From contig CANRAR010000001.1 in the NCBI GenBank assembly GCA_947628675.1, forward strand, positions 124,001 through 188,000: 64,000 bases of DNA. Direction: 5' to 3'. The stretch comes from an uncultured Clostridia bacterium (GTDB lineage Bacteria > Bacillota > Clostridia > Christensenellales > Borkfalkiaceae). The notes under the pieces were generated by a model. That model was not told the DNA's origin, ran no database searches, and saw nothing but the letters and a program-made list of their open reading frames with translations. Below, piece by piece: positions 1 to 64,000 of this stretch (position 1 is the first letter of the stretch; each line of letters starts with the position of its first letter). The position numbers were made by a program, and so were the translations under genes.

Positions 1-2
1 GC

Positions 3-1208
3 GAAATTTTTGCCGTGCGCCTCTTGCCGCTCGGCGGCTACTGCGCCTTCCACGGCGAGGACGGGCTCGACGAGGAGGACAAACAGCCCGCCGAAAAGCC
101 TGCCGAAGAAGCCGCAAAAGCAGCCGCGCCCGAGGGCGAAGAGGGGAGGGCGGACGCCGGAGCGGACGAGCCCGAAAAGTTCAAAAACGAGGAAACGCTG
201 CTGATTTTGCCGCCTCCTCCGGCGGAAAACACATCGGAAAACGCGGCGGAAAATTCCACGGAAAATGTGGAGGAGAATGCGGCGGCGGAGCCTTTCTCCG
301 AAGAGAAAAACGCCGGGGCGGTCGCGCCCGAAAAACCCAAAAAGCGGGACTGGAACGACGACGGCACGTTTACCCGCATGAAGCCGTGGAAGCGCATCGT
401 CGTGCTCGTGGCGGGCGCGCTCATGAACTACCTCTTGGCGCTATTTCTCATTGCGCTGTGCTTCGGCATCTACGGGCAGCGGGTGTTGGAACTCTACGGC
501 GTCGCCGAGGACGGGGCGTATGCCTCGATGTCCTTCCGAGAGGGGGACAGAATTTTGGCGGCGGACGGACGGCGCATCTATCTTACGAGCGACCTCGCCC
601 GCGCCCTCAACGGCTGTGAGGCGGGCGACGAGATGGAGTTCCTCGTCTCCCGTGTGCAGGAGGACGGCTCGAGAAGGGAGGAGCGCATCACGGTGAAACT
701 GCGCGGGGCGGTCTCCCTCAAGAACAGCGCCGACTACACGGGCGTGTGGAGTGCGCTGGGCGCGGGCATCGAGACGCGCGAGGACGGCAGGTATTACACG
801 GTGCGCACCGTGAACTACCAATGCGGTTTTTTCGAGACGGTGGGGCACTCCTTTGTGTATTCCTTCAAGATCGCGGGGTCTATTTTCCGCGTCATCGGCG
901 AACTTTTTACGGGCAGGCTGGGCTTAAATGCCCTCGGCGGCCCCGTGACGACCATCCGCACGACGGCCTCCGTCGCCTCGCAGGGCTTCCAGAGTTTTTT
1001 GGAGATCGCGGGGTTCATCGGGGTCAACCTCGCCGTGTTCAATCTCTTGCCCATCCCCGCCCTCGACGGCAGTAAGGTGGTGTTCACCGCCATCGAATGG
1101 GTGCGCGGCAGACCCATTTCCCGCAAGATCGAGGCCATTATCCACGCGGTGGGGTTTGTGCTTCTCATCGGGTTCGCCATTCTGGTGGACGTGTTGCAAT
1201 TTATTTGA
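3..1208 (+). CDS. rseP: RseP-like site-2 (M50) zinc metalloprotease, 5' truncated by window edge
   Basis: Frame open from position 3 (EIFAVRLLPLGGYCAFHGED...), PDZ-like middle, C-terminal GGPVTT...NLAVFNLLPIPALDGSKV typical of M50 RIP proteases; HExxH lies outside the window. Confidence 0.85.
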   Translation, partial: EIFAVRLLPLGGYCAFHGEDGLDEEDKQPAEKPAEEAAKAAAPEGEEGRADAGADEPEKFKNEETLLILPPPPAENTSENAAENSTENVEENAAAEPFSEEKNAGAVAPEKPKKRDWNDDGTFTRMKPWKRIVVLVAGALMNYLLALFLIALCFGIYGQRVLELYGVAEDGAYASMSFREGDRILAADGRRIYLTSDLARALNGCEAGDEMEFLVSRVQEDGSRREERITVKLRGAVSLKNSADYTGVWSALGAGIETREDGRYYTVRTVNYQCGFFETVGHSFVYSFKIAGSIFRVIGELFTGRLGLNALGGPVTTIRTTASVASQGFQSFLEIAGFIGVNLAVFNLLPIPALDGSKVVFTAIEWVRGRPISRKIEAIIHAVGFVLLIGFAILVDVLQFI

Positions 1209-1225
1209 GGGGGAAACGGAATGGA

Positions 1226-1256
1226 AAAGCCCGAGGTCGTTGGACTTCGGGCTTTC
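1226..1256 (+). terminator. Intrinsic terminator-like hairpin after rseP
   Basis: aaagcccgaggtcgttggacttcgggcttt inverted repeat just after the stop codon. Confidence 0.55.
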
Positions 1257-1272
1257 GCTTTGCGCCATGGTT

Positions 1273-1584
1273 TTACAGGATCTCTTGGTAATTCTGCATT
1301 CCGTACAGCACACGGACGACTTGAATTTCTTCATCCTTGACGCGGAAGAACGCGATGTAATTGTTGACGACGAGTTTGCGCAAGGTCTTATCCTTTACAT
1401 ACTCGTTGTCGATGCGCGGGCAACTTTCGGGGAAGGCGCAGACGGTTGCAAATGCCTTTTCGAAATCGTCGATCTGATGGAGCGCCGCGGTCGGATTTTT
1501 CAGTTCCTCGGCGATATAGGCGAAAATGTTCTCCATGTCTGCTTGCGCCAAGGGGAAGATCTTCAGGCGGTAACTATTTTGCAT
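1273..1584 (-). CDS. Type II toxin, RelE/ParE family
   Basis: 103 aa, MQNSYRLKIFPLAQADMENIFAYIAEEL...LRKLVVNNYIAFFRVKDEEIQVVRVLYGMQNY typical of the RelE/ParE fold; overlaps the upstream antitoxin. Confidence 0.85.
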   Translation of the reverse strand: MQNSYRLKIFPLAQADMENIFAYIAEELKNPTAALHQIDDFEKAFATVCAFPESCPRIDNEYVKDKTLRKLVVNNYIAFFRVKDEEIQVVRVLYGMQNYQEIL

Positions 1585-1849
1585 ATTTTTCCCTCATGGA
1601 GCCGAAAAAATTTTCTCCGTCCATGGGCACGGCGCCCTGTTCGATGTCCTCGAGCCCCGCGTTCAAAAGGGCTGCCGCCTGCATTTTGGCGAACATTTCT
1701 TCATACAGTTTTACGCTCATCATCACCGCTTCGCCGTACCCGTTCTTGGTGATGACGATAGGAACGGGGCTCTCCTTGCAGGTTTTCATGATATTTGCGG
1801 TGTTTTTCAGTTCATTGACGGGCAAAATTTTGGGCAAAGGTTGCGTCAC
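1574..1849 (-). CDS. Type II antitoxin, Phd/YefM family
   Basis: 91 aa, LPVNELKNTANIMKTCKESPVPIVITKNGYGEAVMMSVKLYEEM; 3' end overlaps toxin start by 11 bp. Confidence 0.85.
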   Translation of the reverse strand: MTQPLPKILPVNELKNTANIMKTCKESPVPIVITKNGYGEAVMMSVKLYEEMFAKMQAAALLNAGLEDIEQGAVPMDGENFFGSMREKYAK

Positions 1850-2147
1850 GGTTTTTTCCTCCCGATAGAATGGTACTCTTATTGTGGCCTTATTATACCA
1901 TAATTTATGCGCAGTGTCAACGGGTTGCGTGATTTTTGAGAGAAATGAAGAGGGACACGTTTCTCTCGCGCGGGACGGACGCGCAGCGAGTGAATGACGG
2001 GGGCAGAGCGCGGGCGGCGGCTACTTCGCGGCTTTGCCGCTCGTGCCGCGCTTAGTAGACGAATAGTGCGCACGGGGCAGAATGACGCGGAGGACGGGCA
2101 AAGCCGCGGGGCGCAGAAATTTTCATGCAAAATTTTGTGCGCGGGTA

Positions 2148-2176
2148 TTGTCTTTCAAGGAAAAATGTGGTAGAAT
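2148..2176 (+). promoter_or_regulatory. Sigma-A-like promoter for the NifU-like/GGGtGRT genes
   Basis: TTGTCT-17-TAGAAT, with a GGAGG RBS before ATG 2219. Confidence 0.5.
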
Positions 2177-2218
2177 AGGAAACGGTAGATAGCCAAAATT
2201 TTTCGGAGGATTCATCTT

Positions 2219-2920
2219 ATGCAATATTCACGCGAAGTGGAAGAGATGACCTGCATCGCAAAGGGCCCGTGGCACGACCCCGCGCCCATCCCCGAAGAGG
2301 GAAAATGGGTGTGCGCGAAGCAGATCACCGACATCAGCGGCTTTACCCACGGCATCGGTTGGTGCGCGCCGCAGCAGGGCGCCTGCAAACTTACGCTCAA
2401 TGTGAAAAAGGGCGTCATCGAAGAGGCTCTCATTGAGACCATCGGGTGCTCGGGCATGACGCATTCCGCCGCCATGGCCGCGGAAATTCTGCCCCACAAG
2501 ACCATCTTGGAGGCGCTCAACACCGACCTCGTATGCGACGCCATCAACACCGCCATGCGCGAACTGTTCCTTCAGATCGTGTACGGCAGGACGCAGTCGG
2601 CCTTCTCCGACGACGGGCTCGTCGTGGGCGCGGGGCTGGAAGATTTGGGCAAGGGGCTTCGCTCGCAGGTCGGCACTATGTACGGCACCGCCAAGAAGGG
2701 CGTTCGCTATCTCGAGATGGCGGAAGGGTACGTCACCCGCCTCGCCCTCGACAAGGACGATCAGGTTTGCGGCTACGAATTTGTCTCCCTCGGCAAGATG
2801 ACCGACTTCATCAAGAAGGGCGCGGAGCCCAACGAGGCGTGGACGAAGGCGATGGGGCACTACGGCAGATTTACGCCGGAGCAGGGCGCGGTGAAGTACA
2901 TCGACCCCCGCAAAGAATAA
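2219..2920 (+). CDS. NifU-like iron-sulfur scaffold-domain protein
   Basis: IGWCAPQQGACKLTLNVKKGVIEEALIETIGCSGMTHSAAMAAEIL; immediately followed by the GGGtGRT gene. Confidence 0.75.
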   Translation: MQYSREVEEMTCIAKGPWHDPAPIPEEGKWVCAKQITDISGFTHGIGWCAPQQGACKLTLNVKKGVIEEALIETIGCSGMTHSAAMAAEILPHKTILEALNTDLVCDAINTAMRELFLQIVYGRTQSAFSDDGLVVGAGLEDLGKGLRSQVGTMYGTAKKGVRYLEMAEGYVTRLALDKDDQVCGYEFVSLGKMTDFIKKGAEPNEAWTKAMGHYGRFTPEQGAVKYIDPRKE

Positions 2921-2931
2921 GGAGGCGCAAC

Positions 2932-3933
2932 ATGGCTTTGTTTGAAGGTTATGAGAGAAGGATCGATAAAATCAACAAGACGCTCAAAGAATACGGCATC
3001 CAATCGATAGAGGAATGCCGCGACATCTGCCTTTCCAAGGGCGTGGATTGCGAGAAACTCGTGCGCGGCACCCAGCCCATCTGCTTTGAGAACGCCGTTT
3101 GGGCTTACACCGTGGGCGCGGCCATCGCCATCAAGAAGGGCTGCACCAAGGCCGCGGACGCCGCCGCCGCCATCGGCATCGGGCTGCAATCGTTCTGCAT
3201 CCCCGGCTCCGTCGCCGAGAACAGGCAGGTAGGCCTCGGGCACGGGAATCTCGGCAAGATGCTCCTCTCCGAGGAGACGGAGTGCTTCTGCTTCCTCGCG
3301 GGGCATGAGAGTTTCGCCGCCGCCGAGGGCGCCATCTCCATTGCGATGAACGCCAACAAGGTGCGCAAGAACCCGCTGCGCGTCATCCTCAACGGCCTCG
3401 GCAAGGATGCGGCGTTCATCATCTCCCGCATCAACGGCTTCACCTACTGCGAGACGGTGTTCGACCCCTACACCGAAACCGTGAAAGTGACCAAGGAAGT
3501 CGCCTACTCGGACGGCCCCCGCGCCAAAGTGAAGTGCTACGGCGCCGACAACGTGCCCGAGGGCGTCGCCATTATGAAACTCGAGAAGGTGGGCGTCTCC
3601 ATTACGGGCAACTCCACCAACCCGACGCGCTTCCAGCACCCCGTCGCGGGCACCTACAAGAAGTGGTGCGTGGAGAACGGCGTGAAGTACTTCTCCGTCG
3701 CCTCGGGCGGCGGCACGGGCAGGACGCTCCACCCCGACAACATGGCTGCGGGGCCTTCCTCCTACGGCATGACGGACACGATGGGCAGAATGCACTCCGA
3801 CGCGCAGTTTGCGGGCTCCTCCTCGGTGCCTGCGCACGTCGAGATGATGGGGCTCATCGGCATGGGGAACAACCCTATGGTTGGTGCGACGGTTGCCGTC
3901 GCCGTTGCCGTCCAAGAGGGCATGGCGAAATAA
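2932..3933 (+). CDS. GGGtGRT family protein
   Basis: 333 aa from ATG 2932 with RBS ggaggcgcaac; contains the family signature SGGGTGRTLHPDN. Confidence 0.85.
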   Translation: MALFEGYERRIDKINKTLKEYGIQSIEECRDICLSKGVDCEKLVRGTQPICFENAVWAYTVGAAIAIKKGCTKAADAAAAIGIGLQSFCIPGSVAENRQVGLGHGNLGKMLLSEETECFCFLAGHESFAAAEGAISIAMNANKVRKNPLRVILNGLGKDAAFIISRINGFTYCETVFDPYTETVKVTKEVAYSDGPRAKVKCYGADNVPEGVAIMKLEKVGVSITGNSTNPTRFQHPVAGTYKKWCVENGVKYFSVASGGGTGRTLHPDNMAAGPSSYGMTDTMGRMHSDAQFAGSSSVPAHVEMMGLIGMGNNPMVGATVAVAVAVQEGMAK

Positions 3934-3950
3934 AACAGAGAACAATCGAG

Positions 3951-3976
3951 ACAGCCGCGCCCGAGGGCGCGGCTGT
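3951..3976 (+). terminator. Hairpin downstream of the GGGtGRT gene
   Basis: acagccgcgcccgagggcgcggctgt. Confidence 0.45.
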
Positions 3977-4062
3977 TATCCGTAACGGTGTTTGAAAGCG
4001 GTGCGAAACCGTTGACAAATGATGGGGAGCCCGTGATAAAATAGAGAAAAAGGGGGGAGGAT

Positions 4063-5196
4063 ATGAAGGCGATCGCGTGTTTGGTTCTTGCAACGATGAT
4101 GGCGGCGGGGATGTCGCTATTTTCCGCCTGCGGCTCGGAGGGGCAGACCCCCTCCGCAAACGACGCGCAGGCGGCGATCGGCGCGGTGCTTCCCGAAGCC
4201 GACCCCGAGAAGGAGCGCGCGCCCGCTTCCGATGAGGAAAAACGCGCGCCCGAGGAGACAAGTGAAGCGCCCGCGCCCGACGGGGAAGCGCCCGCGCCTG
4301 AGGTTTCGCCCCTTGCCGCGTTGGAGGCGGTTCGGCTCGACACGGCGTTCGGCGATCCCGCGGAGGCGGAGTGGGCGTACGCGTTGCAGGTTGCCGCGGC
4401 GCTCTCGGCGGGGTATTCCTTCCGCCTGATGTCGGAACTCAGCGGCAAGGAAAAATTTTATGCGGGGCTCGCGGCGGAGGTGACGCTTGCCGACACGCTC
4501 GGCATACGGGCTTCGGAGAATAGTCCGCTCGGGTTCGACCTCTTCGGCGGCGGCACGGCGGGGCTTGCCTTCTCCTATACCTGCCCCAAGTCGGACGCCG
4601 CGCCCACCCAAAAGAACTACGAGGCGGGATTTTATCACGACGGTGATTTGATATGGTACGCGCGCGAGGGAGAGAAGAAGAGCATCGACATTTCGGCGGT
4701 CTCTTCCTATCTCGCCGCGGCGGCGGGGAGCGAGGTTTACGCCCGCATCATAGAGGCCGCCGAGACCATTCCCGCAGAACTCGAAAAGGGGCTCTCCCTC
4801 CGCGTGGGCGTGGAGAAACTCATCGACCTCGGCTTTGCCGTCGCCATCGATGATTCGGCGGGGCTTACGGTACATATCACGGCGGGGAAGGGGTTCTTTA
4901 CCGATCTTCTCAACGACGCGCTCGAGCAATTTCTGCCCGCCGAATGGCTCAAATATATCCCGCGCGCCGATTTCCGCTACACCTCCACCGACCTCGATAT
5001 TACGGTGGCGTTCGACGAGAAGGGGCTGTTCAGGGAATACACCGTACAAAACGACGTGGCGCTCGGGCTCTCGCTCGAAGTGAGGGGGCTGTTCCTGTGC
5101 GAGAGCACGGTGCAAACGGGCGGCTCGTTCTCGGTGACGGCATTGGACGAAGTGCCTGCGCATTGGGCGGAGGATGAAGGTGACGGCGCTCTGTGA
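4063..5196 (+). CDS. Hypothetical lipoprotein
   Basis: Signal peptide with lipobox-like MSLFSACGSEGQ, acidic/Ala/Pro-rich linker, strong RBS ggggggagg. Confidence 0.6.
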   Translation: MKAIACLVLATMMAAGMSLFSACGSEGQTPSANDAQAAIGAVLPEADPEKERAPASDEEKRAPEETSEAPAPDGEAPAPEVSPLAALEAVRLDTAFGDPAEAEWAYALQVAAALSAGYSFRLMSELSGKEKFYAGLAAEVTLADTLGIRASENSPLGFDLFGGGTAGLAFSYTCPKSDAAPTQKNYEAGFYHDGDLIWYAREGEKKSIDISAVSSYLAAAAGSEVYARIIEAAETIPAELEKGLSLRVGVEKLIDLGFAVAIDDSAGLTVHITAGKGFFTDLLNDALEQFLPAEWLKYIPRADFRYTSTDLDITVAFDEKGLFREYTVQNDVALGLSLEVRGLFLCESTVQTGGSFSVTALDEVPAHWAEDEGDGAL

Positions 5197-6331
5197 TGCG
5201 TTCCGCGCCCTGTTCGGGGCGCCCGAAAAAGTTTTTTGCGCCGCGGGGCGGGTCAACCTCATCGGCGAGCACGTCGATTACTGCGGCGGAAAGGTGCTGC
5301 CCGCAGCGCTCTCCCTCAACTGCCGCGTGGCGGTGCGCAGGAACGGCACGAATACCCTGCGCCTTGCGGCGACCGACCTTGCGGGGGTCGTGACCGTTGA
5401 CCTCGCGCGGACGGAAAGTTACCGCGGCCTTCCTTGGGGCAACTATCAGGCGGGCGTGGCGCACGAGATGGTGCGCGCGGGGTACAACCTCGTCGGGTGC
5501 GACCTTCTCTATGACTGCACGGTGCCGTTCGGGGCGGGGCTCTCCTCCTCGGCCGCCATCGAAGTGGCGACGGCGTACGCCCTCGCAATGATGGGCGGGA
5601 ACCCCGTGGATAAGGTGGCGCTCGCCCTCCTCTCAAAGCGGGCGGAGAACGAATACTGCGGCGTGAACTGCGGCATCATGGATCAATTTGCCGCGGCAAA
5701 CGGTGTGCGGGGACACGCGATGCTCCTCGACTGCGCGACGCTCGAATGCGAGCAGGTGCCGCTCGATTTACGGGACTGTGTGCTCGTGCTCGCGGACAGC
5801 GGAAAGCGGCATTCTCTCGCGGCGGGCGGGTACAACGAGCGGCGGGCGGAGACGGAAGCGGCGCTTGCCCTTCTCAAACGAAAATTGCCCGTGGAGCGGT
5901 TGGCGCAGGTGACACCCGCGGAATTGGAGACGCAGAAAAGTTTGCTTCCGCCCGTGCTGTATCGGCGGGCGCGGCACGTCGTTACGGAGTGCGCGCGGGT
6001 GGAGCGGAGCGTTTCTGCACTCAAAAGGGGGGACTTGGCGGCGTTCGGGCAACTTTTGAACGCCTCGCATACTTCCCTCAAGGAGGACTACGAGGTGACG
6101 GGCCCCGAACTCGACGCCCTCGCGGAGGCGGCATGGCAGCGGGAGGAGTGCCTCGGTGCGCGCATGACGGGCGCGGGGTTCGGCGGGTGCACCGTGAATC
6201 TCGTGAAGAAGGACAAGGTTTCCGCCTTTATTGAGGCAGTGGGTAGAATTTATACGGAAAAAACGGGGCGCAAGGCGGCGTTTTACGTCGCCGAGACGGC
6301 CGACGGCATTTCCGGGGAGGACATACTATGA
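5174..6331 (+). CDS. galK: Galactokinase
   Basis: [56 protein letters not shown] kinase motifs. Confidence 0.95.
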
Positions 6332-7341
6332 AGGTACTTGTGACGGGCGGCGCGGGCTTCATCGGCTCGCATACCGCGGTGGAACTCTTGGAGGCGGGGC
6401 ACGAAGTGATCGTGGTGGATAACCTTTCGAACTCCTGCCGCGAGGCGCTCTCGCGCGTGGAGAAAATTACGGGCAAAAAGGTCATCTTCTACGAGAACGA
6501 CGTGCGCGACGCGGCGGCGATGGAACTCATCTTTTCGGCGCACGACATCGATTGGGTCATCCACTTTGCGGGGCTCAAGGCGGTGGGGGAGAGCGTCAGG
6601 GAGCCCATCGAATATTACGACAACAACCTCGTCTCGACGCTCGTCCTGTTGCAGACGATGAAGCGTCACAACGTGAAGCGCATCGTGTTCTCGTCCTCCG
6701 CGACGGTGTACGGCGAGCCCGAGCGGCTTCCCCTCGACGAAAATTGCCGCGTGGGCGGCACGACCAACCCCTACGGCACGAGCAAACTCATGCAGGAAAA
6801 TATTTTGCGCGACGTGTTTGTTTCGGACAAGGAGTGGAGCATCGTGCTTTTGCGTTATTTCAACCCCGTGGGCGCGCACGAGAGCGGGCTCATCGGCGAG
6901 GACCCCAAGGGCATCCCCAACAACCTCATGCCCTACGTGGCGCAGGTGGCGAGCGGGAAGTTACAGAAGATCGGCGTGTTCGGCAACGACTACCCCACCC
7001 CCGACGGCACGGGCGTGAGGGACTATATCCACGTCGTCGATCTTGCGAAGGGGCACGTCTGCGCCATTGAAAAGCTGAACGGGGCGGGGGTGCACGTTTA
7101 CAACCTCGGCACGGGCAACGGGTACAGCGTTTTGGAGATGATAAAGGCGTTCTCCGCTGCCTGCGGGAAGCAGTTGCCCTATGAGATAAAGCCGAGGCGG
7201 GCAGGGGACATTGCCGCGTGTTTTGCTTCTGCCGCGAAGGCGGAGAAGGAACTCGGCTGGAGGGCGGAACGGGGGCTTGAAGAGATGTGCCGCGACCAGT
7301 GGAATTGGCAGAGGAAGAACCCGAACGGGTATAATAAATAA
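6328..7341 (+). CDS. galE: UDP-glucose 4-epimerase
   Basis: [33 protein letters not shown]...[11 protein letters not shown] extended SDR motifs. Confidence 0.96.
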
Positions 7342-7358
7342 GGGAATAAGATACTCTC

Positions 7359-7392
7359 GTTTGCGCCCGCGGCGGTTGCCGCGGGCGCAAAC
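7359..7392 (+). terminator. Perfect hairpin after galE
   Basis: gtttgcgcccgcggc-ggtt-gccgcgggcgcaaac, 15-bp perfect stem, no strong U-tract. Confidence 0.5.
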
Positions 7393-7554
7393 TCGGTATG
7401 AGGGATAGGTAAAGCGATGGGGCGGCTATCCGCGGGGCGGGAAGCCGCCCCCTTTGTATTTCCATATCTTGTGGGGAGCGGCGGGATAAGACACAATTCG
7501 GGCGAAAAAGCGGGAAAAAGTCAAAAAATTTTTGCGAAAAGGGCGCGCAAATCC

Positions 7555-7583
7555 TTGACAATCTCCTTGACTTGGCGTAATAT
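7555..7583 (+). promoter_or_regulatory. Promoter of the S10 ribosomal protein operon
   Basis: TTGACA-17 nt-TAATAT, about 240 nt upstream of rpsJ. Confidence 0.75.
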
Positions 7584-7730
7584 ATTTCATGCTGTGTCAG
7601 TATGTCGTATTGTGCAGTATAGGGTTGAGACGGAAAGTTACTGAAAAATCGAGGTAGAAAGCCCCTCGGCAGATAATTCCCGTTGACAAGTGTGGGAGCG
7701 CGACTCCTGCGACGAACCGAGGCTTTTGCG

Positions 7731-7759
7731 AAAAACACCGCAAAAACGCGTGTTTTTTT
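7731..7759 (+). terminator. Attenuator-like hairpin plus U-tract in the S10 operon leader
   Basis: aaaaacaccgc-aaaaac-gcgtgttttttt inside the 5' leader upstream of rpsJ. Confidence 0.45.
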
Positions 7760-7832
7760 GATGAAAATGCTTCGATACGCACGGATACGTTGACACGGAA
7801 ATTCACAGTTCGTATAAAAAGGAGTAAGAAAA

Positions 7833-8132
7833 ATGGCAAGTCAGAAAATCAGGATCAAACTTTCGGCGTACGACCACGAACTCGTCGATCAAGCCGCGAG
7901 CCGCATCGTGGAGACGATGCAGAAGGGCGGCGCGAAAATTTCGGGTCCCATCCCGCTTCCCACGGAGCGCGAGATCGTCACCATCCTCCGCAGTCCCCAT
8001 AAAGATAAGGATTCGCGCGAGCAGTTCGAACTCCGCACCTACAAGCGCATCATCGACATCTATTCGCCCAACGCGAAGCTTCTCGACAGCATCCATCTTC
8101 CCGCGGGCGTCGATATCAAAGTGAAGTTGTAA
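7833..8132 (+). CDS. rpsJ: Ribosomal protein S10 (uS10)
   Basis: [23 protein letters not shown]...GPIPLPTE; first gene of the S10 operon. Confidence 0.97.
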
Positions 8133-8182
8133 TACTGCAAATAGCGGTATTCACGATAAAACAAAAGGAGTGAACTTTATCC

Positions 8183-8818
8183 ATGAGTAAAGCAATCATC
8201 GGTCGCAAAGTGGGCATGACCCAGATCTTTGCGGAGGACGGCAAGGTCATCCCCGTCACCGTCGTCGAGGCAGGCCCCTGCCCCGTCGTGCAGGTCAAGA
8301 CGGTGGAGACGGACGGGTATGTCGCCGTCAAACTCGGCTTCGGCGAGGCGAAAGAGAAATCGCTGACGAAGCCCGACCTCGGGCAGTTCAAGAAGGCGAA
8401 CGTCAAGCCCTGCAAGGTCTTGAAGGAAGTGCGCGTCGAGAGTGTAGAGGGCTACACCGTCGGCGGCGAAGTGAAGGCGGACGTGTTCGCCGCGGGCGAC
8501 CGGGTGGACGTCTCGGGCGTCAGCAAGGGTCACGGCTTCACGGGCGTCATCAAGAAGTGGAACCAGCACCGCTTGAAGGAAACGCACGGCGTCGGCCCCG
8601 TACACCGCGAGCCCGGCTCCATGGGCTCCATCAGCGACCCCTCGCGCGTGTTCAAGCACAAGCACCTCGCGGGTCACTGGGGCGTGGAGAACGTCACCGT
8701 GCAGAACCTCGAAGTCGTGCGCGTGGATGTGGCGCGGAACGCCATTCTCCTGAAGGGCGCCATTCCCGGCCCCAAGGGCAGCGTCGTCACGGTGAGAACG
8801 AGCGTCAAGCAGAAATAA
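8183..8818 (+). CDS. rplC: Ribosomal protein L3
   Basis: [36 protein letters not shown]. Confidence 0.97.
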
Positions 8819-8830
8819 GGAGCGAAAACC

Positions 8831-9454
8831 ATGGCAAACGTGAAAGTATATAATATGAAAGGGGAAGAGGTGGGCAGCCTCGACCTCTCCGATAAAGTGT
8901 TCGGCGCCGACTACAACGAGCCGCTCATCCATCAGGCCGTCGTCACCTATCTCGCCAACCAGCGGCAGGGGACGAAATCGACGCTCACCCGCACCGAAGT
9001 GCGCGGCGGCGGCATCAAGCCCTACCGCCAGAAGGGCACCGGCCGTGCGCGCCAGGGCTCCATCCGTGCGCCCCAGTGGATCAAGGGCGGCGTGGTGTTC
9101 GCACCCAAGCCCCGCGACTTCACAAAGAAGATGAACACTGCCGCAAAGCGCGGTGCGTTCGTCTCGGCGCTCTCCAAGAAGGTGGCGGACGGCGAACTGC
9201 TCGTCGTGGACGAGCTCAAAGTCTCGGCTCCCAAGACCAAGGAGATGGCGGCGTTCAAGAAGGCTTTGAAACTCGACAAGCGCACCGTCATCGTCATGGA
9301 CGAGCCCGATAAGGACGTCATCTTGGCGGCGCGCAACATCGAAAAGCTCTCCACCATCGACGTGGGCGAGGTGAATACCTACGAACTCGTCTCCAACGCC
9401 GTTGTGGTGCTCACCAAGGGCAGTGCGAAAAAACTCGAGGAGGCTTACTGCTGA
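8831..9454 (+). CDS. rplD: Ribosomal protein L4
   Basis: [39 protein letters not shown]. Confidence 0.97.
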
Positions 9455-9741
9455 TGTACGAAGACATTATCATCCGCCCCGTCCTCACCGAAAAGGGATA
9501 CGACGGGATCGCCGAAAAGCGCTATGCGTTTATCGTGGATAAACGGGCGAACAAGACGGAAATTAAAATCGCCGTCGAAAAGATGTTCAATGTGAGCGTG
9601 AAGAGCGTGAACACGGTCACCTGCCCCGGCAAACTCAAGAGAATGGGCAGGAACGAGGGGTACACGCCCACCGAAAAGAAGGCGATCGTGACACTTCACG
9701 AGAGCAGCAAGGCAATCGAGGCGTTCAACACGTTGTCGTAA
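9454..9741 (+). CDS. rplW: Ribosomal protein L23
   Basis: YEDIIIRPVLTEKGYDG...YAFIVDKRANKTEIKIAVEKMFNV. Confidence 0.96.
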   Translation: MYEDIIIRPVLTEKGYDGIAEKRYAFIVDKRANKTEIKIAVEKMFNVSVKSVNTVTCPGKLKRMGRNEGYTPTEKKAIVTLHESSKAIEAFNTLS

Positions 9742-9756
9742 TCGGAGGAGAGAAAA

Positions 9757-10584
9757 ATGGCTATCAAGAGATATAAACCCACGTCCGCCGCGCGCCGCCT
9801 CATGACGGTGCCCGCCTACGGCGAGATCTCCAAGGCGAAGCCCGAACGGGCGCTTCTCGAAGATCAGAGAAAGTCGGGCGGCAGAAACAGCGCGGGACGC
9901 ATCACCGTGCGCCACATCGGCGGCGGCAATAAGAGAAAGTACCGCATCATCGACTTCAAGAGGAATAAGGACGGCATCCCCGCGACGGTGAAGAGCATCC
10001 AATACGATCCCAACCGCAGCGCCAATATCGCCCTCCTCGTGTACGCAGACGGCGAAAAGCGCTACATCCTCGCGCCCGTCGGCCTCAACGTCGGCGACAA
10101 GGTGCAGAGCGGTGCGGGCTCGGATATCAAGGTGGGCAATGCGCTCGCCCTTGCGGATATCCCCGTCGGTACCATCGTGCACAACCTCGAAATGAAACCC
10201 GGCAGGGGCGGCCAGATCGCGCGCGCCGCGGGCATCTCGGCGCAGATCATGGCGAAAGAGGGCGCGTACGCGACCATCCGGATGCCCTCGGGCGAGATGC
10301 GGCTCATCCCCATCGGCTGCAAGGCGACGATCGGGCAGGTCGGCAACGTGGAGCACGAGATCATCCGCATCGGCAAGGCGGGCAAGACGCGCCACCTCGG
10401 CATCCGTCCCACCGTCCGCGGCTCTGTAATGAATCCCAACGACCACCCGCACGGCGGCGGCGAAGGCAAATCTCCCGTCGGCCACGCAGGGCCCGAGACC
10501 CCTTGGGGCAAGCCCGCGCTCGGCTACAAGACGAGAAAGAAGAAGAACCCGACGAGCAAATTCATCTTGAAGAGAATCAACTGA
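9757..10584 (+). CDS. rplB: Ribosomal protein L2
   Basis: [18 protein letters not shown]...[28 protein letters not shown]. Confidence 0.98.
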
Positions 10585-10599
10585 GGGAGGGAGTAAACA

Positions 10600-10878
10600 A
10601 TGTCAAGAAGTGTCAAGAAAGGGCCTTACGTAGAAGCCAAACTCCTGCAAAGGATCGAGGCGATGAACGAGGCCAACGAGAAAAAGGTACTCAAAACTTG
10701 GTCGAGAGCCTCGACGATCTTCCCTCAAATGGTCGGCCACACCATCGCCGTGTACGACGGCAGGAAGCACGTGCCCGTCTATATCACCGAAGATATGGTG
10801 GGCTGCAAACTCGGCGAATTCGCCCCCACGAGAACGTTCCGCGGGCACACGGCGAAGACGACGACGCCCGGCAAGTAA
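10600..10878 (+). CDS. rpsS: Ribosomal protein S19
   Basis: [19 protein letters not shown]...[21 protein letters not shown]. Confidence 0.98.
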
Positions 10879-10890
10879 GGAGGAGACGAA

Positions 10891-11292
10891 ATGGCAAGGA
10901 ATATGAAAGCAAAGGCCGAGCGGGTAGAGGAGCGGCGCGAAAAGCGCCCCTACGCGGTCGCAAAATACATCAGAGTTTCTCCCTATAAGGTGCGCACGGT
11001 GCTCGATCTTATCAGAGGCAAGTCGGTCGCGGAGGCGCAGGCCATCCTCGACAACCTCACGAACGGCGGCGCGGCGCCCACCAAAAAGGTACTCATGAGC
11101 GCGGTCGCAAACGCGGAGCACAACAAGGGCATGGACAGGGGCGACCTCTTCGTCGCCGAATGCTATGCGAACGGCGGCACGAGCCTCAAACGGATGCAGC
11201 CCGTCTCCAAGGGCAGAGGCCATGCGATTTTGAAGAGAACGAGCCACATCACGGTGATTCTTGACGTGAAGAAAGCGGAGGGAGAAATTTAA
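10891..11292 (+). CDS. rplV: Ribosomal protein L22
   Basis: [33 protein letters not shown]. Confidence 0.97.
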
Positions 11293-11293
11293 C

Positions 11294-11953
11294 ATGGGTC
11301 AGAAAGTAAATCCCCACGGGTTGAGAGTAGGTGTTATTAAAGGTTGGGATACGCAGTGGTACGCCGATAAGAAGGAGTTCGCCGCCTATCTCAAAGAGGA
11401 CAACGACATCCGTACCTTCCTCAAAAAGAAATACTACGCGGCCGCTGTCTCGAAGATCCTCATCGAGCGCGCGGCGGGCAGAATTACCGTCACCATCTAC
11501 ACGGGCCGCCCCGGTGTGCTCATCGGCAAGGCGGGCGCGGAGATCGAGGTCATCAAGAAGGATCTCGGCAAGATCACCAAGGGCAAGCAGGTGATCGTCA
11601 ACGTCAACGAAGTGAGAAAGCCCGACGCCGACGCGCAACTCGTCGCCGAGAGCGTTGCGGCGCAACTCGAAAAGCGTATCGCGTTCAGAAGAGCCATCAA
11701 GCAGGCCATCGGGCGCACGATGCGCGCGGGCGTGAAGGGCGTCAAGATGCAGGTCTCGGGTCGTTTGGACGGCCGTGAGATCGCGGGGTGCGAGCACTAC
11801 CATGAGGGCTCCATTCCCCTTCAGACGCTGCGCGCCGACATCGAATACGGCTTTGCGGAGGCGCACACGACGTTCGGCATGATCGGCGTCAAGTGCTGGA
11901 TCTATAAGGGCGAAGTCCTGAAAGCCGCAAAGAAGGCGGAAGGAGGCAAATAA
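11294..11953 (+). CDS. rpsC: Ribosomal protein S3
   Basis: [29 protein letters not shown]. Confidence 0.98.
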
Positions 11954-12402
11954 TGTTAATTCCCAAGAGAGTGAAGAGAAGAAAGCAGCACCGCGGCAGT
12001 TTGAAGGGCGCTGCTCATAAGGGAAATATCGTCGCGTATGGAGAGTACGGCCTCGTCGCCGAAGAGGCGGGCTGGATCAAGTCCAACCAGATCGAGGCGG
12101 CGCGTATCGCAATGACCCGTTTCATCAAGCGCGGCGGGCAAGTGTGGATCGACATCTTCCCCCACAAGCCCATCACGCGGCACCCCGCCGAAGCCCGTAT
12201 GGGTTCGGGCAAGGGCGGCGTCGAGTTTTGGGTCGCCGTCGTAAAGCCCGGCAGAGTGCTGTTTGAAATGGCGGGCGTCCCCGAGGACGTCGCGCGGGAG
12301 GCAATGCGTCTCGCGGCGCACAAACTCCCCGTGAAGTGCAAGTTTGTCAAGAAAGAGGCGGCTGTTCCCGCCGAAATCACGGCAGAAGGCGGTGAAGTCT
12401 GA
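11953..12402 (+). CDS. rplP: Ribosomal protein L16
   Basis: [34 protein letters not shown]. Confidence 0.98.
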
Positions 12403-12593
12403 TGAAAAGCAATGAATTTAAGGGCATGACCGACGTAGAACTCGATAAGAAGCTCAAAGATCTCAAGAGCGAACTCTTCAACCTGCGGTTCCGCCATGCG
12501 AGCGGACAGCTGGAAAATCCCGTCTCCATCCGCCTGTGCAAGCGGGATATTGCGCGGGTAAACACAGAGATCCGCGCCCGTCAGGCGAAGTGA
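12402..12593 (+). CDS. rpmC: Ribosomal protein L29
   Basis: [40 protein letters not shown]. Confidence 0.97.
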
Positions 12594-12603
12594 GGAAAAG
12601 GCA

Positions 12604-12858
12604 ATGGAAAGAAATTTGAGAAAAGAGAGAGTCGGCATCGTAGTTTCCGACAAGATGGATAAGACGGTGGTCGTCGCCGTCACGGAGAAGCGCAAGCACC
12701 CCGTGTACAAGAAGACGATCACGCGCACCAACCGCTTCAAGGCGCACGACGAGGAGAACGAGTGCGGCGTGGGCGACACCGTGAGGATCGTCGAGACGCG
12801 CAAACTCTCCAAGGATAAGAACTGGCGCGTCGCCGAGATCGTCGAAAAGGCGAAGTAA
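12604..12858 (+). CDS. rpsQ: Ribosomal protein S17
   Basis: [47 protein letters not shown]. Confidence 0.97.
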
Positions 12859-12871
12859 GGGGGACAAAAGA

Positions 12872-13240
12872 ATGATACAACCTCAAACGAGATTGAAAGT
12901 AGCCGACAACTCGGGCGCAAAGGAAATCATGTGCATCCGTGTGCTCGGCGGCAGTTTCAGAAGAACGGGCAACATCGGCGACGTCATCGTGGCGTCCGTC
13001 AAGACCGCGACCCCCGGCGGCGCCGTCAAGAAGGGCGAAGTCGTGAAGGCGGTCATCGTGAGAAGCGCGAAGGGCATCCGCCGTCCCGACGGCACCTACA
13101 TCCGCTTCGACGACAATGCGGCAGTCATCATCGACGCGCAGAAGCAGCCGAGAGGCACCCGTATCTTTGGGCCCATCGCAAGAGAACTGCGCGAAAAGGA
13201 CTATATGCGCATCATCTCCCTCGCACCCGAGGTTCTGTAA
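12872..13240 (+). CDS. rplN: Ribosomal protein L14
   Basis: [28 protein letters not shown]. Confidence 0.98.
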
Positions 13241-13252
13241 GGAGGCGCCGCA

Positions 13253-13690
13253 ATGAAGATCAAAGTCAACGATAACGTGCTCGTCATTACGGGCAAATAC
13301 AAGGGCAAAGAGGGCAAGGTCCTGAAGACCGACCCCACGGCGGGAAAGGTCATCGTCGAGGGCGTGAACATCGTCCACAAGCACGAGAAGGCGAGAAAGG
13401 CCAACGATACGAGCCGCATCATCACCGAGGAAGCGCCCATCGACGTGAGCAACGTGGAACTCGTCTGCGACAAGTGCGGCAAGCCCACCCGCGTGGGACA
13501 CGCCTTTGTGGAAGGTAAGAAGGTCCGCGTGTGCAAGAAGTGCGGCGCGGTGCTCGACAAGGCGTACGTGAAGAAGGCGAAGAAGGCCGCCGCCGAAGAG
13601 GCGAAGGCAGAGGCGCCCAAGAAGCGTACGAGAAAGCGCACCCAGAAGGCGGAAGCGCCCGAGGGCGAAACGCAGGAAACGCAAGAGTAA
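13253..13690 (+). CDS. rplX: Ribosomal protein L24 with C-terminal K/A/E-rich tail
   Basis: MKIKVNDNVLVITGKYKGKEGKVLKTDPTAGKVIVEGVNIVHKH; extra CxxC pairs and low-complexity tail. Confidence 0.95.
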   Translation: MKIKVNDNVLVITGKYKGKEGKVLKTDPTAGKVIVEGVNIVHKHEKARKANDTSRIITEEAPIDVSNVELVCDKCGKPTRVGHAFVEGKKVRVCKKCGAVLDKAYVKKAKKAAAEEAKAEAPKKRTRKRTQKAEAPEGETQETQE

Positions 13691-13708
13691 CGGAGCGGAG
13701 GAAAGAAA

Positions 13709-14293
13709 ATGGCAGAGAAAAAAGCAGAAAAGAAAGTCGCCGCTCCCACGGAGCCGAGCAGAGTGAAGGTGCTGTACGAACAGGAAGTTGTGCCCTACCT
13801 CATCAAGAAATTCGGCTATACCTCCGTGATGCAAGTCCCCAAGATCGAGAAGATCGTCATCAACACGGGACTTGGCGACATCAAGGATAACCAAAAGTCG
13901 ATGCAGACGGTGGAAAAGGAACTCGCCCTCATCACGGGGCAGAAGCCCATCTACCGCAAGGCTACCAAATCGGTCGCAAACTTCAAGCTCCGCGAGGGCA
14001 TGAACATCGGCCTCAAAGTGACGCTCCGCGGCAGGAAGATGTACGACTTCTATGATAAGCTCGTCTCCATCGCCCTTCCCCGCGTCCGCGATTTCCGCGG
14101 CGTCTCCGCGACGGCGTTCGACGGCAGAGGCAACTACGCGCTGGGGCTCAAAGAGCAACTCATCTTCCCCGAGATCACCTACGATCAGGTGGAGAAGATC
14201 CGCGGCATGGACGTCGTCATCGTCACGACCGCCAAGACGGATGAGGAAGCGAGAGAACTGCTCCGTTGCCTCGGAATGCCCTTCAAGAAGTGA
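13709..14293 (+). CDS. rplE: Ribosomal protein L5
   Basis: [19 protein letters not shown]...[32 protein letters not shown]. Confidence 0.97.
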
Positions 14294-14303
14294 GGAAGAA
14301 GAT

Positions 14304-14489
14304 ATGGCAAAGAAATCAATGATCAACAAGCAGCAGAAAACGCCCAAGTTCTCGACGAGAGCATACACCCGTTGCTCCATCTGCGGGCGTCCCCACGCGG
14401 TTTTGAGGAAGTACGGCGTCTGCCGTATCTGCTTCCGCAACCTTGCGTACAAGGGGCAGATCCCCGGCGTGAAGAAGTCGAGCTGGTAA
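14304..14489 (+). CDS. rpsZ: Ribosomal protein S14, zinc-binding type Z
   Basis: 61 aa from ATG 14304; [38 protein letters not shown]. Confidence 0.95.
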
Positions 14490-14500
14490 GGAGGCAAGAG

Positions 14501-14893
14501 ATGACAGATCCCATCGCAGATATGCTCACAAGAATCAGAAACGCGCTCGCGGTCAGAAAGGATACGGTCGAGATCCCCAATTCCAACATGAAGAAGGCGA
14601 TCGCGGACATCCTTCTTGCCGAGGGCTACGTGAAGGACGTAAAACTCGTCCCCGATGAATTCAACGGCAAACTCGTCGTCACGCTCAAATACACGGCGGA
14701 GGGCACGTCGGTCATCGGAGGCTTGAAGCGCGTCTCCAAGCCCGGCCTGCGCACATACAGCGGCGCGCAGACGATGCCCAAAGTTTTGGGCGGCTACGGC
14801 ATTGCCATCGTCTCCACCAACAAGGGCATCATGACGGATAAGCAGGCGAAGGCCGCGAATGTCGGCGGCGAAGTGCTCTGCTACGTCTATTAA
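14501..14893 (+). CDS. rpsH: Ribosomal protein S8
   Basis: MTDPIADMLTRIRNALAVRKDTVEIPNSNMKKAIADIL; ATG 14501 preceded by ggaggcaagag. Confidence 0.97.
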   Translation: MTDPIADMLTRIRNALAVRKDTVEIPNSNMKKAIADILLAEGYVKDVKLVPDEFNGKLVVTLKYTAEGTSVIGGLKRVSKPGLRTYSGAQTMPKVLGGYGIAIVSTNKGIMTDKQAKAANVGGEVLCYVY

Positions 14894-14905
14894 GGAGGGA
14901 CGGCT

Positions 14906-15454
14906 ATGTCGAGAATCGGTAAGAAAGTCATCGCTGTTCCCGCGGGCGTCTCCGTGGATTTCGCGGAAGGCGTCGTCACCGTCAAGGGGCCTAAGGGACA
15001 GCTCACAAGAGAGATCAAAGGCAACATCGATATCAAGCACGAGGGTGCGGATATGCACGTCCTCGCGCTCGACGAGACCAAGGAGACCAACGCTCTGCAC
15101 GGGCTCTACCGCGCGCTCATCGCCGACATGGTGAAGGGCGTCTCCGAGGGCTTCACGAAGGGGCTCGAAGTCAAGGGCGTCGGCTGGAAGGCGGCGATGA
15201 ACGGCAATAAACTCGTTCTCAACGTCGGCTTCTCGCATCCCATCGAGTTCGTCCAGCCCGAGGGCATCAAGATAGAGTGCCCCACGCAGACGGAGATCAC
15301 CGTCTCGGGCATCGACAAGGTGCAGGTAGGCCAAGTTGCGGCGGATCTTCGTTCCATCCGCAAGCCCGAGCCCTACCACGGCTACGGCATCCGCTACAAG
15401 GGCGAGCACGTCGAGCACAAGGAAGGCAAGACCTCCGGCAAAGGCAAGAAGTAA
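14906..15454 (+). CDS. rplF: Ribosomal protein L6
   Basis: MSRIGKKVIAVPAGVSVDFAEGVVTVKGPKGQL. Confidence 0.97.
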   Translation: MSRIGKKVIAVPAGVSVDFAEGVVTVKGPKGQLTREIKGNIDIKHEGADMHVLALDETKETNALHGLYRALIADMVKGVSEGFTKGLEVKGVGWKAAMNGNKLVLNVGFSHPIEFVQPEGIKIECPTQTEITVSGIDKVQVGQVAADLRSIRKPEPYHGYGIRYKGEHVEHKEGKTSGKGKK

Positions 15455-15466
15455 GGGAGGGGAGAA

Positions 15467-15835
15467 ATGATAACGAAAATCGATAAGAACGAGGTAAGGC
15501 AGCGCCGCCATGCGCGAGTCCGCAAGACGGTATCGGGTACGCCCGAATGCCCCCGCCTCTCCGTTTACAGGAGCACCAAGAACATCTACGTCCAGTTCAT
15601 CGATGACGTGAACGGCGTGACCATCGCCTCCGCTTCCACCCTCGAAAAGGGCGTCAAGGAGGAGATCGCGGGCAAGACCAAGACGGACGCCGCCAAGATC
15701 GTCGGCAAAATTGCGGGCGAGAGAGCCAAGGAAAAGGGCGTCGAGACGGTCGTGTTCGACCGCGGCGGCTATCACTACACGGGGCGCGTTCAGGCGCTTG
15801 CGGACGGCGCACGGGAAGCCGGACTGAATTTTTAA
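15467..15835 (+). CDS. rplR: Ribosomal protein L18
   Basis: [35 protein letters not shown]. Confidence 0.97.
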
Positions 15836-15847
15836 GGAGAAGCGGGT

Positions 15848-16366
15848 ATGGCAAGAGAACAAAGACCTCAGAGAAGGCAGGAACAGGACGACGGCCTCAT
15901 CAAGAAGACCATCGGCATCAACCGCGTATCCAAGACGGTCAAGGGCGGCAAGAATATGCGCTTTGCGGCGCTCGTCGTCGTCGGTGACGGCAACGGCAAG
16001 GTAGGCTACGGCCAAGGCAAGAGCAAGGAAGTCCCCGAGGCCATCGAAAAGGCGACGCAGGCGGCGAAGAAGAACATGATAAGCGTCGCCGTCGTCGATA
16101 CGACCATTCCCCACGAAGTGCTCGGCAAGTTCGGCAAGGGTGCAGTGTTGATGCTCCCCGCCGCACAAGGTACGGGCGTCATCGCGGGCGGGCCCGTCCG
16201 TGCCGTCATGGAGGCCGCGGGCATCAAGAACATCAGAACCAAATCCCACGGTACGCAGAACCCCGTCAACTGCATCAAGGCGACCATCGCGGGGCTCGCC
16301 GAGCTCAAGACGGCGGAGGAGATCGCGGCGCTCCGCGGCAAGACCGTCGAAGAGATCGTAGGGTAA
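15848..16366 (+). CDS. rpsE: Ribosomal protein S5
   Basis: [40 protein letters not shown]. Confidence 0.97.
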
Positions 16367-16376
16367 GGAGTACAGC

Positions 16377-16556
16377 ATGGCACAGATCAAAGTAACGCTC
16401 GTAAAGAGCACGAACGGCGAGGTGAAGTCGGTCAAGGCGACGGTAGCCGCGCTCGGTCTCAAAAAGATCAATTCGGAAAAGACCTTTGAAGATAGCCCCG
16501 CGTTGCAGGGGCAGTTGAAGAAGGTCGCCCACCTCATCAAGGTGGAGACCGTATAA
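16377..16556 (+). CDS. rpmD: Ribosomal protein L30
   Basis: 59 aa below the ORF-track cutoff: [62 protein letters not shown] aaggag. Confidence 0.93.
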
Positions 16557-16567
16557 AGGAGAAAGCA

Positions 16568-17017
16568 ATGAGAATTGATACCATTTCTCCCGCAGAGGGA
16601 GCGAGAACGCCCGCAAAACGTTTGGGTCGCGGCATCGGCTCGGGGCTCGGCAAGACGAGCGGCAAGGGTCATAAGGGCCAGTGGGCGCGTTCGGGCGGCG
16701 GTGTCCGTCCCGGGTTCGAGGGCGGCCAGATGCCCCTCGCGCGCAGAGTTCCCAAGCGCGGCTTCCACAACAAGTGGGGCAGGGATTACGTCATCGTCAA
16801 TCTCAAAACGCTCAACGACCTTCCCGAGGGCACCGTGGTGGACTACGGCTACATCCTCGAGAACAAACTTGCGAAAGAAGTCAAAAACAACGTCGGGCTC
16901 AAAGTTTTGGGCGGCGGCGAACTCAACGTAAAGCTCACCGTGAAGGCGGCGAAATTCTCCGCCACCGCCAAGGAAGCCATCGAAAAGGCGGGCGGCACGG
17001 CGGAAGTCATCGAGTGA
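16568..17017 (+). CDS. rplO: Ribosomal protein L15
   Basis: [49 protein letters not shown]. Confidence 0.97.
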
Positions 17018-17051
17018 CCTTCTCGTTTCTCGGTGCAGAAAGGAGTGAACC

Positions 17052-18359
17052 ATGATCGAAACATTGAAAAACGCCTTTCGCAATAAGGACATCCGGAAGA
17101 AGATCTTCATCACGCTTGCGCTTCTTCTGGTGTTCCGTATCGGGTGCTATATCCCCGTCCCGGGCGTAAACAGGAGCGCGTTCGAAACCGCCATCACGGG
17201 CAACCAGTTCCTCGCCCTCATGAGCGGCATCACGGGCAACGCCCTGCAGAACGCCACGCTGTTCGCGCTCGGCATCGGGCCGTACATCAACGCGTCCATT
17301 ATCGTCCAACTCTTGACGGTGGGCATCCCCGCCTTGGAGCGGCTCTCCAAGCAGGGCGAAGAGGGGCAGAAGAAGATCACGCTCATCACGCGCATCATCA
17401 CCATCATTTTGGCGATCGTGCAGTCCATCGGCGTCATCGTGCTGTTTGCGAACAACCTCAACGGCGGCAACGGCATCAACACCGCGCTCTTCTTCGATTC
17501 CACGTGGCTTGCGGGCATCTACATGACCATCCTCTACACGGCGGGCGCCATGCTCGTCATGTGGCTGGGCGAGCGCATCACCGACTACGGCGTGGGCAAC
17601 GGCATCTCGATGATCATCTTCATCGGTATCCTCTCCACGGCGGGGCTCTCCATCCTCGGCAAGTTTGAGGACGTGTTCGCGGGCAACCTCGATGCGCTCC
17701 TCGAAGTGGGTCTCTTCATCGTACTCGCCATCCTCATCTTCTTTGCGATCACCTACGTCGATCTCGCAGAGAGAAGGATCCCCGTGCAGTACGCCAAGCA
17801 GGTACGCGGCACCAAGATGTATGGCGGGCAGTCCTCCGTCATTCCCATGAAGATCACGGGAAGCGGCGTCATGCCCCTCATTTTCTCGTTCGCCATCCTG
17901 TCCTTCCCCAACATGATCATGAGCCTCGTCCCCTCGTGGAGCGACGAGTTGCAGTGGTGGACGGAGCACTTCTCCAACGGCACCCCTTGGTACGTTTTGG
18001 TGCTCGCCGTGCTCATCTTCGTGTTCTCGTTCTTCTATGCACAGATCGAGTTCAACCCCGAGGACGTCTCCAAGCAGATCCAGCAGAACGGCGGCTTCAT
18101 CCAGGGCATCCGCCCGGGCAAGCCGACGGCGCAGTATCTCTCCAAGATCCACAAGCGCATCACGCTGTTCGGCGCCATCTTCCTGACGCTCGTCGCGTTC
18201 GTGCCCTCGCTCATCTTCAGTATCGCCACGAGCGACTCCACGCTGCTCTCGGCGTTCTCCACGACGGGTATCCTCATCGTCGTCTCGGTCGCGCTGGAAT
18301 TTGATAAGCAGTTGCAGTCGCAGATCATGATGAAGAACTACAAGGGGTTCTTGAAATAA
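17052..18359 (+). CDS. secY: Protein translocase subunit SecY
   Basis: FRIGCYIPVPGV...GIGPYINASIIVQLL...RRIPVQYAKQV. Confidence 0.97.
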   Translation: MIETLKNAFRNKDIRKKIFITLALLLVFRIGCYIPVPGVNRSAFETAITGNQFLALMSGITGNALQNATLFALGIGPYINASIIVQLLTVGIPALERLSKQGEEGQKKITLITRIITIILAIVQSIGVIVLFANNLNGGNGINTALFFDSTWLAGIYMTILYTAGAMLVMWLGERITDYGVGNGISMIIFIGILSTAGLSILGKFEDVFAGNLDALLEVGLFIVLAILIFFAITYVDLAERRIPVQYAKQVRGTKMYGGQSSVIPMKITGSGVMPLIFSFAILSFPNMIMSLVPSWSDELQWWTEHFSNGTPWYVLVLAVLIFVFSFFYAQIEFNPEDVSKQIQQNGGFIQGIRPGKPTAQYLSKIHKRITLFGAIFLTLVAFVPSLIFSIATSDSTLLSAFSTTGILIVVSVALEFDKQLQSQIMMKNYKGFLK

Positions 18360-18527
18360 TCGGCGAAACGCGTATAAGCGTCGCAATGCGGCGTTGCGCT
18401 ACGTTTTCCTTGCCCACGTACGCTTGAGTACGCGGGCTTCGGAAAGCCTCGCGCGCCTTGCCTTGCTCGCTTCTCCGCATTTTAACGGCAACCAAAGGGC
18501 ATTCGCCCCAAAAGAGAGGTCTTATAA

Positions 18528-19163
18528 ATGAAATTGATCCTTCTCGGCGCGCCCGGCGCAGGCAAGGGTACACAGGCGACCAAGATCGCAGAGCGCTATC
18601 ACGTGGTGCACATCTCCACGGGGGACATCTTCCGCGCCAACCTCAAAATGGGCACGGAGATCGGGCTTCTCGCCAAGTCCTATATGGATAAGGGCGAACT
18701 CGTCCCCGACAAGGTGACGTGCGACATCGTGAAGGATCGTCTCACGTGGGACGATTGCAAGAACGGCTATCTTCTCGATGGCTTCCCCCGCAACCTCTAT
18801 CAGGCGGAAGCGCTCGATACCTTCGCCACGATCGACGGCGTCGTCAACATCAACATCGACCACAAACTGCTCATGGATCGTCTGTGCGGCAGAAGGGTAT
18901 GCAGGGACTGCGGCGAAAGTTACCACGTCTCCACCCTCGGCGGCAGAACGACGTGCGAGCGCTGCGGCGGCGAGTTGTATCAGAGGAAGGACGATAACCC
19001 CGAAACGGTCGGCTCCCGCCTCGCGGTGTACAACGAGCAGACCGCGCCCCTCATCGACTACTACACCAAGAAGGGCATCATCCTGAACTTCACGGGAACC
19101 GAGGCGCCCGCCTCCGTCCTCTTCGAAGAGATCAAGGCGGTGCTCGATAAGTTCGACAAATAA
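18528..19163 (+). CDS. adk: Adenylate kinase
   Basis: MKLILLGAPGAGKGTQATKIAERYHVVHISTGD; zinc-type LID CRDCGE...CERCGGEL. Confidence 0.97.
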   Translation: MKLILLGAPGAGKGTQATKIAERYHVVHISTGDIFRANLKMGTEIGLLAKSYMDKGELVPDKVTCDIVKDRLTWDDCKNGYLLDGFPRNLYQAEALDTFATIDGVVNINIDHKLLMDRLCGRRVCRDCGESYHVSTLGGRTTCERCGGELYQRKDDNPETVGSRLAVYNEQTAPLIDYYTKKGIILNFTGTEAPASVLFEEIKAVLDKFDK

Positions 19164-19164
19164 C

Positions 19165-19908
19165 ATGATCCCCGTCAAGAGCGAAGAGGAGATCGACCTC
19201 CTCCGCGAGCCCTGCCGCATCGTGCGGGACTGCCTCGCCTTCGTCGGCGGGCACATCAGAGCCGGCATGACGACGAAGGAAGTGGATACCCTCGTCTACG
19301 ATTTCATCAAGGCGAGCGGTGCAGAGCCCTCCTGCCTCGGCTACTACGGATACCCCGCCTCGGCGTGTGTCTCCGTCAACGAGGTGGTGGTGCACGGCAT
19401 CCCCGATGGCCGCGTCCTCGAAGAGGGCGACATCGTCAGCGTAGACCTGTGCGCCTACAAGAACGGCTTCCACGGCGACGGCGCAAGAACCTTCCGCATC
19501 GGGCAAGTGAGCCCCGAAAAAGAAAAGCTCGTCCGCGTCACCGAGGAGTGCTTCTTCAAGGGCATCGAAGGGCTGAAGGCGGGCACCCCGCTCTACGACA
19601 TCGGCTACAAAGTGCAGCAACACGCCGAGAGCAACGGCCTCTCCGTCATCCGCGCCTACACGGGGCACGGCATCGGACGGGAGATGCACGAAGATCCCTC
19701 CGTGCTCAACTACGGCAGGAAGGGCACGGGGCCGCGTCTCCCCGCGAACTGCGTCATCTGCGTCGAGCCCATGATAGCCTTGGGCACGTGGAAAGTCAAG
19801 GTGCTCCCCGACGGCTGGACGGCCGTCATGCAGGACGGGAAGAGCGCCGCGCACTACGAAAACACCCTCGTCGTCCGCGAGGACGGCGTAGAGATCCTGA
19901 CATTATAA
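19165..19908 (+). CDS. map: Type I methionine aminopeptidase
   Basis: SVNEVVVHGIPDGRVLEEGDIVSVDLCAYKNGFHGDGARTF...YTGHGIGREMHEDP. Confidence 0.97.
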   Translation: MIPVKSEEEIDLLREPCRIVRDCLAFVGGHIRAGMTTKEVDTLVYDFIKASGAEPSCLGYYGYPASACVSVNEVVVHGIPDGRVLEEGDIVSVDLCAYKNGFHGDGARTFRIGQVSPEKEKLVRVTEECFFKGIEGLKAGTPLYDIGYKVQQHAESNGLSVIRAYTGHGIGREMHEDPSVLNYGRKGTGPRLPANCVICVEPMIALGTWKVKVLPDGWTAVMQDGKSAAHYENTLVVREDGVEILTL

Positions 19909-19917
19909 GGAGAATGT

Positions 19918-20139
19918 ATGTCGAAAGACGACGTCATCGAAGCCGAGGGCAGGGTCATTGAAGCCCTCCCCAACGCAACGTTCAAGGTAAAACTTTCCAA
20001 CGGTCACGTCATCACGGCGTATATCTCGGGAAAGCTCCGCATGAACTACATCCGCATCATCGAAGGCGACGCGGTGAAACTCGAAATGAGCCCCTACGAT
20101 CTCACCAAGGGGCGCATCACCTGGCGGTCGAAGAACTGA
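19918..20139 (+). CDS. infA: Translation initiation factor IF-1
   Basis: [51 protein letters not shown]. Confidence 0.96.
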
Positions 20140-20148
20140 CCGCGTACC

Positions 20149-20217
20149 CCACGGCGTCATTGCCCGTTCCCCACGGCGCATCGCCCGAACTCCCACGGCA
20201 TTCTCGCCCCCGTCTAT
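20149..20217 (+). repeat. Degenerate ~22-bp tandem repeat, 3 units, downstream of infA
   Basis: ccccacggcgtcattgcccgtt / ccccacggcgcatcgcccgaact / cccacggcattctcgcccc. Confidence 0.6.
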
Positions 20218-20222
20218 TCTAC

Positions 20223-20292
20223 CGCGTCATTCTGAACCCCCTTGCGGGGTGAAGAATCCCGACCAACGAAGTCCGACCCAACCAACTCCCCC
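20223..20292 (+). repeat. Dispersed hairpin element, copy 1
   Basis: cgcgtcATTCTGAaccccCTTGCggggtGAAGAATcccgaccaacgaagtccgacccaacc. Confidence 0.8.
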
Positions 20293-20329
20293 GCGCCCGT
20301 TCTCCGCGCACCGCTCCCCCTCGGAGCCC

Positions 20330-20398
20330 CGCGTCATTCTGAACCCCCTTGCGGGGTGAAGAATCCCGACCAACGAAGTCCGATCCAACCGACTCCCC
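20330..20398 (+). repeat. Dispersed hairpin element, copy 2
   Basis: Near-identical to copy 1 (cgcgtcattctgaaccccc...gaccaacgaagtccgatccaaccgactccccc). Confidence 0.8.
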
Positions 20399-20456
20399 CG
20401 CGTCATGTTGAGGCGTAGCCGAAACATCCCGACCAACGAAGTCCGACCCAACCAAA
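20399..20456 (+). repeat. Dispersed hairpin element, copy 3 (divergent stem, same flanks)
   Basis: cgcgtcATGTTGAggcGTAgccGAAACATcccgaccaacgaagtccgacccaacc. Confidence 0.75.
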
Positions 20457-20480
20457 ATCCGACACTAAAAGAGGTATCCT

Positions 20481-20597
20481 ATGAAAGTACGTCCTTCCGT
20501 CAAACCCATGTGCGACAAGTGCAAGGTCATCAAGAGAAACGGAAAAGTGATGGTCATTTGCTCGAAAAACAAGAGCCACAAGCAGAGGCAGGGCTAA
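20481..20597 (+). CDS. rpmJ: Ribosomal protein L36
   Basis: 38 aa: [38 protein letters not shown]. Confidence 0.96.
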
Positions 20598-20603
20598 AAA
20601 CAG

Positions 20604-20632
20604 TTGACAAACTCGTTCGGGTATGTTAAAAT
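20604..20632 (+). promoter_or_regulatory. Promoter of the alpha operon (rpsM-rpsK-rpsD-rpoA-rplQ)
   Basis: TTGACA-17 nt-TAAAAT, followed by a ~270-nt leader. Confidence 0.75.
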
Positions 20633-20911
20633 ATCCCCTGCGGCTTTTGGAAAAAAGCCCCAAGATAGGCAAATTTTAAGCTGAATTTCCGCACACAGCC
20701 GTGCGGGAAATCGGCTTGCTTTGCGTCTTTTGCCCCCAAGCGGCGAAAGAAATGAGGGAACGGCAGAAAATTTCCCGCTCCCGCCCGTCAAAGCAAAGCC
20801 TCAAACCCCGAAAAAGATAGGGGTGCGGCAGGAAAATATTTTCCACTGTTTTCCGCCCCGCCCGTGAAAATAAAAAAATACCAAAACACCAAAACGGAGG
20901 TTACAAAGTAC

Positions 20912-21280
20912 ATGGCACGTATTGCCGGTGTGGATCTGCCGAGAGAGAAGAGAATCGAGATCGGCCTCACCTACATCTATGGAATCGGTCTTACGACGTC
21001 CAAGAAAATTCTCGCCGCCACGGGCATCGATCCCGACACGCGCGTGAAGGATCTCAACGAGACCGACGTTTCCAAATTGAGAGAATACATCGACCACAAC
21101 TACACGGTGGAGGGCGAACTCCGCGGTCAGGTCAGCCTCAACATCAAGAGACTGATGGAGATCGGTTGCTATCGCGGCATCCGCCACAGAAAGGGGCTCC
21201 CCGTCCGCGGGCAGAGCACCAAGCGCAACGCACGCACCCGCAAGGGTCCGCGCCGCACGGTTGCGAACAAGAAGAAGTAA
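20912..21280 (+). CDS. rpsM: Ribosomal protein S13
   Basis: [29 protein letters not shown] 20912 after aaaacggaggttac. Confidence 0.97.
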
Positions 21281-21292
21281 GGGGGATAGGAC

Positions 21293-21691
21293 ATGGCTGC
21301 ACAGAAAAAAGCCGCTTCCTCGCGCAAGCGCAGGGAGCTCAAAAAGGTAGACAGGGGACAAGTCCATATTCAATCCACCTTCAACAACACGCTCGTCACC
21401 ATCACGGATATGAGCGGCAACGCCATTTCTTGGTCGAGCGCAGGGTCGCTCGGGTTCAAGGGTTCGAGGAAGGGCACCCCCTTCGCGGCGCAGATGGCAA
21501 CGGAGACGGCCGCCAAGGCCGCCAAGGAGCACGGGCTCCGCTACGTCGAGGTCTATGTCAAGGGACCCGGCGCGGGCAGGGAGAGCGCCATCCGCGCGCT
21601 TGCCAACTGCGATCTCGAAGTCACGCTCATTTCCGATGTTTCGCCCATTCCCCACAACGGGTGCCGTCCGCCCAAGCGCAGAAGAGTATAA
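21293..21691 (+). CDS. rpsK: Ribosomal protein S11
   Basis: [46 protein letters not shown]. Confidence 0.98.
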
Positions 21692-21703
21692 GGAGAGAAG
21701 CAA

Positions 21704-22327
21704 ATGGCAGTATACAGAGACGCGAAATGCAAACTTTGCAGAAGAGAGGGCGCCAAGCTCTTTCTGAAAGGCGAAAAATGCTATATGGAAAAGTGCCCCT
21801 TCAACAAGAGGCCGCTTCCTCCCGGGCAGCACGGCGCGGGGAGAAAGAAGGTGTCCGAGTACGGGCAGCAGCTCCGCGAAAAGCAGAAGACCAAGCGCAT
21901 CTACGGCGTACAGGAAGGGCAGTTCCACCACTACTATGAGTTGGCGGAGCGCATGAAGGGCGTCACGGGCGAAAATATGCTCCAACTCTTGGAGCGCCGC
22001 CTCGATAACGTCATCTTCCGCATGGGCGTGGGGGCTTCCCGCACACAGGCGCGCCAGCTCGTCAACCATGCGCACTTCACCGTCAACGGCAGAACGGTCA
22101 ACGTTCCCTCGTACAGCGTGAAGGTCGGCGACGTCATCGCCGTGAAAGAGAACAGAAAGAACAACAAATTCTTTGAGCAGATCAAGGCGATGAAGGTCGC
22201 CAATATGCCCAAGTGGCTTGAATTCGACCCCGAGAAGTTGGAAGGCAAAGTGCTTGCCCTTCCTACCCGCGAGGACATCGACAGCCAGATCGCCGAGCAT
22301 ATGATCGTCGAGTTGTACTCCAAGTAA
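21704..22327 (+). CDS. rpsD: Ribosomal protein S4
   Basis: [44 protein letters not shown]; Cys-containing form. Confidence 0.98.
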
Positions 22328-22349
22328 TCGGAAATCGGGAGGTAGCGAT

Positions 22350-23303
22350 ATGATCGAAATGGATATGCCCAAGATCGAGGTCACGGAAAACGAGGCAAAA
22401 AGTTACGCAAAAGTCGTCGTCGAACCGCTCGAAAAGGGTTTCGGTCTTACGATAGGCAACTGTTTGAGAAGAATTCTGCTGTCCGCACTCCCCGGTGCGG
22501 CGGCGCAGGGCATCCGCTTTATGGACGGAACGGTCAAGCACGAGTTTTCCGCCATTCCCGGGGTAAAAGAGGATGTTACGGAGATCATTCTCAACCTCAA
22601 ACTCCTCGCCATCAAGACGAGAGTGACCGATAAGGACTATGTGAAGAAACTCCGCCTCGTCAAGGAGGGGCCCGCCGTCATCACCGCGGCGGACATCTCG
22701 CAGGACGCGGAAGTGGAGATCATCAACTCCGACCAGTACATCTGCACGGTGGACGAAGGCGGAAAGATCGATATGGAGATCACCATCGGGCGCGGCAGAG
22801 GGTATCACCCCGCCAAGGATAACAAGCAGCCCGAAATTGATTATATCCCCATCGACTCCATCTACACGCCCGTGCAGAAGGTGAACTACACCGTCGAACC
22901 CGCCCGCGTCGGGCAGAATATCGACTACGATCGGCTCACCATCGAAGTCTGGACGGACGGCACCTTCTCGGGGAAGGAGATAATCTCCCTCGCCGCGAAG
23001 ATCATGCAGGACCACACCGCCCTCTTCGTCAACCTGTCGGATACCATCAAGGATATGGACATCCTTGTCAAGACGGACGACGATAAGCAGCAGCAGATCC
23101 TCTCCATGAAGATCGAGGATATGGACTTCTCCGTCCGCTCCTACAACTGCTTGAAGAGAGCCAACATTCACACCGTGGAAGACCTCATCCGCAAGACGGA
23201 GGACGAAATGCTGAAGGTGAGAAACCTCGGCAAGAAGTCGCTCGACGAAGTCATGCAGAAGCTCGAACAGTACGGTCTTTCGCTTGAAAAAAAGGAGGAT
23301 TAA
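22350..23303 (+). CDS. rpoA: RNA polymerase alpha subunit
   Basis: PLEKGFGLTIGNCLRRILLSALPGAAAQGI...LGKKSLDEVMQKLEQYGLSL. Confidence 0.98.
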   Translation: MIEMDMPKIEVTENEAKSYAKVVVEPLEKGFGLTIGNCLRRILLSALPGAAAQGIRFMDGTVKHEFSAIPGVKEDVTEIILNLKLLAIKTRVTDKDYVKKLRLVKEGPAVITAADISQDAEVEIINSDQYICTVDEGGKIDMEITIGRGRGYHPAKDNKQPEIDYIPIDSIYTPVQKVNYTVEPARVGQNIDYDRLTIEVWTDGTFSGKEIISLAAKIMQDHTALFVNLSDTIKDMDILVKTDDDKQQQILSMKIEDMDFSVRSYNCLKRANIHTVEDLIRKTEDEMLKVRNLGKKSLDEVMQKLEQYGLSLEKKED

Positions 23304-23306
23304 CCC

Positions 23307-23810
23307 ATGCCGGGCAAATTAGGCAGAACCACCGAGCAGAGGCTCGCAATACTCAGAAACCAGGCTTCCCAACTTCTTTGGTACGGCAAGATCGAAACGA
23401 CTGCAGCCCGCGCCAAAGAGCTCCGCTCCTACGTCGAAAAGCTCATCACCAAGGCGGTGAACACCTACGACGACGTGGTGGAGTACGAAGTCGTCGCCAA
23501 GGATCGCAAGGGCAAGGAGATCACCACGACCGCCTATAAGGATGGACCCAAGAAACTCGCCGCCCGCCGCGCCATCATGGCAAAGACGTACGACCTTCAG
23601 GAGATCAAAGAGTTCAACGAGAGCAAGAGCGACTATAAGAAGCGCACGACCATCCAGCATCCCCTCATGGAGAAACTGTTCAACGAGATCGCGCCCAAGT
23701 ACGCCCAGCGCAAGGAAGAACTCGGGCAAGGCGGCGGCTACACGAGAATTTACTATCTCGGCGAGCGCCGCGGCGACGGCGCCGACAAGGCCATCATCGA
23801 ACTCGTATAA
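23307..23810 (+). CDS. rplQ: Ribosomal protein L17
   Basis: MPGKLGRTTEQRLAILRNQASQLLWYGKIETTAARAKELRSYVEKLIT. Confidence 0.96.
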   Translation: MPGKLGRTTEQRLAILRNQASQLLWYGKIETTAARAKELRSYVEKLITKAVNTYDDVVEYEVVAKDRKGKEITTTAYKDGPKKLAARRAIMAKTYDLQEIKEFNESKSDYKKRTTIQHPLMEKLFNEIAPKYAQRKEELGQGGGYTRIYYLGERRGDGADKAIIELV

Positions 23811-23840
23811 AAAAGAACGCCCTGCGGGGCGTTCTTTTTT
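23809..23840 (+). terminator. Intrinsic terminator of the alpha operon
   Basis: aaaaaagaacgcc-ctgcgg-ggcgttctttttt. Confidence 0.9.
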
Positions 23841-23917
23841 ACTCGTCCTCCCTCGGGGTGAGGACAAAGACCTGCCCCCTCCTCCGCTCACAGGGGAGAG
23901 GCGACCCACCACAATAT

Positions 23918-23958
23918 TATCCCCCTCCCCGCGCGCTAAGCGCGCGGGGAGGGGGATA
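23918..23958. repeat. CCCCCTCCCC-type hairpin element, copy 1
   Basis: tatccccctccccgcgcgc-taa-gcgcgcggggagggggata, 19-bp perfect stem. Confidence 0.75.
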
Positions 23959-23992
23959 CAGGGGGAGGGGGCAATTTTCCTCGGAGGTCACC

Positions 23993-24667
23993 ATGCAATA
24001 CGAACTGAAAAGCGCGGAGGACATCGCCGCGCTCGTCAACAAACTCGGCTTCCTGCCCTTCTTCCGCGGGGAGATCGAGAATTTCTCCATCGAGGAATTC
24101 ACGCCGCCCGAACTTTGGTGGGGCGGGGAGACGTGGGGGCCTTGGGAGTGGAAGGGACCCGTCATCCGTCTCGCGCACTGCGCCTACGGCAAATTTTACG
24201 GCGGCAAGGCGATGTACATCTCGCGGGAGTGGTTCCCCGACTTCGCCAACTTCCGCCGCGACGGCTACGACTACGACGCCCGCATGGACGAGGGCATCGC
24301 CCGCCGCCGCGATACCTACCTCATGACAGAACTCATGAAGGAGCCTTCCCTTCTCGGAAAGGAACTCAAAGCGCGCGTGTGCTTTACCGACGAGCGCAAG
24401 AAGGGCTACGAGGGCTCGCTCACGCACCTTCAGATGATGGCGTACATCACGACGGCTGACTTCGAGTACGCGCGGGATCGGCACGGCAAGGAGTACGGCT
24501 GGGGGCTCGCGCGCTACTCTACGCCCGAGGCATTTTTCGGCGAAGATTTCTGCCGCGAGGCCTACAAGCGCACCCCTGAGGAGAGTTACGATAGAATGTT
24601 TTCGCATCTCTCGGCAGTCCTTCCCCACGCCTCGCCCGCATCCCTCTCCCGCCTCCTCCGCCTATAG
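23993..24667 (+). CDS. Conserved hypothetical protein, possibly AlkZ-related
   Basis: ATG 23993 with RBS tcggaggtcacc; PWEWKG...AYGKFYGGKAMYISREWFPDFANFRRDGYDYDARMDEG. Confidence 0.65.
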   Translation: MQYELKSAEDIAALVNKLGFLPFFRGEIENFSIEEFTPPELWWGGETWGPWEWKGPVIRLAHCAYGKFYGGKAMYISREWFPDFANFRRDGYDYDARMDEGIARRRDTYLMTELMKEPSLLGKELKARVCFTDERKKGYEGSLTHLQMMAYITTADFEYARDRHGKEYGWGLARYSTPEAFFGEDFCREAYKRTPEESYDRMFSHLSAVLPHASPASLSRLLRL

Positions 24668-24755
24668 TCCACTCTTATCCCTTATCCTTTCCCCTTCGGG
24701 AGATTTGCTTTTTGCCCCCTCCTTGGGAGGGGGGTAGGGGGGTGGGGCATATGTC

Positions 24756-24944
24756 CTCTCCTTATCCCGAGCCGCGCCGCCCGCCGACGACGTAGTGTCG
24801 GTGCAAAGGCGTCCCGCCCGTACGGTAACGCTTCATTCTGAACTCCCTCCTTGTGATGGGCGCCGCTGTTCTCACCTTCTCCTCATGGGGTGTCTTTTTA
24901 TTTCGTCCCGCTCGTTCTCTCCTTATCCCGAGCCGCGCCGCCCG
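24756..24944 (+). repeat. 28-bp direct repeat flanking a ~130-bp segment
   Basis: ctctccttatcccgagccgcgccgcccg at 24756-24783 and 24917-24944. Confidence 0.7.
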
Positions 24945-24975
24945 TCCGCTTCTGCGGATGGGCGGCGCGGCTCGG
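24928..24975. repeat. GCCGCCCGTCCGC-type hairpin element, copy 1
   Basis: ccgagccgcgccgcccgtccgc-ttct-gcggatgggcggcgcggctcgg. Confidence 0.75.
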
Positions 24976-25107
24976 AATTCCCCCCAAAAAATTTTTTCGA
25001 AAATTTTTCAAAAAAAGTGTCATACATCCCGCAAAGGCGAAAAATTTTGTGGTACCATTACAATGAGAAGAGCGTGAAGCGCAGGTCGGAAGCGGCGGAA
25101 GAGAAAA

Positions 25108-25182
25108 AAGCTCCCTGCCGTGCTCCGCAAAAAAACCGCGCCGCGCGGCGCGGTTTTTTTTGCGGAGCACGGCAGGGAGCTT
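25108..25182. repeat. Very long near-perfect hairpin
   Basis: aagctccctgccgtgctccgcaaaaaaaccgcgcc...ggcgcggttttttttgcggagcacggcagggagctt (one bulged T). Confidence 0.85.
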
Positions 25183-25297
25183 AATTGGAAAAAATCAAAA
25201 TAATTGAGCGCGAATTCCGGCGATTTTCCCGCCGCGGAAAGCGTTGCATTTTTCTGCCGTACGTGCTATAATACGTTGGAAACACAAGGAGGAAATT

Positions 25298-26698
25298 ATG
25301 TCCGAAAAAAAGAGCAAGGGGCAGCAGCTGCAAAAAGCGCTCGCCTATAAGAAGAAGAACTACTACGAGACTGCCGACAAGGCGGAAAAGAAGGCGATCT
25401 TCGATTACGCCAAGGGCTACATGGCGTTTTTGGACGCCGCCAAAACCGAGCGCGAGGCCTGCGATTTCGCCGTGAAAGCCGCGCAGGAGAAGGGCTTCAC
25501 CGAATACAAGTTCGGCGAAAAACTCGCGGCGGGCGACAAAAAATATTTTGTCAACCGCGGCAAATCGGTGGTCGTGTTCCGCGTGGGCACCAAGAATTTG
25601 GAGGAGGACGGCATCCGCATCATCGCCTCGCACATCGATGCCCCCCGCATCGACATCAAGCAAAATCCGCTCTATGAAGATAGCGGCATGGCGTTCCTCA
25701 AAACGCACTACTACGGCGGCATTAAAAAATATCAGTGGACGGCCATCCCGCTCGCCCTGCACGGCGTCATCGTGAAGAAGGACGGCGAAAAACTCAACGT
25801 CCGCATCGGCGAAAACGCCAAGGACCCCGTGTTCTACATCAACGATCTCTTGCCGCACCTCGGGCAGGAGCAGATGAGCGGCCACGCCAATAAAATTATC
25901 GACGGCGAGCAACTCAACGTGCTCGTGGGCGGGATGCCTTTTGACGACGAGGACGTTTCGGAGAAGATCAAACTCAACGTGCTCGCCATTCTCAACAAGG
26001 AGTACGGCGTCACGGAGGAGGACTTCCTCTCCGCCGAACTCTCCGCCGTTCCAGCATACGGCGCGCGCGACGTCGGGTTCGATAGAGCCCTCATCGGCGC
26101 GTACGGCCATGACGACAGAGTCTGCGCCTATCCCGCGCTCACCGCCGTTCTCGACAACGAGACCGAGCACACCGTGCTTGCGATGCTCGTCGATAAGGAG
26201 GAGATCGGCAGCGAGGGCACCACGGGCATCCAATGCAAAGTCTATGAGGACTTGATGGAGGAGATCTCCGTCGCCATGGGGGCGAATTTCCGCAAAGTGC
26301 GCTTTGCCTCCAAGTGCCTCTCCTCGGACGTGACGGCGGCGTATGACCCCAACTTCGCGGGCGTGTACGAGAAGATGAACAGCGCCATTCTCTCCTGCGG
26401 GACGGCGATGTGCAAGTTCACGGGCGCGCGCGGCAAGAGCGGCAGCAACGATGCCAACGCCGAATTTGTGGGCGAAGTTAGGAAGATGTTCGCGGAGGAA
26501 GGCGTCGTCTGGCAGACGGCCGAACTCGGCAAAGTGGACGCGGGCGGCGGCGGCACGGTGGCAAAATTCATCGCCAATCTCAACATCGACACGGTCGATT
26601 TGGGCGTGCCCGTCATCTCCATGCACTCGCCGTGGGAAGTCGTCTCCAAGGCCGACCTGTACAGCAATTATAAGGCGTTTTTGGCGTTTATGAAGTAA
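25298..26698 (+). CDS. M18 family aminopeptidase
   Basis: ATG 25298, RBS aaggagg; IIASHIDAPRIDIKQNPLYED, YGHDDRVCAYPAL, DKEEIGSEGTTG, STH-like HSPWEVVSKADL metal-site context. Confidence 0.92.
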   Translation: MSEKKSKGQQLQKALAYKKKNYYETADKAEKKAIFDYAKGYMAFLDAAKTEREACDFAVKAAQEKGFTEYKFGEKLAAGDKKYFVNRGKSVVVFRVGTKNLEEDGIRIIASHIDAPRIDIKQNPLYEDSGMAFLKTHYYGGIKKYQWTAIPLALHGVIVKKDGEKLNVRIGENAKDPVFYINDLLPHLGQEQMSGHANKIIDGEQLNVLVGGMPFDDEDVSEKIKLNVLAILNKEYGVTEEDFLSAELSAVPAYGARDVGFDRALIGAYGHDDRVCAYPALTAVLDNETEHTVLAMLVDKEEIGSEGTTGIQCKVYEDLMEEISVAMGANFRKVRFASKCLSSDVTAAYDPNFAGVYEKMNSAILSCGTAMCKFTGARGKSGSNDANAEFVGEVRKMFAEEGVVWQTAELGKVDAGGGGTVAKFIANLNIDTVDLGVPVISMHSPWEVVSKADLYSNYKAFLAFMK

Positions 26699-26715
26699 TT
26701 TTTGTGTAAAAATAT

Positions 26716-26749
26716 GCAAAAGGGGAGAGGGTTACCTCTCCCCTTTTGC
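26716..26749 (+). terminator. Hairpin terminator after M18 peptidase
   Basis: gcaaaaggggagagg-gtta-cctctccccttttgc, 15-bp stem. Confidence 0.75.
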
Positions 26750-26842
26750 GAGGACTGCGCATTTCGGAATCCCTCATTGTCTTCCGCCCGCCTTAAAATA
26801 TAATATTGTTTTATTATTTTTTATAAAATATCATAAAAATCA

Positions 26843-26871
26843 TTGACAATTTTTCGTAGAAAGAGTATTCT
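26843..26871 (+). promoter_or_regulatory. Promoter of the large secreted protein gene
   Basis: TTGACA-17-TATTCT. Confidence 0.75.
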
Positions 26872-26923
26872 TTGTATGCGTGATAAAAGTTATTCATGCA
26901 AAATACACCGCAAGGAGTACGCT

Positions 26924-29900
26924 ATGCTAAAAACAAAAATCGCAATTATTCTTCTCTCGGGCGCATGCGCCCTCACCTCGGCGACGGCAATTGCCGGTTG
27001 GTGCATTGCCACGGGGGGGGGGGTGGGACTGACAAGATCCCGCCGAGCGTAAGCGGCGTCTCGACCACCATTTCTACGAACAAGGCTCCTGACGAGCTCA
27101 CCGCAGAAAACGCGATCTATGCTTTTCTGAAAAAACAGAGCGAGCTTGAAAGCTATGAGATCACGACGAATGGGACTGCCGTCGCCAATCTCATGGGCTA
27201 CACGCAGGAGATCCACAACATTACGTTCAAAAACGGGGAGGATTTCCTCAACCAGGCGTCTTCCGATTCCGCCCTTGTCAAGATGAAGCACCAATCCTTC
27301 TCCAAGAACGGCAAGGTTGTGTACCGCAACGATTTCAACGGCGAAATGAGCGTTGCGACCAAGGAAGAATATAAAAAAATTTACGGCTTTACGGCGGACG
27401 AGATTTCGCTCGGCGGCTATATCGTCAATCCCAAGACGCTTCGCTATGCCGTCCTCGAAAAGACGGAGGGCGACGAATTTACCTTTTACATGCGCCTTAC
27501 GGGGGATCTTTCGGTCGCAAATAACACGGCGACGGAATCCTCCTCGGTATATGTCCGCCTGCAAACGCAGGCGTACGGATCGCTCGACAACGTTCCCGCG
27601 TTCTCCGATGTGGATATGTATCTCACGGTGAAGAAGGACTGGACGCCCGTCTCCTACACCTCATCCTGCTCGTATGAGTGCAAGAAAGGGGTGAAAATGA
27701 GCATCGCGCAGACTCTCACCTGCACCTACTCCAAAGTGAACGAAGTAGTTGAGATCCCCGACGTCGCCGCATTCAACGAAAAGATCGGCTCCGAGCCATC
27801 GGCGGTACGTCCCGGTGCGTCGATCCAAGATCCGTTCACGCAACTTGCGGCCGCATTCGGCAACACGATGGAGAATGGGAACACGCTCTCCATGCCCGTC
27901 TCTATCTCCCTCGCGCTCTCGGAGAAGCCCCTGACCCTCGGCGGCGATCTGGAACTGAAGATCAAAGAGGATGCGTTGGAGAGCGGGGATCTCTTCGGTG
28001 CGTTAGCGCTCCGTTTGGATTTAGACCTTTCCTCCGTTCCGCTTATTTCGGGCTTTGCCGATACCCTCACGGTGCGCTATCCCGGAGATAAACAGCTTTT
28101 CCTTATGCTCAATGACCGTTCGCGGGGAACGGACAACATTTTATTTACCTATCCCATCGATCTCGGTAAAACGCTCTCCTCGCCCTCGGCCGATCTTTCC
28201 TCGGGCGATCTCGGGCAAATTTTGGCGGAGTATGTGGAGATCGGAGCCTCGGACACGGGATATTCGATATCGCTCAAATCCGCGCTTCTTAACAAGCTGA
28301 ATACATATATCGGGGACTTTGCGGCGAAGGCCGAGGCAACGCTCAAAGATGAGGGAGGCTATGTACGCTCTCTGCTCGGCATGGAGTTTAGCGATCTTAC
28401 GGTGGAACTCAAAGGCAAGGAGAAGATCGCGGAGCTTGCGCTTGTTCTCGAAGGGGAACCCCCCGCCAATGTCACGCAGGGCGAAAAAATCGGAGTGTGC
28501 CTCGACGTGGGGCTATTGTCCCGTGAGGATGTAAATATGCTCTCGGGCGCCTTCGAGGGCGAATTGCAGCTCCGTCTCAACCCCGCCGCGCTCTTGACGG
28601 GCGATTATTATGCGATCGCCGAGGCGCACCTTCATCTCGATCTCTCGCCCGCCGGGGCGGTACTTCAGATGGTCGGAACGTTCGCGCCCGCAGGGAGCCT
28701 GCCCGCATTTGTGGGACCCGATTTGAAAAACATGGACGTCTACTACACGGGAGACGGCATCCTGACGTTATCGTTCAACAATGAGGACAAGAATCCGTTC
28801 TTCGTCACGCAGGTGGATCTCAAAACCGTTCGGATGCCTGCCCTTCCCGAAAATTGGGCCTCTGCTCTGTTCTCCGAGTTCCGCTTTGAGAGGAAGGCGA
28901 ACGGGATCCTCTTCGCATTGGGCGATCCGCTTGTGCAGGCCATCAATGCGGCATATCAAAAGCTCGTGCAAACCGCAACGGACTATGTCGTTTCCTCTGC
29001 GGGCGACATGGGGGCTCTCGCCGGCGGGATCATCGGCAGTTGGTTGGGTGCGAAAATTTCCGGGGCGGAATTCTTCCTCGGCAAAAACGACGGCGGCAAG
29101 ACTCTATTCGACTTTACGATCAAGGGCATCCCCACATTTGTTTCGGAAGGCGACCCCGTTGAGATCTCCCTTCTCACGCTGGCCATGACCCATGCGGACA
29201 GACTTACAGACGAGGAGAAAGAGGCGATCCTTGCAGGCAAAGAGAGGGTTGCGCAGCTTTTGGCGGACGTGAAAAAAGCAGAAGAATATGCGGAAAAGAT
29301 CCAAAAGCTCATCGACGGCATGGATCTCACCGAGGCGGGAAGAGAGGCCTATGCCGAAAAGGTAACGGCGTTGAAGGAAGAGGCGGAAGCATTGCCCGCC
29401 AATGTGCAGACGCTTATTTCCAACCGGTCCTATTTGGCAGATACGCAATATGAAGGGAAAACGCTTCCCAAGCTGCTTATAACGCATACTCTGTACTGTG
29501 CGCGGGTGGATGCGTTTAAGAATCTTTTGCCCGGGAACGACAACTATGCAAGTTACGACGGGTGGGAAGCGTTGAATTCGATCTACGACAACGCGGACAA
29601 GACCCAAGAGTCTACGCTCGGCGTCGTTGTTCCCGCCGTCAAGGATAGTCCCGCCATGCAGACGGCGATCGGCGAAGCGCGCATCGGGAAATATATTGAA
29701 GCAAGAGACGCATACGAGAGACCGATCGTTGAGAACTTGAAAGGAAAAATCGCGGCGAGCCTTGAGAAGTATAAAAATGCAACGGAACAAGCCGATCGGC
29801 TTGAACTGCTCGGCGAGTTCTATGGGGAAGTCAAGCCGGCCTATGAAAAACTTTCCGCAGAGAAAAAGGCGGAGCTCGCAGAACAGTACAACGCGTACGC

Positions 29901-30486
29901 GGCGTTTACATATGAAAAGAATCTCGAAGGCTTGAAGAAAGCGTATGAGGACGTCAAGAAGTCGATGGAGGATTTGACGGCAAAGGCAGACGCTACAACA
30001 GATGAATTGCTCGGTATTGTCAAAACGCTTGTCTCCGTAAATACATGGAAAGGGGGTGTGGATCTTTGGCAAAGCAATGGTGGCGAAACGAAACCTTGGT
30101 TGAATTGGCTGAACGATGTTCCCGCAGAGTATCGCGCAATGCAGCAAGAGGTGTTAGGCTTGTATAATGAGATAAAACCAACCGGAAAGACGAGCTCGGA
30201 GCTGAGCATAGCCTTAAAGGAAAAGATCAAATCGTCGTTGACGGAGTTGGCGACCGAATTGGCAGAATACAAACAAGGCGATAATTTTAGTTTTACTTCT
30301 TTGTCGGATAAAGCACAGGCCGCAGAACTTCTCGAACAGCTCCATGAATGGCGTTATTTCCTCAACAGTGTCCTACCGACTTCGATAAGAACCGAGTTCA
30401 GAGGAGATGACACTTTGAAAGCGCTCATGAGCGATATCAAAAAGTACGAGGATGCACTTTCGGAACGCTTAACTTCGATGGGATAA
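26924..30486 (+). CDS. Large (~1190 aa) secreted/surface protein; signal peptide and body are in different frames across a G11 tract
   Basis: RBS aaggag, ATG 26924: MLKTKIAIILLSGACALTSATAIAGWCIATGGG in frame 2; body GGGGGTDKIPPSVSGVSTTIS... in frame 1 open to 30486. Confidence 0.65.
27013..27023 (+). repeat. G11 homopolymer tract
   Basis: cac-ggggggggggg-tgggact at the frame junction. Confidence 0.95.
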
Positions 30487-30507
30487 GGGAAGTTCTTGAA
30501 AAATCGG

Positions 30508-30534
30508 GCCGCGCGGCATTGCCGCGCGGCTTTT
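30508..30534 (+). terminator. Terminator-like hairpin after the large secreted protein gene
   Basis: gccgcgcggc-att-gccgcgcggc-tttt. Confidence 0.7.
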
Positions 30535-30644
30535 CGTATTCCTTCCTTCGGAGGGGGCGGCGGAAAAAAATCGGTTAGTCGTCCTCCACTCACGTTGAAT
30601 TTGTCGAAAGAAATTCAACGCAATAAAAAAACTGTGAGGGCTTT

Positions 30645-30897
30645 TTTTGTTGACGTCCACCGAAGCGGTAGCGTAGCAGGTATCTCCCGCAAAGCTACCT
30701 CATGGCACACGCAGGACACCGTTTAGTGCTGCTGTATCCCTACCCTGACACGGTTCGCGGGCATACGTTGCATGAGACCTTGTGATCAACGACCCTTACT
30801 GCGCGCGGCCTTCCATGGACGGCACCGAGAAAAGCGTTCGGCTCTGCTATAGCGGATTGCAGATACAGGGCACCGCTAACTCCCCGCCTATCACAGC
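30645..30897 (-). ncRNA. ffs: Bacterial large SRP RNA (Alu + S domain)
   Basis: Minus strand contains GUGUCAGG-GUA-GGGA-UAC-AGCAGC (GNRA tetraloop in the S-domain apical hairpin), GCGUGUGCC...GAGGUAGCU, and 5' GGCGGGGAGUUAGCGGUGCCCUGUAUCUGCAAUCCGCUAUAGCAG typical of Alu-domain SRP RNA; ends approximate. Confidence 0.88.
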
Positions 30898-30903
30898 AAA
30901 GAT

Positions 30904-30932
30904 AGTATAACCGAAACCCGCAAAATTTGCAA
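30904..30932 (-). promoter_or_regulatory. Promoter of the SRP RNA gene
   Basis: Minus strand TTGCAA-17-TATACT ending ~7 nt before the SRP RNA 5' end. Confidence 0.75.
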
Positions 30933-30992
30933 GCGTTTTTTGTATTTGGAAAACATTTCCCCGCCGTTTCTTTTTTGCTTTTCCGTATACAA

Positions 30993-31030
30993 AACAGCCG
31001 CCCGTCCGCTTCTGCGGACGGGCGGCTGTT
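30993..31030. repeat. GCCGCCCGTCCGC-type hairpin element, copy 2
   Basis: aacagccgcccgtccgc-ttct-gcggacgggcggctgtt. Confidence 0.8.
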
Positions 31031-31082
31031 CGTGCTTCATCATTCAAAATTTATTTCTCTCTATCTCGACATATTTTTATTT

Positions 31083-31415
31083 TTACGCCTCGTCGAATGC
31101 GGCGAGAAGGGCGAGTTGCTTCTTGGCAAGTTCCTTTGTCTGCGGCTTCAAAGTGCGGAAGAGGCGCACGAGTTCCCGCTCCGCCTCGGAGAGGGCATAG
31201 GGGAGGGGCGCCTGTTCTCTGCCCGCGAGGTAGTCCAGCGTGCACTCGAAGTAGTCCGCATACGCAATGAGGCTATATAAATTGGGGTCGTGGGAACGTT
31301 CGTATGCCGCCACCGTTGTCTGCCCGATGTTGAGAGCCTTCGCAAGTTGCGTCTGCGTTAAACCGTTTTCCACGCGCAACATTTTTAGCCGTTCGTTGAC
31401 TGTCATGCTTTCCAT
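31083..31415 (-). CDS. XRE-family HTH transcriptional regulator
   Basis: MTVNERLKMLRVENGLTQTQLAKALNIGQTTVAAYERSHDPNLYSLIAYADYFECTLDYLAGRE. Confidence 0.92.
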   Translation of the reverse strand: MESMTVNERLKMLRVENGLTQTQLAKALNIGQTTVAAYERSHDPNLYSLIAYADYFECTLDYLAGREQAPLPYALSEAERELVRLFRTLKPQTKELAKKQLALLAAFDEA

Positions 31416-31422
31416 GATTTTA

Positions 31423-31506
31423 TTTTAGCAACTTTATGCTAAAAATCATTGACAAAGTATGAACAAATTGCTAAAATAAAGTCGATTAGTACGAACGTGC
31501 TAAAAA
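31423..31506 (+). promoter_or_regulatory. Divergent regulatory region with repeated TGCTAAAA half-sites overlapping a TTGACA-17-TAAAAT promoter
   Basis: ttttagca 31423-31430, tgctaaaa 31437-31444, 31469-31476, 31498-31505; -35 31449-31454, -10 31472-31477. Confidence 0.7.
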
Positions 31507-31519
31507 AGGAAAGGCTGAT

Positions 31520-32092
31520 ATGGCGTTAATTGTTTGTCCGCACTGCGGGAATTCAATCAGCGATACGGTTAGCGTGTGCATTCATTGCGGAAAAAGCGTC
31601 AATCCCCAAGAAGAGCAAGCGCCACTCACGCTTTACGCAAAATTAAATCCGTCGGAACAAAGTAGACTTCTCGAGCAATTCCGCCGAGAATATCCCGAGT
31701 ATGTTTTTCCGCAGGGGAGAGAAAAGGCGGCGAAAAAAAGGAAAGTAGCGGAGATTTCACTACTCATTACATCAACAATTTGCGGTATATTGTTTATTAT
31801 TCACATTCTTGGCATCCTCAGGGTAATAGATTTCAGCGATGATGATTTTTTTATTCCGGCAATTCTGTTGGTTTTAGCTATCGTTGGAATTATAGTTTCG
31901 GTCATCATTTGGGTTATTTTTAACCGAAGCGCAAAGAGATATATGCATCGATTTTTATTGTTTGCCAAACTTTATCAAACATGGCTATCTGCAAGAAACA
32001 TTAAATATAAACTTGCTTTTAGGGAAAGCGAAAAGAAATATAAAAATCACTTCAACAATATCAATCCGATTTTATATATGAAGGAGGCTTGA
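31520..32092 (+). CDS. Zinc-ribbon membrane protein (two predicted TM segments)
   Basis: MALIVCPHCGNSISDTVSVCIHCGKSVNP then hydrophobic segments VAEISLLITSTICGILFII and ILLVLAIVGIIVSVIIWVIF. Confidence 0.75.
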   Translation: MALIVCPHCGNSISDTVSVCIHCGKSVNPQEEQAPLTLYAKLNPSEQSRLLEQFRREYPEYVFPQGREKAAKKRKVAEISLLITSTICGILFIIHILGILRVIDFSDDDFFIPAILLVLAIVGIIVSVIIWVIFNRSAKRYMHRFLLFAKLYQTWLSARNIKYKLAFRESEKKYKNHFNNINPILYMKEA

Positions 32093-32093
32093 A

Positions 32094-33125
32094 ATGGCAC
32101 TGATACATTGCCCCGAGTGTGGGAAAGAGGTGTCCGACCAATCGAAGAAATGCATTTACTGCGGCGCCTCGATTTTTGTGTGTCCCGAATGCGGCAAAAT
32201 CTCCGTCAGCGAAGGGAGGTGCCCTCGTTGCGGATATTCTGCCGTATCGCAAAAAACGGTGATAGCGAACAATACGCCGGAGATGGGAGACGCGGGACAC
32301 GCGCCCAAAAATGTTTATGAACGATGGAAAGAAAGCGACCCCCGCGTTAAATCGAGAGAAAAAATCTTTTCGGTGGTTAGCATCGGATTATGGGTTATGG
32401 AATTTATCTTGGCGGGGATTTGGTTTTTCCTGGTTTTAATTCAATATAAGGATCTTAATCTTGAAAAGCTTGTGACTTTGGCAGTAAATCATGAATCAAA
32501 TCTACAAAAGACAAATATCTTCTTTTCTATTATCATGATTTTGGTCATTATTTCCAGTGTGGTCGATACTCTTAAAGGGATCATAAATTATTATTCCTGT
32601 GCAAATTGGATTCGGCGGAGCAGGGTCAGAATAAAGGATGACATCTCCGCAATTGTAGCAGTGAACAATGCAATAAGCGAAAAAAAGAAAAACAAAAAAA
32701 TAAAGGGGCAAGAAAATTATGAAGAGGATATGACGGAAACCGAAGAGGAGACAAATGAAGGAGCGCCAACAGAAGAACTCGAAGCCGCGCTTTTTTTAGC
32801 CGTCGATCCAAACAAAGGCGCATTTTTTGCAGCTCTTAAATCGATACCTCAACTTATTATTTGCGCCCTCAAAATTTTTGTCTATATTTGTTTGAGGATC
32901 GACGCGGTTTCCTACATGAGCGGCGTTCTCCATGGCAACTTTGTGGATAATGGAAAGGGTGCTTTGGTTTTCAAATATGAGTACTCTTTTGATTGGCTAA
33001 CGCTTGTGATAGGGGTAGCGATTGCGCTTGTTCTTGCTTTGGCCGCGTATTTAATTTGTGAGGTCATATTGGAGAAAAAAATGGATAAAACCCTGCAAAA
33101 GGTATACGACGCGAAGTTAAAGTAA
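32094..33125 (+). CDS. Double zinc-ribbon multi-TM membrane protein
   Basis: MALIHCPECGKEVSDQSKKCIYCGASIFVCPECGKISVSEGRCPRCGY followed by several hydrophobic segments. Confidence 0.75.
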   Translation: MALIHCPECGKEVSDQSKKCIYCGASIFVCPECGKISVSEGRCPRCGYSAVSQKTVIANNTPEMGDAGHAPKNVYERWKESDPRVKSREKIFSVVSIGLWVMEFILAGIWFFLVLIQYKDLNLEKLVTLAVNHESNLQKTNIFFSIIMILVIISSVVDTLKGIINYYSCANWIRRSRVRIKDDISAIVAVNNAISEKKKNKKIKGQENYEEDMTETEEETNEGAPTEELEAALFLAVDPNKGAFFAALKSIPQLIICALKIFVYICLRIDAVSYMSGVLHGNFVDNGKGALVFKYEYSFDWLTLVIGVAIALVLALAAYLICEVILEKKMDKTLQKVYDAKLK

Positions 33126-33134
33126 AGCCGTATG

Positions 33135-33171
33135 ACGAAGCGCCCGCCCCGTTCGGGGAGGGCGCTTCCTT
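33135..33171 (+). terminator. Hairpin after the zinc-ribbon operon
   Basis: gaagcgcccgccccgttcggggagggcgcttcctt. Confidence 0.55.
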
Positions 33172-33176
33172 ATTGT

Positions 33177-33209
33177 CCCCCTCCCCCGCGCAAAACGCGG
33201 GGGAGGGGG
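33177..33209. repeat. CCCCCTCCCC-type hairpin element, copy 2
   Basis: ccccctcccccgcg-caaaa-cgcgggggaggggg. Confidence 0.75.
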
Positions 33210-33302
33210 CGGACTTCGTTGTTCGGGATTCTTCACGCGCCGCCCGCGCCCTGCCCCGCTTGTGCGGGGGGCAGGGCGCGGGCGGCGGCTCAGAATGACG
33301 CG
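33210..33302 (-). repeat. Dispersed hairpin element, copy 4 (inverted, enlarged apical stem)
   Basis: Minus strand: cgcgtcATTCTGA-gccgccgcccgcgccctgcccc...ggggcagggcgcgggcggc-gcgtGAAGAATcccgaacaacgaagtccg. Confidence 0.75.
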
Positions 33303-33377
33303 TAGGACAAGTGTGGGGGCGGCTCGGTATGAGGAAGGGCGCGAAATTCTCCATAATTCGCAACTTGCGTCAAACGT

Positions 33378-33406
33378 TTGGCAAACGACGCGAAACGTGA
33401 TACAAT
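33378..33406 (+). promoter_or_regulatory. Promoter immediately before the ABC exporter start codon
   Basis: TTGGCA-17-TACAAT; predicted TSS ~33413, ATG 33419. Confidence 0.65.
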
Positions 33407-33418
33407 ATAGGCGCGCGT

Positions 33419-35236
33419 ATGGAAACTTTCAAATTCGGGCTGAAATATTGGAAGAAGTACATTCCCCTGTCGCTCCTTTCCAAGGCGTTCAGTCTCATTG
33501 CCATTTTGTGCGATCTCGCGTTGCCGCTCATCGACGCCGCGATCATCGACCAACTCTTCGCGTATGACCCCGCCGCGCCCACGGGCGGGGCGCTCTCCTT
33601 TTTGTATTCGGGGGCGCTCGGCGCGCCGCAGTCGTGGCAACTTTTCCTGAATCTCGCCCTCATCTTCATCGGCGTTTTCCTCACCCGCATCGTCTTTTTG
33701 TACTGCAAAAACGTCACCTTCCAGTGGTGCGGGCTCCGCATGGAGTGCATCCTGCGCGAGGAGACGTACGCCAAACTTCTCGACCTCGACGGCGAGACCA
33801 TCTCCCGCTACAACATGGGCGAACTGCTCACCACGATGAACCGCGATACCATCATCTTCAAGGAGATGTACTCGCGCATCTTCATGAACCTGTTCGACTC
33901 GGTGGTGATGATCTCCCTCTCCGTCGCCACGCTCGCGGCGTTCGATTGGAGGCTCCTCTTCGTGCCCCTCGCCATTACGCCGCTCTTCGTCGTCTGCCTC
34001 ATCCGCTACCTCTCGCGCTCGCGCAAACTCTTCCGCGCCATCCGTGCGGGGTATTCCGAACTCAACCTCACCGTGCAGGAGAACATCGACGCCGTGCGCA
34101 TCGTGCGCTCCTTTGCCGCCGAAGAGACGGAGATACAAAAATTCGACGAGAAAAATAATCACATCTACGACCTCTCGACGGCGCAGGTGAAACTCACGTC
34201 CAAGTACAACAGCATCTTTATGGGCTTCCAGCAGGCGGGGTACGTCGGCACGGTGGCGGTCGCCGTCATCCTCGTCCTCTCGGGGAATATCGCCCTCGGC
34301 GCGCTGACCGCGGCGACGACGTACGTCACCAAAATTATTTCCCACATCACGCAGATCTCGCGCTCGTGCTTTATGATGCAGAATCAACTCGTCTCGGGCG
34401 GGAGGCTCAAACACTTCTTGACGGAGAAGAGCGCCGTGCCCGATTGCCCCTCCGCGCTCGTCGCCTCGCGGGAGCCGCACATCCGGCTCGAGAACGTCAG
34501 CCTCACCCTCGGCGAAAAGCAAATTTTGAAGAACATCTCCCTCGACGTGCCCTACGGCAAAAAGGTGGGCGTGATGGGGGGCACGGGCAGCGGAAAGTCG
34601 GCGCTTTTGAAGTCGCTCTCGCGCGTGTTCGACGTGACGGCGGGGCAAATTACCATCGACGGCGCGGACGTTCGCGCCTATCCCCTCGACGCCCTCCGCG
34701 CGGAATATGCGTACGTCTTTCAGGACGTCTTTCTCTTCTCCAACACGGTGGATGCCAACGTGGCGTTCACCAAGCCCGAATGCGACCGGGAGACTGTCGT
34801 CGATGCGACCGAGGCGGCGCAGGCGGCGCGCTTTGTGGAGAAACTCTCCGAGGGCTACGAGACCATCGTGGGCGAGCGCGGCGTGGGGCTCTCGGGCGGG
34901 CAGAAGCAGCGTCTCTCCATCGCCCGCGCCCTCGTGAAGGGCGCGCCCGTGCTCATCCTGGACGACGCCTCCTCCGCCCTCGACATGGCGACGGAAAAGC
35001 GCGTACTCGCCTCCCTCAAATCGCGCTGCCCCGACCACACGTTGTTCATCGCGGCGCACCGCGTCTCCTCGGTCATGGACTGCGATGAAATTTTGTATCT
35101 TCGGGACGGCGAGATCGTCGAGCGCGGCACGGCGGAGGAACTCATTGCCCTCGGCGGCGCGTTCGCCAAAATTTACCGCTTGCAGACGGAGGACGGGCAG
35201 ATCGACGACTCCACCTACGGGAGGGCGGAGTTATGA
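33419..35236 (+). CDS. ABC exporter half-transporter (permease + ATPase), degenerate catalytic site
   Basis: Walker A GGTGSGKSALL, signature LSGGQKQRLSIARAL, Walker B VLILDDASSALD (Asp in place of catalytic Glu). Confidence 0.93.
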   Translation: METFKFGLKYWKKYIPLSLLSKAFSLIAILCDLALPLIDAAIIDQLFAYDPAAPTGGALSFLYSGALGAPQSWQLFLNLALIFIGVFLTRIVFLYCKNVTFQWCGLRMECILREETYAKLLDLDGETISRYNMGELLTTMNRDTIIFKEMYSRIFMNLFDSVVMISLSVATLAAFDWRLLFVPLAITPLFVVCLIRYLSRSRKLFRAIRAGYSELNLTVQENIDAVRIVRSFAAEETEIQKFDEKNNHIYDLSTAQVKLTSKYNSIFMGFQQAGYVGTVAVAVILVLSGNIALGALTAATTYVTKIISHITQISRSCFMMQNQLVSGGRLKHFLTEKSAVPDCPSALVASREPHIRLENVSLTLGEKQILKNISLDVPYGKKVGVMGGTGSGKSALLKSLSRVFDVTAGQITIDGADVRAYPLDALRAEYAYVFQDVFLFSNTVDANVAFTKPECDRETVVDATEAAQAARFVEKLSEGYETIVGERGVGLSGGQKQRLSIARALVKGAPVLILDDASSALDMATEKRVLASLKSRCPDHTLFIAAHRVSSVMDCDEILYLRDGEIVERGTAEELIALGGAFAKIYRLQTEDGQIDDSTYGRAEL

Positions 35237-37017
35237 CCAAGCGCAACACCTACTTCATGGACGAGGAACTCAACTCCGATCGGGTGGACGTCAAGTACTT
35301 GAAGCGGCTGCTCTCCCGCATTGCGCCGCGCAAAAAATTGTTTTTGGTGGCTCTCATTCTCCTCGTCGCCTCGTCGGTCGCCGCCCTCGTGCCGCCCGTC
35401 ATCATCCGCGTCATCGTCAACCACGTCGTCCCCATGGAAGCGGGCGGGGCGCGTACGCGCGAACTCGTCTTGTATCTCGTCGCCCTCGGCGCGATGGGGG
35501 TGCTGACCGCCGTTCTTCCCTACTTCCACAAACTCATCATGGGCACGATCGGGCACGGCATCATCGCAGATTTGAGGCGCGAAGTATTTTTGCACTTGCA
35601 GGAACTCTCCTTCGAGTACTACGACAGCCGCCCCGCGGGCAAAATCTCCATCCGCGTCACCGAGTACATCAACGAACTCGCCGACTTTTTCACGGAATAT
35701 CTGCTCAACTTCATCGTGGATATTCTCAAACTCATCGTCGCCACGGTGTTTTTGCTGTGCATCAGCCCCATTCTGACGGCCGTCGTCTACGCCGCCGTCG
35801 TGCCGCTCGCCGTCACCGTGCTGCTCATCAAGAAAGCGGTGCGCAAACTCTTCCGCAAGCACAGGGCGAAGAACAGCAACCGCAACGCCTTCATCGTCGA
35901 GTCCATCATGGGCGAGAAGGTGATAAAGAGCGGCAACCGCTCGGCGTACAACCGCGTCATCTACCGCGACCTTCAGGAGGACAGCGCCTCCACGTGGATG
36001 AAGATCGTCCGCCGCAACGAACTCATCGCGCCCACCTCGGAATTTTTCTGGAACGCGGGCATCCTCGCCATGTACGCCGTCGCGCTCGCCCTGTTCTTCG
36101 GGGGAGACGCCGCCATTGCGGGCACCGTCATCGCGTTTCTCCTCTACACCTCCATCTGCTCGGAGCCGCTTTTGCAACTCGCCGCTGTCATGCAGCAGTT
36201 TGCGCAGGTCTCCGCCAACTTGGAGCGCATCTACGAGACGGCGGATGCGCCCGTCGCCCTCCTCGATAAGCCAAATGCCGAGGAACTCAAAGACGTGCGC
36301 GGCGAGGTGGAGTTCGACGACGTGACCTTCGGCTATGAGGAGGGCATTTCCGTCCTCGAGCACTTCACCCTGCACGTCGCGGCGGGGGAGAAGATCGCCC
36401 TCGTCGGCCCCACGGGCGCGGGCAAGACCACGGTCATCAACCTCTTGACGCGCTTTTACGACGTGGGCGCGGGGAGCGTCAAGGTGGACGGGCACGACGT
36501 GCGGGACGTCACCAAGAAGTCTTTGCGCCGCGAGATAGGGGTGCTGATGCAGGAGCCCTTCATCTTCAAGGGCAGCATTCTCGAGAACATCCGCTACGGC
36601 ACACCGGGGGCAACCGACGAAGAGTGCATCGCGGCGGCGGAAAAAATTTACTGCGACCGCGTCGCCGCGCGCTTCCCCGAGGGCTACTACGCTCAACTCG
36701 GCGAGCGGGGCGAGGGCTTGTCGGCGGGCGAACGGCAACTCGTCTCGTTTGCCCGTATCGTGCTGAAAAACCCCAAGGTCGTCATCCTGGACGAGGCGAC
36801 GAGCGCCATCGACTCGGAGACCGAACTGCTCATCCAGAGCGCCCTCGACCGCATTTTGGAGGGCAAAACGGCGTTTATCGTGGCGCACAGGCTTTCCACC
36901 ATCCGCAAGGCCGACCGCATTTTGTATATTGCCGAGAAGGGCATCGCCGAGCAGGGCTCCCACGAGGAACTGATGGCGAAAAAGGGGAAATATTACGAAT
37001 TAAATCAAAGAAAATAG
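35233..37017 (+). CDS. ABC exporter half-transporter (permease + ATPase), canonical catalytic site
   Basis: Walker A GPTGAGKTTVINLL, LSAGERQLVSFARI, Walker B VVILDEATSAID; start overlaps the previous stop by 4 bp. Confidence 0.93.
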   Translation: MTKRNTYFMDEELNSDRVDVKYLKRLLSRIAPRKKLFLVALILLVASSVAALVPPVIIRVIVNHVVPMEAGGARTRELVLYLVALGAMGVLTAVLPYFHKLIMGTIGHGIIADLRREVFLHLQELSFEYYDSRPAGKISIRVTEYINELADFFTEYLLNFIVDILKLIVATVFLLCISPILTAVVYAAVVPLAVTVLLIKKAVRKLFRKHRAKNSNRNAFIVESIMGEKVIKSGNRSAYNRVIYRDLQEDSASTWMKIVRRNELIAPTSEFFWNAGILAMYAVALALFFGGDAAIAGTVIAFLLYTSICSEPLLQLAAVMQQFAQVSANLERIYETADAPVALLDKPNAEELKDVRGEVEFDDVTFGYEEGISVLEHFTLHVAAGEKIALVGPTGAGKTTVINLLTRFYDVGAGSVKVDGHDVRDVTKKSLRREIGVLMQEPFIFKGSILENIRYGTPGATDEECIAAAEKIYCDRVAARFPEGYYAQLGERGEGLSAGERQLVSFARIVLKNPKVVILDEATSAIDSETELLIQSALDRILEGKTAFIVAHRLSTIRKADRILYIAEKGIAEQGSHEELMAKKGKYYELNQRK

Positions 37018-37033
37018 GTTTACAAAAAATCTT

Positions 37034-37170
37034 TCAATGATAAGATAATAGAGGATAGTAAGGTAAGAAATAGAAAGGATAGTATGGTAAGATAATAGAA
37101 AGGATGGAATGATAAGATAATAGAAAGCATTATGGTAAGATAATAGAAGGGATAGTAAGGTTGGAGAGAA
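37034..37170 (+). repeat. Degenerate ~25-bp purine-rich tandem repeats in an AT-rich island
   Basis: gatagtaaggtaagaaatagaaag / gatagtatggtaagataatagaaag / gatggaatgataagataatagaaag / cattatggtaagataatagaag. Confidence 0.75.
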
Positions 37171-37355
37171 AATCGGAAAGAATAAAAAAAGGATATATAA
37201 CAATAGAAAAAACCGATATACAACAATAAAGAAATAAATAAAAAGTATAAAAATACTATAAAGAGATAAAAGTTCTTTTCTTTTTATGATGCGTCCCGAT
37301 TTATATCTACCCACAGTAGAATGGATATATCACCATTATCAAAGGAGATTTTAAT

Positions 37356-38201
37356 ATGTCATCTTGTACGCATGATTGTTCGAGTTGCGGGTCGAACTGC
37401 GCCTCGCGCGACAAAACTTCCCTCATCAAACCGCCCCACGCGGGCACCCGTGTAGGGCGCGTCGTCGCCGTCGCAAGCGGAAAGGGCGGCGTGGGCAAGT
37501 CCCTCGTCACCTCCCTTCTCGCCGTCCGCGCGGCGGCCATGGGGCTCAAAGTCGGCGTTCTCGATGCCGACGTCACGGGCCCCTCCATTCCCCGCGCCTT
37601 CGGCGTAAAGGAACACGCCCGCGGCGATGAGGAGGGCATCTACCCCGTCACCGCGCGGAGCGGCATCAAACTGATGTCGATGAACTGCCTTCTCGAACAC
37701 GCGGAGGACCCCGTCGTGTGGCGCGGTGCGCTCATCGCGGGCGCCTGCCTGCAATTCTGGACGGACGTCGTCTGGGACGAACTCGACATCCTCTTCATCG
37801 ATATGCCCCCGGGCACGGGCGACGTGCCCCTCACGGTGTTCCAGAGCATCCCGCTCTCGGGCGCGGTGGTCGTCACCACGCCGCAGGATCTCGTCGGCAT
37901 GATCGTGGGCAAGGCCGTGAATATGGCGAAGATGTTGAACGTCCCCATCTTGGGCGTCGCCGAGAACATGAGTTACTATAAGTGCCCGAATTGCGGCGCG
38001 GAGCACGAAATTTTCGGCGCGAGCAGGGCGGAGGAACTCGCAAAGGCCTGCGGTGCGCCCGCCTACGCCCGCATCCCGCTCGACCCCGCAGTCGCGCGCC
38101 TCGCCGACGGGGGACGCATCGAGGAGGCGGATACCGACTGCCTCTCCGCCATCTTTGCAGAAATTCTCAAATCGCGCGAGATCGGTAATTACAAGGCGTA
38201 A
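37356..38201 (+). CDS. Mrp/NBP35-family Fe-S carrier ATPase
   Basis: Cys-rich N-terminus CTHDCSSCGSNC, GKGGVGKSLVTSLLA deviant Walker A, CPNC motif. Confidence 0.93.
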   Translation: MSSCTHDCSSCGSNCASRDKTSLIKPPHAGTRVGRVVAVASGKGGVGKSLVTSLLAVRAAAMGLKVGVLDADVTGPSIPRAFGVKEHARGDEEGIYPVTARSGIKLMSMNCLLEHAEDPVVWRGALIAGACLQFWTDVVWDELDILFIDMPPGTGDVPLTVFQSIPLSGAVVVTTPQDLVGMIVGKAVNMAKMLNVPILGVAENMSYYKCPNCGAEHEIFGASRAEELAKACGAPAYARIPLDPAVARLADGGRIEEADTDCLSAIFAEILKSREIGNYKA

Positions 38202-38213
38202 AGGGGCAACAAA

Positions 38214-38241
38214 AAAAGAGCGGCTCGAAGGCCGCTCTTTT
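38214..38241. terminator. Bidirectional intrinsic terminator between convergent genes
   Basis: aaaagagcggc-tcgaag-gccgctctttt. Confidence 0.88.
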
Positions 38242-38252
38242 CGCGTGTCTTG

Positions 38253-39290
38253 TTATTCTTTGATGATCTCCACGACGTCGGTCGCGCCCCAACGCTTGGT
38301 GGATTCCATCGCGTTCTCGCAACTCGAACGGGTGCGGTAGGAGGAACTGTTGGCGAGGGGATTGCCGCGGGCATCGGAGAGGCGGAAGATAAAGTCGCCG
38401 CTCTTCACTTCGACGACGGCAAGGTTGCCCGCCTCGATGTTGCTGCGGTAGGTCTGAATGCCGCCCTTCGCGCTCTGCGCGGTGCCGTATGCGCGGCCGC
38501 TGACGATCATCTTTTCGCCGTTGCTCGCCACGAGTTCGAACGTCCACTTGTCGCCCTCGGGACGGACGACCCACTTGCCGTTGGCGGCGGAGACTTTGGG
38601 CGCATCCGCCTTCTTCGCCGCAGCCGCGGTGGCGGCGGCCGTTGCTACTTTTGCCGCGGGCTTTGCCGCAGTCTTGGGAGCGGGCTTCTTCGCTGCCGCG
38701 GGCTTCGCCGCCGCCTTGGGGGCAGGCTTCTTCGCCGCGACGGGTTTTTCTGTCTTTTTCACGGGTTCTTCCTCCTTTTCTTCGACGGGAGCGGGCTCCT
38801 CTGCGGGCGCTTCCTGTACGGCCTCTGCCTCTGCGGGCGCGGGCTCTTCCTGCTTTGCGGGTTCTTCTGCGGGCTCTTCCGCGACGGGCTCCGCGACGGG
38901 CGCGGGCTCCTCCTGCTTTGCGGGCTCCTCGACGGGCTCTTCCGCGACGGGTTTCTCGACGGGCTCTTCCGCGACGGGCTCCTCTGCGGGTTCCTCTTGC
39001 GCGACGGGTTCGGCGGTCTCCGCGACGACGGGCGCGGGCTCTTCCTGCTCTGCGACCTCTGCGGGCTCCTCTGCGGGCGCTTCCTGCGCTTCGGCGGCCT
39101 CTTCGGGTGCGGTAGGCTCGGCTTCGGGCTCGGCTTCGGGCTTGGCGGCGAGTTCTGCCGCGGCGGCCTTCTTGTTCTTCACGCTCATCACGATCATCGT
39201 AATGACGAGCGCGATGATGAGCACAAGGATGATCGCAAGCACGATGACGAGCGGCAAATTTTCATTGATGAATTTTTTGATACTATCCAT
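38253..39290 (-). CDS. Membrane-anchored YegP/DUF1508-like protein with a long EPA/KPA-rich linker
   Basis: N-terminal TM LVIVLAIILVLIIALVITMIVMSV; C-terminal KWTFELVASNGEKMIVSGRAYGTAQSAKGGIQTYRSN and DFIFRLSDARGNPLANSSSYRTRSSCENAMES. Confidence 0.8.
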   Translation of the reverse strand: MDSIKKFINENLPLVIVLAIILVLIIALVITMIVMSVKNKKAAAAELAAKPEAEPEAEPTAPEEAAEAQEAPAEEPAEVAEQEEPAPVVAETAEPVAQEEPAEEPVAEEPVEKPVAEEPVEEPAKQEEPAPVAEPVAEEPAEEPAKQEEPAPAEAEAVQEAPAEEPAPVEEKEEEPVKKTEKPVAAKKPAPKAAAKPAAAKKPAPKTAAKPAAKVATAAATAAAAKKADAPKVSAANGKWVVRPEGDKWTFELVASNGEKMIVSGRAYGTAQSAKGGIQTYRSNIEAGNLAVVEVKSGDFIFRLSDARGNPLANSSSYRTRSSCENAMESTKRWGATDVVEIIKE

Positions 39291-39327
39291 GTTTCCACTC
39301 CTTTGTCCAAATCAAAATTGTAACTAT

Positions 39328-39356
39328 ATTCTACCATGAAATATCGCGGCTGTCAA
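39328..39356 (-). promoter_or_regulatory. Promoter of the YegP-like gene
   Basis: Minus strand TTGACA-17-TAGAAT. Confidence 0.75.
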
Positions 39357-39360
39357 TCCA

Positions 39361-39389
39361 TTGACAAAATTTTTCCTTTCCTGTATGAT
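39361..39389 (+). promoter_or_regulatory. Promoter of the flavoprotein gene, TSS predicted at the start codon
   Basis: TTGACA-17-TATGAT; 6 nt between -10 and ATG 39396. Confidence 0.75.
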
Positions 39390-39395
39390 AAGAAT

Positions 39396-40529
39396 ATGAA
39401 AAAAATCGCAGTGATCGGCGGCGGCGCCGCGGGAATGGCGTGTGCGGTGCTGCTCGCCCGTGCGGGGCACGACGTCACGATTTTGGAGCGCGGCGCGCGC
39501 CTCGGCCGCAAACTTTCGGCGAGCGGCAACGGACAGGGCAACGTCACCAACATCGACATGGGGAAGACCCACTACTTCACCGACGATGCGGAAAAACTCG
39601 CCCGCATCCTCGAAAAATTCGGCGCGGCGGATGCCGTCGCGTTTCTGGAGGGCATGGGGGGAATTTTCCTGCCCGATGCCCGTGGCAGGGTGTACCCCGC
39701 CTCCCGTCAGGCGTCCTCGGTGACCGACCTCTTCCGCCGCGAACTTTCCCGTCTCGGCGTTCGCATATGCCTCGGGGCGCAGGTGAAAAAACTCGCATAT
39801 GACAAAAAAACCGCGCAGTTTTCCGTCGGATGGGCGGAGGGGCATATGCAGGCGGAGGCAGTCGTCCTCGCGGCGGGGGGGAAGGCGGCGAAGAACTTCG
39901 GCACCGACGGCACGGCGTATGCGCTCGCGCAGGCGTTCGGGCACACCGTGACGCCGCTTTCTCCCTCCCTCGTGCAACTGCGCACGTCGCCCGCCGCGGT
40001 GCGCGGGCTCAAGGGGGTGCGCACCGACGCCCTTCTCACCGTGGAGAAAAAGGGCGCGCCCGCCGTCTGCTTTCGCGGCGACGTCCTCTTCACCGAGAGC
40101 GGCGTCTCGGGCGACGCGGTGTTCCGCGCCTCGTCGTATGCGGAAGCGGGCGACATTCTCCGCCTCGACCTTTTGCCCGACGTGCCCGCCTCCCGCCTTG
40201 TTAATTTACGCGAAGAGGGCGATCTTTTGTGCGTCCTGCATTCGGCGCTCGCGCGGCACATCGCCCGCCTTTCCCGCGAAAACGGCAAAACGCTGTCGGT
40301 TTTCGTGAAAAATTTCCCCCTCGAAGTCACGGGAACGCTGGGCTTCGACTACGCGCAGGTGACCCGCGGCGGCATCCCGCTCGCCGAGGCAGACGGTTTT
40401 CTTATGAGCAAATTACAACCAAACTTCTATTTCGCGGGGGAGATCCTCAACGTGGACGGGGAGTGCGGCGGCTACAATCTGCACTGGGCGTTCGCCTCGG
40501 CACACGCCGTCGCGGAGGCGCTTTCATGA
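39396..40529 (+). CDS. NAD(P)/FAD-dependent oxidoreductase, HI0933/BaiN-like family
   Basis: MKKIAVIGGGAAGMACAVLLARAGHDVTILERGARLGRKLSASGNGQGNVTN...LNVDGECGGYNLHWAFASA. Confidence 0.9.
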   Translation: MKKIAVIGGGAAGMACAVLLARAGHDVTILERGARLGRKLSASGNGQGNVTNIDMGKTHYFTDDAEKLARILEKFGAADAVAFLEGMGGIFLPDARGRVYPASRQASSVTDLFRRELSRLGVRICLGAQVKKLAYDKKTAQFSVGWAEGHMQAEAVVLAAGGKAAKNFGTDGTAYALAQAFGHTVTPLSPSLVQLRTSPAAVRGLKGVRTDALLTVEKKGAPAVCFRGDVLFTESGVSGDAVFRASSYAEAGDILRLDLLPDVPASRLVNLREEGDLLCVLHSALARHIARLSRENGKTLSVFVKNFPLEVTGTLGFDYAQVTRGGIPLAEADGFLMSKLQPNFYFAGEILNVDGECGGYNLHWAFASAHAVAEALS

Positions 40530-42046
40530 AACTCACCCTGCGCGACATTGCGCTTCCCGCCCGCAAAAAAGAGGGCGCCCTTCTCGACCTGTGTGCCAAA
40601 AAATTGGGCGCGCCCGTCAAATATTTCAAAATTCTGAAGAAATCCCTCGACGCGCGCGACAAGGGCGACATCAAGTGGGTATACACGGTGGAGTGCGCCG
40701 ACGAGCAAATTTCCGACCCCATTCCCGCATTTCCGCAGGTGAAGCGGGGGGCGCGCGTCTACATTGCGGGCGCGGGGCCTGCGGGGCTGTTCTCGGCGCT
40801 GCGCCTTCTCGACTGCGGCATGAAGCCAATTTTGTTGGAGCGGGGGAAGGCGGTGGAGGAACGCGTCGCCGCCGTCGAGGCGTTCAAACGCACGGGCGTA
40901 CTCGATCCCTCCACCAACGTGCAGTTCGGCGAAGGGGGCGCGGGCACGTTCTCGGACGGCAAACTCACCACGCAGACGAATAGCCCCTACCGCCGCGAAA
41001 TTCTGCATACGTTCGTCAAGTTCGGCGCCCCCGCCGAGGTGGAATATCTCGGCAAGCCGCACATCGGGAGCGATAACCTCCGCAACGTCGTCGCCAATAT
41101 GCGGCGGGACATCCTCGCGCGCGGCGGGCAGGTGCGCTTTTCCTCCCAACTTACGGACATCGAGATCAAGAACGGAAAACTTTCCGCAATTTATGTGAAC
41201 GGCGTCCGGGAGGAGGCGGATGTGCTCGTGCTCGCCGTCGGGCACAGCGCGCGCGATACCTTTGAGATGCTGCTCGCCCGCGGCTTTCAAATGGAGCAGA
41301 AGGCGTTCGCCGTCGGCGTAAGAGTGGAGCACTTGCAGCGCGCCGTCAGCGCGGCGCAGTACGGAAGGGGGTACGCGGGGCTCCCCGCCGCGGACTACAA
41401 ACTCGTCTCCCACGCCTCCGAGCGCGCCGTGTTCACCTTTTGTATGTGCCCCGGGGGCGTCGTCGTGCCGTCGGCGAGCGAAGAGGGCGGCGTCGTCACC
41501 AACGGCATGAGCGACTACGCGCGGGACGGCGCCAACGCCAATTCCGCCCTCGTGGCGCAGGTGGGGCGGGAGGACTTCGGCGGAGAACATCCCCTCGCGG
41601 GCGTGGAGTTTCAGAGGAAGTTGGAGCGCGCCGCGTACAAGGCGGGCGGCGGGGGATACCGTGCGCCCGTCCAGCTCGTCGGCGACTTTCTCATCGGGCG
41701 GGAGAGTTATTATTTCGGCGAAGTCAAGCCCACGTACGCCCTCTCCACGACGTTCGCCCCGCTCGAAAGTTATCTGCCCGCGGGGGTCACCTCCGCCCTC
41801 CGCGCCGCCATTCCCGATATGGAGCGGCGGCTCAAGGGGTTTGCCGCTTACGAGGCCGTCCTCACGGGCGTGGAATCCCGCACGAGTTCGCCCGTGCGCG
41901 TCGTGCGCGGGGAAAACTTGCAAGCGGAGGGCAAAGAGGGCGTCTACCCCTGCGGCGAAGGCTGCGGCTATGCGGGCGGCATCGCCTCGGCAGCGGCGGA
42001 CGGCCTCCGCGTCGCCGAAGCCATCGTGCGCAAGTATATGGAATAG
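40526..42046 (+). CDS. FAD-dependent dehydrogenase-like protein (COG2509-type)
   Basis: ATG 40526; VYIAGAGPAGLFSALRLLDCGMKPILLERG...FGEGGAGTFSDGKLTTQ...YPCGEGCGYAGGIASAAADGLRVAEAI. Confidence 0.9.
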   Translation: MKLTLRDIALPARKKEGALLDLCAKKLGAPVKYFKILKKSLDARDKGDIKWVYTVECADEQISDPIPAFPQVKRGARVYIAGAGPAGLFSALRLLDCGMKPILLERGKAVEERVAAVEAFKRTGVLDPSTNVQFGEGGAGTFSDGKLTTQTNSPYRREILHTFVKFGAPAEVEYLGKPHIGSDNLRNVVANMRRDILARGGQVRFSSQLTDIEIKNGKLSAIYVNGVREEADVLVLAVGHSARDTFEMLLARGFQMEQKAFAVGVRVEHLQRAVSAAQYGRGYAGLPAADYKLVSHASERAVFTFCMCPGGVVVPSASEEGGVVTNGMSDYARDGANANSALVAQVGREDFGGEHPLAGVEFQRKLERAAYKAGGGGYRAPVQLVGDFLIGRESYYFGEVKPTYALSTTFAPLESYLPAGVTSALRAAIPDMERRLKGFAAYEAVLTGVESRTSSPVRVVRGENLQAEGKEGVYPCGEGCGYAGGIASAAADGLRVAEAIVRKYME

Positions 42047-42087
42047 GCGCGCTCTCTCGCCCGCCACCGTTTTCACCCTCATACCGA

Positions 42088-42118
42088 ACGCCCCGCCGCG
42101 CGAAACGCGGCGGGGCGT
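42088..42118 (+). terminator. Hairpin after the flavoprotein pair
   Basis: acgccccgccgcg-cgaaa-cgcggcggggcgt. Confidence 0.55.
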
Positions 42119-42236
42119 GAGCGTATCTTCCCGTTTTTCGCAAAATTTTTTGGACAAAAAAATGTCATCTTCCCCTTGCCAACCCGCCGTTTGTGTGATA
42201 CAATGAAAGTAATCTATTTAAGGGGGAAAGAACAAC

Positions 42237-44381
42237 ATGAAAAAAGCGTTACAATTTGCCGCGGTCGCAACGAGTTGCCTTCTGGCGCTCTCCGTGTTCG
42301 CGGCTTGCGGCGGCGAGGAGGAAGATTATCGGGAGAGCGCCGATTTTGCCCGTATCTGCTACGACAATCTTCCCGATGACGGCATAGATCTCCCCGCTTC
42401 CGAAACGTCGGTGGTCGTCACCAAGGCCACGGATATCAAGGCGTATACGTCCGACGGCTCTAAGGCCAAACTCGAAGAGGTCGCCACATATGAGGACGGC
42501 GTGTTCACCGCAAAGGGCGCGGGCATTATCACCTTTACCCGGGATGGGAAAGAGGGCAGAGTGGAAGTTGTCCCCGCCTACGTCACCAACCCCGGCAACC
42601 AGTACACGGGCACGACGAGCAATGCAAAAGAGAGTGACGGTGCAAAATATCTCGGCCACACGCACGACCCTTCGTTCATCGAGGTGACGGAGAACGGCAG
42701 ACCCGTCTACTACCTCTTCTCCACAGGGTGGAATGAGAACCCCGCGGTCAACAACTATAAGACGTACGGCAACGCCATCCACCGTTCGGAGGATCTTCTC
42801 ACGTGGGAGTTCGTGGGCAGGACGTTCGATTGGAATGCGCGCAACACCGAATTCATCGGCAGCGACGCACACACATGGCTATACGACGGTACGACCAACG
42901 GCTACTCCGATGCGGATGCAAGTTGGTGGGCGCCTGACATCGTCCCGTGCCCCTCGGGCGGCTATTGGCTGTATACCTGCGTCGTAGACGGCTCTGCCGA
43001 TAGTGCCGATATTAGTAAGGCAGAGGGTATGTTGATCGGCAACAAAAAGTATGCGCGCGCCTGCATCCTTCTGTACCATTCCGATTCGCTCGCGGCGGGC
43101 TCCTTCAAGGCGGTCATGGGACCCGACGGCAAGCAGGCCGTTCTCATGCAGTCCTCCATTCAGCGTGGCGAAAGCGTGAAGGACGTCAACGGCATTGACC
43201 CGCAGATCATCTACACGCCCGACGGCAAGATGTACATGGCGTACGGCTCTTTCGGTTCGGGCGACTACATCATCGAACTCGACCCGCAGACGGGTCTCCG
43301 CAAGGACGGCAAGACGTGGCAGACCCACGAGACCATTCGCGGATATATCGACAGCAATTCGGATAACGATAAACAGTCTGAAATCATCGACCCCGAAAAC
43401 ATTCAGGAACTCTACAACAAGACGGAGGGCGGCGTCGGTTGGGAACACCCCTATTACGGCAAGAACATTTCGAGGATGGATATGGAGGCTCCTGTTATCG
43501 CCCGTCACGACAACGTGAAGATCTTCGACGAGACGACGGAACTCGACGAAAACAACGAGCCCAAGGACGTCGAGGGCAAGACGTACTACTACTCCATGCA
43601 CTCCTACGACGGCCTCGAATACAACTATCAGATGTACGGCGGCAGGAGTGAGAGCCCGCTCGGCATCTTCAAATCCGCGGGCGGCGAGGGTATCGTCCGT
43701 AACGACGGCGCAGGCAATTCCAACAATCAGGGCAATAAGTACATGGGCGCCTTCACGTGGCACAACAAGAGCGCAACGAGCAAGGAGATCGATATCATCC
43801 TGCCCGGGCACAACGACCTCTTCACCACGAGCACGGGCGTCAACCTCGCGGCGTACATCACGCGCACCATTTCCCTCGGCGCCGGCGTCGATTTTGTTTC
43901 GCAGATCCACCAGTACTACCTCAACTCCAAGGGCGACATCTGCATCAACCCCAACCGCTACAGCGGCGAGATGATGCGCACCGTCACCAAGGATGAGCTC
44001 TTGAAGTACACGGAGGACGGCAAGTTCAAGATGGTGTTCACGAGCAACCAGTACGATACCAATACCAACCACACCGCGAAGAACGTCTCCGTAGACGTCG
44101 TATTCGGCGAAGACGGCTCCATCAAGGACGCCGCAGGTACGGCGCTTGGCACGTATACGATGTACGGCAAGTGCTACATCAAGATCGAGTTCACCAAGGC
44201 GCAGGCCAACGGCGAAACGACGTACTACGGCGTCGTCAGCCCCGCATGGCTGGGCGACCAGAACAAGTCGGGCTTCACCATCACGGCGCTCGGCTACACC
44301 AACCCGAAGCGGAGTATGTCCATCTTCTTCAACAACTACTCCACGCTCTCCGGCACCAACCTCGTCGGCAATGTGCAATAA
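42237..44381 (+). CDS. GH43-family glycoside hydrolase lipoprotein (arabinanase-like)
   Basis: Lipobox SVFAACGGEEE; HTHDPSFIEV, YLFSTG, SWWAPDIVPCPSGGYWLYT, DVNGIDPQIIYTPDGKMYMAYGSF beta-propeller blade motifs. Confidence 0.87.
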   Translation: MKKALQFAAVATSCLLALSVFAACGGEEEDYRESADFARICYDNLPDDGIDLPASETSVVVTKATDIKAYTSDGSKAKLEEVATYEDGVFTAKGAGIITFTRDGKEGRVEVVPAYVTNPGNQYTGTTSNAKESDGAKYLGHTHDPSFIEVTENGRPVYYLFSTGWNENPAVNNYKTYGNAIHRSEDLLTWEFVGRTFDWNARNTEFIGSDAHTWLYDGTTNGYSDADASWWAPDIVPCPSGGYWLYTCVVDGSADSADISKAEGMLIGNKKYARACILLYHSDSLAAGSFKAVMGPDGKQAVLMQSSIQRGESVKDVNGIDPQIIYTPDGKMYMAYGSFGSGDYIIELDPQTGLRKDGKTWQTHETIRGYIDSNSDNDKQSEIIDPENIQELYNKTEGGVGWEHPYYGKNISRMDMEAPVIARHDNVKIFDETTELDENNEPKDVEGKTYYYSMHSYDGLEYNYQMYGGRSESPLGIFKSAGGEGIVRNDGAGNSNNQGNKYMGAFTWHNKSATSKEIDIILPGHNDLFTTSTGVNLAAYITRTISLGAGVDFVSQIHQYYLNSKGDICINPNRYSGEMMRTVTKDELLKYTEDGKFKMVFTSNQYDTNTNHTAKNVSVDVVFGEDGSIKDAAGTALGTYTMYGKCYIKIEFTKAQANGETTYYGVVSPAWLGDQNKSGFTITALGYTNPKRSMSIFFNNYSTLSGTNLVGNVQ

Positions 44382-44404
44382 ATAGAATGCAAACGCACAG
44401 CAAT

Positions 44405-44570
44405 CACGGGCGTAGAGAAAAGAGATGCGTTCAATAAATTGAGTGCAGGAAGCAGGAGCGAGCACTCAAAAACGCGAGCGTAGAGAAAAGAGAAACTCTC
44501 AACAAATTGAGTGCAAAAAACGCGAGCGCGAGAAAAGGCGAACTCAAAAAGTTGAGCACGACAATTGTGC
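44405..44570 (+). repeat. Degenerate ~48-bp repeats with internal ACTC..GAGT inverted repeat
   Basis: gggcgtagagaaaagaga..ttcaataaattgagtgcag / gagcgtagagaaaagagaaactctcaacaaattgagtgcaaaaaacgc / gagcgcgagaaaaggcgaactcaaaaagttgagca. Confidence 0.65.
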
Positions 44571-44663
44571 AATGAAGAGAATGCAAATGCGTGGTAAATT
44601 CATTGCAAAAGCAGAGCAAATGCAAATCAAAGAGGGAGTCGCCCGAGCGGGCGGCTCCCAAAA

Positions 44664-44734
44664 TTTTGTTCCCGCGCGCCGCGCCGCCGCCTCCCCCTAC
44701 GGGGGAGGCGGCGGCGCGGCGCGCGGGAACAAAA
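44664..44734. repeat. 34-bp perfect-stem hairpin with 3-nt loop
   Basis: ttttgttcccgcgcgccgcgccgccgcctccccc-tac-gggggaggcggcggcgcggcgcgcgggaacaaaa. Confidence 0.92.
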
Positions 44735-44799
44735 AAATAAAAAAATAATGTCACATATCCCAAAAAGAAAAAGGAAAGTATGGTAAAATGAAAACGATC

Positions 44800-45003
44800 G
44801 GAAGCGCGTAAAAAACTCAAAGCCGAAAAAGCCGACCCCGAAAAAACCGAAAGCATAAAAACGCGAAAAGCAAAAATCGAAGAGTAAAATTCTAAAAACA
44901 AAAACCGAAAAATAAAAATTCAAGAATAAAAATTCAAGAACAAAAACCGAAGGACAAAAATCGAAAAAATCGAAAAGAAAAACTAAAAAACAAAAAGCGC
45001 AAA
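44800..45003 (+). repeat. A-rich low-complexity tract of short degenerate repeats
   Basis: Repeated aaaaaccgaa / aaaaattcaag / aaaaatcgaa units, nearly T-poor on + strand. Confidence 0.7.
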
Positions 45004-46185
45004 TCAGACAAAGAGTGTGGCGGCGTCGCTCTCAACGCGGGAGGTGAGGGCGGCGTAGAGTCGCGCGGCTTTGAGGTCGGTATCCAAACAGGCGCGCGCC
45101 GTCTTATCGAGGCGGGCGATGTCGCTTTTCTTTACGAGCACGGGGAGTTTGCCCGCGGCGAGGGCGGAAAAAATTTCCTCGGCGCCCTCCTTCTTCACGG
45201 CGAGCACGTTGCAGTAGAGGGGGGAGGCGAGAAAGTCGCGCACGGCCTTCAGGGTGACGCCCAAAAAATTCTGCGCGAGGATGCGCTTGATGCGCGCCCG
45301 TGTGTAGCGCTTGGAGACCACCTTTTCGAGGAGGGCATCGTAATCGGGCGTGGTTTGGGAGAGTGTTTTGAGGCGGTTCTCGAGCCCCTCCGCGCAGTCG
45401 GGCGAAAGAGAAATTTGCTCCGCGGAAGTTACGGCGAGGGCGCACATCGCGGCGGTCTTGAAACCCGCGGGGGCGCGCATGGGGCAGTCGTCGAAGACGG
45501 GGGCGGGTACGTTCTTTCTGATGAGGCGGCGGTACTTTTTGAAGTCGCCCATCGCAAGGCGCAAGGAGGCCGCGGAGGAGAAGTCGGCGCGCAGAATTTC
45601 TTCGCCGTAGCCGCCGCCCATGCGCGGGATGGGCAGGGGCTCCATCTTGCTCTTCTCTGTAAGCAGCGCGTGGCAGTACTCGCCGCCCAAGATGTTGTTG
45701 GGAGAGACGAGGAGGGCTTCGTCGATCTCGGGGTGCAGCGCGGAGAGGGCGGCGTTGCGCGCACGGATGTACGAGCCGCCGTCCGCCATGTTCTCTTTGA
45801 GCGCCGCCTTGAAGGCCTTGTCCTCGGAGGCGAGCGCCCTGCCGAGGGCGAGGAAATCCTCCTTCGTGCCGCTCTCGCACCCGAAGGCGAGCGTACTGAC
45901 GGCGGGGATCGCCGAGAGGATATGCACGGCGCCCTGCGCGAAGAGTTCGGCGGGGGAGACGGCAAAGGAAACGGGCAGTTCTATTACGACGTCCGCGCCG
46001 CCCAAGATCGCATGGCGGGCGCGCGTGTACTTGCCCGCGACGGCGGCTTCGCCCCGCTGGGTGAAATCTCCGCTCATGATGCAGAGAATTTTATCGCACC
46101 CGCTCGCCTCGCGGATGCGCCCGAGTTGATACGCGTGTCCGTTGTGGAAGGGATTATATTCCGAGATGACCGCACAAAATTTCAT
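45004..46185 (-). CDS. tmcAL: tRNA(Met) cytidine acetate ligase-like nucleotidyltransferase
   Basis: MKFCAVISEYNPFHNGHAYQLGRIREASGCDKILCIMSGDFTQRGEAAVAGKYTRARHAILGGADVVIELP. Confidence 0.92.
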   Translation of the reverse strand: MKFCAVISEYNPFHNGHAYQLGRIREASGCDKILCIMSGDFTQRGEAAVAGKYTRARHAILGGADVVIELPVSFAVSPAELFAQGAVHILSAIPAVSTLAFGCESGTKEDFLALGRALASEDKAFKAALKENMADGGSYIRARNAALSALHPEIDEALLVSPNNILGGEYCHALLTEKSKMEPLPIPRMGGGYGEEILRADFSSAASLRLAMGDFKKYRRLIRKNVPAPVFDDCPMRAPAGFKTAAMCALAVTSAEQISLSPDCAEGLENRLKTLSQTTPDYDALLEKVVSKRYTRARIKRILAQNFLGVTLKAVRDFLASPLYCNVLAVKKEGAEEIFSALAAGKLPVLVKKSDIARLDKTARACLDTDLKAARLYAALTSRVESDAATLFV

Positions 46186-46305
46186 TTTTTCACCGCGCGC
46201 GCCTTTACAATTTCCCCAAAAGGGTGTATAATATAGGAAAATATTTCCCGTGCATTATTATACACGATGTGCGGCGAAAAATAAAGTGGAACGGAGAAAA
46301 AAATC

Positions 46306-47343
46306 ATGGCGTTTATGGACAAGGTAAAGTCGTTCGGCAGAAAAGTGATGGAGAGCGGCACCATCATCGAAACGATCAAGGAAAAGGCCGCGGCCGTCGA
46401 TAAGAAGATCGTCCTCTGCGAGGGCGAGGACAGGCGCGTCGTCGAAGCGGCGTACATCTGCACCCGCGATAAGATCGCGCGCATCGTGCTGCTCGGCAAT
46501 GCCGACCAGATCAAAGTGAACAATCCCGAGATCAACCTCGAGGGCGTGGAGATCATCGACCCTGCGACGTCGCCCAAACTCGAGGAATACGCGGCGCTCC
46601 TCTACGAACTGCGCAAGGCGAAGGGCATGACGGAGGAGGAGGCCAAGGAGCAGGCGAAGGACGCGACGTTCTTCGGCGCTTTGATGCTCAAGAGCGGCGA
46701 TGCGGACGGGCTCGTCTCGGGCGCCTGCCATTCGACGGCGAACACGCTCCGCCCCGGGCTTCAAATCATTAAAACGGCGCCCGGCGTTGCCGCGGTCTCG
46801 AGTTTTATGATCATGTCGGGCTCCAACAGATATGTGGAGGACAACGTGTTGGTGTTTGCAGACTGCGGCCTCAACCCCACCTACACGGCGGAGGGGCTCG
46901 CCGACTGCGCCATCGCCACGGCGAAGAGCGCCAAGGAGATCGCGGGCATCGAGCCCCGCGTCGCCATGCTCTCCTTCTCCACGAAGGGAAGCGCCAAGCA
47001 CGATAACGTCACCCTCGTGCAGGAGGCGACCCGCATCGCAAAGGAGAAGGCGCCGGAACTTACCCTCGACGGCGAACTGCAATTCGACGCCGCCCTCGTG
47101 CCCGAAGTCGCAGCCCTGAAAGCACCCGATTCCAAGGTGGCGGGTCACGCCAACGTGCTCATCTTCCCCGACCTGCAATCGGGCAACATCGGCTACAAGA
47201 TCGCAGAGCGCCTCGGCGGCTTCCAAGCCATCGGCCCCATCTGCCAAGGGTTTGCAAAGCCCCTCAACGACCTCTCGCGCGGTTGCAAATCTTCGGACAT
47301 CGTGTGCGCGGTCGCCATCACCGCCATCCAAGCGGTGCAATAA
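46306..47343 (+). CDS. pta: Phosphate acetyltransferase
   Basis: DGLVSGACHSTANTLRPGLQIIKTAPG...VLIFPDLQSGNIGYKIAERLGGFQAIGPICQGFAKPLNDLSRGC; adjacent to ackA. Confidence 0.95.
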   Translation: MAFMDKVKSFGRKVMESGTIIETIKEKAAAVDKKIVLCEGEDRRVVEAAYICTRDKIARIVLLGNADQIKVNNPEINLEGVEIIDPATSPKLEEYAALLYELRKAKGMTEEEAKEQAKDATFFGALMLKSGDADGLVSGACHSTANTLRPGLQIIKTAPGVAAVSSFMIMSGSNRYVEDNVLVFADCGLNPTYTAEGLADCAIATAKSAKEIAGIEPRVAMLSFSTKGSAKHDNVTLVQEATRIAKEKAPELTLDGELQFDAALVPEVAALKAPDSKVAGHANVLIFPDLQSGNIGYKIAERLGGFQAIGPICQGFAKPLNDLSRGCKSSDIVCAVAITAIQAVQ

Positions 47344-47387
47344 TTTGTCGCCGCACAAAAAATAACGCGCAAAAAGGAGAGCGTTCC

Positions 47388-48581
47388 ATGAAAATTCTGG
47401 TCATCAACGCGGGCAGTTCCTCGCTCAAATATCAACTCATCGACATGGAGACGGAGGAAGTTCTCGCCAAGGGAGGGTGCGAGCGCATCGGCATCGACGG
47501 CGGCAAACTCACCCACAAGGCGCACGGACAGACCTTCGTCATCGAGCAAAACCTTCCCGATCACACCGTCGCCATCTCCCTCGTCCTCAAAGAACTCGTG
47601 GACGGGAAGGCGGGCGTCATCTCCTCGATGGACGAGATCGACGCCGTGGGGCACCGCGTGGTCGCCTCGGGCGAGGCATTTACCAAGACGACGCTCGTCA
47701 CCGACGAAGTGATGGAGACGATGGAGGAGATCAAGGAACTTGCGCCCCTCCACAATCCCGCCGCCATTTTGGGCGTCAACGCCTGCCGCGCCGTGATGCC
47801 GGGCAAGAAGATGGCGCTCGTGTTTGACACCTCCTTCCATGCGACGATGCCCGACTATGCGCACCTCTACGCCATCGACTACGACGACTACAAGACGTAC
47901 AAGGTGAGAAAGTACGGCGCGCACGGCACTTCGCACAAATACGTTTCGCAGGCGGCGGCGGAGTATCTCGGCAAGAAGCCCGAGGAGCTGAAGATCGTCA
48001 CTTGCCATTTGGGCAACGGCTCCTCCATCTCGGCGGTGGACGGCGGCAAGTGCATCGATACCTCGATGGGCTTCACGCCCCTCGCGGGCGTTCCCATGGG
48101 GACGCGCAGCGGCGACATCGATTACGCCGCCGTGGAATTTCTATGCCGCAAGAAGGGCATGACGATGGCGGAGGGGCTCAACTATCTCAACAAGAAGTGC
48201 GGGATGCTCGGCGTTTCGGGCGTCTCTTCCGACTTCCGCGATCTCACCGCAGCGGCGGACGCGGGCAACTACCGCGCCAAACTCGCGCTCGAGATGTTCG
48301 CCTATTCGTGCAAGAAGTACGTGGGCGCCTACATGGCGGCTCTCGGCGGGCTGGACGTCATCGTGTTTACGGCGGGCGTCGGCGAGAACACGCCCTCGGT
48401 GCGCGCGGACATCTGCCACGGGCTCGAGGCATTCGGCGTGAAGATGGACGACAAGAAGAATGAGTACGAGAACGACGGCGCCATCCACGACCTCTCGGCG
48501 AGGGGTTCCAAGGTGAAGATCCTCGTCATTCCCACCAACGAAGAGCTCGTCATCGCGCGCGAGACGGCCGCCCTCCTCTGA
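47388..48581 (+). CDS. ackA: Acetate kinase
   Basis: MKILVINAGSSSLKYQLIDM...HGTSHKYVSQAAAEYLG...CHLGNGSSISAV. Confidence 0.97.
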   Translation: MKILVINAGSSSLKYQLIDMETEEVLAKGGCERIGIDGGKLTHKAHGQTFVIEQNLPDHTVAISLVLKELVDGKAGVISSMDEIDAVGHRVVASGEAFTKTTLVTDEVMETMEEIKELAPLHNPAAILGVNACRAVMPGKKMALVFDTSFHATMPDYAHLYAIDYDDYKTYKVRKYGAHGTSHKYVSQAAAEYLGKKPEELKIVTCHLGNGSSISAVDGGKCIDTSMGFTPLAGVPMGTRSGDIDYAAVEFLCRKKGMTMAEGLNYLNKKCGMLGVSGVSSDFRDLTAAADAGNYRAKLALEMFAYSCKKYVGAYMAALGGLDVIVFTAGVGENTPSVRADICHGLEAFGVKMDDKKNEYENDGAIHDLSARGSKVKILVIPTNEELVIARETAALL

Positions 48582-48618
48582 TTTTTCGCAAAATCCGTAA
48601 AACCGACGCGAAAAACGA

Positions 48619-48647
48619 TTGACAGGAAGGCGTAAATCAAATATAAT
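48619..48647 (+). promoter_or_regulatory. Consensus promoter 10 bp before the DUF177 start codon
   Basis: TTGACA-17-TATAAT; predicted TSS ~48654, ATG 48658. Confidence 0.8.
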
Positions 48648-48657
48648 TAACAAGTCC

Positions 48658-49056
48658 ATGATTCCCCAAATAGACGTGCGGAACTGTGTCGCGCGGAAAA
48701 GTTATGCGGGCGAACTCGAATTTTCCTTCGCCGCGGAGGACGAACTATTGGATATTCCGTTCGTCTCCTTTGCTTCTCCCGTCACGGCGCACCTCCGCTA
48801 CGAGATCTTCGAGGACGATGCGGTGGAAGTGAAGGGCACGGTCTCGTTCACCCTGCGGGGCGAATGTTCGAGGTGCCTTACGGAGACGGAGGAGACCTTC
48901 TCCCACGAGGCGGAAGCCCTGTTTCTTCCCGCCGAGCCCCTCGGAGAGGAGTACGGCTATTCGGGCGGTGTGGTGGACTTAAAGGAGTTCTTGCGGGATA
49001 CGGTGGCGTTCGCGCTCCCCGCGCGGCTCCTGTGCGAAACCTGCAAAGAGGAATAA
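48658..49056 (+). CDS. YceD/DUF177 family protein
   Basis: GECSRCLTETEETFSHEAEALF...LCETCKEE; immediately upstream of rpmF. Confidence 0.85.
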   Translation: MIPQIDVRNCVARKSYAGELEFSFAAEDELLDIPFVSFASPVTAHLRYEIFEDDAVEVKGTVSFTLRGECSRCLTETEETFSHEAEALFLPAEPLGEEYGYSGGVVDLKEFLRDTVAFALPARLLCETCKEE

Positions 49057-49080
49057 TGACACAAAGTGAGGTAAAGAAAG

Positions 49081-49269
49081 ATGGCGGTTCCCAAGAGTAA
49101 ACAATCGAAGAGCAGAACAAACAAGCGCTTCGCCAACTACAAGGCGACGGCGGCGACCCTTGTGGAGTGCCCGCACTGCCACGAGTTGAAGGTCGCGCAT
49201 CAGGTCTGCAAGAACTGCGGCTACTACGACGGCAAGGAAGTCGTCGCACAAAAAGAAGAGAAGAAATAA
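49081..49269 (+). CDS. rpmF: Ribosomal protein L32
   Basis: MAVPKSKQSKSRTNKRFANYKATAATLVECPHCHELKVAHQVCKNCGYYDGKEVV. Confidence 0.96.
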   Translation: MAVPKSKQSKSRTNKRFANYKATAATLVECPHCHELKVAHQVCKNCGYYDGKEVVAQKEEKK

Positions 49270-49272
49270 GTA

Positions 49273-49302
49273 CAAAAGCGGACAATGCGTCCGCTTTTTG
49301 TT
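49273..49302 (+). terminator. Intrinsic terminator after rpmF
   Basis: aaaagcggacaatgcgtccgcttttt. Confidence 0.8.
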
Positions 49303-49317
49303 CACGGGGAGTAGAGT

Positions 49318-49959
49318 ATGAACAAGACGGCGTTTTTCAATCTTTCGTACGGGGTGTACCTCTGCACGACGTGGGACGAAGGCAAGCCCGTGGGTTGCGT
49401 CGCCAACAGCGCGATGCAGGTGACTTCGGAGCCCGCCACCATTGCGGTGAGCCTCAACCGCGTCAACCACACGCACAAGTGCGTGGAGGAGACGGGGTAC
49501 TTCACCGTGTGCGTCCTCGGCGAGAAGTGCGACCCGCAGCTTATCGGAACGTTTGGGTTCCGCTCCTCGCGCGACGTCGATAAATTCGAAAAGACGCCCT
49601 ACGCCGTACGCGGCAAGATGCCCGTGCCCGACGGGTGCCTCTGCTACTTCGCCTGCAAGGTGGTGAGCAAGATGGAGACCTCCACGCACACCGTGTTCCT
49701 CGGCGAAGTGTACGACGCCGAAGTTCTGCACGGCGGCAAGCCCATGACGTACGCCTACTATCATCAGGTGTTGAAGGGCAAGACGAGCGTCAACGCGCCC
49801 ACCTATGTCGAGCAGGAGAAAAAAGAGGGCGGGAAGCGGTACGTCTGCAAAGTGTGCGGCTATGAGTACGACGGGGATATTCCCTTTGAGGATCTGCCCG
49901 AGGACTGGACGTGCCCCCTGTGCGGCGTCGGCAAGGAGATGTTCGAGGCGGTGGAATAG
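49318..49959 (+). CDS. Flavin reductase-rubredoxin fusion protein
   Basis: N-terminal flavin reductase-like domain; C-terminal rubredoxin [36 protein letters not shown]. Confidence 0.92.
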
Positions 49960-50048
49960 GGAGGGGATTAATGTTGCCCCTCATTCGGAAAAGGCTCCTC
50001 ATATCATACGGTCGCCTTTTCCGAAAACCACAAGGAAGGTCCCCTGTG

Positions 50049-50083
50049 TCCCCCTCCCCGCGGCGAAACCGCGGGGAGGGGGA
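50049..50083. repeat. CCCCCTCCCC-type hairpin element, copy 3
   Basis: tccccctccccgcgg-cgaaa-ccgcggggaggggga. Confidence 0.75.
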
Positions 50084-50201
50084 TATTTTTGGCATTTTCG
50101 CGCGTGTTGCAGGGCACAAACGGGGAGGGGGATATTTTTAAGGTGCACGTGAGTGTGAGGGAGAAAAAACGGCGGGAGCCGTATTTTTTTGCGGGAAATT
50201 G

Positions 50202-50259
50202 TTGACAATTACCCTGCGGGGGTATATAATAAAAAAGAAGATACCCATTAGGGGTATTT
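50202..50259 (+). promoter_or_regulatory. Promoter with two CsoR-type operator boxes
   Basis: TTGACA-17-TATAAT (50202-50230); attACCCTGCGGGGGTatat within the spacer and gATACCCATTAGGGGTATtt at 50240-50257. Confidence 0.8.
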
Positions 50260-50310
50260 GGAGAAACGGTACGGAAAGAGAAGAAAGAGAAGAAAGGAAG
50301 GGAAGGAAAG

Positions 50311-50542
50311 GAAACTGCTTTTATGAAGAGGAAAGACGTACGGTGCGCTGTTCGTAAGGCGAGAGAAAGAAACTGCTTTTATGAAGAGGAAAGACGTACG
50401 GTGCGCTGTTCGTAAGGCGAGAGAAAGAAACTGCTTTTATGAAGAGGAAAGACGTACGGTGCGCTGTTCGTAAGGCGAGAGAAAGAAACAGTTGTTATGA
50501 AGAGGAAAGACGTACGGTGCGCTGTTCGTAAGGCGAGAAAAA
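50311..50542 (+). repeat. 58-bp tandem repeat, four copies
   Basis: gaaactgcttttatgaagaggaaagacgtacggtgcgctgttcgtaaggcgagagaaa starting at 50311, 50369, 50427; divergent fourth at 50485. Confidence 0.95.
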
Positions 50543-50572
50543 ATAAATTGTAGTTCAAAAGGAGAGAAAGAG

Positions 50573-50938
50573 ATGGATCATAGTTCGGTAGAAGAAAAAA
50601 GCGCGGTTTGCTGCTGTGAAGGGGACAAGGCAGAAGTGGAAAGCGGGAATTGCTGCTGCGGGGAGCGCAAGACGGTGCGCTCTTCCGAGGAAAAGAAGGA
50701 ATTGACGATCCGCATCAACCGCATCGCGGGGCAACTCGGCGGCGTGAAGCGCATGGTGGAGGAGGACAAGTACTGCGAGGATGTTCTGGTGCAACTTGCC
50801 GCCGTCGATAAGGCGGTGAGGAGCCTCACGGCGCTCATCTTGACGCGGCATATGCACCGCTGCATCGTGCGCGACGTGCAGAGCGGCGACGTGGATGCGC
50901 TCGACGGCGTCGCCGAACTCTTTAAGCGGTTTATCTGA
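50573..50938 (+). CDS. csoR: CsoR-family copper-sensing repressor with Cys-rich N-terminal extension
   Basis: RINRIAGQLGGVKRMVEEDKYCEDVLVQLAAVDKAVRSLTALILTRHMHRCI (C-H-C ligand set); N-terminus contains two CCC motifs. Confidence 0.9.
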   Translation: MDHSSVEEKSAVCCCEGDKAEVESGNCCCGERKTVRSSEEKKELTIRINRIAGQLGGVKRMVEEDKYCEDVLVQLAAVDKAVRSLTALILTRHMHRCIVRDVQSGDVDALDGVAELFKRFI

Positions 50939-50939
50939 G

Positions 50940-53366
50940 ATGAAAAAGAAATTTTCCGTGACGGGAATGACGTGCGCGGCGTGTGCTTCGGGCATTGAGC
51001 GCACCGTGAAAAAACTCGCGGGGGTCTCCTCGTGCGCCGTGTCGCTCATGGGCGAGTGCATGGAGGCGGAGTTCGATGAGAACCTATGCCCCGAGGCGCG
51101 CATCCGCGAGGCGGTCGTCTCCCTCGGCTACGGCATCGGCGACTACGGCGCGGCTTCTCCCCAAAAGAGGGAGAGGCTGACGCTCTTTGTGCGGTTTTGG
51201 GTGTCGCTCGCCCTCCTCGTGCCCGAGATGTACCTTGCGATGGGGCACATGATCTCGGATCGCATCGTGCCGCACGGGTGGCTCAATTACGGCTTTCAAA
51301 TCGCGCTGACGCTCGTAATTCTCGCCGTCAACTACAAATTTTTCGTGAGCGGGGTGCGCGCCGCCCTCAAACTCGTGCCCAATATGGATACGCTCGTGAC
51401 GCTCGGCGCCGCCGTCTCCTTTGTGTACAGCGTCGTCGCGGTGAGCCTCGATGCCTCGACGCATTCGGTGTTCTTCGAGTCGGCGGCGATGATCGTGACG
51501 CTCGTGACGCTCGGGAAGTTCCTCGAGGACAAGAGCAAGAAGCGGACGGGGCGGGAGATCGAGGCGCTCCGCTCCCTCGCGCCCGACACCGTGACGGTGG
51601 AACGGGACGGAGAGCGCCAAACGCTGTCACTTTCCGAGGTGAAGGAGGGGGACACCGTCGTCGTGCGGCAGGGCGAGAGCATCGCCGTGGACGGGACGGT
51701 GATCGAGGGACACGCGTTCGTCGATCAGGCGGCGGTGACGGGCGAGAGCCTGCCCGTGGAACTCGGCGCGGGCGGGAACGCCGTGAGCGCGAGCATCGTG
51801 ACGGGCGGATATTTGAAGATCCGCGCCGAAAAGGTGGGCGAGGATACCATGCTCTCGGGCATCATCCGCATGGTGCAGAGCGCGGGCGCTTCCAAGGCGC
51901 CCATCCAAAAACTTGCGGACAAAGTGGCGGCGGTGTTCGTGCCCATGGTGCTTTCGCTTGCGCTCATCACCTTCATCATCTGGATCTCGGTGACGGGCGA
52001 CGTGTACAGGGCGTTCAACTTCGGCGTGAGCGTCATCGTCATCTCCTGCCCCTGCGCGCTCGGTCTTGCGACGCCCGTTGCGATGATGGCGGCGACGGGC
52101 AGGGGTGCGGCGATGGGGGTGCTCTTCAAGAATGCCGAGGCGTTGCAGCGGTGCGCTTCCCTCTCCGACGTTCTGCTCGACAAGACGGCGACGCTCACCG
52201 AGGGCAAGCCGCGGGTGGTGGAGTTTGAGAGTTTCATTCCCGAAAATGAGGCAATGGGGGTGGCTTTTGCGCTCGAGAGCAAGTTAAATCACCCGCTGGC
52301 GCAGTGCGTGTGTGCGTTCTGCGGCGGGGGCGGTGAGGCGGAGGACGTCGTCTACGAGGAGGGGCGCGGTGCGCGCGGCTCCGTGGACGGGCAGGAGTAC
52401 GTTCTCGGCAACGACAGGATGATGCGGGAGCGGGGCATCCCCTTCGACGAAGCGGCGTTTGCGCGGCGCTCTGCGGAGGGCGAGACGGTGCTGTTTCTCG
52501 CAAAAACTCACAGCGTTTTGGCAATTTTCGCCCTTGCGGACACCATGAAGGAGGGCAGCCGCGCCGCCGTGGACGACCTGCGGGCGCTCGGCGCGACCCC
52601 CTATATGCTGACGGGCGACAACGAGGCGTGTGCGAGGCACATCGCATCGGAGGCGGGCATCGCGGCGGAGAACGTGTACGCGGGGGTGCTTCCCTCGGAT
52701 AAATTGGAGATCGTGCGGGCGCGCATGGCGGCGGAAGCGGGCGCGGGCGCGCGGTGCGTCGCCATGGTGGGGGACGGCATCAACGACGCCCCCGCCCTGA
52801 AGGAGGCCGACGTGGGCATTGCGATGGGAAACGGCACCGACATCGCCATCGAGAGCGCCGACGTGGTGCTCGTGCGGGGCGATCTCAGGGCGGCCGCGCA
52901 TACGGTGCGCCTCGCCAAAAGGACGATGCGCATCATCAAACAGAACCTGTTTTGGGCGTTCTTCTACAACTGCATCGGCATTCCGCTCGCGGCGGGGGCG
53001 CTTTCGACGCTCGGCGTCGTGCTCAATCCCATGATCGCGGCGGCGGCGATGAGCCTTTCGTCCCTCTTCGTGGTGGGGAATGCCCTGCGGCTGACGCGCT
53101 TCATGAAAACAAGACAAAAAAATATTATTTCGGAGGATAATACAATGCAAAAAACTTTGACTGTGGAAGGAATGATGTGCGAGCACTGCGTAAAGCACGT
53201 GACGGATGCGCTTGCCGCCGTGCCCGGCGTCGTGAAGGCTGAGGTGAAACTCGGCAAGAAGGGCAAGCCCGGCACTGCCGTTGTGACGCTTGCGGAAGAG
53301 GTTGCGGGCGAGGCGCTCACCCATGCCGTGGAGGAGGCGGGGTATACCGCCAAGGAGATCGCGTAA
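50940..53366 (+). CDS. copA: Copper-translocating P1B-type ATPase with N-terminal HMA and C-terminal fused CopZ-like HMA domain
   Basis: GMTCAACAS, CPC (ISCPCALGLATPV), DKTATLTEG, MVGDGINDAPAL; C-terminal MQKTLTVEGMMCEHCVKHVTDAL. Confidence 0.94.
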   Translation: MKKKFSVTGMTCAACASGIERTVKKLAGVSSCAVSLMGECMEAEFDENLCPEARIREAVVSLGYGIGDYGAASPQKRERLTLFVRFWVSLALLVPEMYLAMGHMISDRIVPHGWLNYGFQIALTLVILAVNYKFFVSGVRAALKLVPNMDTLVTLGAAVSFVYSVVAVSLDASTHSVFFESAAMIVTLVTLGKFLEDKSKKRTGREIEALRSLAPDTVTVERDGERQTLSLSEVKEGDTVVVRQGESIAVDGTVIEGHAFVDQAAVTGESLPVELGAGGNAVSASIVTGGYLKIRAEKVGEDTMLSGIIRMVQSAGASKAPIQKLADKVAAVFVPMVLSLALITFIIWISVTGDVYRAFNFGVSVIVISCPCALGLATPVAMMAATGRGAAMGVLFKNAEALQRCASLSDVLLDKTATLTEGKPRVVEFESFIPENEAMGVAFALESKLNHPLAQCVCAFCGGGGEAEDVVYEEGRGARGSVDGQEYVLGNDRMMRERGIPFDEAAFARRSAEGETVLFLAKTHSVLAIFALADTMKEGSRAAVDDLRALGATPYMLTGDNEACARHIASEAGIAAENVYAGVLPSDKLEIVRARMAAEAGAGARCVAMVGDGINDAPALKEADVGIAMGNGTDIAIESADVVLVRGDLRAAAHTVRLAKRTMRIIKQNLFWAFFYNCIGIPLAAGALSTLGVVLNPMIAAAAMSLSSLFVVGNALRLTRFMKTRQKNIISEDNTMQKTLTVEGMMCEHCVKHVTDALAAVPGVVKAEVKLGKKGKPGTAVVTLAEEVAGEALTHAVEEAGYTAKEIA

Positions 53367-53515
53367 AGGGGCGACTTCCATAGGCGCGGAGTGGCGAGAA
53401 GAAGGCGAGGCGGAAAACTCGCAGCGTTTTCGCGTTTTTGCGGCAAAATTCGGCAAAGGAAGCGCGTATGCGCATGAAAGCATATGCTATTCTGTCATAA
53501 AAAAGAGGTGCTTTT

Positions 53516-53854
53516 ATGGCGGAAACTTTGCTACTCGACAGGCGGACGCAGGGGCTCATTGAGGACTACGTGCCCGAAGGGGAACTGCTGGGCTCCCTCG
53601 TGCGATTTTTTTCCATCTTCTCCGACGAGACGCGGCTGAAAATTTTGTCCGCGCTCGCCATCTCGGAGATGTGCGTGACGGATATTTCGCGTGTCCTCAT
53701 GCTGAACCAGACGACGGTCTCCCACCAACTGCGGTTTTTGAAGGACGCGGGGCTCGTGCGGTGCGAACGGCACGGGAAGATCATCTTTTACTTCTTGCAG
53801 AACGACGTGGTGAACGACGTGCTGTTGAAGGGCGTGGAATTTTTGGGATATTGA
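53516..53854 (+). CDS. ArsR/SmtB-family transcriptional regulator
   Basis: FSDETRLKILSALAISEMCVTDISRVLMLNQTTVSHQLRFLKDAGLVRCERHGKIIFYFL. Confidence 0.9.
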   Translation: MAETLLLDRRTQGLIEDYVPEGELLGSLVRFFSIFSDETRLKILSALAISEMCVTDISRVLMLNQTTVSHQLRFLKDAGLVRCERHGKIIFYFLQNDVVNDVLLKGVEFLGY

Positions 53855-53875
53855 CTAGGGAAAAACAGGATAGGA

Positions 53876-53906
53876 CGCGCCGCGGCTCTTGAAAGCCGCG
53901 GCGCGC
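53876..53906 (+). terminator. Hairpin after arsR-like gene
   Basis: gcgccgcggct-cttgaa-agccgcggcgc. Confidence 0.55.
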
Positions 53907-53939
53907 TGTTGCATGGGAGATAAGGGAAGATACACTCGG

Positions 53940-53975
53940 CGAGCCGCCCGTCCGCTTCCGCGGACGGGCGGCTCG
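53940..53975. repeat. GCCGCCCGTCCGC-type hairpin element, copy 3
   Basis: cgagccgcccgtccgc-ttcc-gcggacgggcggctcg. Confidence 0.8.
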
Positions 53976-54066
53976 CCTCGGTATGAGGATGGGGGAGGCG
54001 GTATGAGGACGGGCGGGGCGGTATGAGAGCGGCGCGGAAAGTCGGCGGGGAATTTGCGCGAAAGTG

Positions 54067-54095
54067 TTGAAAAACCGCGCAAAGTCGTGTATAAT
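54067..54095 (+). promoter_or_regulatory. Promoter upstream of uvrC
   Basis: TTGAAA-17-TATAAT; predicted TSS coincides with ATG 54102. Confidence 0.75.
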
Positions 54096-54101
54096 GGTAT
54101 T

Positions 54102-54167
54102 ATGGAAAAAGTACACCCGCGCGGAGAATGGATCTCGGCGAACGGCGGGGAATTACCATATCCATGA
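54102..54167 (+). CDS. Candidate leaderless 21-aa upstream ORF
   Basis: MEKVHPRGEWISANGGELPYP; ATG at the predicted TSS; stop overlaps next ATG (atga). Confidence 0.35.
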   Translation: MEKVHPRGEWISANGGELPYP

Positions 54168-54206
54168 GGGTGCGGCGCGAAAATCTTTCGGCGGCACGGA
54201 GTTGGC

Positions 54207-56018
54207 ATGAGTGAAGATGTACTGCGCGAAAAGTTAAAACTTCTTCCCGATTCGCCCGGCGTGTATATCATGCTGGATAGGGACGGCGTCGTCATCTACG
54301 TCGGCAAGGCGCGCGTCCTCAAAAACCGTGTGCGGCAGTACTTCCACGCCTCCGAAAAGCCCGTAAAAGTGCAGGCCATGGTGGAGCAGATCGCCGACTT
54401 TGCCTACGTCGTCACCCCGTCCGAGGTGGATGCGCTCTCCCTCGAGAATACCTACATCAAGAAGTACAAGCCCAAGTACAACATCCTCCTCAAGGACGAC
54501 AAGACCTATCCCTATATCAAGTTGCACACCAAGGAGGAGTTTCCGCGCATCTCCATTACCCGCCGCATTAAAAAAGACGGCAAGTATTTCGGGCCGTTTA
54601 TGCAGGGCATCAACTGTAAGGACATCGTGGACGTGTGCGCGAAGGTGTACAACATCCGCACGTGCAATGTTGCCATCACCGAGAAGGAGAAAAAGCCCTG
54701 CCTCAACTATCACCTGCACCGCTGCCTTGCGCCGTGCGCGCACCTCGTGACGAAGGAGGAATACGCCGCGCGCGTGGAGAAGGCCGTTGGGTTTCTCTCG
54801 GGGGACTACGAGGAGGCGGAGCGCATCCTGCGCGAGAAGATGCAGAAATTCGCCGAGGAGGAGCAGTTCGAACTCGCCCTCGACTACCGCAACAAGATCA
54901 ATATGCTCTCGGGGCTCAAACTTCGCCGCATTACGGCGATGCCCAAGGACGTGGACGCCGACATCTGGGCGTTTGCCTCCAACGGGCTGTATGCGTGTAT
55001 CAGTCTTTTGGTGACGCGCAAGGGCATCATGCAGGGCAGCCGCAACTTTCCCCTCGAGGAGGGGGCGGGCGAGGCGGCCGAGAGTTTTACGAGTTTCCTC
55101 ACCCAATACTATGCCGCCCACGAACTGCCGCATGAACTCGTGTTGGAGGGCGAGGCGGACGATGCGCTCTTCCGCGGCTACGCAAAAAGCGAGCGGGGCA
55201 AGAATGTGGAGATCGTGCGCCCCAAGGCGGGCGTGAAGCGCGAACTCGCCGACATGGCCGCGAAGAACGCGAAGGAGTACCTCGAAAAGGCGGTCTCCGC
55301 CATTGCGCACAAAAACGACATGACCCGCCTCGCGTGTGAACGGCTGCAAGCGCTTCTCGGCTTGAAGCGCTACCCCCGCCGCATGGAGTGCTACGATATT
55401 TCGGATATTTCGGGCGTGGACAAGGTGGGCAGCATGGTGGTGTTCACCGACGGCGAGGCGGATAAGTACGAGTACCGGCGGTTCCGCATCAAGACGGTGG
55501 AGGGGGCGAACGACTTTGCCTCCCTGCAAGAAGTTTTGCGGCGGCGGCTTGCAAAACTCGGCACCGACGAGGAGGAGCGCTTCGCCCGCCCAGACCTCGT
55601 CGTCATCGACGGCGGCAAGGGGCAACTCTCCGCGGTGAAACAGGTCTTTGACGACATGGGGGTGGAAAATATCGACCTCATCTCCCTCGCCAAGCAGGAG
55701 GAAGAGGTGTTCACCCTGCATTCGGACGAGCCCGTGCGCATCGATCGGCGCGACTACGCCCTGAAGACGTTGCAACGCATCCGCGACGAGGCACACCGCT
55801 TCGCCATCACATATTTCCGCAACCTGCACTCCAAGCGGTCGCTTTCCTCCGTGCTCGAGGAGATCGACGGCGTGGGCAAGCGCAAGCGGGCGGCGCTGAT
55901 GCAAAAGTTCGGCACTCTCTCCTCCATCATCGGCGCGAGCGAGAGGGAACTCGCCTCCGTGGAGGGCATCGGCCCCGAACTTGCGGGGCGCATCAAGCGC
56001 TATTTCGATACATTATGA
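54207..56018 (+). CDS. uvrC: Excinuclease ABC subunit C
   Basis: LPDSPGVYIMLDRDGVVIYVGKARVLKNRVRQYF...LVVIDGGKGQLSAV; C-terminal HhH. Confidence 0.96.
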   Translation: MSEDVLREKLKLLPDSPGVYIMLDRDGVVIYVGKARVLKNRVRQYFHASEKPVKVQAMVEQIADFAYVVTPSEVDALSLENTYIKKYKPKYNILLKDDKTYPYIKLHTKEEFPRISITRRIKKDGKYFGPFMQGINCKDIVDVCAKVYNIRTCNVAITEKEKKPCLNYHLHRCLAPCAHLVTKEEYAARVEKAVGFLSGDYEEAERILREKMQKFAEEEQFELALDYRNKINMLSGLKLRRITAMPKDVDADIWAFASNGLYACISLLVTRKGIMQGSRNFPLEEGAGEAAESFTSFLTQYYAAHELPHELVLEGEADDALFRGYAKSERGKNVEIVRPKAGVKRELADMAAKNAKEYLEKAVSAIAHKNDMTRLACERLQALLGLKRYPRRMECYDISDISGVDKVGSMVVFTDGEADKYEYRRFRIKTVEGANDFASLQEVLRRRLAKLGTDEEERFARPDLVVIDGGKGQLSAVKQVFDDMGVENIDLISLAKQEEEVFTLHSDEPVRIDRRDYALKTLQRIRDEAHRFAITYFRNLHSKRSLSSVLEEIDGVGKRKRAALMQKFGTLSSIIGASERELASVEGIGPELAGRIKRYFDTL

Positions 56019-56827
56019 GATATTCCATGTTTTTATCCGATTTCGACGGGACGCTCGTGCGCGCCGACGGGACGGTTTCAAAGAGGAACAAGGACGCCAT
56101 TGCGCGCTACCGCGCGGCGGGGGGCGTGTTTGCCGTGTGCACGGGGCGGATGCTCACCTCCATTGTGCCGCGGCTCAAAGAACTGGGGCTCGCAGACGGG
56201 CTCGCCGTCGCCTTCCAGGGGGCGACCATCGCGGACGTTGCGACGGGCAAACTTTTGAAGGACGAGGGGTTTTCCGAGGAGGACGCGCTGAAAGTTGTGC
56301 GGCTTCTCGAGGCCGAAGATGTGCACATTCACATCTATACCGTGGACGCGCTGTACGCGAACCGAGACGACGAACTTCTGCGCATCTATGAGGAAATTTG
56401 CCGTGTGCGGAGAACTGCCGTTATCGAGAAACTTTCGGCGTTCATCGAGGAGAAGCACCCGCGCGTCGTGAAGGCGCTCGCCATGGTGGAGCCCGAGAAG
56501 AAGGCGGCGCTTGCGGCGCGGCTCTCTGCGGCGCTCGGGGACAGGTTCTTTGTGACGTGCTCCTCCGACTGGCTCGTGGAGGTGATGCCCGCCGGGCAGG
56601 ACAAGGCGTCCGCGGTGGAGTTTCTCTCAAACTATTACCGTGTGCCGCGGGAAAAAATTGCCGCCATCGGCGACCAACTCAACGACTTGCCCCTCTTGCG
56701 GGCGGCGGGCGGGCGGTTCGCCGTGGAGAACGCCGAGGAAGAACTGAAAAGTCAGGCGACCGTCGTGCCCTCCTGCGAGGAGGACGGCGTCGCGTATGCC
56801 ATAGAAAACTTTGCGATGGGAGATTAG
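56015..56827 (+). CDS. Cof-type HAD-family hydrolase
   Basis: FLSDFDGTLVRADGTVSKRNKDAIARYRAAGGVFAVCTGR...AIGDQLNDLPLLRAAGGRFAVENAEEELK. Confidence 0.9.
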   Translation: MRYSMFLSDFDGTLVRADGTVSKRNKDAIARYRAAGGVFAVCTGRMLTSIVPRLKELGLADGLAVAFQGATIADVATGKLLKDEGFSEEDALKVVRLLEAEDVHIHIYTVDALYANRDDELLRIYEEICRVRRTAVIEKLSAFIEEKHPRVVKALAMVEPEKKAALAARLSAALGDRFFVTCSSDWLVEVMPAGQDKASAVEFLSNYYRVPREKIAAIGDQLNDLPLLRAAGGRFAVENAEEELKSQATVVPSCEEDGVAYAIENFAMGD

Positions 56828-56828
56828 G

Positions 56829-57755
56829 ATGAACGATACGTTTTTGCCGCAAGAGACCGTCATGCTCGACCAATTTGCCTTTGACCTCAACCTCGAATTG
56901 CTGTACGCGGGGCGGGGGATCATCACGCTCACCAATTCGAGCGTGGATCGGCCGGGATTGCGGCTTGCGGGGTTCTTCAATTTTTATGAATCGCAACGCA
57001 TCATGCTCATCGGGCTCACCGAGCACGAGTATATGCGCTCGCTCTCCGAGGGGGAACGCGTGGAAAAATTGGGGCGGCTCTTCGACTGCGGGGAGATCCC
57101 CTGCGTCATCTTTGCGCGCGATCTGCCTGTGCTTCCCGAGTTTATGGATCAGGCGCGGCGGACGGGAACGCCCGTCTTCCGCACGGGCAAGATGACGACG
57201 AGCATCATGGCCGATCTCTGCCTCTATTTGGGGCGGCTGCTTGCGCCCGTCACCACCATTCACGGCGGGCTCCTCGACGTGTTCGGCGCGGGCATTTTGC
57301 TCGTGGGCGAGAGCGGCGTCGGCAAGAGCGAGACGGCGATGGAACTCATCAAGCGCGGACACCGCCTCGTCGCCGACGACTCCGTCGTCATCAAGCGCAT
57401 CGAGAAGGGGCTTATCGGCTCCGCGCCCGAGCGCATCCGCTACTTCATGGAACTGAGAGGCATCGGTATCATCAACGTCAAGAATATGTACGGCTCGGGC
57501 TCGGTGCTCGGCGAGAAAGAGGTGGAACTCGAAATTTTCCTCGAACACTGGAAGCAGGGCAAGGAGTACGACCGCATCGGCGGCAACGGGGACTTTGACG
57601 ATATCCTCGGTGTACAGGTGCCACGCATCACCGTGCCCGTCTCCCCCGGGCGGAACCTCGCCATCCTCATCGAGGTGGCGGCGCGCAACTACCGCTTGAA
57701 GAGCATGGGCTACGACGCGGCGCAGGAACTCATTCAGCGCACCATCGGAAGATGA
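56829..57755 (+). CDS. hprK: HPr kinase/phosphorylase
   Basis: ATG 56829; P-loop GILLVGESGVGKSETAMELIKRGHRLVADDSV, ELRGIGIINVKNMYG. Confidence 0.95.
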   Translation: MNDTFLPQETVMLDQFAFDLNLELLYAGRGIITLTNSSVDRPGLRLAGFFNFYESQRIMLIGLTEHEYMRSLSEGERVEKLGRLFDCGEIPCVIFARDLPVLPEFMDQARRTGTPVFRTGKMTTSIMADLCLYLGRLLAPVTTIHGGLLDVFGAGILLVGESGVGKSETAMELIKRGHRLVADDSVVIKRIEKGLIGSAPERIRYFMELRGIGIINVKNMYGSGSVLGEKEVELEIFLEHWKQGKEYDRIGGNGDFDDILGVQVPRITVPVSPGRNLAILIEVAARNYRLKSMGYDAAQELIQRTIGR

Positions 57756-59902
57756 AATGTGAACTTTTAGCCCCCGCGGGGGACGAACACACGGCGTACT
57801 TGGCGCTCGATGCGGGCGCGGACGCCGTCTATTTGGGACTCACGAGGTTTTCCGCTCGCTCTGCGGCGGAAAATTTTGACGTTTCCGCCCTCTCGCGCGT
57901 GACGGCGTACGCCCACCTCTTGGGCGCGAAGGTGTACGTCGCCCTCAATACTTTGGTGAAGGACGGCGAGATGGACGATTTTTTCGCCTCCGCCGTTGCG
58001 GCGTGGAATGCGGGCGCGGACGCTCTTTTGGTGCAGGATATTTTTCTGGGGCACGAACTCAAAAAACTGTACCCCGAAATCGTGTTGCACCTCTCCACGC
58101 AGGGCGGCTGCTGCAACGTGTACGGCGCGGAGATCGCAAAACGCTACGGGTTTTCGCGCGCGGTGCTCGCCCGCGAGACGCCCATCGAGGAGATAAGAGC
58201 CATCTCGGAGATCATTGAGACGGAGGTCTTCGTGCAGGGGGCGCTCTGCACTTGTTTTTCGGGGCAGTGCTACTTTTCCTCCTTCGCGGGAAACAACAGC
58301 GGCAACCGCGGCAGGTGTAAGCAGCCCTGCCGCATGAAGTATAAAATTGACGGGATGGGGTGCGAAAAACCCGCCTACGCCCTCTCCCTCTCCGACCTCT
58401 CCGTGGGGGAGAAAATAGAGGAACTTGCGGCGGCGGGCGCCGTCTCCTTCAAGATCGAGGGGCGGATGCGCCGACCCGAATATGTGGCGGCGGCGGTGAA
58501 ATACTACCGCGCCCTGCTCGCGGGAAGGGACGCGCGGACGGAATTTTCAAACTTGATGCGCGCCTACAACCGCGGCGACTATACCCGCGGGCTCGCCTTC
58601 GGGCAGGACGAGCGGCTTTTATCGCGCAACGTGCAGGGACACATCGGCGAGAAGGTGGGCGAAGTTTCCCTCGTCGGCGGGCGGTATTTTTGCCGCTCGG
58701 ACTACGCGGGGCGGCGCGGCGACGCCTTCAAAATTTTGCGCGGCGGTTTGGAAGTGGGCGGCGCGAGTTTTTTGTTGCCCGCGCGCGGGGGCTTTTTGCT
58801 CTCCTCCGAAAAGAAACTGTATGCGGGCGACGAGGTGCGCCTGACGACGGACAGCGGGGCGGGCGAACGGCTGTTCTCCGACAAGAAAAAGCGCGGCGTC
58901 TGCGTGGCTCTGCGCATTGTGGCGGGGGAGAAGCCCCGCGCGACGTGCGAGGGGTTGACGTTTGAGGGGGAGATACCCGTGCCCGAGGCGCGGCGCGCAC
59001 CGCTCACCGCGGAAAACATTGTAACTTGCTTTTCCAAGACGGACGGCCTCCCGTTCGAGCCGCAAGTTTCCGTGGAGACGGAGGGCGCGTTTCTCACGTT
59101 CGGCGCGCTCAACGCCTTCCGCCGTGCCTTCTATTCGGCGCTCGCCGCCCATCTCGTTCCCGCCCGCGAGCCGCTGACGTTGCGGCTTCCGCAGTGCAGC
59201 GTGGAGAAGAGGAGCGGGCGCAAAATAGCCGCCATTGCGGAGGGGGAGACGGACGCCGACATCTGCATTGTAAAGCCGCGCGACTACACGCACGTGGAGC
59301 GGCCGAAGCGCGCCGCCTACCTCTACCTGCCGCCCCTCTTTACGGCGAGGGACGAGGCGGAAATCGCCAATATATTGCCACTTTTTGAGGGAATTTACTG
59401 CGAGGGGACGTACGGCATCGCCCTCGCCGAGAAGTACGATTTGAAACTATTCGCGGGGGTGGGGTTCAACCTCACCAACCGCTTTGCAGTCGCGGGCGTG
59501 AAGGATGCGGGGGCGGAATATTTCGTCCTCTCCAAGGAAATTTCGGGCGCCGAACAGCGGGCGCTCATGGCGGACGGGGCGTTCTGCCTCGCCTACGGCA
59601 ATATTAAGACGATGGATCTTTGCTACTGCCCGTTCGGGAAGAAATGCGACTCCTGTGAGGGGCGGTGGCGGTACACGCTTATTGACGAGGCGGGCAGGAA
59701 GTTCCCCCTGCGCCGCTACCGCATGGGGGGCACGTGCCGCTTTGAAGTGTACAACTGCGCGCCGCTCGCCGCCGACGGGGGCGGAAACGTGCTTGCGGAT
59801 TGCTCGCTCGGCGACGCGCGGGCGTGGATTTTACGGGCAAGGAAGGGCGATACCGACGTCCCCGGGGCGACCCGCGGACATTTCGACAGGAGTTTTTTAT
59901 GA
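57752..59902 (+). CDS. Peptidase U32 family protein
   Basis: MKCELLAPAGDEHTAYLALDAGADAVYLGL...EVFVQGALCTCFSGQCYFSSFAGNNSGNRGRCKQPCRMKY. Confidence 0.92.
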   Translation: MKCELLAPAGDEHTAYLALDAGADAVYLGLTRFSARSAAENFDVSALSRVTAYAHLLGAKVYVALNTLVKDGEMDDFFASAVAAWNAGADALLVQDIFLGHELKKLYPEIVLHLSTQGGCCNVYGAEIAKRYGFSRAVLARETPIEEIRAISEIIETEVFVQGALCTCFSGQCYFSSFAGNNSGNRGRCKQPCRMKYKIDGMGCEKPAYALSLSDLSVGEKIEELAAAGAVSFKIEGRMRRPEYVAAAVKYYRALLAGRDARTEFSNLMRAYNRGDYTRGLAFGQDERLLSRNVQGHIGEKVGEVSLVGGRYFCRSDYAGRRGDAFKILRGGLEVGGASFLLPARGGFLLSSEKKLYAGDEVRLTTDSGAGERLFSDKKKRGVCVALRIVAGEKPRATCEGLTFEGEIPVPEARRAPLTAENIVTCFSKTDGLPFEPQVSVETEGAFLTFGALNAFRRAFYSALAAHLVPAREPLTLRLPQCSVEKRSGRKIAAIAEGETDADICIVKPRDYTHVERPKRAAYLYLPPLFTARDEAEIANILPLFEGIYCEGTYGIALAEKYDLKLFAGVGFNLTNRFAVAGVKDAGAEYFVLSKEISGAEQRALMADGAFCLAYGNIKTMDLCYCPFGKKCDSCEGRWRYTLIDEAGRKFPLRRYRMGGTCRFEVYNCAPLAADGGGNVLADCSLGDARAWILRARKGDTDVPGATRGHFDRSFL

Positions 59903-62244
59903 CGGAGAGCGCAAAACGGCTGGAACTCGACAAGATCCTCGCGCAGGCGGGGCAGTTTTGTGTGCTCGAAGCGAGCAGGCGGCTGCTCCTTTCCGCGGAG
60001 CCCACGGCAAATTTGCAGGAGGCGGGGCGGCTGCTTGCGCTCACCGCGGAGGCGGGGCGGCTCCTCTTTGAACTGGGCGCGGGCGGCGTGGAGGCCTTTC
60101 CCCCAATCGAGGACAGGTTGGAACGCGCCGCGAAGGGGGCAACGCTCTCGTGTAAGGAACTCGTAGACCTTTCGGCGCTCTTGCGCTCGGCGCGCATCGC
60201 CCACCGCGCGGTGTGCTCGCTCCCCGAGGGGGAGGCTGCGGGCATGAAGGAACTCGCCGAGCGGCTCATCTTCGACGAACATCTCGAGAAGGACGTGGAG
60301 GAGAAGATCCGCGGCGAGAACGAACTTGCGGACACGGCGAGCGATAAACTCTTTATGATCCGCCGCGAGATGCGGCTTTTGGGCGAGCGCATCCGCGCCA
60401 AACTCGTGCAGTATCTCACGGGCGACGAGCGGAAATTTTTGCAGGACGACATCGTGACCATGCGCGGAGACAGGTACGTGCTCCCCGTCAAGACGGAATA
60501 CAAGCGCAACGTGCGCGGTTTCGTGCATGACCGCTCGCAGACGGGGGCGACCGTGTTCATCGAGCCCGAAGAGGTGCTCGAGATGAACAACGAACTTCGT
60601 ACTCTCGCCCTCGACGAGAAGGAAGAGGAGGAGCGCATTCTCTCCGAACTCTCCCGCGCGTTCGGCGCGATGAGGGAGAGTTTGGAGCGCGACGCCGCCG
60701 TGCTCGCCGAGATGGACGCCTTTTACGCCCGCGCGCAGTACGGCTACCGCTTGAAGTGCGTAAAGCCCGAACTGAATAACAGGGGCATTCTGGACATTGT
60801 GAAGGGGCGGCACCCCCTTCTCGACCAGAAGACCGCCGTGCCCGTGAGCGTACGGCTGGGCGGGGAGTACTCCTTCCTCGTCATCAGCGGCGCGAATACG
60901 GGCGGCAAGACGGTCACTTTGAAGATGTGCGGACTCTTCTGCCTCATGGCGGCGTGTGGGTTCTTTGTGCCCGCCGCCGAGGGGACGAAGATCCCCGTCT
61001 TTTCCGCCGTCTTTTGCGACGTGGGGGACAGCCAATCCATCGAGGAAAATCTCTCCACATTCTCCTCGCATATTCTGAGCCTCAAAGCCATTTTGGAGGG
61101 GGCGGGCGAGAATTGCCTCGCGCTCATCGACGAGCCGGGCGGCGGCACCGACCCCGAGGAGGGACAGGCGCTTGCCCGCGCCGTGCTCTCCGCCCTCGCA
61201 AGGAAGGGCTGCCGCGGCATCGTGACCACCCACTTCGGTGCCTTGAAGGAATTCGCATATGCGCAAGCGGGGATGCAAAACGGGTGCATGGAGTTCGACG
61301 CGGAGGATCACCGCCCGCTGTACAGGTTGAAGATCGGCGCGCCGGGCTCTTCCAATGCGCTCGCCATCTGTAAGCGGCTGGGGCTTCCGGAGGAAGTCGT
61401 GAGCGAGGCGCGGGGGTACCTCTCGGACGGCGCGAGGAGTTACGAGGCGACGCTCTCCGCGGCGGAACAGGAGCGCATCGGGGCGGAGCGCGCCCGCGAG
61501 GATGCCGAGGCGGCGGCGCGCGAATGGCGGGAACGGCTCGCCGCTTTGGAGCGCGACGAGAAGAAACTTTCCGAGGAAAAACAAAAATTTTTGTACGGCG
61601 CAAAGGCGGAGGCGCGGCGCATTGTCGCTTCGCGGACGGCACGGGCGGAGGAACTGCTCGAAGAGATGGAGGCGCTCTTCAAAAAGGAGACGCTGACGGA
61701 GGCCGACCTCTTCCGCGCGCGCACGTTGAAAAACGCCGTCGGGCGGGAGGAGACGGAGGAGGAGACCCCCACGCGCGCCGTGCCCGTGGACGCCGCAAAA
61801 TTAAAGGAGGGGGACGAGGTGTACGTCGCCTCCCTCGGGGCGGCGGGGAAGGTGCTCTCCGTCAAGCGCGAGAAGGGCGTTGCCGAAGTGCAGGCGGGCT
61901 CTCTTCGCGTCCGCAGTAAAATTTCCGACCTCTACCTTCCGCCGCCCGCCCGCGAGGAGAAGAGGGGGGTGCAGGTCGTAAGAAACCTCGCCCCGCGCGA
62001 ACTGCCCCGCGAGTGCAACCTCATCGGCATGACCGTGGCGGACGCCATGCCCGAGTTGGAGGCGTTTTTGGACGCCGCCCTGCTCGCGGGAAGCAAAGAG
62101 GTGCGCATCGTCCACGGCATGGGCACGGGGAAACTGCGTGCCGCCGTGCATAATTTCCTCAAAACACATCCGCGGGTGGAGGAGTTCCGCCTCGGCAAAT
62201 ACGGCGAGGGGGAGAGCGGCGTGACCGTCGTCACCCTCCGCTGA
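59899..62244 (+). CDS. mutS2: MutS2-family ATPase with C-terminal Smr domain
   Basis: ATG 59899; VISGANTGGKTVTLKMCGLF, DEPGGGTDPEEGQALARAVL, Smr NLIGMTVADAMPELEAFLDAALLAGSKEVRIVHGMGTGKLR. Confidence 0.94.
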   Translation: MTESAKRLELDKILAQAGQFCVLEASRRLLLSAEPTANLQEAGRLLALTAEAGRLLFELGAGGVEAFPPIEDRLERAAKGATLSCKELVDLSALLRSARIAHRAVCSLPEGEAAGMKELAERLIFDEHLEKDVEEKIRGENELADTASDKLFMIRREMRLLGERIRAKLVQYLTGDERKFLQDDIVTMRGDRYVLPVKTEYKRNVRGFVHDRSQTGATVFIEPEEVLEMNNELRTLALDEKEEEERILSELSRAFGAMRESLERDAAVLAEMDAFYARAQYGYRLKCVKPELNNRGILDIVKGRHPLLDQKTAVPVSVRLGGEYSFLVISGANTGGKTVTLKMCGLFCLMAACGFFVPAAEGTKIPVFSAVFCDVGDSQSIEENLSTFSSHILSLKAILEGAGENCLALIDEPGGGTDPEEGQALARAVLSALARKGCRGIVTTHFGALKEFAYAQAGMQNGCMEFDAEDHRPLYRLKIGAPGSSNALAICKRLGLPEEVVSEARGYLSDGARSYEATLSAAEQERIGAERAREDAEAAAREWRERLAALERDEKKLSEEKQKFLYGAKAEARRIVASRTARAEELLEEMEALFKKETLTEADLFRARTLKNAVGREETEEETPTRAVPVDAAKLKEGDEVYVASLGAAGKVLSVKREKGVAEVQAGSLRVRSKISDLYLPPPAREEKRGVQVVRNLAPRELPRECNLIGMTVADAMPELEAFLDAALLAGSKEVRIVHGMGTGKLRAAVHNFLKTHPRVEEFRLGKYGEGESGVTVVTLR

Positions 62245-62305
62245 ACGCATAAATACCGCTTTGCCTCAATAGAATGAGATAAATTCCCTTCTTTGAGGTA
62301 AACTG

Positions 62306-63010
62306 TTGAAAAAGCTCTCTTCCCGCGCGGTCGCCGCGCTCACCAACGGCATCCTCGCCGTCGTGCTCGTCGTCGTAGCGACGTTCTGCTTTCTGCCCGT
62401 CTCGTCGCCCGCCTCGGGCGTCGATGACCGCGTGTTCCGAAGGGGCGCTGCGCAGGACGGCGTCTCCCTCATGTTCAACGTGTATTGGGGCACGGAGACG
62501 GTATACAAGATTTTGGACGTGCTCGACGAGTACGGCGCAAAGGCGACCTTCTTTTTGGGCGGCTGCTGGGCGGACGACAACGCAGAGTGCGTGAAAGAAA
62601 TCGTTTCGCGGGGGCAGGAGATCGGCTCGCACGGGTATTTTCACCGCGAGCACGATAAACTCTCCTACGAGGGCAATGAGGGGGAGATCCGCACGAGCGT
62701 GGAGTATCTTGCCCGCATCTCGGGCGCGGAGATCAAACTGTTTGCGCCGCCCTCGGGGGCGTACAACGACGACACGGTGAAGGCCGCGGAGGACTTGGGG
62801 CTCAAAACGGTTCTATGGAGCAGGGACACCGTGGATTGGCGGGACAAGGACGAGGAGGTGTGCTTCTCCCGTGCGACGAAGGAGATAGAGGGCGGGGAAC
62901 TCGTGTTGATGCACCCCATGGAGCACACGCTGAAAGCGCTGCCGCGCATTCTTACATACTACAGGGAACAAGGCCTCCGCGCCATTGCGGTGGGTGAAAA
63001 TTTGGGTTGA
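62306..63010 (+). CDS. Secreted polysaccharide deacetylase (NodB-like)
   Basis: TTG start; signal anchor, VSLMFNVYWGTETVYKILDVLDEYGAKATFFLGG, GQEIGSHGYFHREHDKLS, FAPPSGAYN. Confidence 0.85.
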   Translation: MKKLSSRAVAALTNGILAVVLVVVATFCFLPVSSPASGVDDRVFRRGAAQDGVSLMFNVYWGTETVYKILDVLDEYGAKATFFLGGCWADDNAECVKEIVSRGQEIGSHGYFHREHDKLSYEGNEGEIRTSVEYLARISGAEIKLFAPPSGAYNDDTVKAAEDLGLKTVLWSRDTVDWRDKDEEVCFSRATKEIEGGELVLMHPMEHTLKALPRILTYYREQGLRAIAVGENLG

Positions 63011-63024
63011 ACAAAGGAGATTTT

Positions 63025-64000
63025 ATGATCGTAAACAGGACATTGGACTCGGGGGTGCGCGTCGTCGTGAAGCGCATGGAGGGGCTGCTCTCCGTGACGA
63101 TGGGGGTGCTCGTCGGCACGGGCGCCGCCTACGAGACGGACAGGGAGGACGGCATTTCGCACTTTATCGAACATATGCAGTTCAAGGGGACGGACAAGTA
63201 TTCCGCCTTTCAGATCTCGGACGCCTTCGACGCGCTCGGCGCACAGGTGAATGCCTTCACGGCGAAAGACCTCACGTGCTACTATTGCAAGTCCACGACC
63301 GACCATGCGGAGGAGGCGTTTGCGATGCTCTCCGAACTCTTCCTTCACGCCAACTTCCCCGAGGAGGAGATGAAGCGCGAGAAGGGCGTTGTGCTCGAGG
63401 AGATCAACATGGACGAGGATTCGCCCGAGGATCTGTGCCTCGATATGCTCGCCCGCGCCTCCTTCGGGGGGGATAACTACGGGCGCAACATCTTGGGTCC
63501 CGCCAAAAACGTCAGGCGGTTCACGCGCGACGATCTCTTCGCCTACAAGGAGGAGCGGTACTGCCCCGAGAATATCGTCGTCTCGTTTGCGGGGAACATC
63601 GATCCCGAAGATGCGCTTCGTCTCGCCGAAAAACACTTCGGCGGCATGAAAAAGACGCGCTTTGTTCAGCGCGAGAAGCACGTGGTGTTCCGCACGGACA
63701 ACCTCTTCAAGAAGAAGCCCATCGAACAGGCGCACTTCGCGCTGGGGTTTTCCACCGTCGCACGGGACAGTGAAAAAATGCCCGCCGTGCAGGTGATGAA
63801 CGCCGCCCTCGGCGGCGGGCTTTCCTCCCGCCTCTTCAAGCGGGTGCGCGAGGAGTTGGGGCTCGCCTATTCCGTCTATTCTTACACGACACACTACGCG
63901 GAGACGGGCATCCTCGTCGTGTATGCGGGCGTCAATCCCCAAAAGGCGGAGGAGGCGGCGGGAGCCGTGGTGGAGGTCATCGAAACGCTGCGCCGCGGTG
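63025..64000 (+). CDS. M16-family zinc metallopeptidase, 3' truncated by window edge
   Basis: GISHFIEHMQFKGTDKYSAFQISDAFDALGAQVNAFTAKDLTCYYCKS; HxxEH inverzincin motif. Confidence 0.92.
   Translation, partial: MIVNRTLDSGVRVVVKRMEGLLSVTMGVLVGTGAAYETDREDGISHFIEHMQFKGTDKYSAFQISDAFDALGAQVNAFTAKDLTCYYCKSTTDHAEEAFAMLSELFLHANFPEEEMKREKGVVLEEINMDEDSPEDLCLDMLARASFGGDNYGRNILGPAKNVRRFTRDDLFAYKEERYCPENIVVSFAGNIDPEDALRLAEKHFGGMKKTRFVQREKHVVFRTDNLFKKKPIEQAHFALGFSTVARDSEKMPAVQVMNAALGGGLSSRLFKRVREELGLAYSVYSYTTHYAETGILVVYAGVNPQKAEEAAGAVVEVIETLRRG

Follow-up and report, generated by a model that had tools for sequence, protein, structure and literature searches.

Tandem G.A hairpin repeats between infA and rpmJ belong to a widespread family probably partnered by a small GIY-YIG nuclease

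Introduction

The Ssn proteins are reportedly a family of site-specific single-stranded GIY-YIG nucleases, which Chenal et al. are said to have described in Nat Commun in 2025. The founding member is reportedly from Neisseria meningitidis. Together with its Neisseria repeat, Ssn is said to limit or shape the uptake and recombination of single-stranded DNA (ssDNA) at repeats. We take this family to be the closest known enzyme to the nuclease discussed below.

The CGTC-tagged REPs, among them dRS3 of Neisseria and RPE-4/6 of Rickettsia, were defined by Di Nocera et al. in 2013 (PMC3733652). In that survey repeats with more than one mismatch were discarded, no dedicated transposase was found and Bacillota were not listed (PMC3733652). 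The hairpins described here were found between infA and rpmJ in the genome of an uncultured Clostridia bacterium, in a stretch of 64,000 nucleotides that was analysed as a whole and is called the window. They belong to a family of short, repeated DNA hairpins that is very widespread. A small GIY-YIG nuclease is probably the partner that recognises them, and perhaps also spreads them.

Hairpin copies in the window

Three direct hairpin copies occupy positions 20223-20445, downstream of infA (IF-1; 19918..20139, +) and upstream of rpmJ (L36; 20481..20597, +), and their arms read as an earlier note on this DNA had stated. The head CGCGTC and the tail CCCGACCAACGAAGTCCG are common to all three. 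In copy 1 (20223..20275, +) the head (20223-20228) is followed by the left arm ATTCT (20229-20233), a GA step (20234-20235), the apical part ACCCC/CTTGC/GGGGT (20236-20250), a second GA (20251-20252), the right arm AGAAT (20253-20257) and the tail (20258-20275). Copy 2 (20330..20382, +) has the same hairpin and tail, and the two copies are 97% identical over 74 nt. Copy 3 (20399..20445, +) retains the head, the tail and GA/GA, whereas its outer arms, ATGTT/AACAT, have changed in a compensatory manner and its apical stem is shorter and carries a GTA loop (GGC-GTA-GCC).

The fourth copy that the note had counted was located on the opposite strand (33209..33302, -), 3' of a zinc-ribbon protein gene. 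Its head and tail (CCCGAACAACGAAGTCCG) are as in copies 1-3, and its apical stem is long, at about 20 bp. The window contains five occurrences of CGTCATNNTGA, where 0.36 would be expected, and four of the tail with up to three mismatches, where 0.14 would be expected.

Two other features of the window were observed. A bacterial large SRP RNA lies at 30632-30896 (-; Rfam RF01854, 160.7 bits), and a long near-perfect palindrome with arms of about 30 bp, intergenic and terminator-like, lies at 25108-25182.

A widespread family of hairpins

The host genome (1.53 Mb, 34 contigs) contains 44 tails and 43 hairpins of the form GTCATNNTGA...GAANNATC, a count made with a first genome pattern that undercounted other arm types; the reversed-pattern control gave none. 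The search of the genome and its relatives that had been proposed thus yielded further copies, with 187 in the genus. Conservation is sharply bounded, extending from the CGC ahead of GTCAT to about 17 nt beyond the hairpin. The minimal form, GTCATNNTGAGCGNAGCGAANNATC, is present in at least 120 stretches from at least 15 phyla, including Acidobacteriota, Bacteroidota, Chloroflexota, Nitrospirota, Omnitrophota, Planctomycetota, Patescibacteria, Cyanobacteria and Bacillota. The genes beside the hairpins in many phyla are mostly housekeeping genes. Inverted doublets at close range are over-represented and dominate among hairpin pairs, as expected of deletion derivatives. An Rfam scan of the hairpins matched no family, and a literature search with the literal repeat sequence gave only primer coincidences among the matches listed.

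A recurrent module, CGCGTCATTCTGCCCCGCGCTTGTCCTAC, lies 5' of many copies in the host genome (e.g. at L052); it starts like a head, lacks the hairpin and is a decayed or half element. The minimal hairpin GTCATCCTGAGCGAAGCGAAGGATCT translates to VILSEAKDL in one frame and probably gives rise to spurious ORF annotations.

The infA-rpmJ spacer itself is an ordinary place, one of many spacers that accumulate such repeats. Among 30 congeners it measures 35-640 nt. Many of these spacers are 35-65 nt long, and the view of infA and rpmJ as normally nearly adjacent is partly borne out. A GA hairpin is present in the spacer of 4 of the 30 congeners (the host genome included), and the hairpin types differ. 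A role specific to the ribosomal operon is not supported: the element is dispersed throughout the genome and in many phyla, its orientation to neighbouring genes is little biased, and few congeners have it at this site.

Covariation and hairpin architecture

Two stem positions (NN) in each arm were unconstrained in the first pattern, and they form Watson-Crick pairs in 181 of 187 genus copies. When only distinct genus copies are counted, 98 of 104 pair, compared with a mean of 44 and a maximum of 59 after shuffling, and across phyla 136 of 143 copies pair. A further test, in which the arms were fully free, used 77 distinct minimal hairpins, 500 shuffles and slid-register controls. Each of the five outer pairs was found to have changed on both arms, giving 64 cells against 15.9 +/- 5.0 in the shuffled sets (0/500) and 0-15 in the slid controls. 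The covariation of the outer stem around a fixed GA/GA, first noticed in the window, is thus confirmed at both levels, that of the genus and that of the wider set of at least 15 phyla.

The GA/GA internal loop is a real constraint, because it is present when the search did not require it: in 37 of 48 tail-anchored and 131 of 210 neighbour-gene-anchored hairpins. The apical triloop is of the GNA type in 75 of 116 hairpins and is closed by a C-G pair in 101 of 116. The d(GCGAAGC) mini-hairpins belong with the GNA loop series. Such DNA mini-hairpins have been described as extraordinarily stable (PMC10527192).

Selection on the folded single strand, not on the primary sequence, is well supported. 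The earlier note had suggested selection on a folded RNA or ssDNA, which the covariation backs, and it was right to keep the ssDNA option. Nearest-neighbour DNA folding gave weak z-scores (-1.1, -0.3, +0.6 and -1.0). The nearest-neighbour model is not known to give credit for sheared G.A pairs or GNA loops, and these values were set aside for that reason.

Linkage to a GIY-YIG nuclease gene

The lead was a Pedobacter locus (L142), in which a small GIY-YIG gene is situated between two hairpins. The only such nuclease gene found in the host genome lies outside the window, within a hairpin cluster (G000:C1:88362-88649, -). A hairpin and its tail end just 5' of the ATG of this gene, and the TGA of the following CGCGTCATTCTGA head serves as its stop codon. 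Close linkage of hairpin and nuclease gene is also found in congeners (L256, L259, L261 and L272).

The nuclease is a small protein of about 95 aa (96 aa in the host genome), consisting of a single GIY-YIG domain (Pfam PF01541, 4e-15). Nine residues, Y7, Y18, G20, T22, R28, H32, Y44, E65 and K69, are invariant in 35 homologs and include the GIY-YIG catalytic set of Y7, Y18, R28 and E65. The AlphaFold model has a pLDDT of 94, and its nearest folds are the UPF0213 and Slx1 GIY-YIG domains.

The linkage was evaluated in a class sample of 292 Clostridia genomes that were not chosen for hairpins, and the GIY-YIG matches fell into two groups, namely strong homologs, with E below 1e-19, and weakly matching paralogs that are YhbQ-like. 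Hairpins are present at the loci of 12 of 13 strong homologs (the host's own excluded) and at none of the 16 nearest paralogs (p 2.5e-7, Fisher); at UvrC loci in the same sample the figure is 1/16. At least five hairpins are found in 13 of 14 nuclease-bearing genomes, compared with 21 of 278 others (p 9e-13, Fisher).

The linkage to this nuclease subfamily extends to many phyla. Nuclease homologs were found in 34 of 50 hairpin-bearing genomes, and 33 of 50 homologs are flanked on both sides by GA hairpins no more than 250 bp away. The usual layout at 50 loci is an upstream hairpin on the same strand as the gene, the gene, and a downstream hairpin on the opposite strand, the median distances being 37 and 43 nt, respectively. 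Where a homolog lacks GA hairpins, other CGTC-type hairpins often take their place. In a Nitrospirales genome (L292), for example, the nuclease homolog is flanked by classical GTC-ATTCCCGA...TCGGGAAT-CCA hairpins. With relaxed detection, CGTC-type hairpins were found on both sides of 39 of 49 homologs across phyla and on at least one side of 48 of 49, against both sides of 1 of 20 paralogs and none of 40 Y1 transposases.

Five genomes (G388, G185 and G213, with 193, 163 and 160 hairpins, respectively, and G203 and G265) contain about 70-190 hairpins each and no detected strong homolog. In the host's own genus, G005 and G016 likewise have many hairpins and no detected nuclease. A tandem arrangement was observed in the complete genome G193 (L324, 2233-3060), where four CGTC hairpins lie as direct tandem copies, spaced about 263 bp apart, 3' of a GIY-YIG gene.

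Dispersed hairpin-gene-hairpin units

One genome (G100) contains four hairpin-gene-hairpin units of about 590 bp at unrelated loci, which are 89-92% identical in pairwise comparison. Their similarity extends slightly beyond the hairpins and stops at imperfect inverted repeats. At L288, L343, L344 and L345 the units are framed by these imperfect terminal inverted repeats, CATAAGCGTTAACTTAA...TTAAGTTAGCGCCTATG. Because the terminal repeats lie outside the hairpins, the G100 unit may be a nested element that was moved by another transposase. Another genome, G158, has a pair of 436-bp units that are bounded by hairpins and 91% identical to each other. The units of both genomes show dispersal of the unit, leaving apart which enzyme moved it.

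Origin and function of the hairpins

We consider it likely that the hairpins are a non-autonomous CGTC/TGTC-tagged REP with a tandem G.A step and that their partner is the small GIY-YIG nuclease, the two forming a pair like RAYT and REPIN. The nuclease would recognise the CGTC-strand hairpin as single-stranded DNA, made available on the lagging-strand template or in transforming or repair ssDNA, and would nick it beside the tag. Ordinary repair or recombination at the cut would then copy the element in a homing-like manner. We know of no strand joining by GIY-YIG enzymes, so that mobilisation would need host repair. The hairpin-rich genomes with no detected nuclease and the terminal inverted repeats of the G100 units also speak against this reading. 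Solitary and paired hairpins in spacers such as infA-rpmJ would persist as relics or as trans-mobilised copies. A bolder version, in which the CGTC/GA hairpins and the nuclease constitute an autonomous, transposase-free element that spreads by hairpin-directed ssDNA cutting and host repair and is the missing mobiliser of CGTC REPs in many phyla, is put forward tentatively.

The same linkage data fit an arrangement in which the nuclease limits or shapes ssDNA uptake and recombination at sites that the repeats mark, the enzyme being a genome-dynamics factor and the hairpins being amplified otherwise. The small size and single domain of the nuclease, which has no strand-transfer domain, and the genomes that are rich in hairpins but have no detected nuclease, agree with such an arrangement. 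We nevertheless regard it as rather unlikely, since the presence of several copies of the hairpin-gene-hairpin unit at unrelated loci suggests that the gene travels with its own hairpins. A tyrosine transposase of the Y1 type (RAYT/IS200) was also considered as the mover, given that the size, tag and inverted doublets resemble those of GTAG REPs and REPINs (PMC3733652, PMC3116915). However, Y1_Tnp is absent from the host genome, the presence of Y1 does not track hairpin abundance in the genus, and the 40 Y1 genes without hairpins on both sides come from hairpin-bearing genomes of other phyla. This candidate was rejected as largely refuted by the absence of Y1 linkage in the genus and beyond, and such a mover is very hard to credit.

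It is also improbable that the hairpins act as RNA, that is, as transcribed structures for mRNA stability, attenuation or termination at infA-rpmJ. Copies 1-3 are all on the coding strand of a transcribed operon and the folded strand could form as RNA too, but the hairpin is missing from this spacer in most congeners and matches no Rfam family. Across phyla there is little orientation bias, 64 hairpins being co-directional and 51 anti-directional with respect to neighbouring genes, and the apical triloops belong to the GNA type favoured in DNA. The GNA triloops with C-G closure, together with the lack of a clear strand bias, point to a folded strand that acts as single-stranded DNA rather than RNA.

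CGTC REPs were surveyed without a dedicated transposase coming to light, and a nuclease gene that the repeats bracket in most homologs studied, in many phyla, makes their origin testable. The structural rule of tag, arm, GA/GA and GNA loop could match each nuclease to its hairpin, which would be useful for ssDNA-specific enzymes. If the authors of the Ssn work have already mapped hairpins to enzymes, the new elements are the GA/GNA rule, the unit architecture and the connection to CGTC REPs.

Comparison with known systems

Like the CGTC REPs, the present hairpins have an unpaired CGTC/TGTC tag at one end (C or T almost always precedes GTC), a stem that starts with complementary AT (the arms are mostly ATNN[TC]) and dispersed intergenic copies with inverted dimers; at L292 a nuclease homolog is likewise flanked by CGTC hairpins of the classical kind, which have CCA tails. 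CGTC REPs are defined by a stem of 8-9 bp with at most one mismatch and a loop of 4-5 nt, whereas the present hairpins depart from this description by their tandem GA/GA mismatch, variable apical stem and mostly 3-nt GNA loops. In place of a short tail fitting CCA there is a long genome-specific tail, CCCGAnCAACGAAGTCCG, and TCT/TCA and others occur elsewhere. No associated transposase gene was reported for the CGTC REPs; the hairpins here have no Y1 link but a strong link to the GIY-YIG nuclease.

The Ssn enzymes, as they are said to be, share with the present nuclease a small GIY-YIG domain with the catalytic Tyr, Tyr, Arg and Glu, and a gene tied to a repeated cognate sequence in the genome. 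Ssn reportedly cuts only ssDNA, and at specific sites, whereas the nuclease described here is known from its sequence and model and its ssDNA cutting is putative. UPF0213/YhbQ-type GIY-YIG proteins (PDB 1zg2, 1ywl) have the same fold and catalytic residues, but form a distinct subfamily; in the class sample, GA hairpins lie near 0 of the 16 nearest paralogs. The RAYT/REPIN system (PMC2817692, PMC3116915) resembles the present one in having an enzyme gene flanked by repeats and non-autonomous inverted doublets; there the pair consists of a Y1 transposase and a GTAG tag, and here of a GIY-YIG nuclease and a CGTC tag.

Follow-up and report, generated by a model that had tools for sequence, protein, structure and literature searches.

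The locus described here raises the question of whether a run of 11 G residues, placed between the signal peptide and the body of a large predicted surface protein, operates as a phase-variable switch, as a preliminary description of the sequence had proposed, or whether the two reading frames were separated by some other event. The window (the whole stretch of DNA that was analyzed, 64,000 nucleotides in length) belongs to the draft genome of an uncultured clostridial bacterium of the family Borkfalkiaceae, and the gene lies on its forward strand. Direct reading of the sequence agrees with the anatomy given in that description, including a promoter-like site at 26843–26871 (TTGACA at 26843–26848, a 17-bp spacer devoid of poly-G and TATTCT at 26866–26871), a ribosome-binding site AAGGAG at 26912–26917 and an ATG at 26924. 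From this start a frame of 42 codons (26924–27052) reads MLKTKIAIILLSGACALTSATAIAGWCIATGGGVGLTRSRRA, contains a hydrophobic signal segment and ends at a stop codon (27050–27052) out of frame with the body. The tract itself consists of exactly 11 G (27013–27023), which in the body frame encode a Gly run that opens the mature body. This second frame (27013–30486) differs from that of the ATG, is open from 27013 for 1,157 codons up to a stop at 30484–30486 and represents a family of predicted lipoproteins of ~1,190 aa. An ATG at 26896, in the body frame, was rejected as an internal start for the body, as it has neither a ribosome-binding site nor a signal peptide. The signal-peptide coding sequence also holds a perfect 14-bp palindrome (GGGCGCATGCGCCC, window positions 26959–26972).

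The body family occurs in 31 of the 103 genomes of the genus, mostly with 42–55% identity, and has weaker relatives elsewhere in the family; 72 of the 103 genomes have no close match to the body. Judged by its sequence, the gene belongs to an accessory family of predicted large surface lipoproteins. Searches for the function of the body gave nothing above the cut-off in Pfam, NCBIfam and PDB, the similarity to DUF6612 being weak. Orthologs with a readable start are uninterrupted and possess a lipobox with the Cys located ~26 residues from the start (for instance, MKKLKGIAVVLLSGACVLSASLGLAAC followed by GGNDESPKVENGESTTL...). The N-terminus of the window gene (MLKTKIAIILLSGACALTSATAIAG) evidently represents this same type of signal segment and aligns with the ortholog pattern MK..KIAIxLLSGACxLSxxAGLAAC. 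In the readable orthologs the lipobox Cys is in frame with the body, as in bacterial lipoproteins, whereas here the lipobox is absent from both frames (WCIATGGG in the signal frame, LVHCHGGGGG in the body frame). Poly-G at the junction was found in none of the orthologs inspected, and the 29 loci of the genus that were inspected show no G run longer than 6 near the N-terminus; the tract is not kept at the same place in these relatives, contrary to what was looked for in a coding contingency locus. A close paralog substituting for the gene in the same genome was discarded, a remote match (22%) being all that was found, and no second genome of this species was found in the genome collection searched.

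The two frames can be joined by tract length alone, and the arithmetic of the earlier proposal (G12 or G9 instead of G11) is right. The resulting product (...AIAGWCIATGGGGG) would be full-length, as had been anticipated; however, it would lack the lipobox because a Trp precedes the Cys, at lipobox position -1, and it would carry three extra residues relative to the orthologs. It would have the length of the predicted secreted protein, but it would not be a lipoprotein like the readable orthologs. A change in tract length was consequently rejected as the sole cause of the break, and the case for a switch deduced solely from the tract is weakened by the missing lipobox.

Single deletions of up to 15 nt near the junction were scanned and compared with shuffled sequence. 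Removal of 27001–27011 (forward strand) was the only scanned deletion that placed the Cys of a canonical lipobox immediately ahead of the tract and at the distance seen in the orthologs; shuffled sequence did equally well in 2.7% of trials. These 11 bases, extra with respect to the ortholog spacing, break up the expected lipobox Cys codon. About 11 extra bp would account for frame, lipobox and length together, and better than tract length does; the support is moderate and not decisive, considering the 2.7% obtained by chance and a comparison based on orthologs that are ~50% identical. Since the extra bases would explain the three features at once, the in-frame length of the tract in the ancestor may have been 11 G. 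By eye, 27001–27011 resembles the adjacent GGCAATTGCC inverted, with one base missing, and this likeness makes a local template switch possible. A separate candidate, TGC-G9 placed right after the lipobox as a common coding switch, was dropped, as one in-frame case (L288) was seen in 30 loci read.

On these comparisons, disruption of a lipoprotein gene at the lipobox is a likelier account of the locus than switching by the tract. In the preferred reading, which is given a probability of about 0.5, ~11 bp would have been inserted within the lipobox (27001–27011) in the lineage of the window, leaving the signal peptide and the body out of register, so that the assembled genome would not express the accessory gene product as a surface lipoprotein. 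The G11 would have kept the phase relative to the body that it had ancestrally, when it would have encoded a Gly run right behind the lipid-anchored Cys. The tract would be one of the long G tracts (mode G9) that the genus and the family carry, a class whose main use would be in the -35/-10 spacers of surface lipoprotein promoters; replication slippage, presumably frequent, would add or remove a G and change the promoter spacing, by which expression may be switched or tuned.

Simple recent pseudogenization of an accessory gene, in which the G tract is of no relevance and nothing is switched, is also compatible with the 11-bp insertion and dispenses with the wider link to poly-G; it is considered rather unlikely. 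The absence of a close match in most genomes of the genus, an internal TGA in the ortholog of a relative (G225) and a modest excess of changed invariant residues (5.8% of them in the window body, within a range of 0–10% among 20) are compatible with decay, but no second lesion occurs in the 1,157 codons and two orthologs with an intact start lose more invariant residues. Divergence of the body from its orthologs is biased toward third positions, that is, it follows a coding pattern, and together with a 5.8% that falls in the range of intact orthologs it indicates that any loss would be recent. The preliminary description was correct in calling the downstream body intact, both for its lack of stops and for this coding constraint.

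The same intact and constrained body favors the classical coding contingency locus envisaged there (G11 OFF, G9 or G12 ON), the secreted product of which would be cut by signal peptidase I and would not be a lipoprotein. AxA-like sites upstream of the tract, the abundance and length polymorphism of poly-G in the lineage and other long surface-type ORFs of the genome that hold G9 in frame point in this direction as well; nevertheless, such a locus appears doubtful, as its tract is found in none of the inspected orthologs, its rejoined product would be devoid of the lipobox of the readable ones and 12 extra in-frame bp plus a slip would be needed, versus one 11-bp event. For the lineage as a whole, switching by poly-G is plausible, because tracts of at least 9 form a second mode in the genome and the spacer tracts of surface lipoprotein promoters, numerous in the genus, differ in length between near-identical genomes; for the window tract itself, not shared by the orthologs, the 11 bp are the better explanation. 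An assembly or consensus error at the homopolymer, the gene being intact in the real chromosome, would also agree with the intact body, with a draft assembly in 34 contigs and with the known unreliability of database records on the length of G tracts (PMC9187656). A miscounted tract alone, however, would not bring the lipobox back, and 11 inserted bp would be an unusual homopolymer error, which makes this explanation quite improbable.

Whatever the history of the frames, the tract is a rare one. Under a first-order Markov model ~0.06 G/C runs of at least 11 are expected per 64 kb, and no other G run in the draft genome (1.53 Mb) is as long as the G11, for which reasons the observation stands; it is also the sole run of G8 or longer in the window. 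A search by G8 alone gave 4 matches versus 4.2 expected, that is, nothing unusual. In 464 kb of the same genome, G/C runs of 5, 6, 7, and 8 amount to 954, 155, 15, and 5, followed by 9 runs of length 9, 2 of length 10 and the G11, so poly-G of at least 9 is a second mode. Runs of at least 9 are about as numerous as a third-order Markov model predicts, but the model expects many more of length 7–8; thus, the shape of the distribution and not its total is unusual. The whole genome contains 15 G8, 28 G9, 4 G10, and 1 G11. Loss of mismatch repair was ruled out as the reason for the tracts, as mutS is full-length in this genome, and its presence would lower slippage.

Long tracts occur in this genome at a particular location, since 12 of them sit between TTGACA-like and TATAAT-like hexamers (L032, L045, L053, L081, L082, L091, L093, L096, L097, L098, L099, and L100; one poly-C, the rest poly-G). 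Eight of the 12 genes that follow these spacer tracts encode predicted lipoproteins, several of the downstream proteins contain InlB repeats and Big_2 or Ig-like surface domains, and three of the lipoproteins constitute a paralogous family (tracts G9, G9, and G10). The layout was searched in other genomes with the pattern TTGAC-N0-12-G8-N0-12-TATWAT, the reversed pattern serving as control. In the genus, 245 promoter-like sites with spacer poly-G, mostly G9, were found in 75 of the 103 genomes, while the reversed controls gave 0; the C-tract version of the pattern produced ~20 matches in 14 genomes. In the family, spacer poly-G is present in 139 of 398 genomes and 9 of 18 genera, and in a wider genome collection the layout is scattered in other gut bacteria too, among the matches listed. 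The cultured Pumilibacter muris (CLA-AA-M08) has one site of this kind; with G111 it has a promoter string in common, but not the locus. The gene next to a poly-G promoter was called a lipoprotein in 18/30 cases vs. 5/51 for ordinary promoters with spacers of 16–18 bp (p = 4e-6; a crude sequence-motif test, the same for both promoter sets, with one locus per genome), and by this measure the genus promoter class is associated with surface proteins.

The spacing of these promoters is also distinctive. A 17-bp spacer was counted in 21 of 29 ordinary TTGACA/TATAAT pairs sampled from the genome of the window, as compared with 9/135 poly-G promoters in the genus and 4/56 in other genera (both among the matches listed, duplicate copies of G140 and G042 having been reduced by hand) and 8/124 in the wider collection, again among the matches listed. 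The distribution for poly-G promoters is bimodal, with peaks at 15–16 and 18–19 bp. This pattern fits loci that are one or two bases off the optimum, although another cause of the avoidance of 17 bp, such as an altered helix geometry of G tracts, is possible. A fixed protein-binding function was discarded for the poly-G, as its position ranges from right after the -35 to right before the -10 hexamer, and so was the rescue of short spacings by an extended -10, given that the spacing classes are alike (a small set).

Among the few pairs of close relatives examined for polymorphism in tract length, orthologous promoters in DNA that is 93–98% identical have one G as the sole promoter difference (G9/G10 in genomes G085/G279, G8/G9 in G217/G219). 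Paralogous promoters differ as well, with G8/G9 inside G155 and G9/G10 inside the genome of the window. Another genome, G140, encodes at least 13 paralogous predicted surface lipoproteins (L315–L327), each having its own poly-G spacer promoter and most of them beginning MNTKKWL...AACAPT...; exactly G8 was found in 12 of the 13 promoters sampled, nearly all with 15-bp spacing, and this uniformity counts against very frequent slippage in that genome.

Homopolymeric promoter tracts, in this case poly-A, accompany the variable lipoprotein family Vlp of Mycoplasma hyorhinis, and the porA promoter of Neisseria meningitidis was reportedly first studied by van der Ende in 1995. The latter contains poly-G in the -35/-10 spacer, and promoter-repeat switching is also described for Haemophilus fimbriae, Bordetella and M. 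hyorhinis (PMC3899988). In layout and length polymorphism the genus promoter class resembles, at the sequence level, both porA and Vlp. As in porA, poly-G separates the -35 and -10 hexamers of the promoter of a predicted surface protein and one base shifts the spacing; unlike porA, the class is clostridial, is represented at numerous sites per genome and belongs mostly to lipoproteins, and the G11 of the window is within a coding region and not in a spacer. The likeness to Vlp concerns paralogous surface lipoproteins with a homopolymer-spacer promoter each (13 sampled in G140, 3 in the genome of the window), while the differences are poly-G instead of poly-A, a different phylum and the nearly constant G8 of the G140 copies. 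In the sortase-pilus genes of Bifidobacterium breve an intragenic G-tract acts as an ON/OFF switch by slippage, which has been measured (PMC9187656). The window locus shares with that system an intragenic G-tract in a surface gene of a Gram-positive gut commensal, but its tract is absent from the orthologs and its break is better explained by the 11 extra bp.

Taken together, these data make it somewhat more probable than an even chance that a mostly uncultured family of gut Clostridia, which probably includes Candidatus Borkfalkia to judge by identical sites (L177 has the coordinates of G106:C34), switches its repertoire of surface lipoproteins by slippage of poly-G in promoter spacers. In the consensus genome, most loci would be 1–2 bases off 17 bp and mostly OFF, paralogous families would have a switch for each member and the coding G11 would be a side product. 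No papers on such tracts in Borkfalkia or its relatives were found in the open-access literature, a scope that left subscription papers mostly outside. If the proposal holds, surface variation in many common and mostly uncultured gut bacteria would rest on a DNA switch that is simple and can be counted, a device also used by some pathogens, tract length would decide how surface genes and "pseudogenes" are called in genomes of this kind, and the idea could be examined directly from tract-length counts in existing metagenome reads. The genus-wide spacer tracts are of more interest than the window locus and worth pursuing; the window gene alone, a lipoprotein gene apparently broken at its anchor site, is a modest matter.

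Other sequence features were observed in the same genome. G9 occurs in frame inside the long ORFs of L047, L057, L095, L096, L101, and L102 (each near position 1501), which may be coding switches. A dispersed palindrome, consisting of GCGCAGTT, C6-8, a centre of 2–3 bases (TA, TAC, or A/AT-like), G6-8 and AACTGCGC, is found at L113:161, L116:4793, L122:17072, and L126:9226. Within the window, a repeat that includes TTATGAAGAGGAAAGACGTACGGT occurs four times at intervals of 58 bp (positions 50321–50516).
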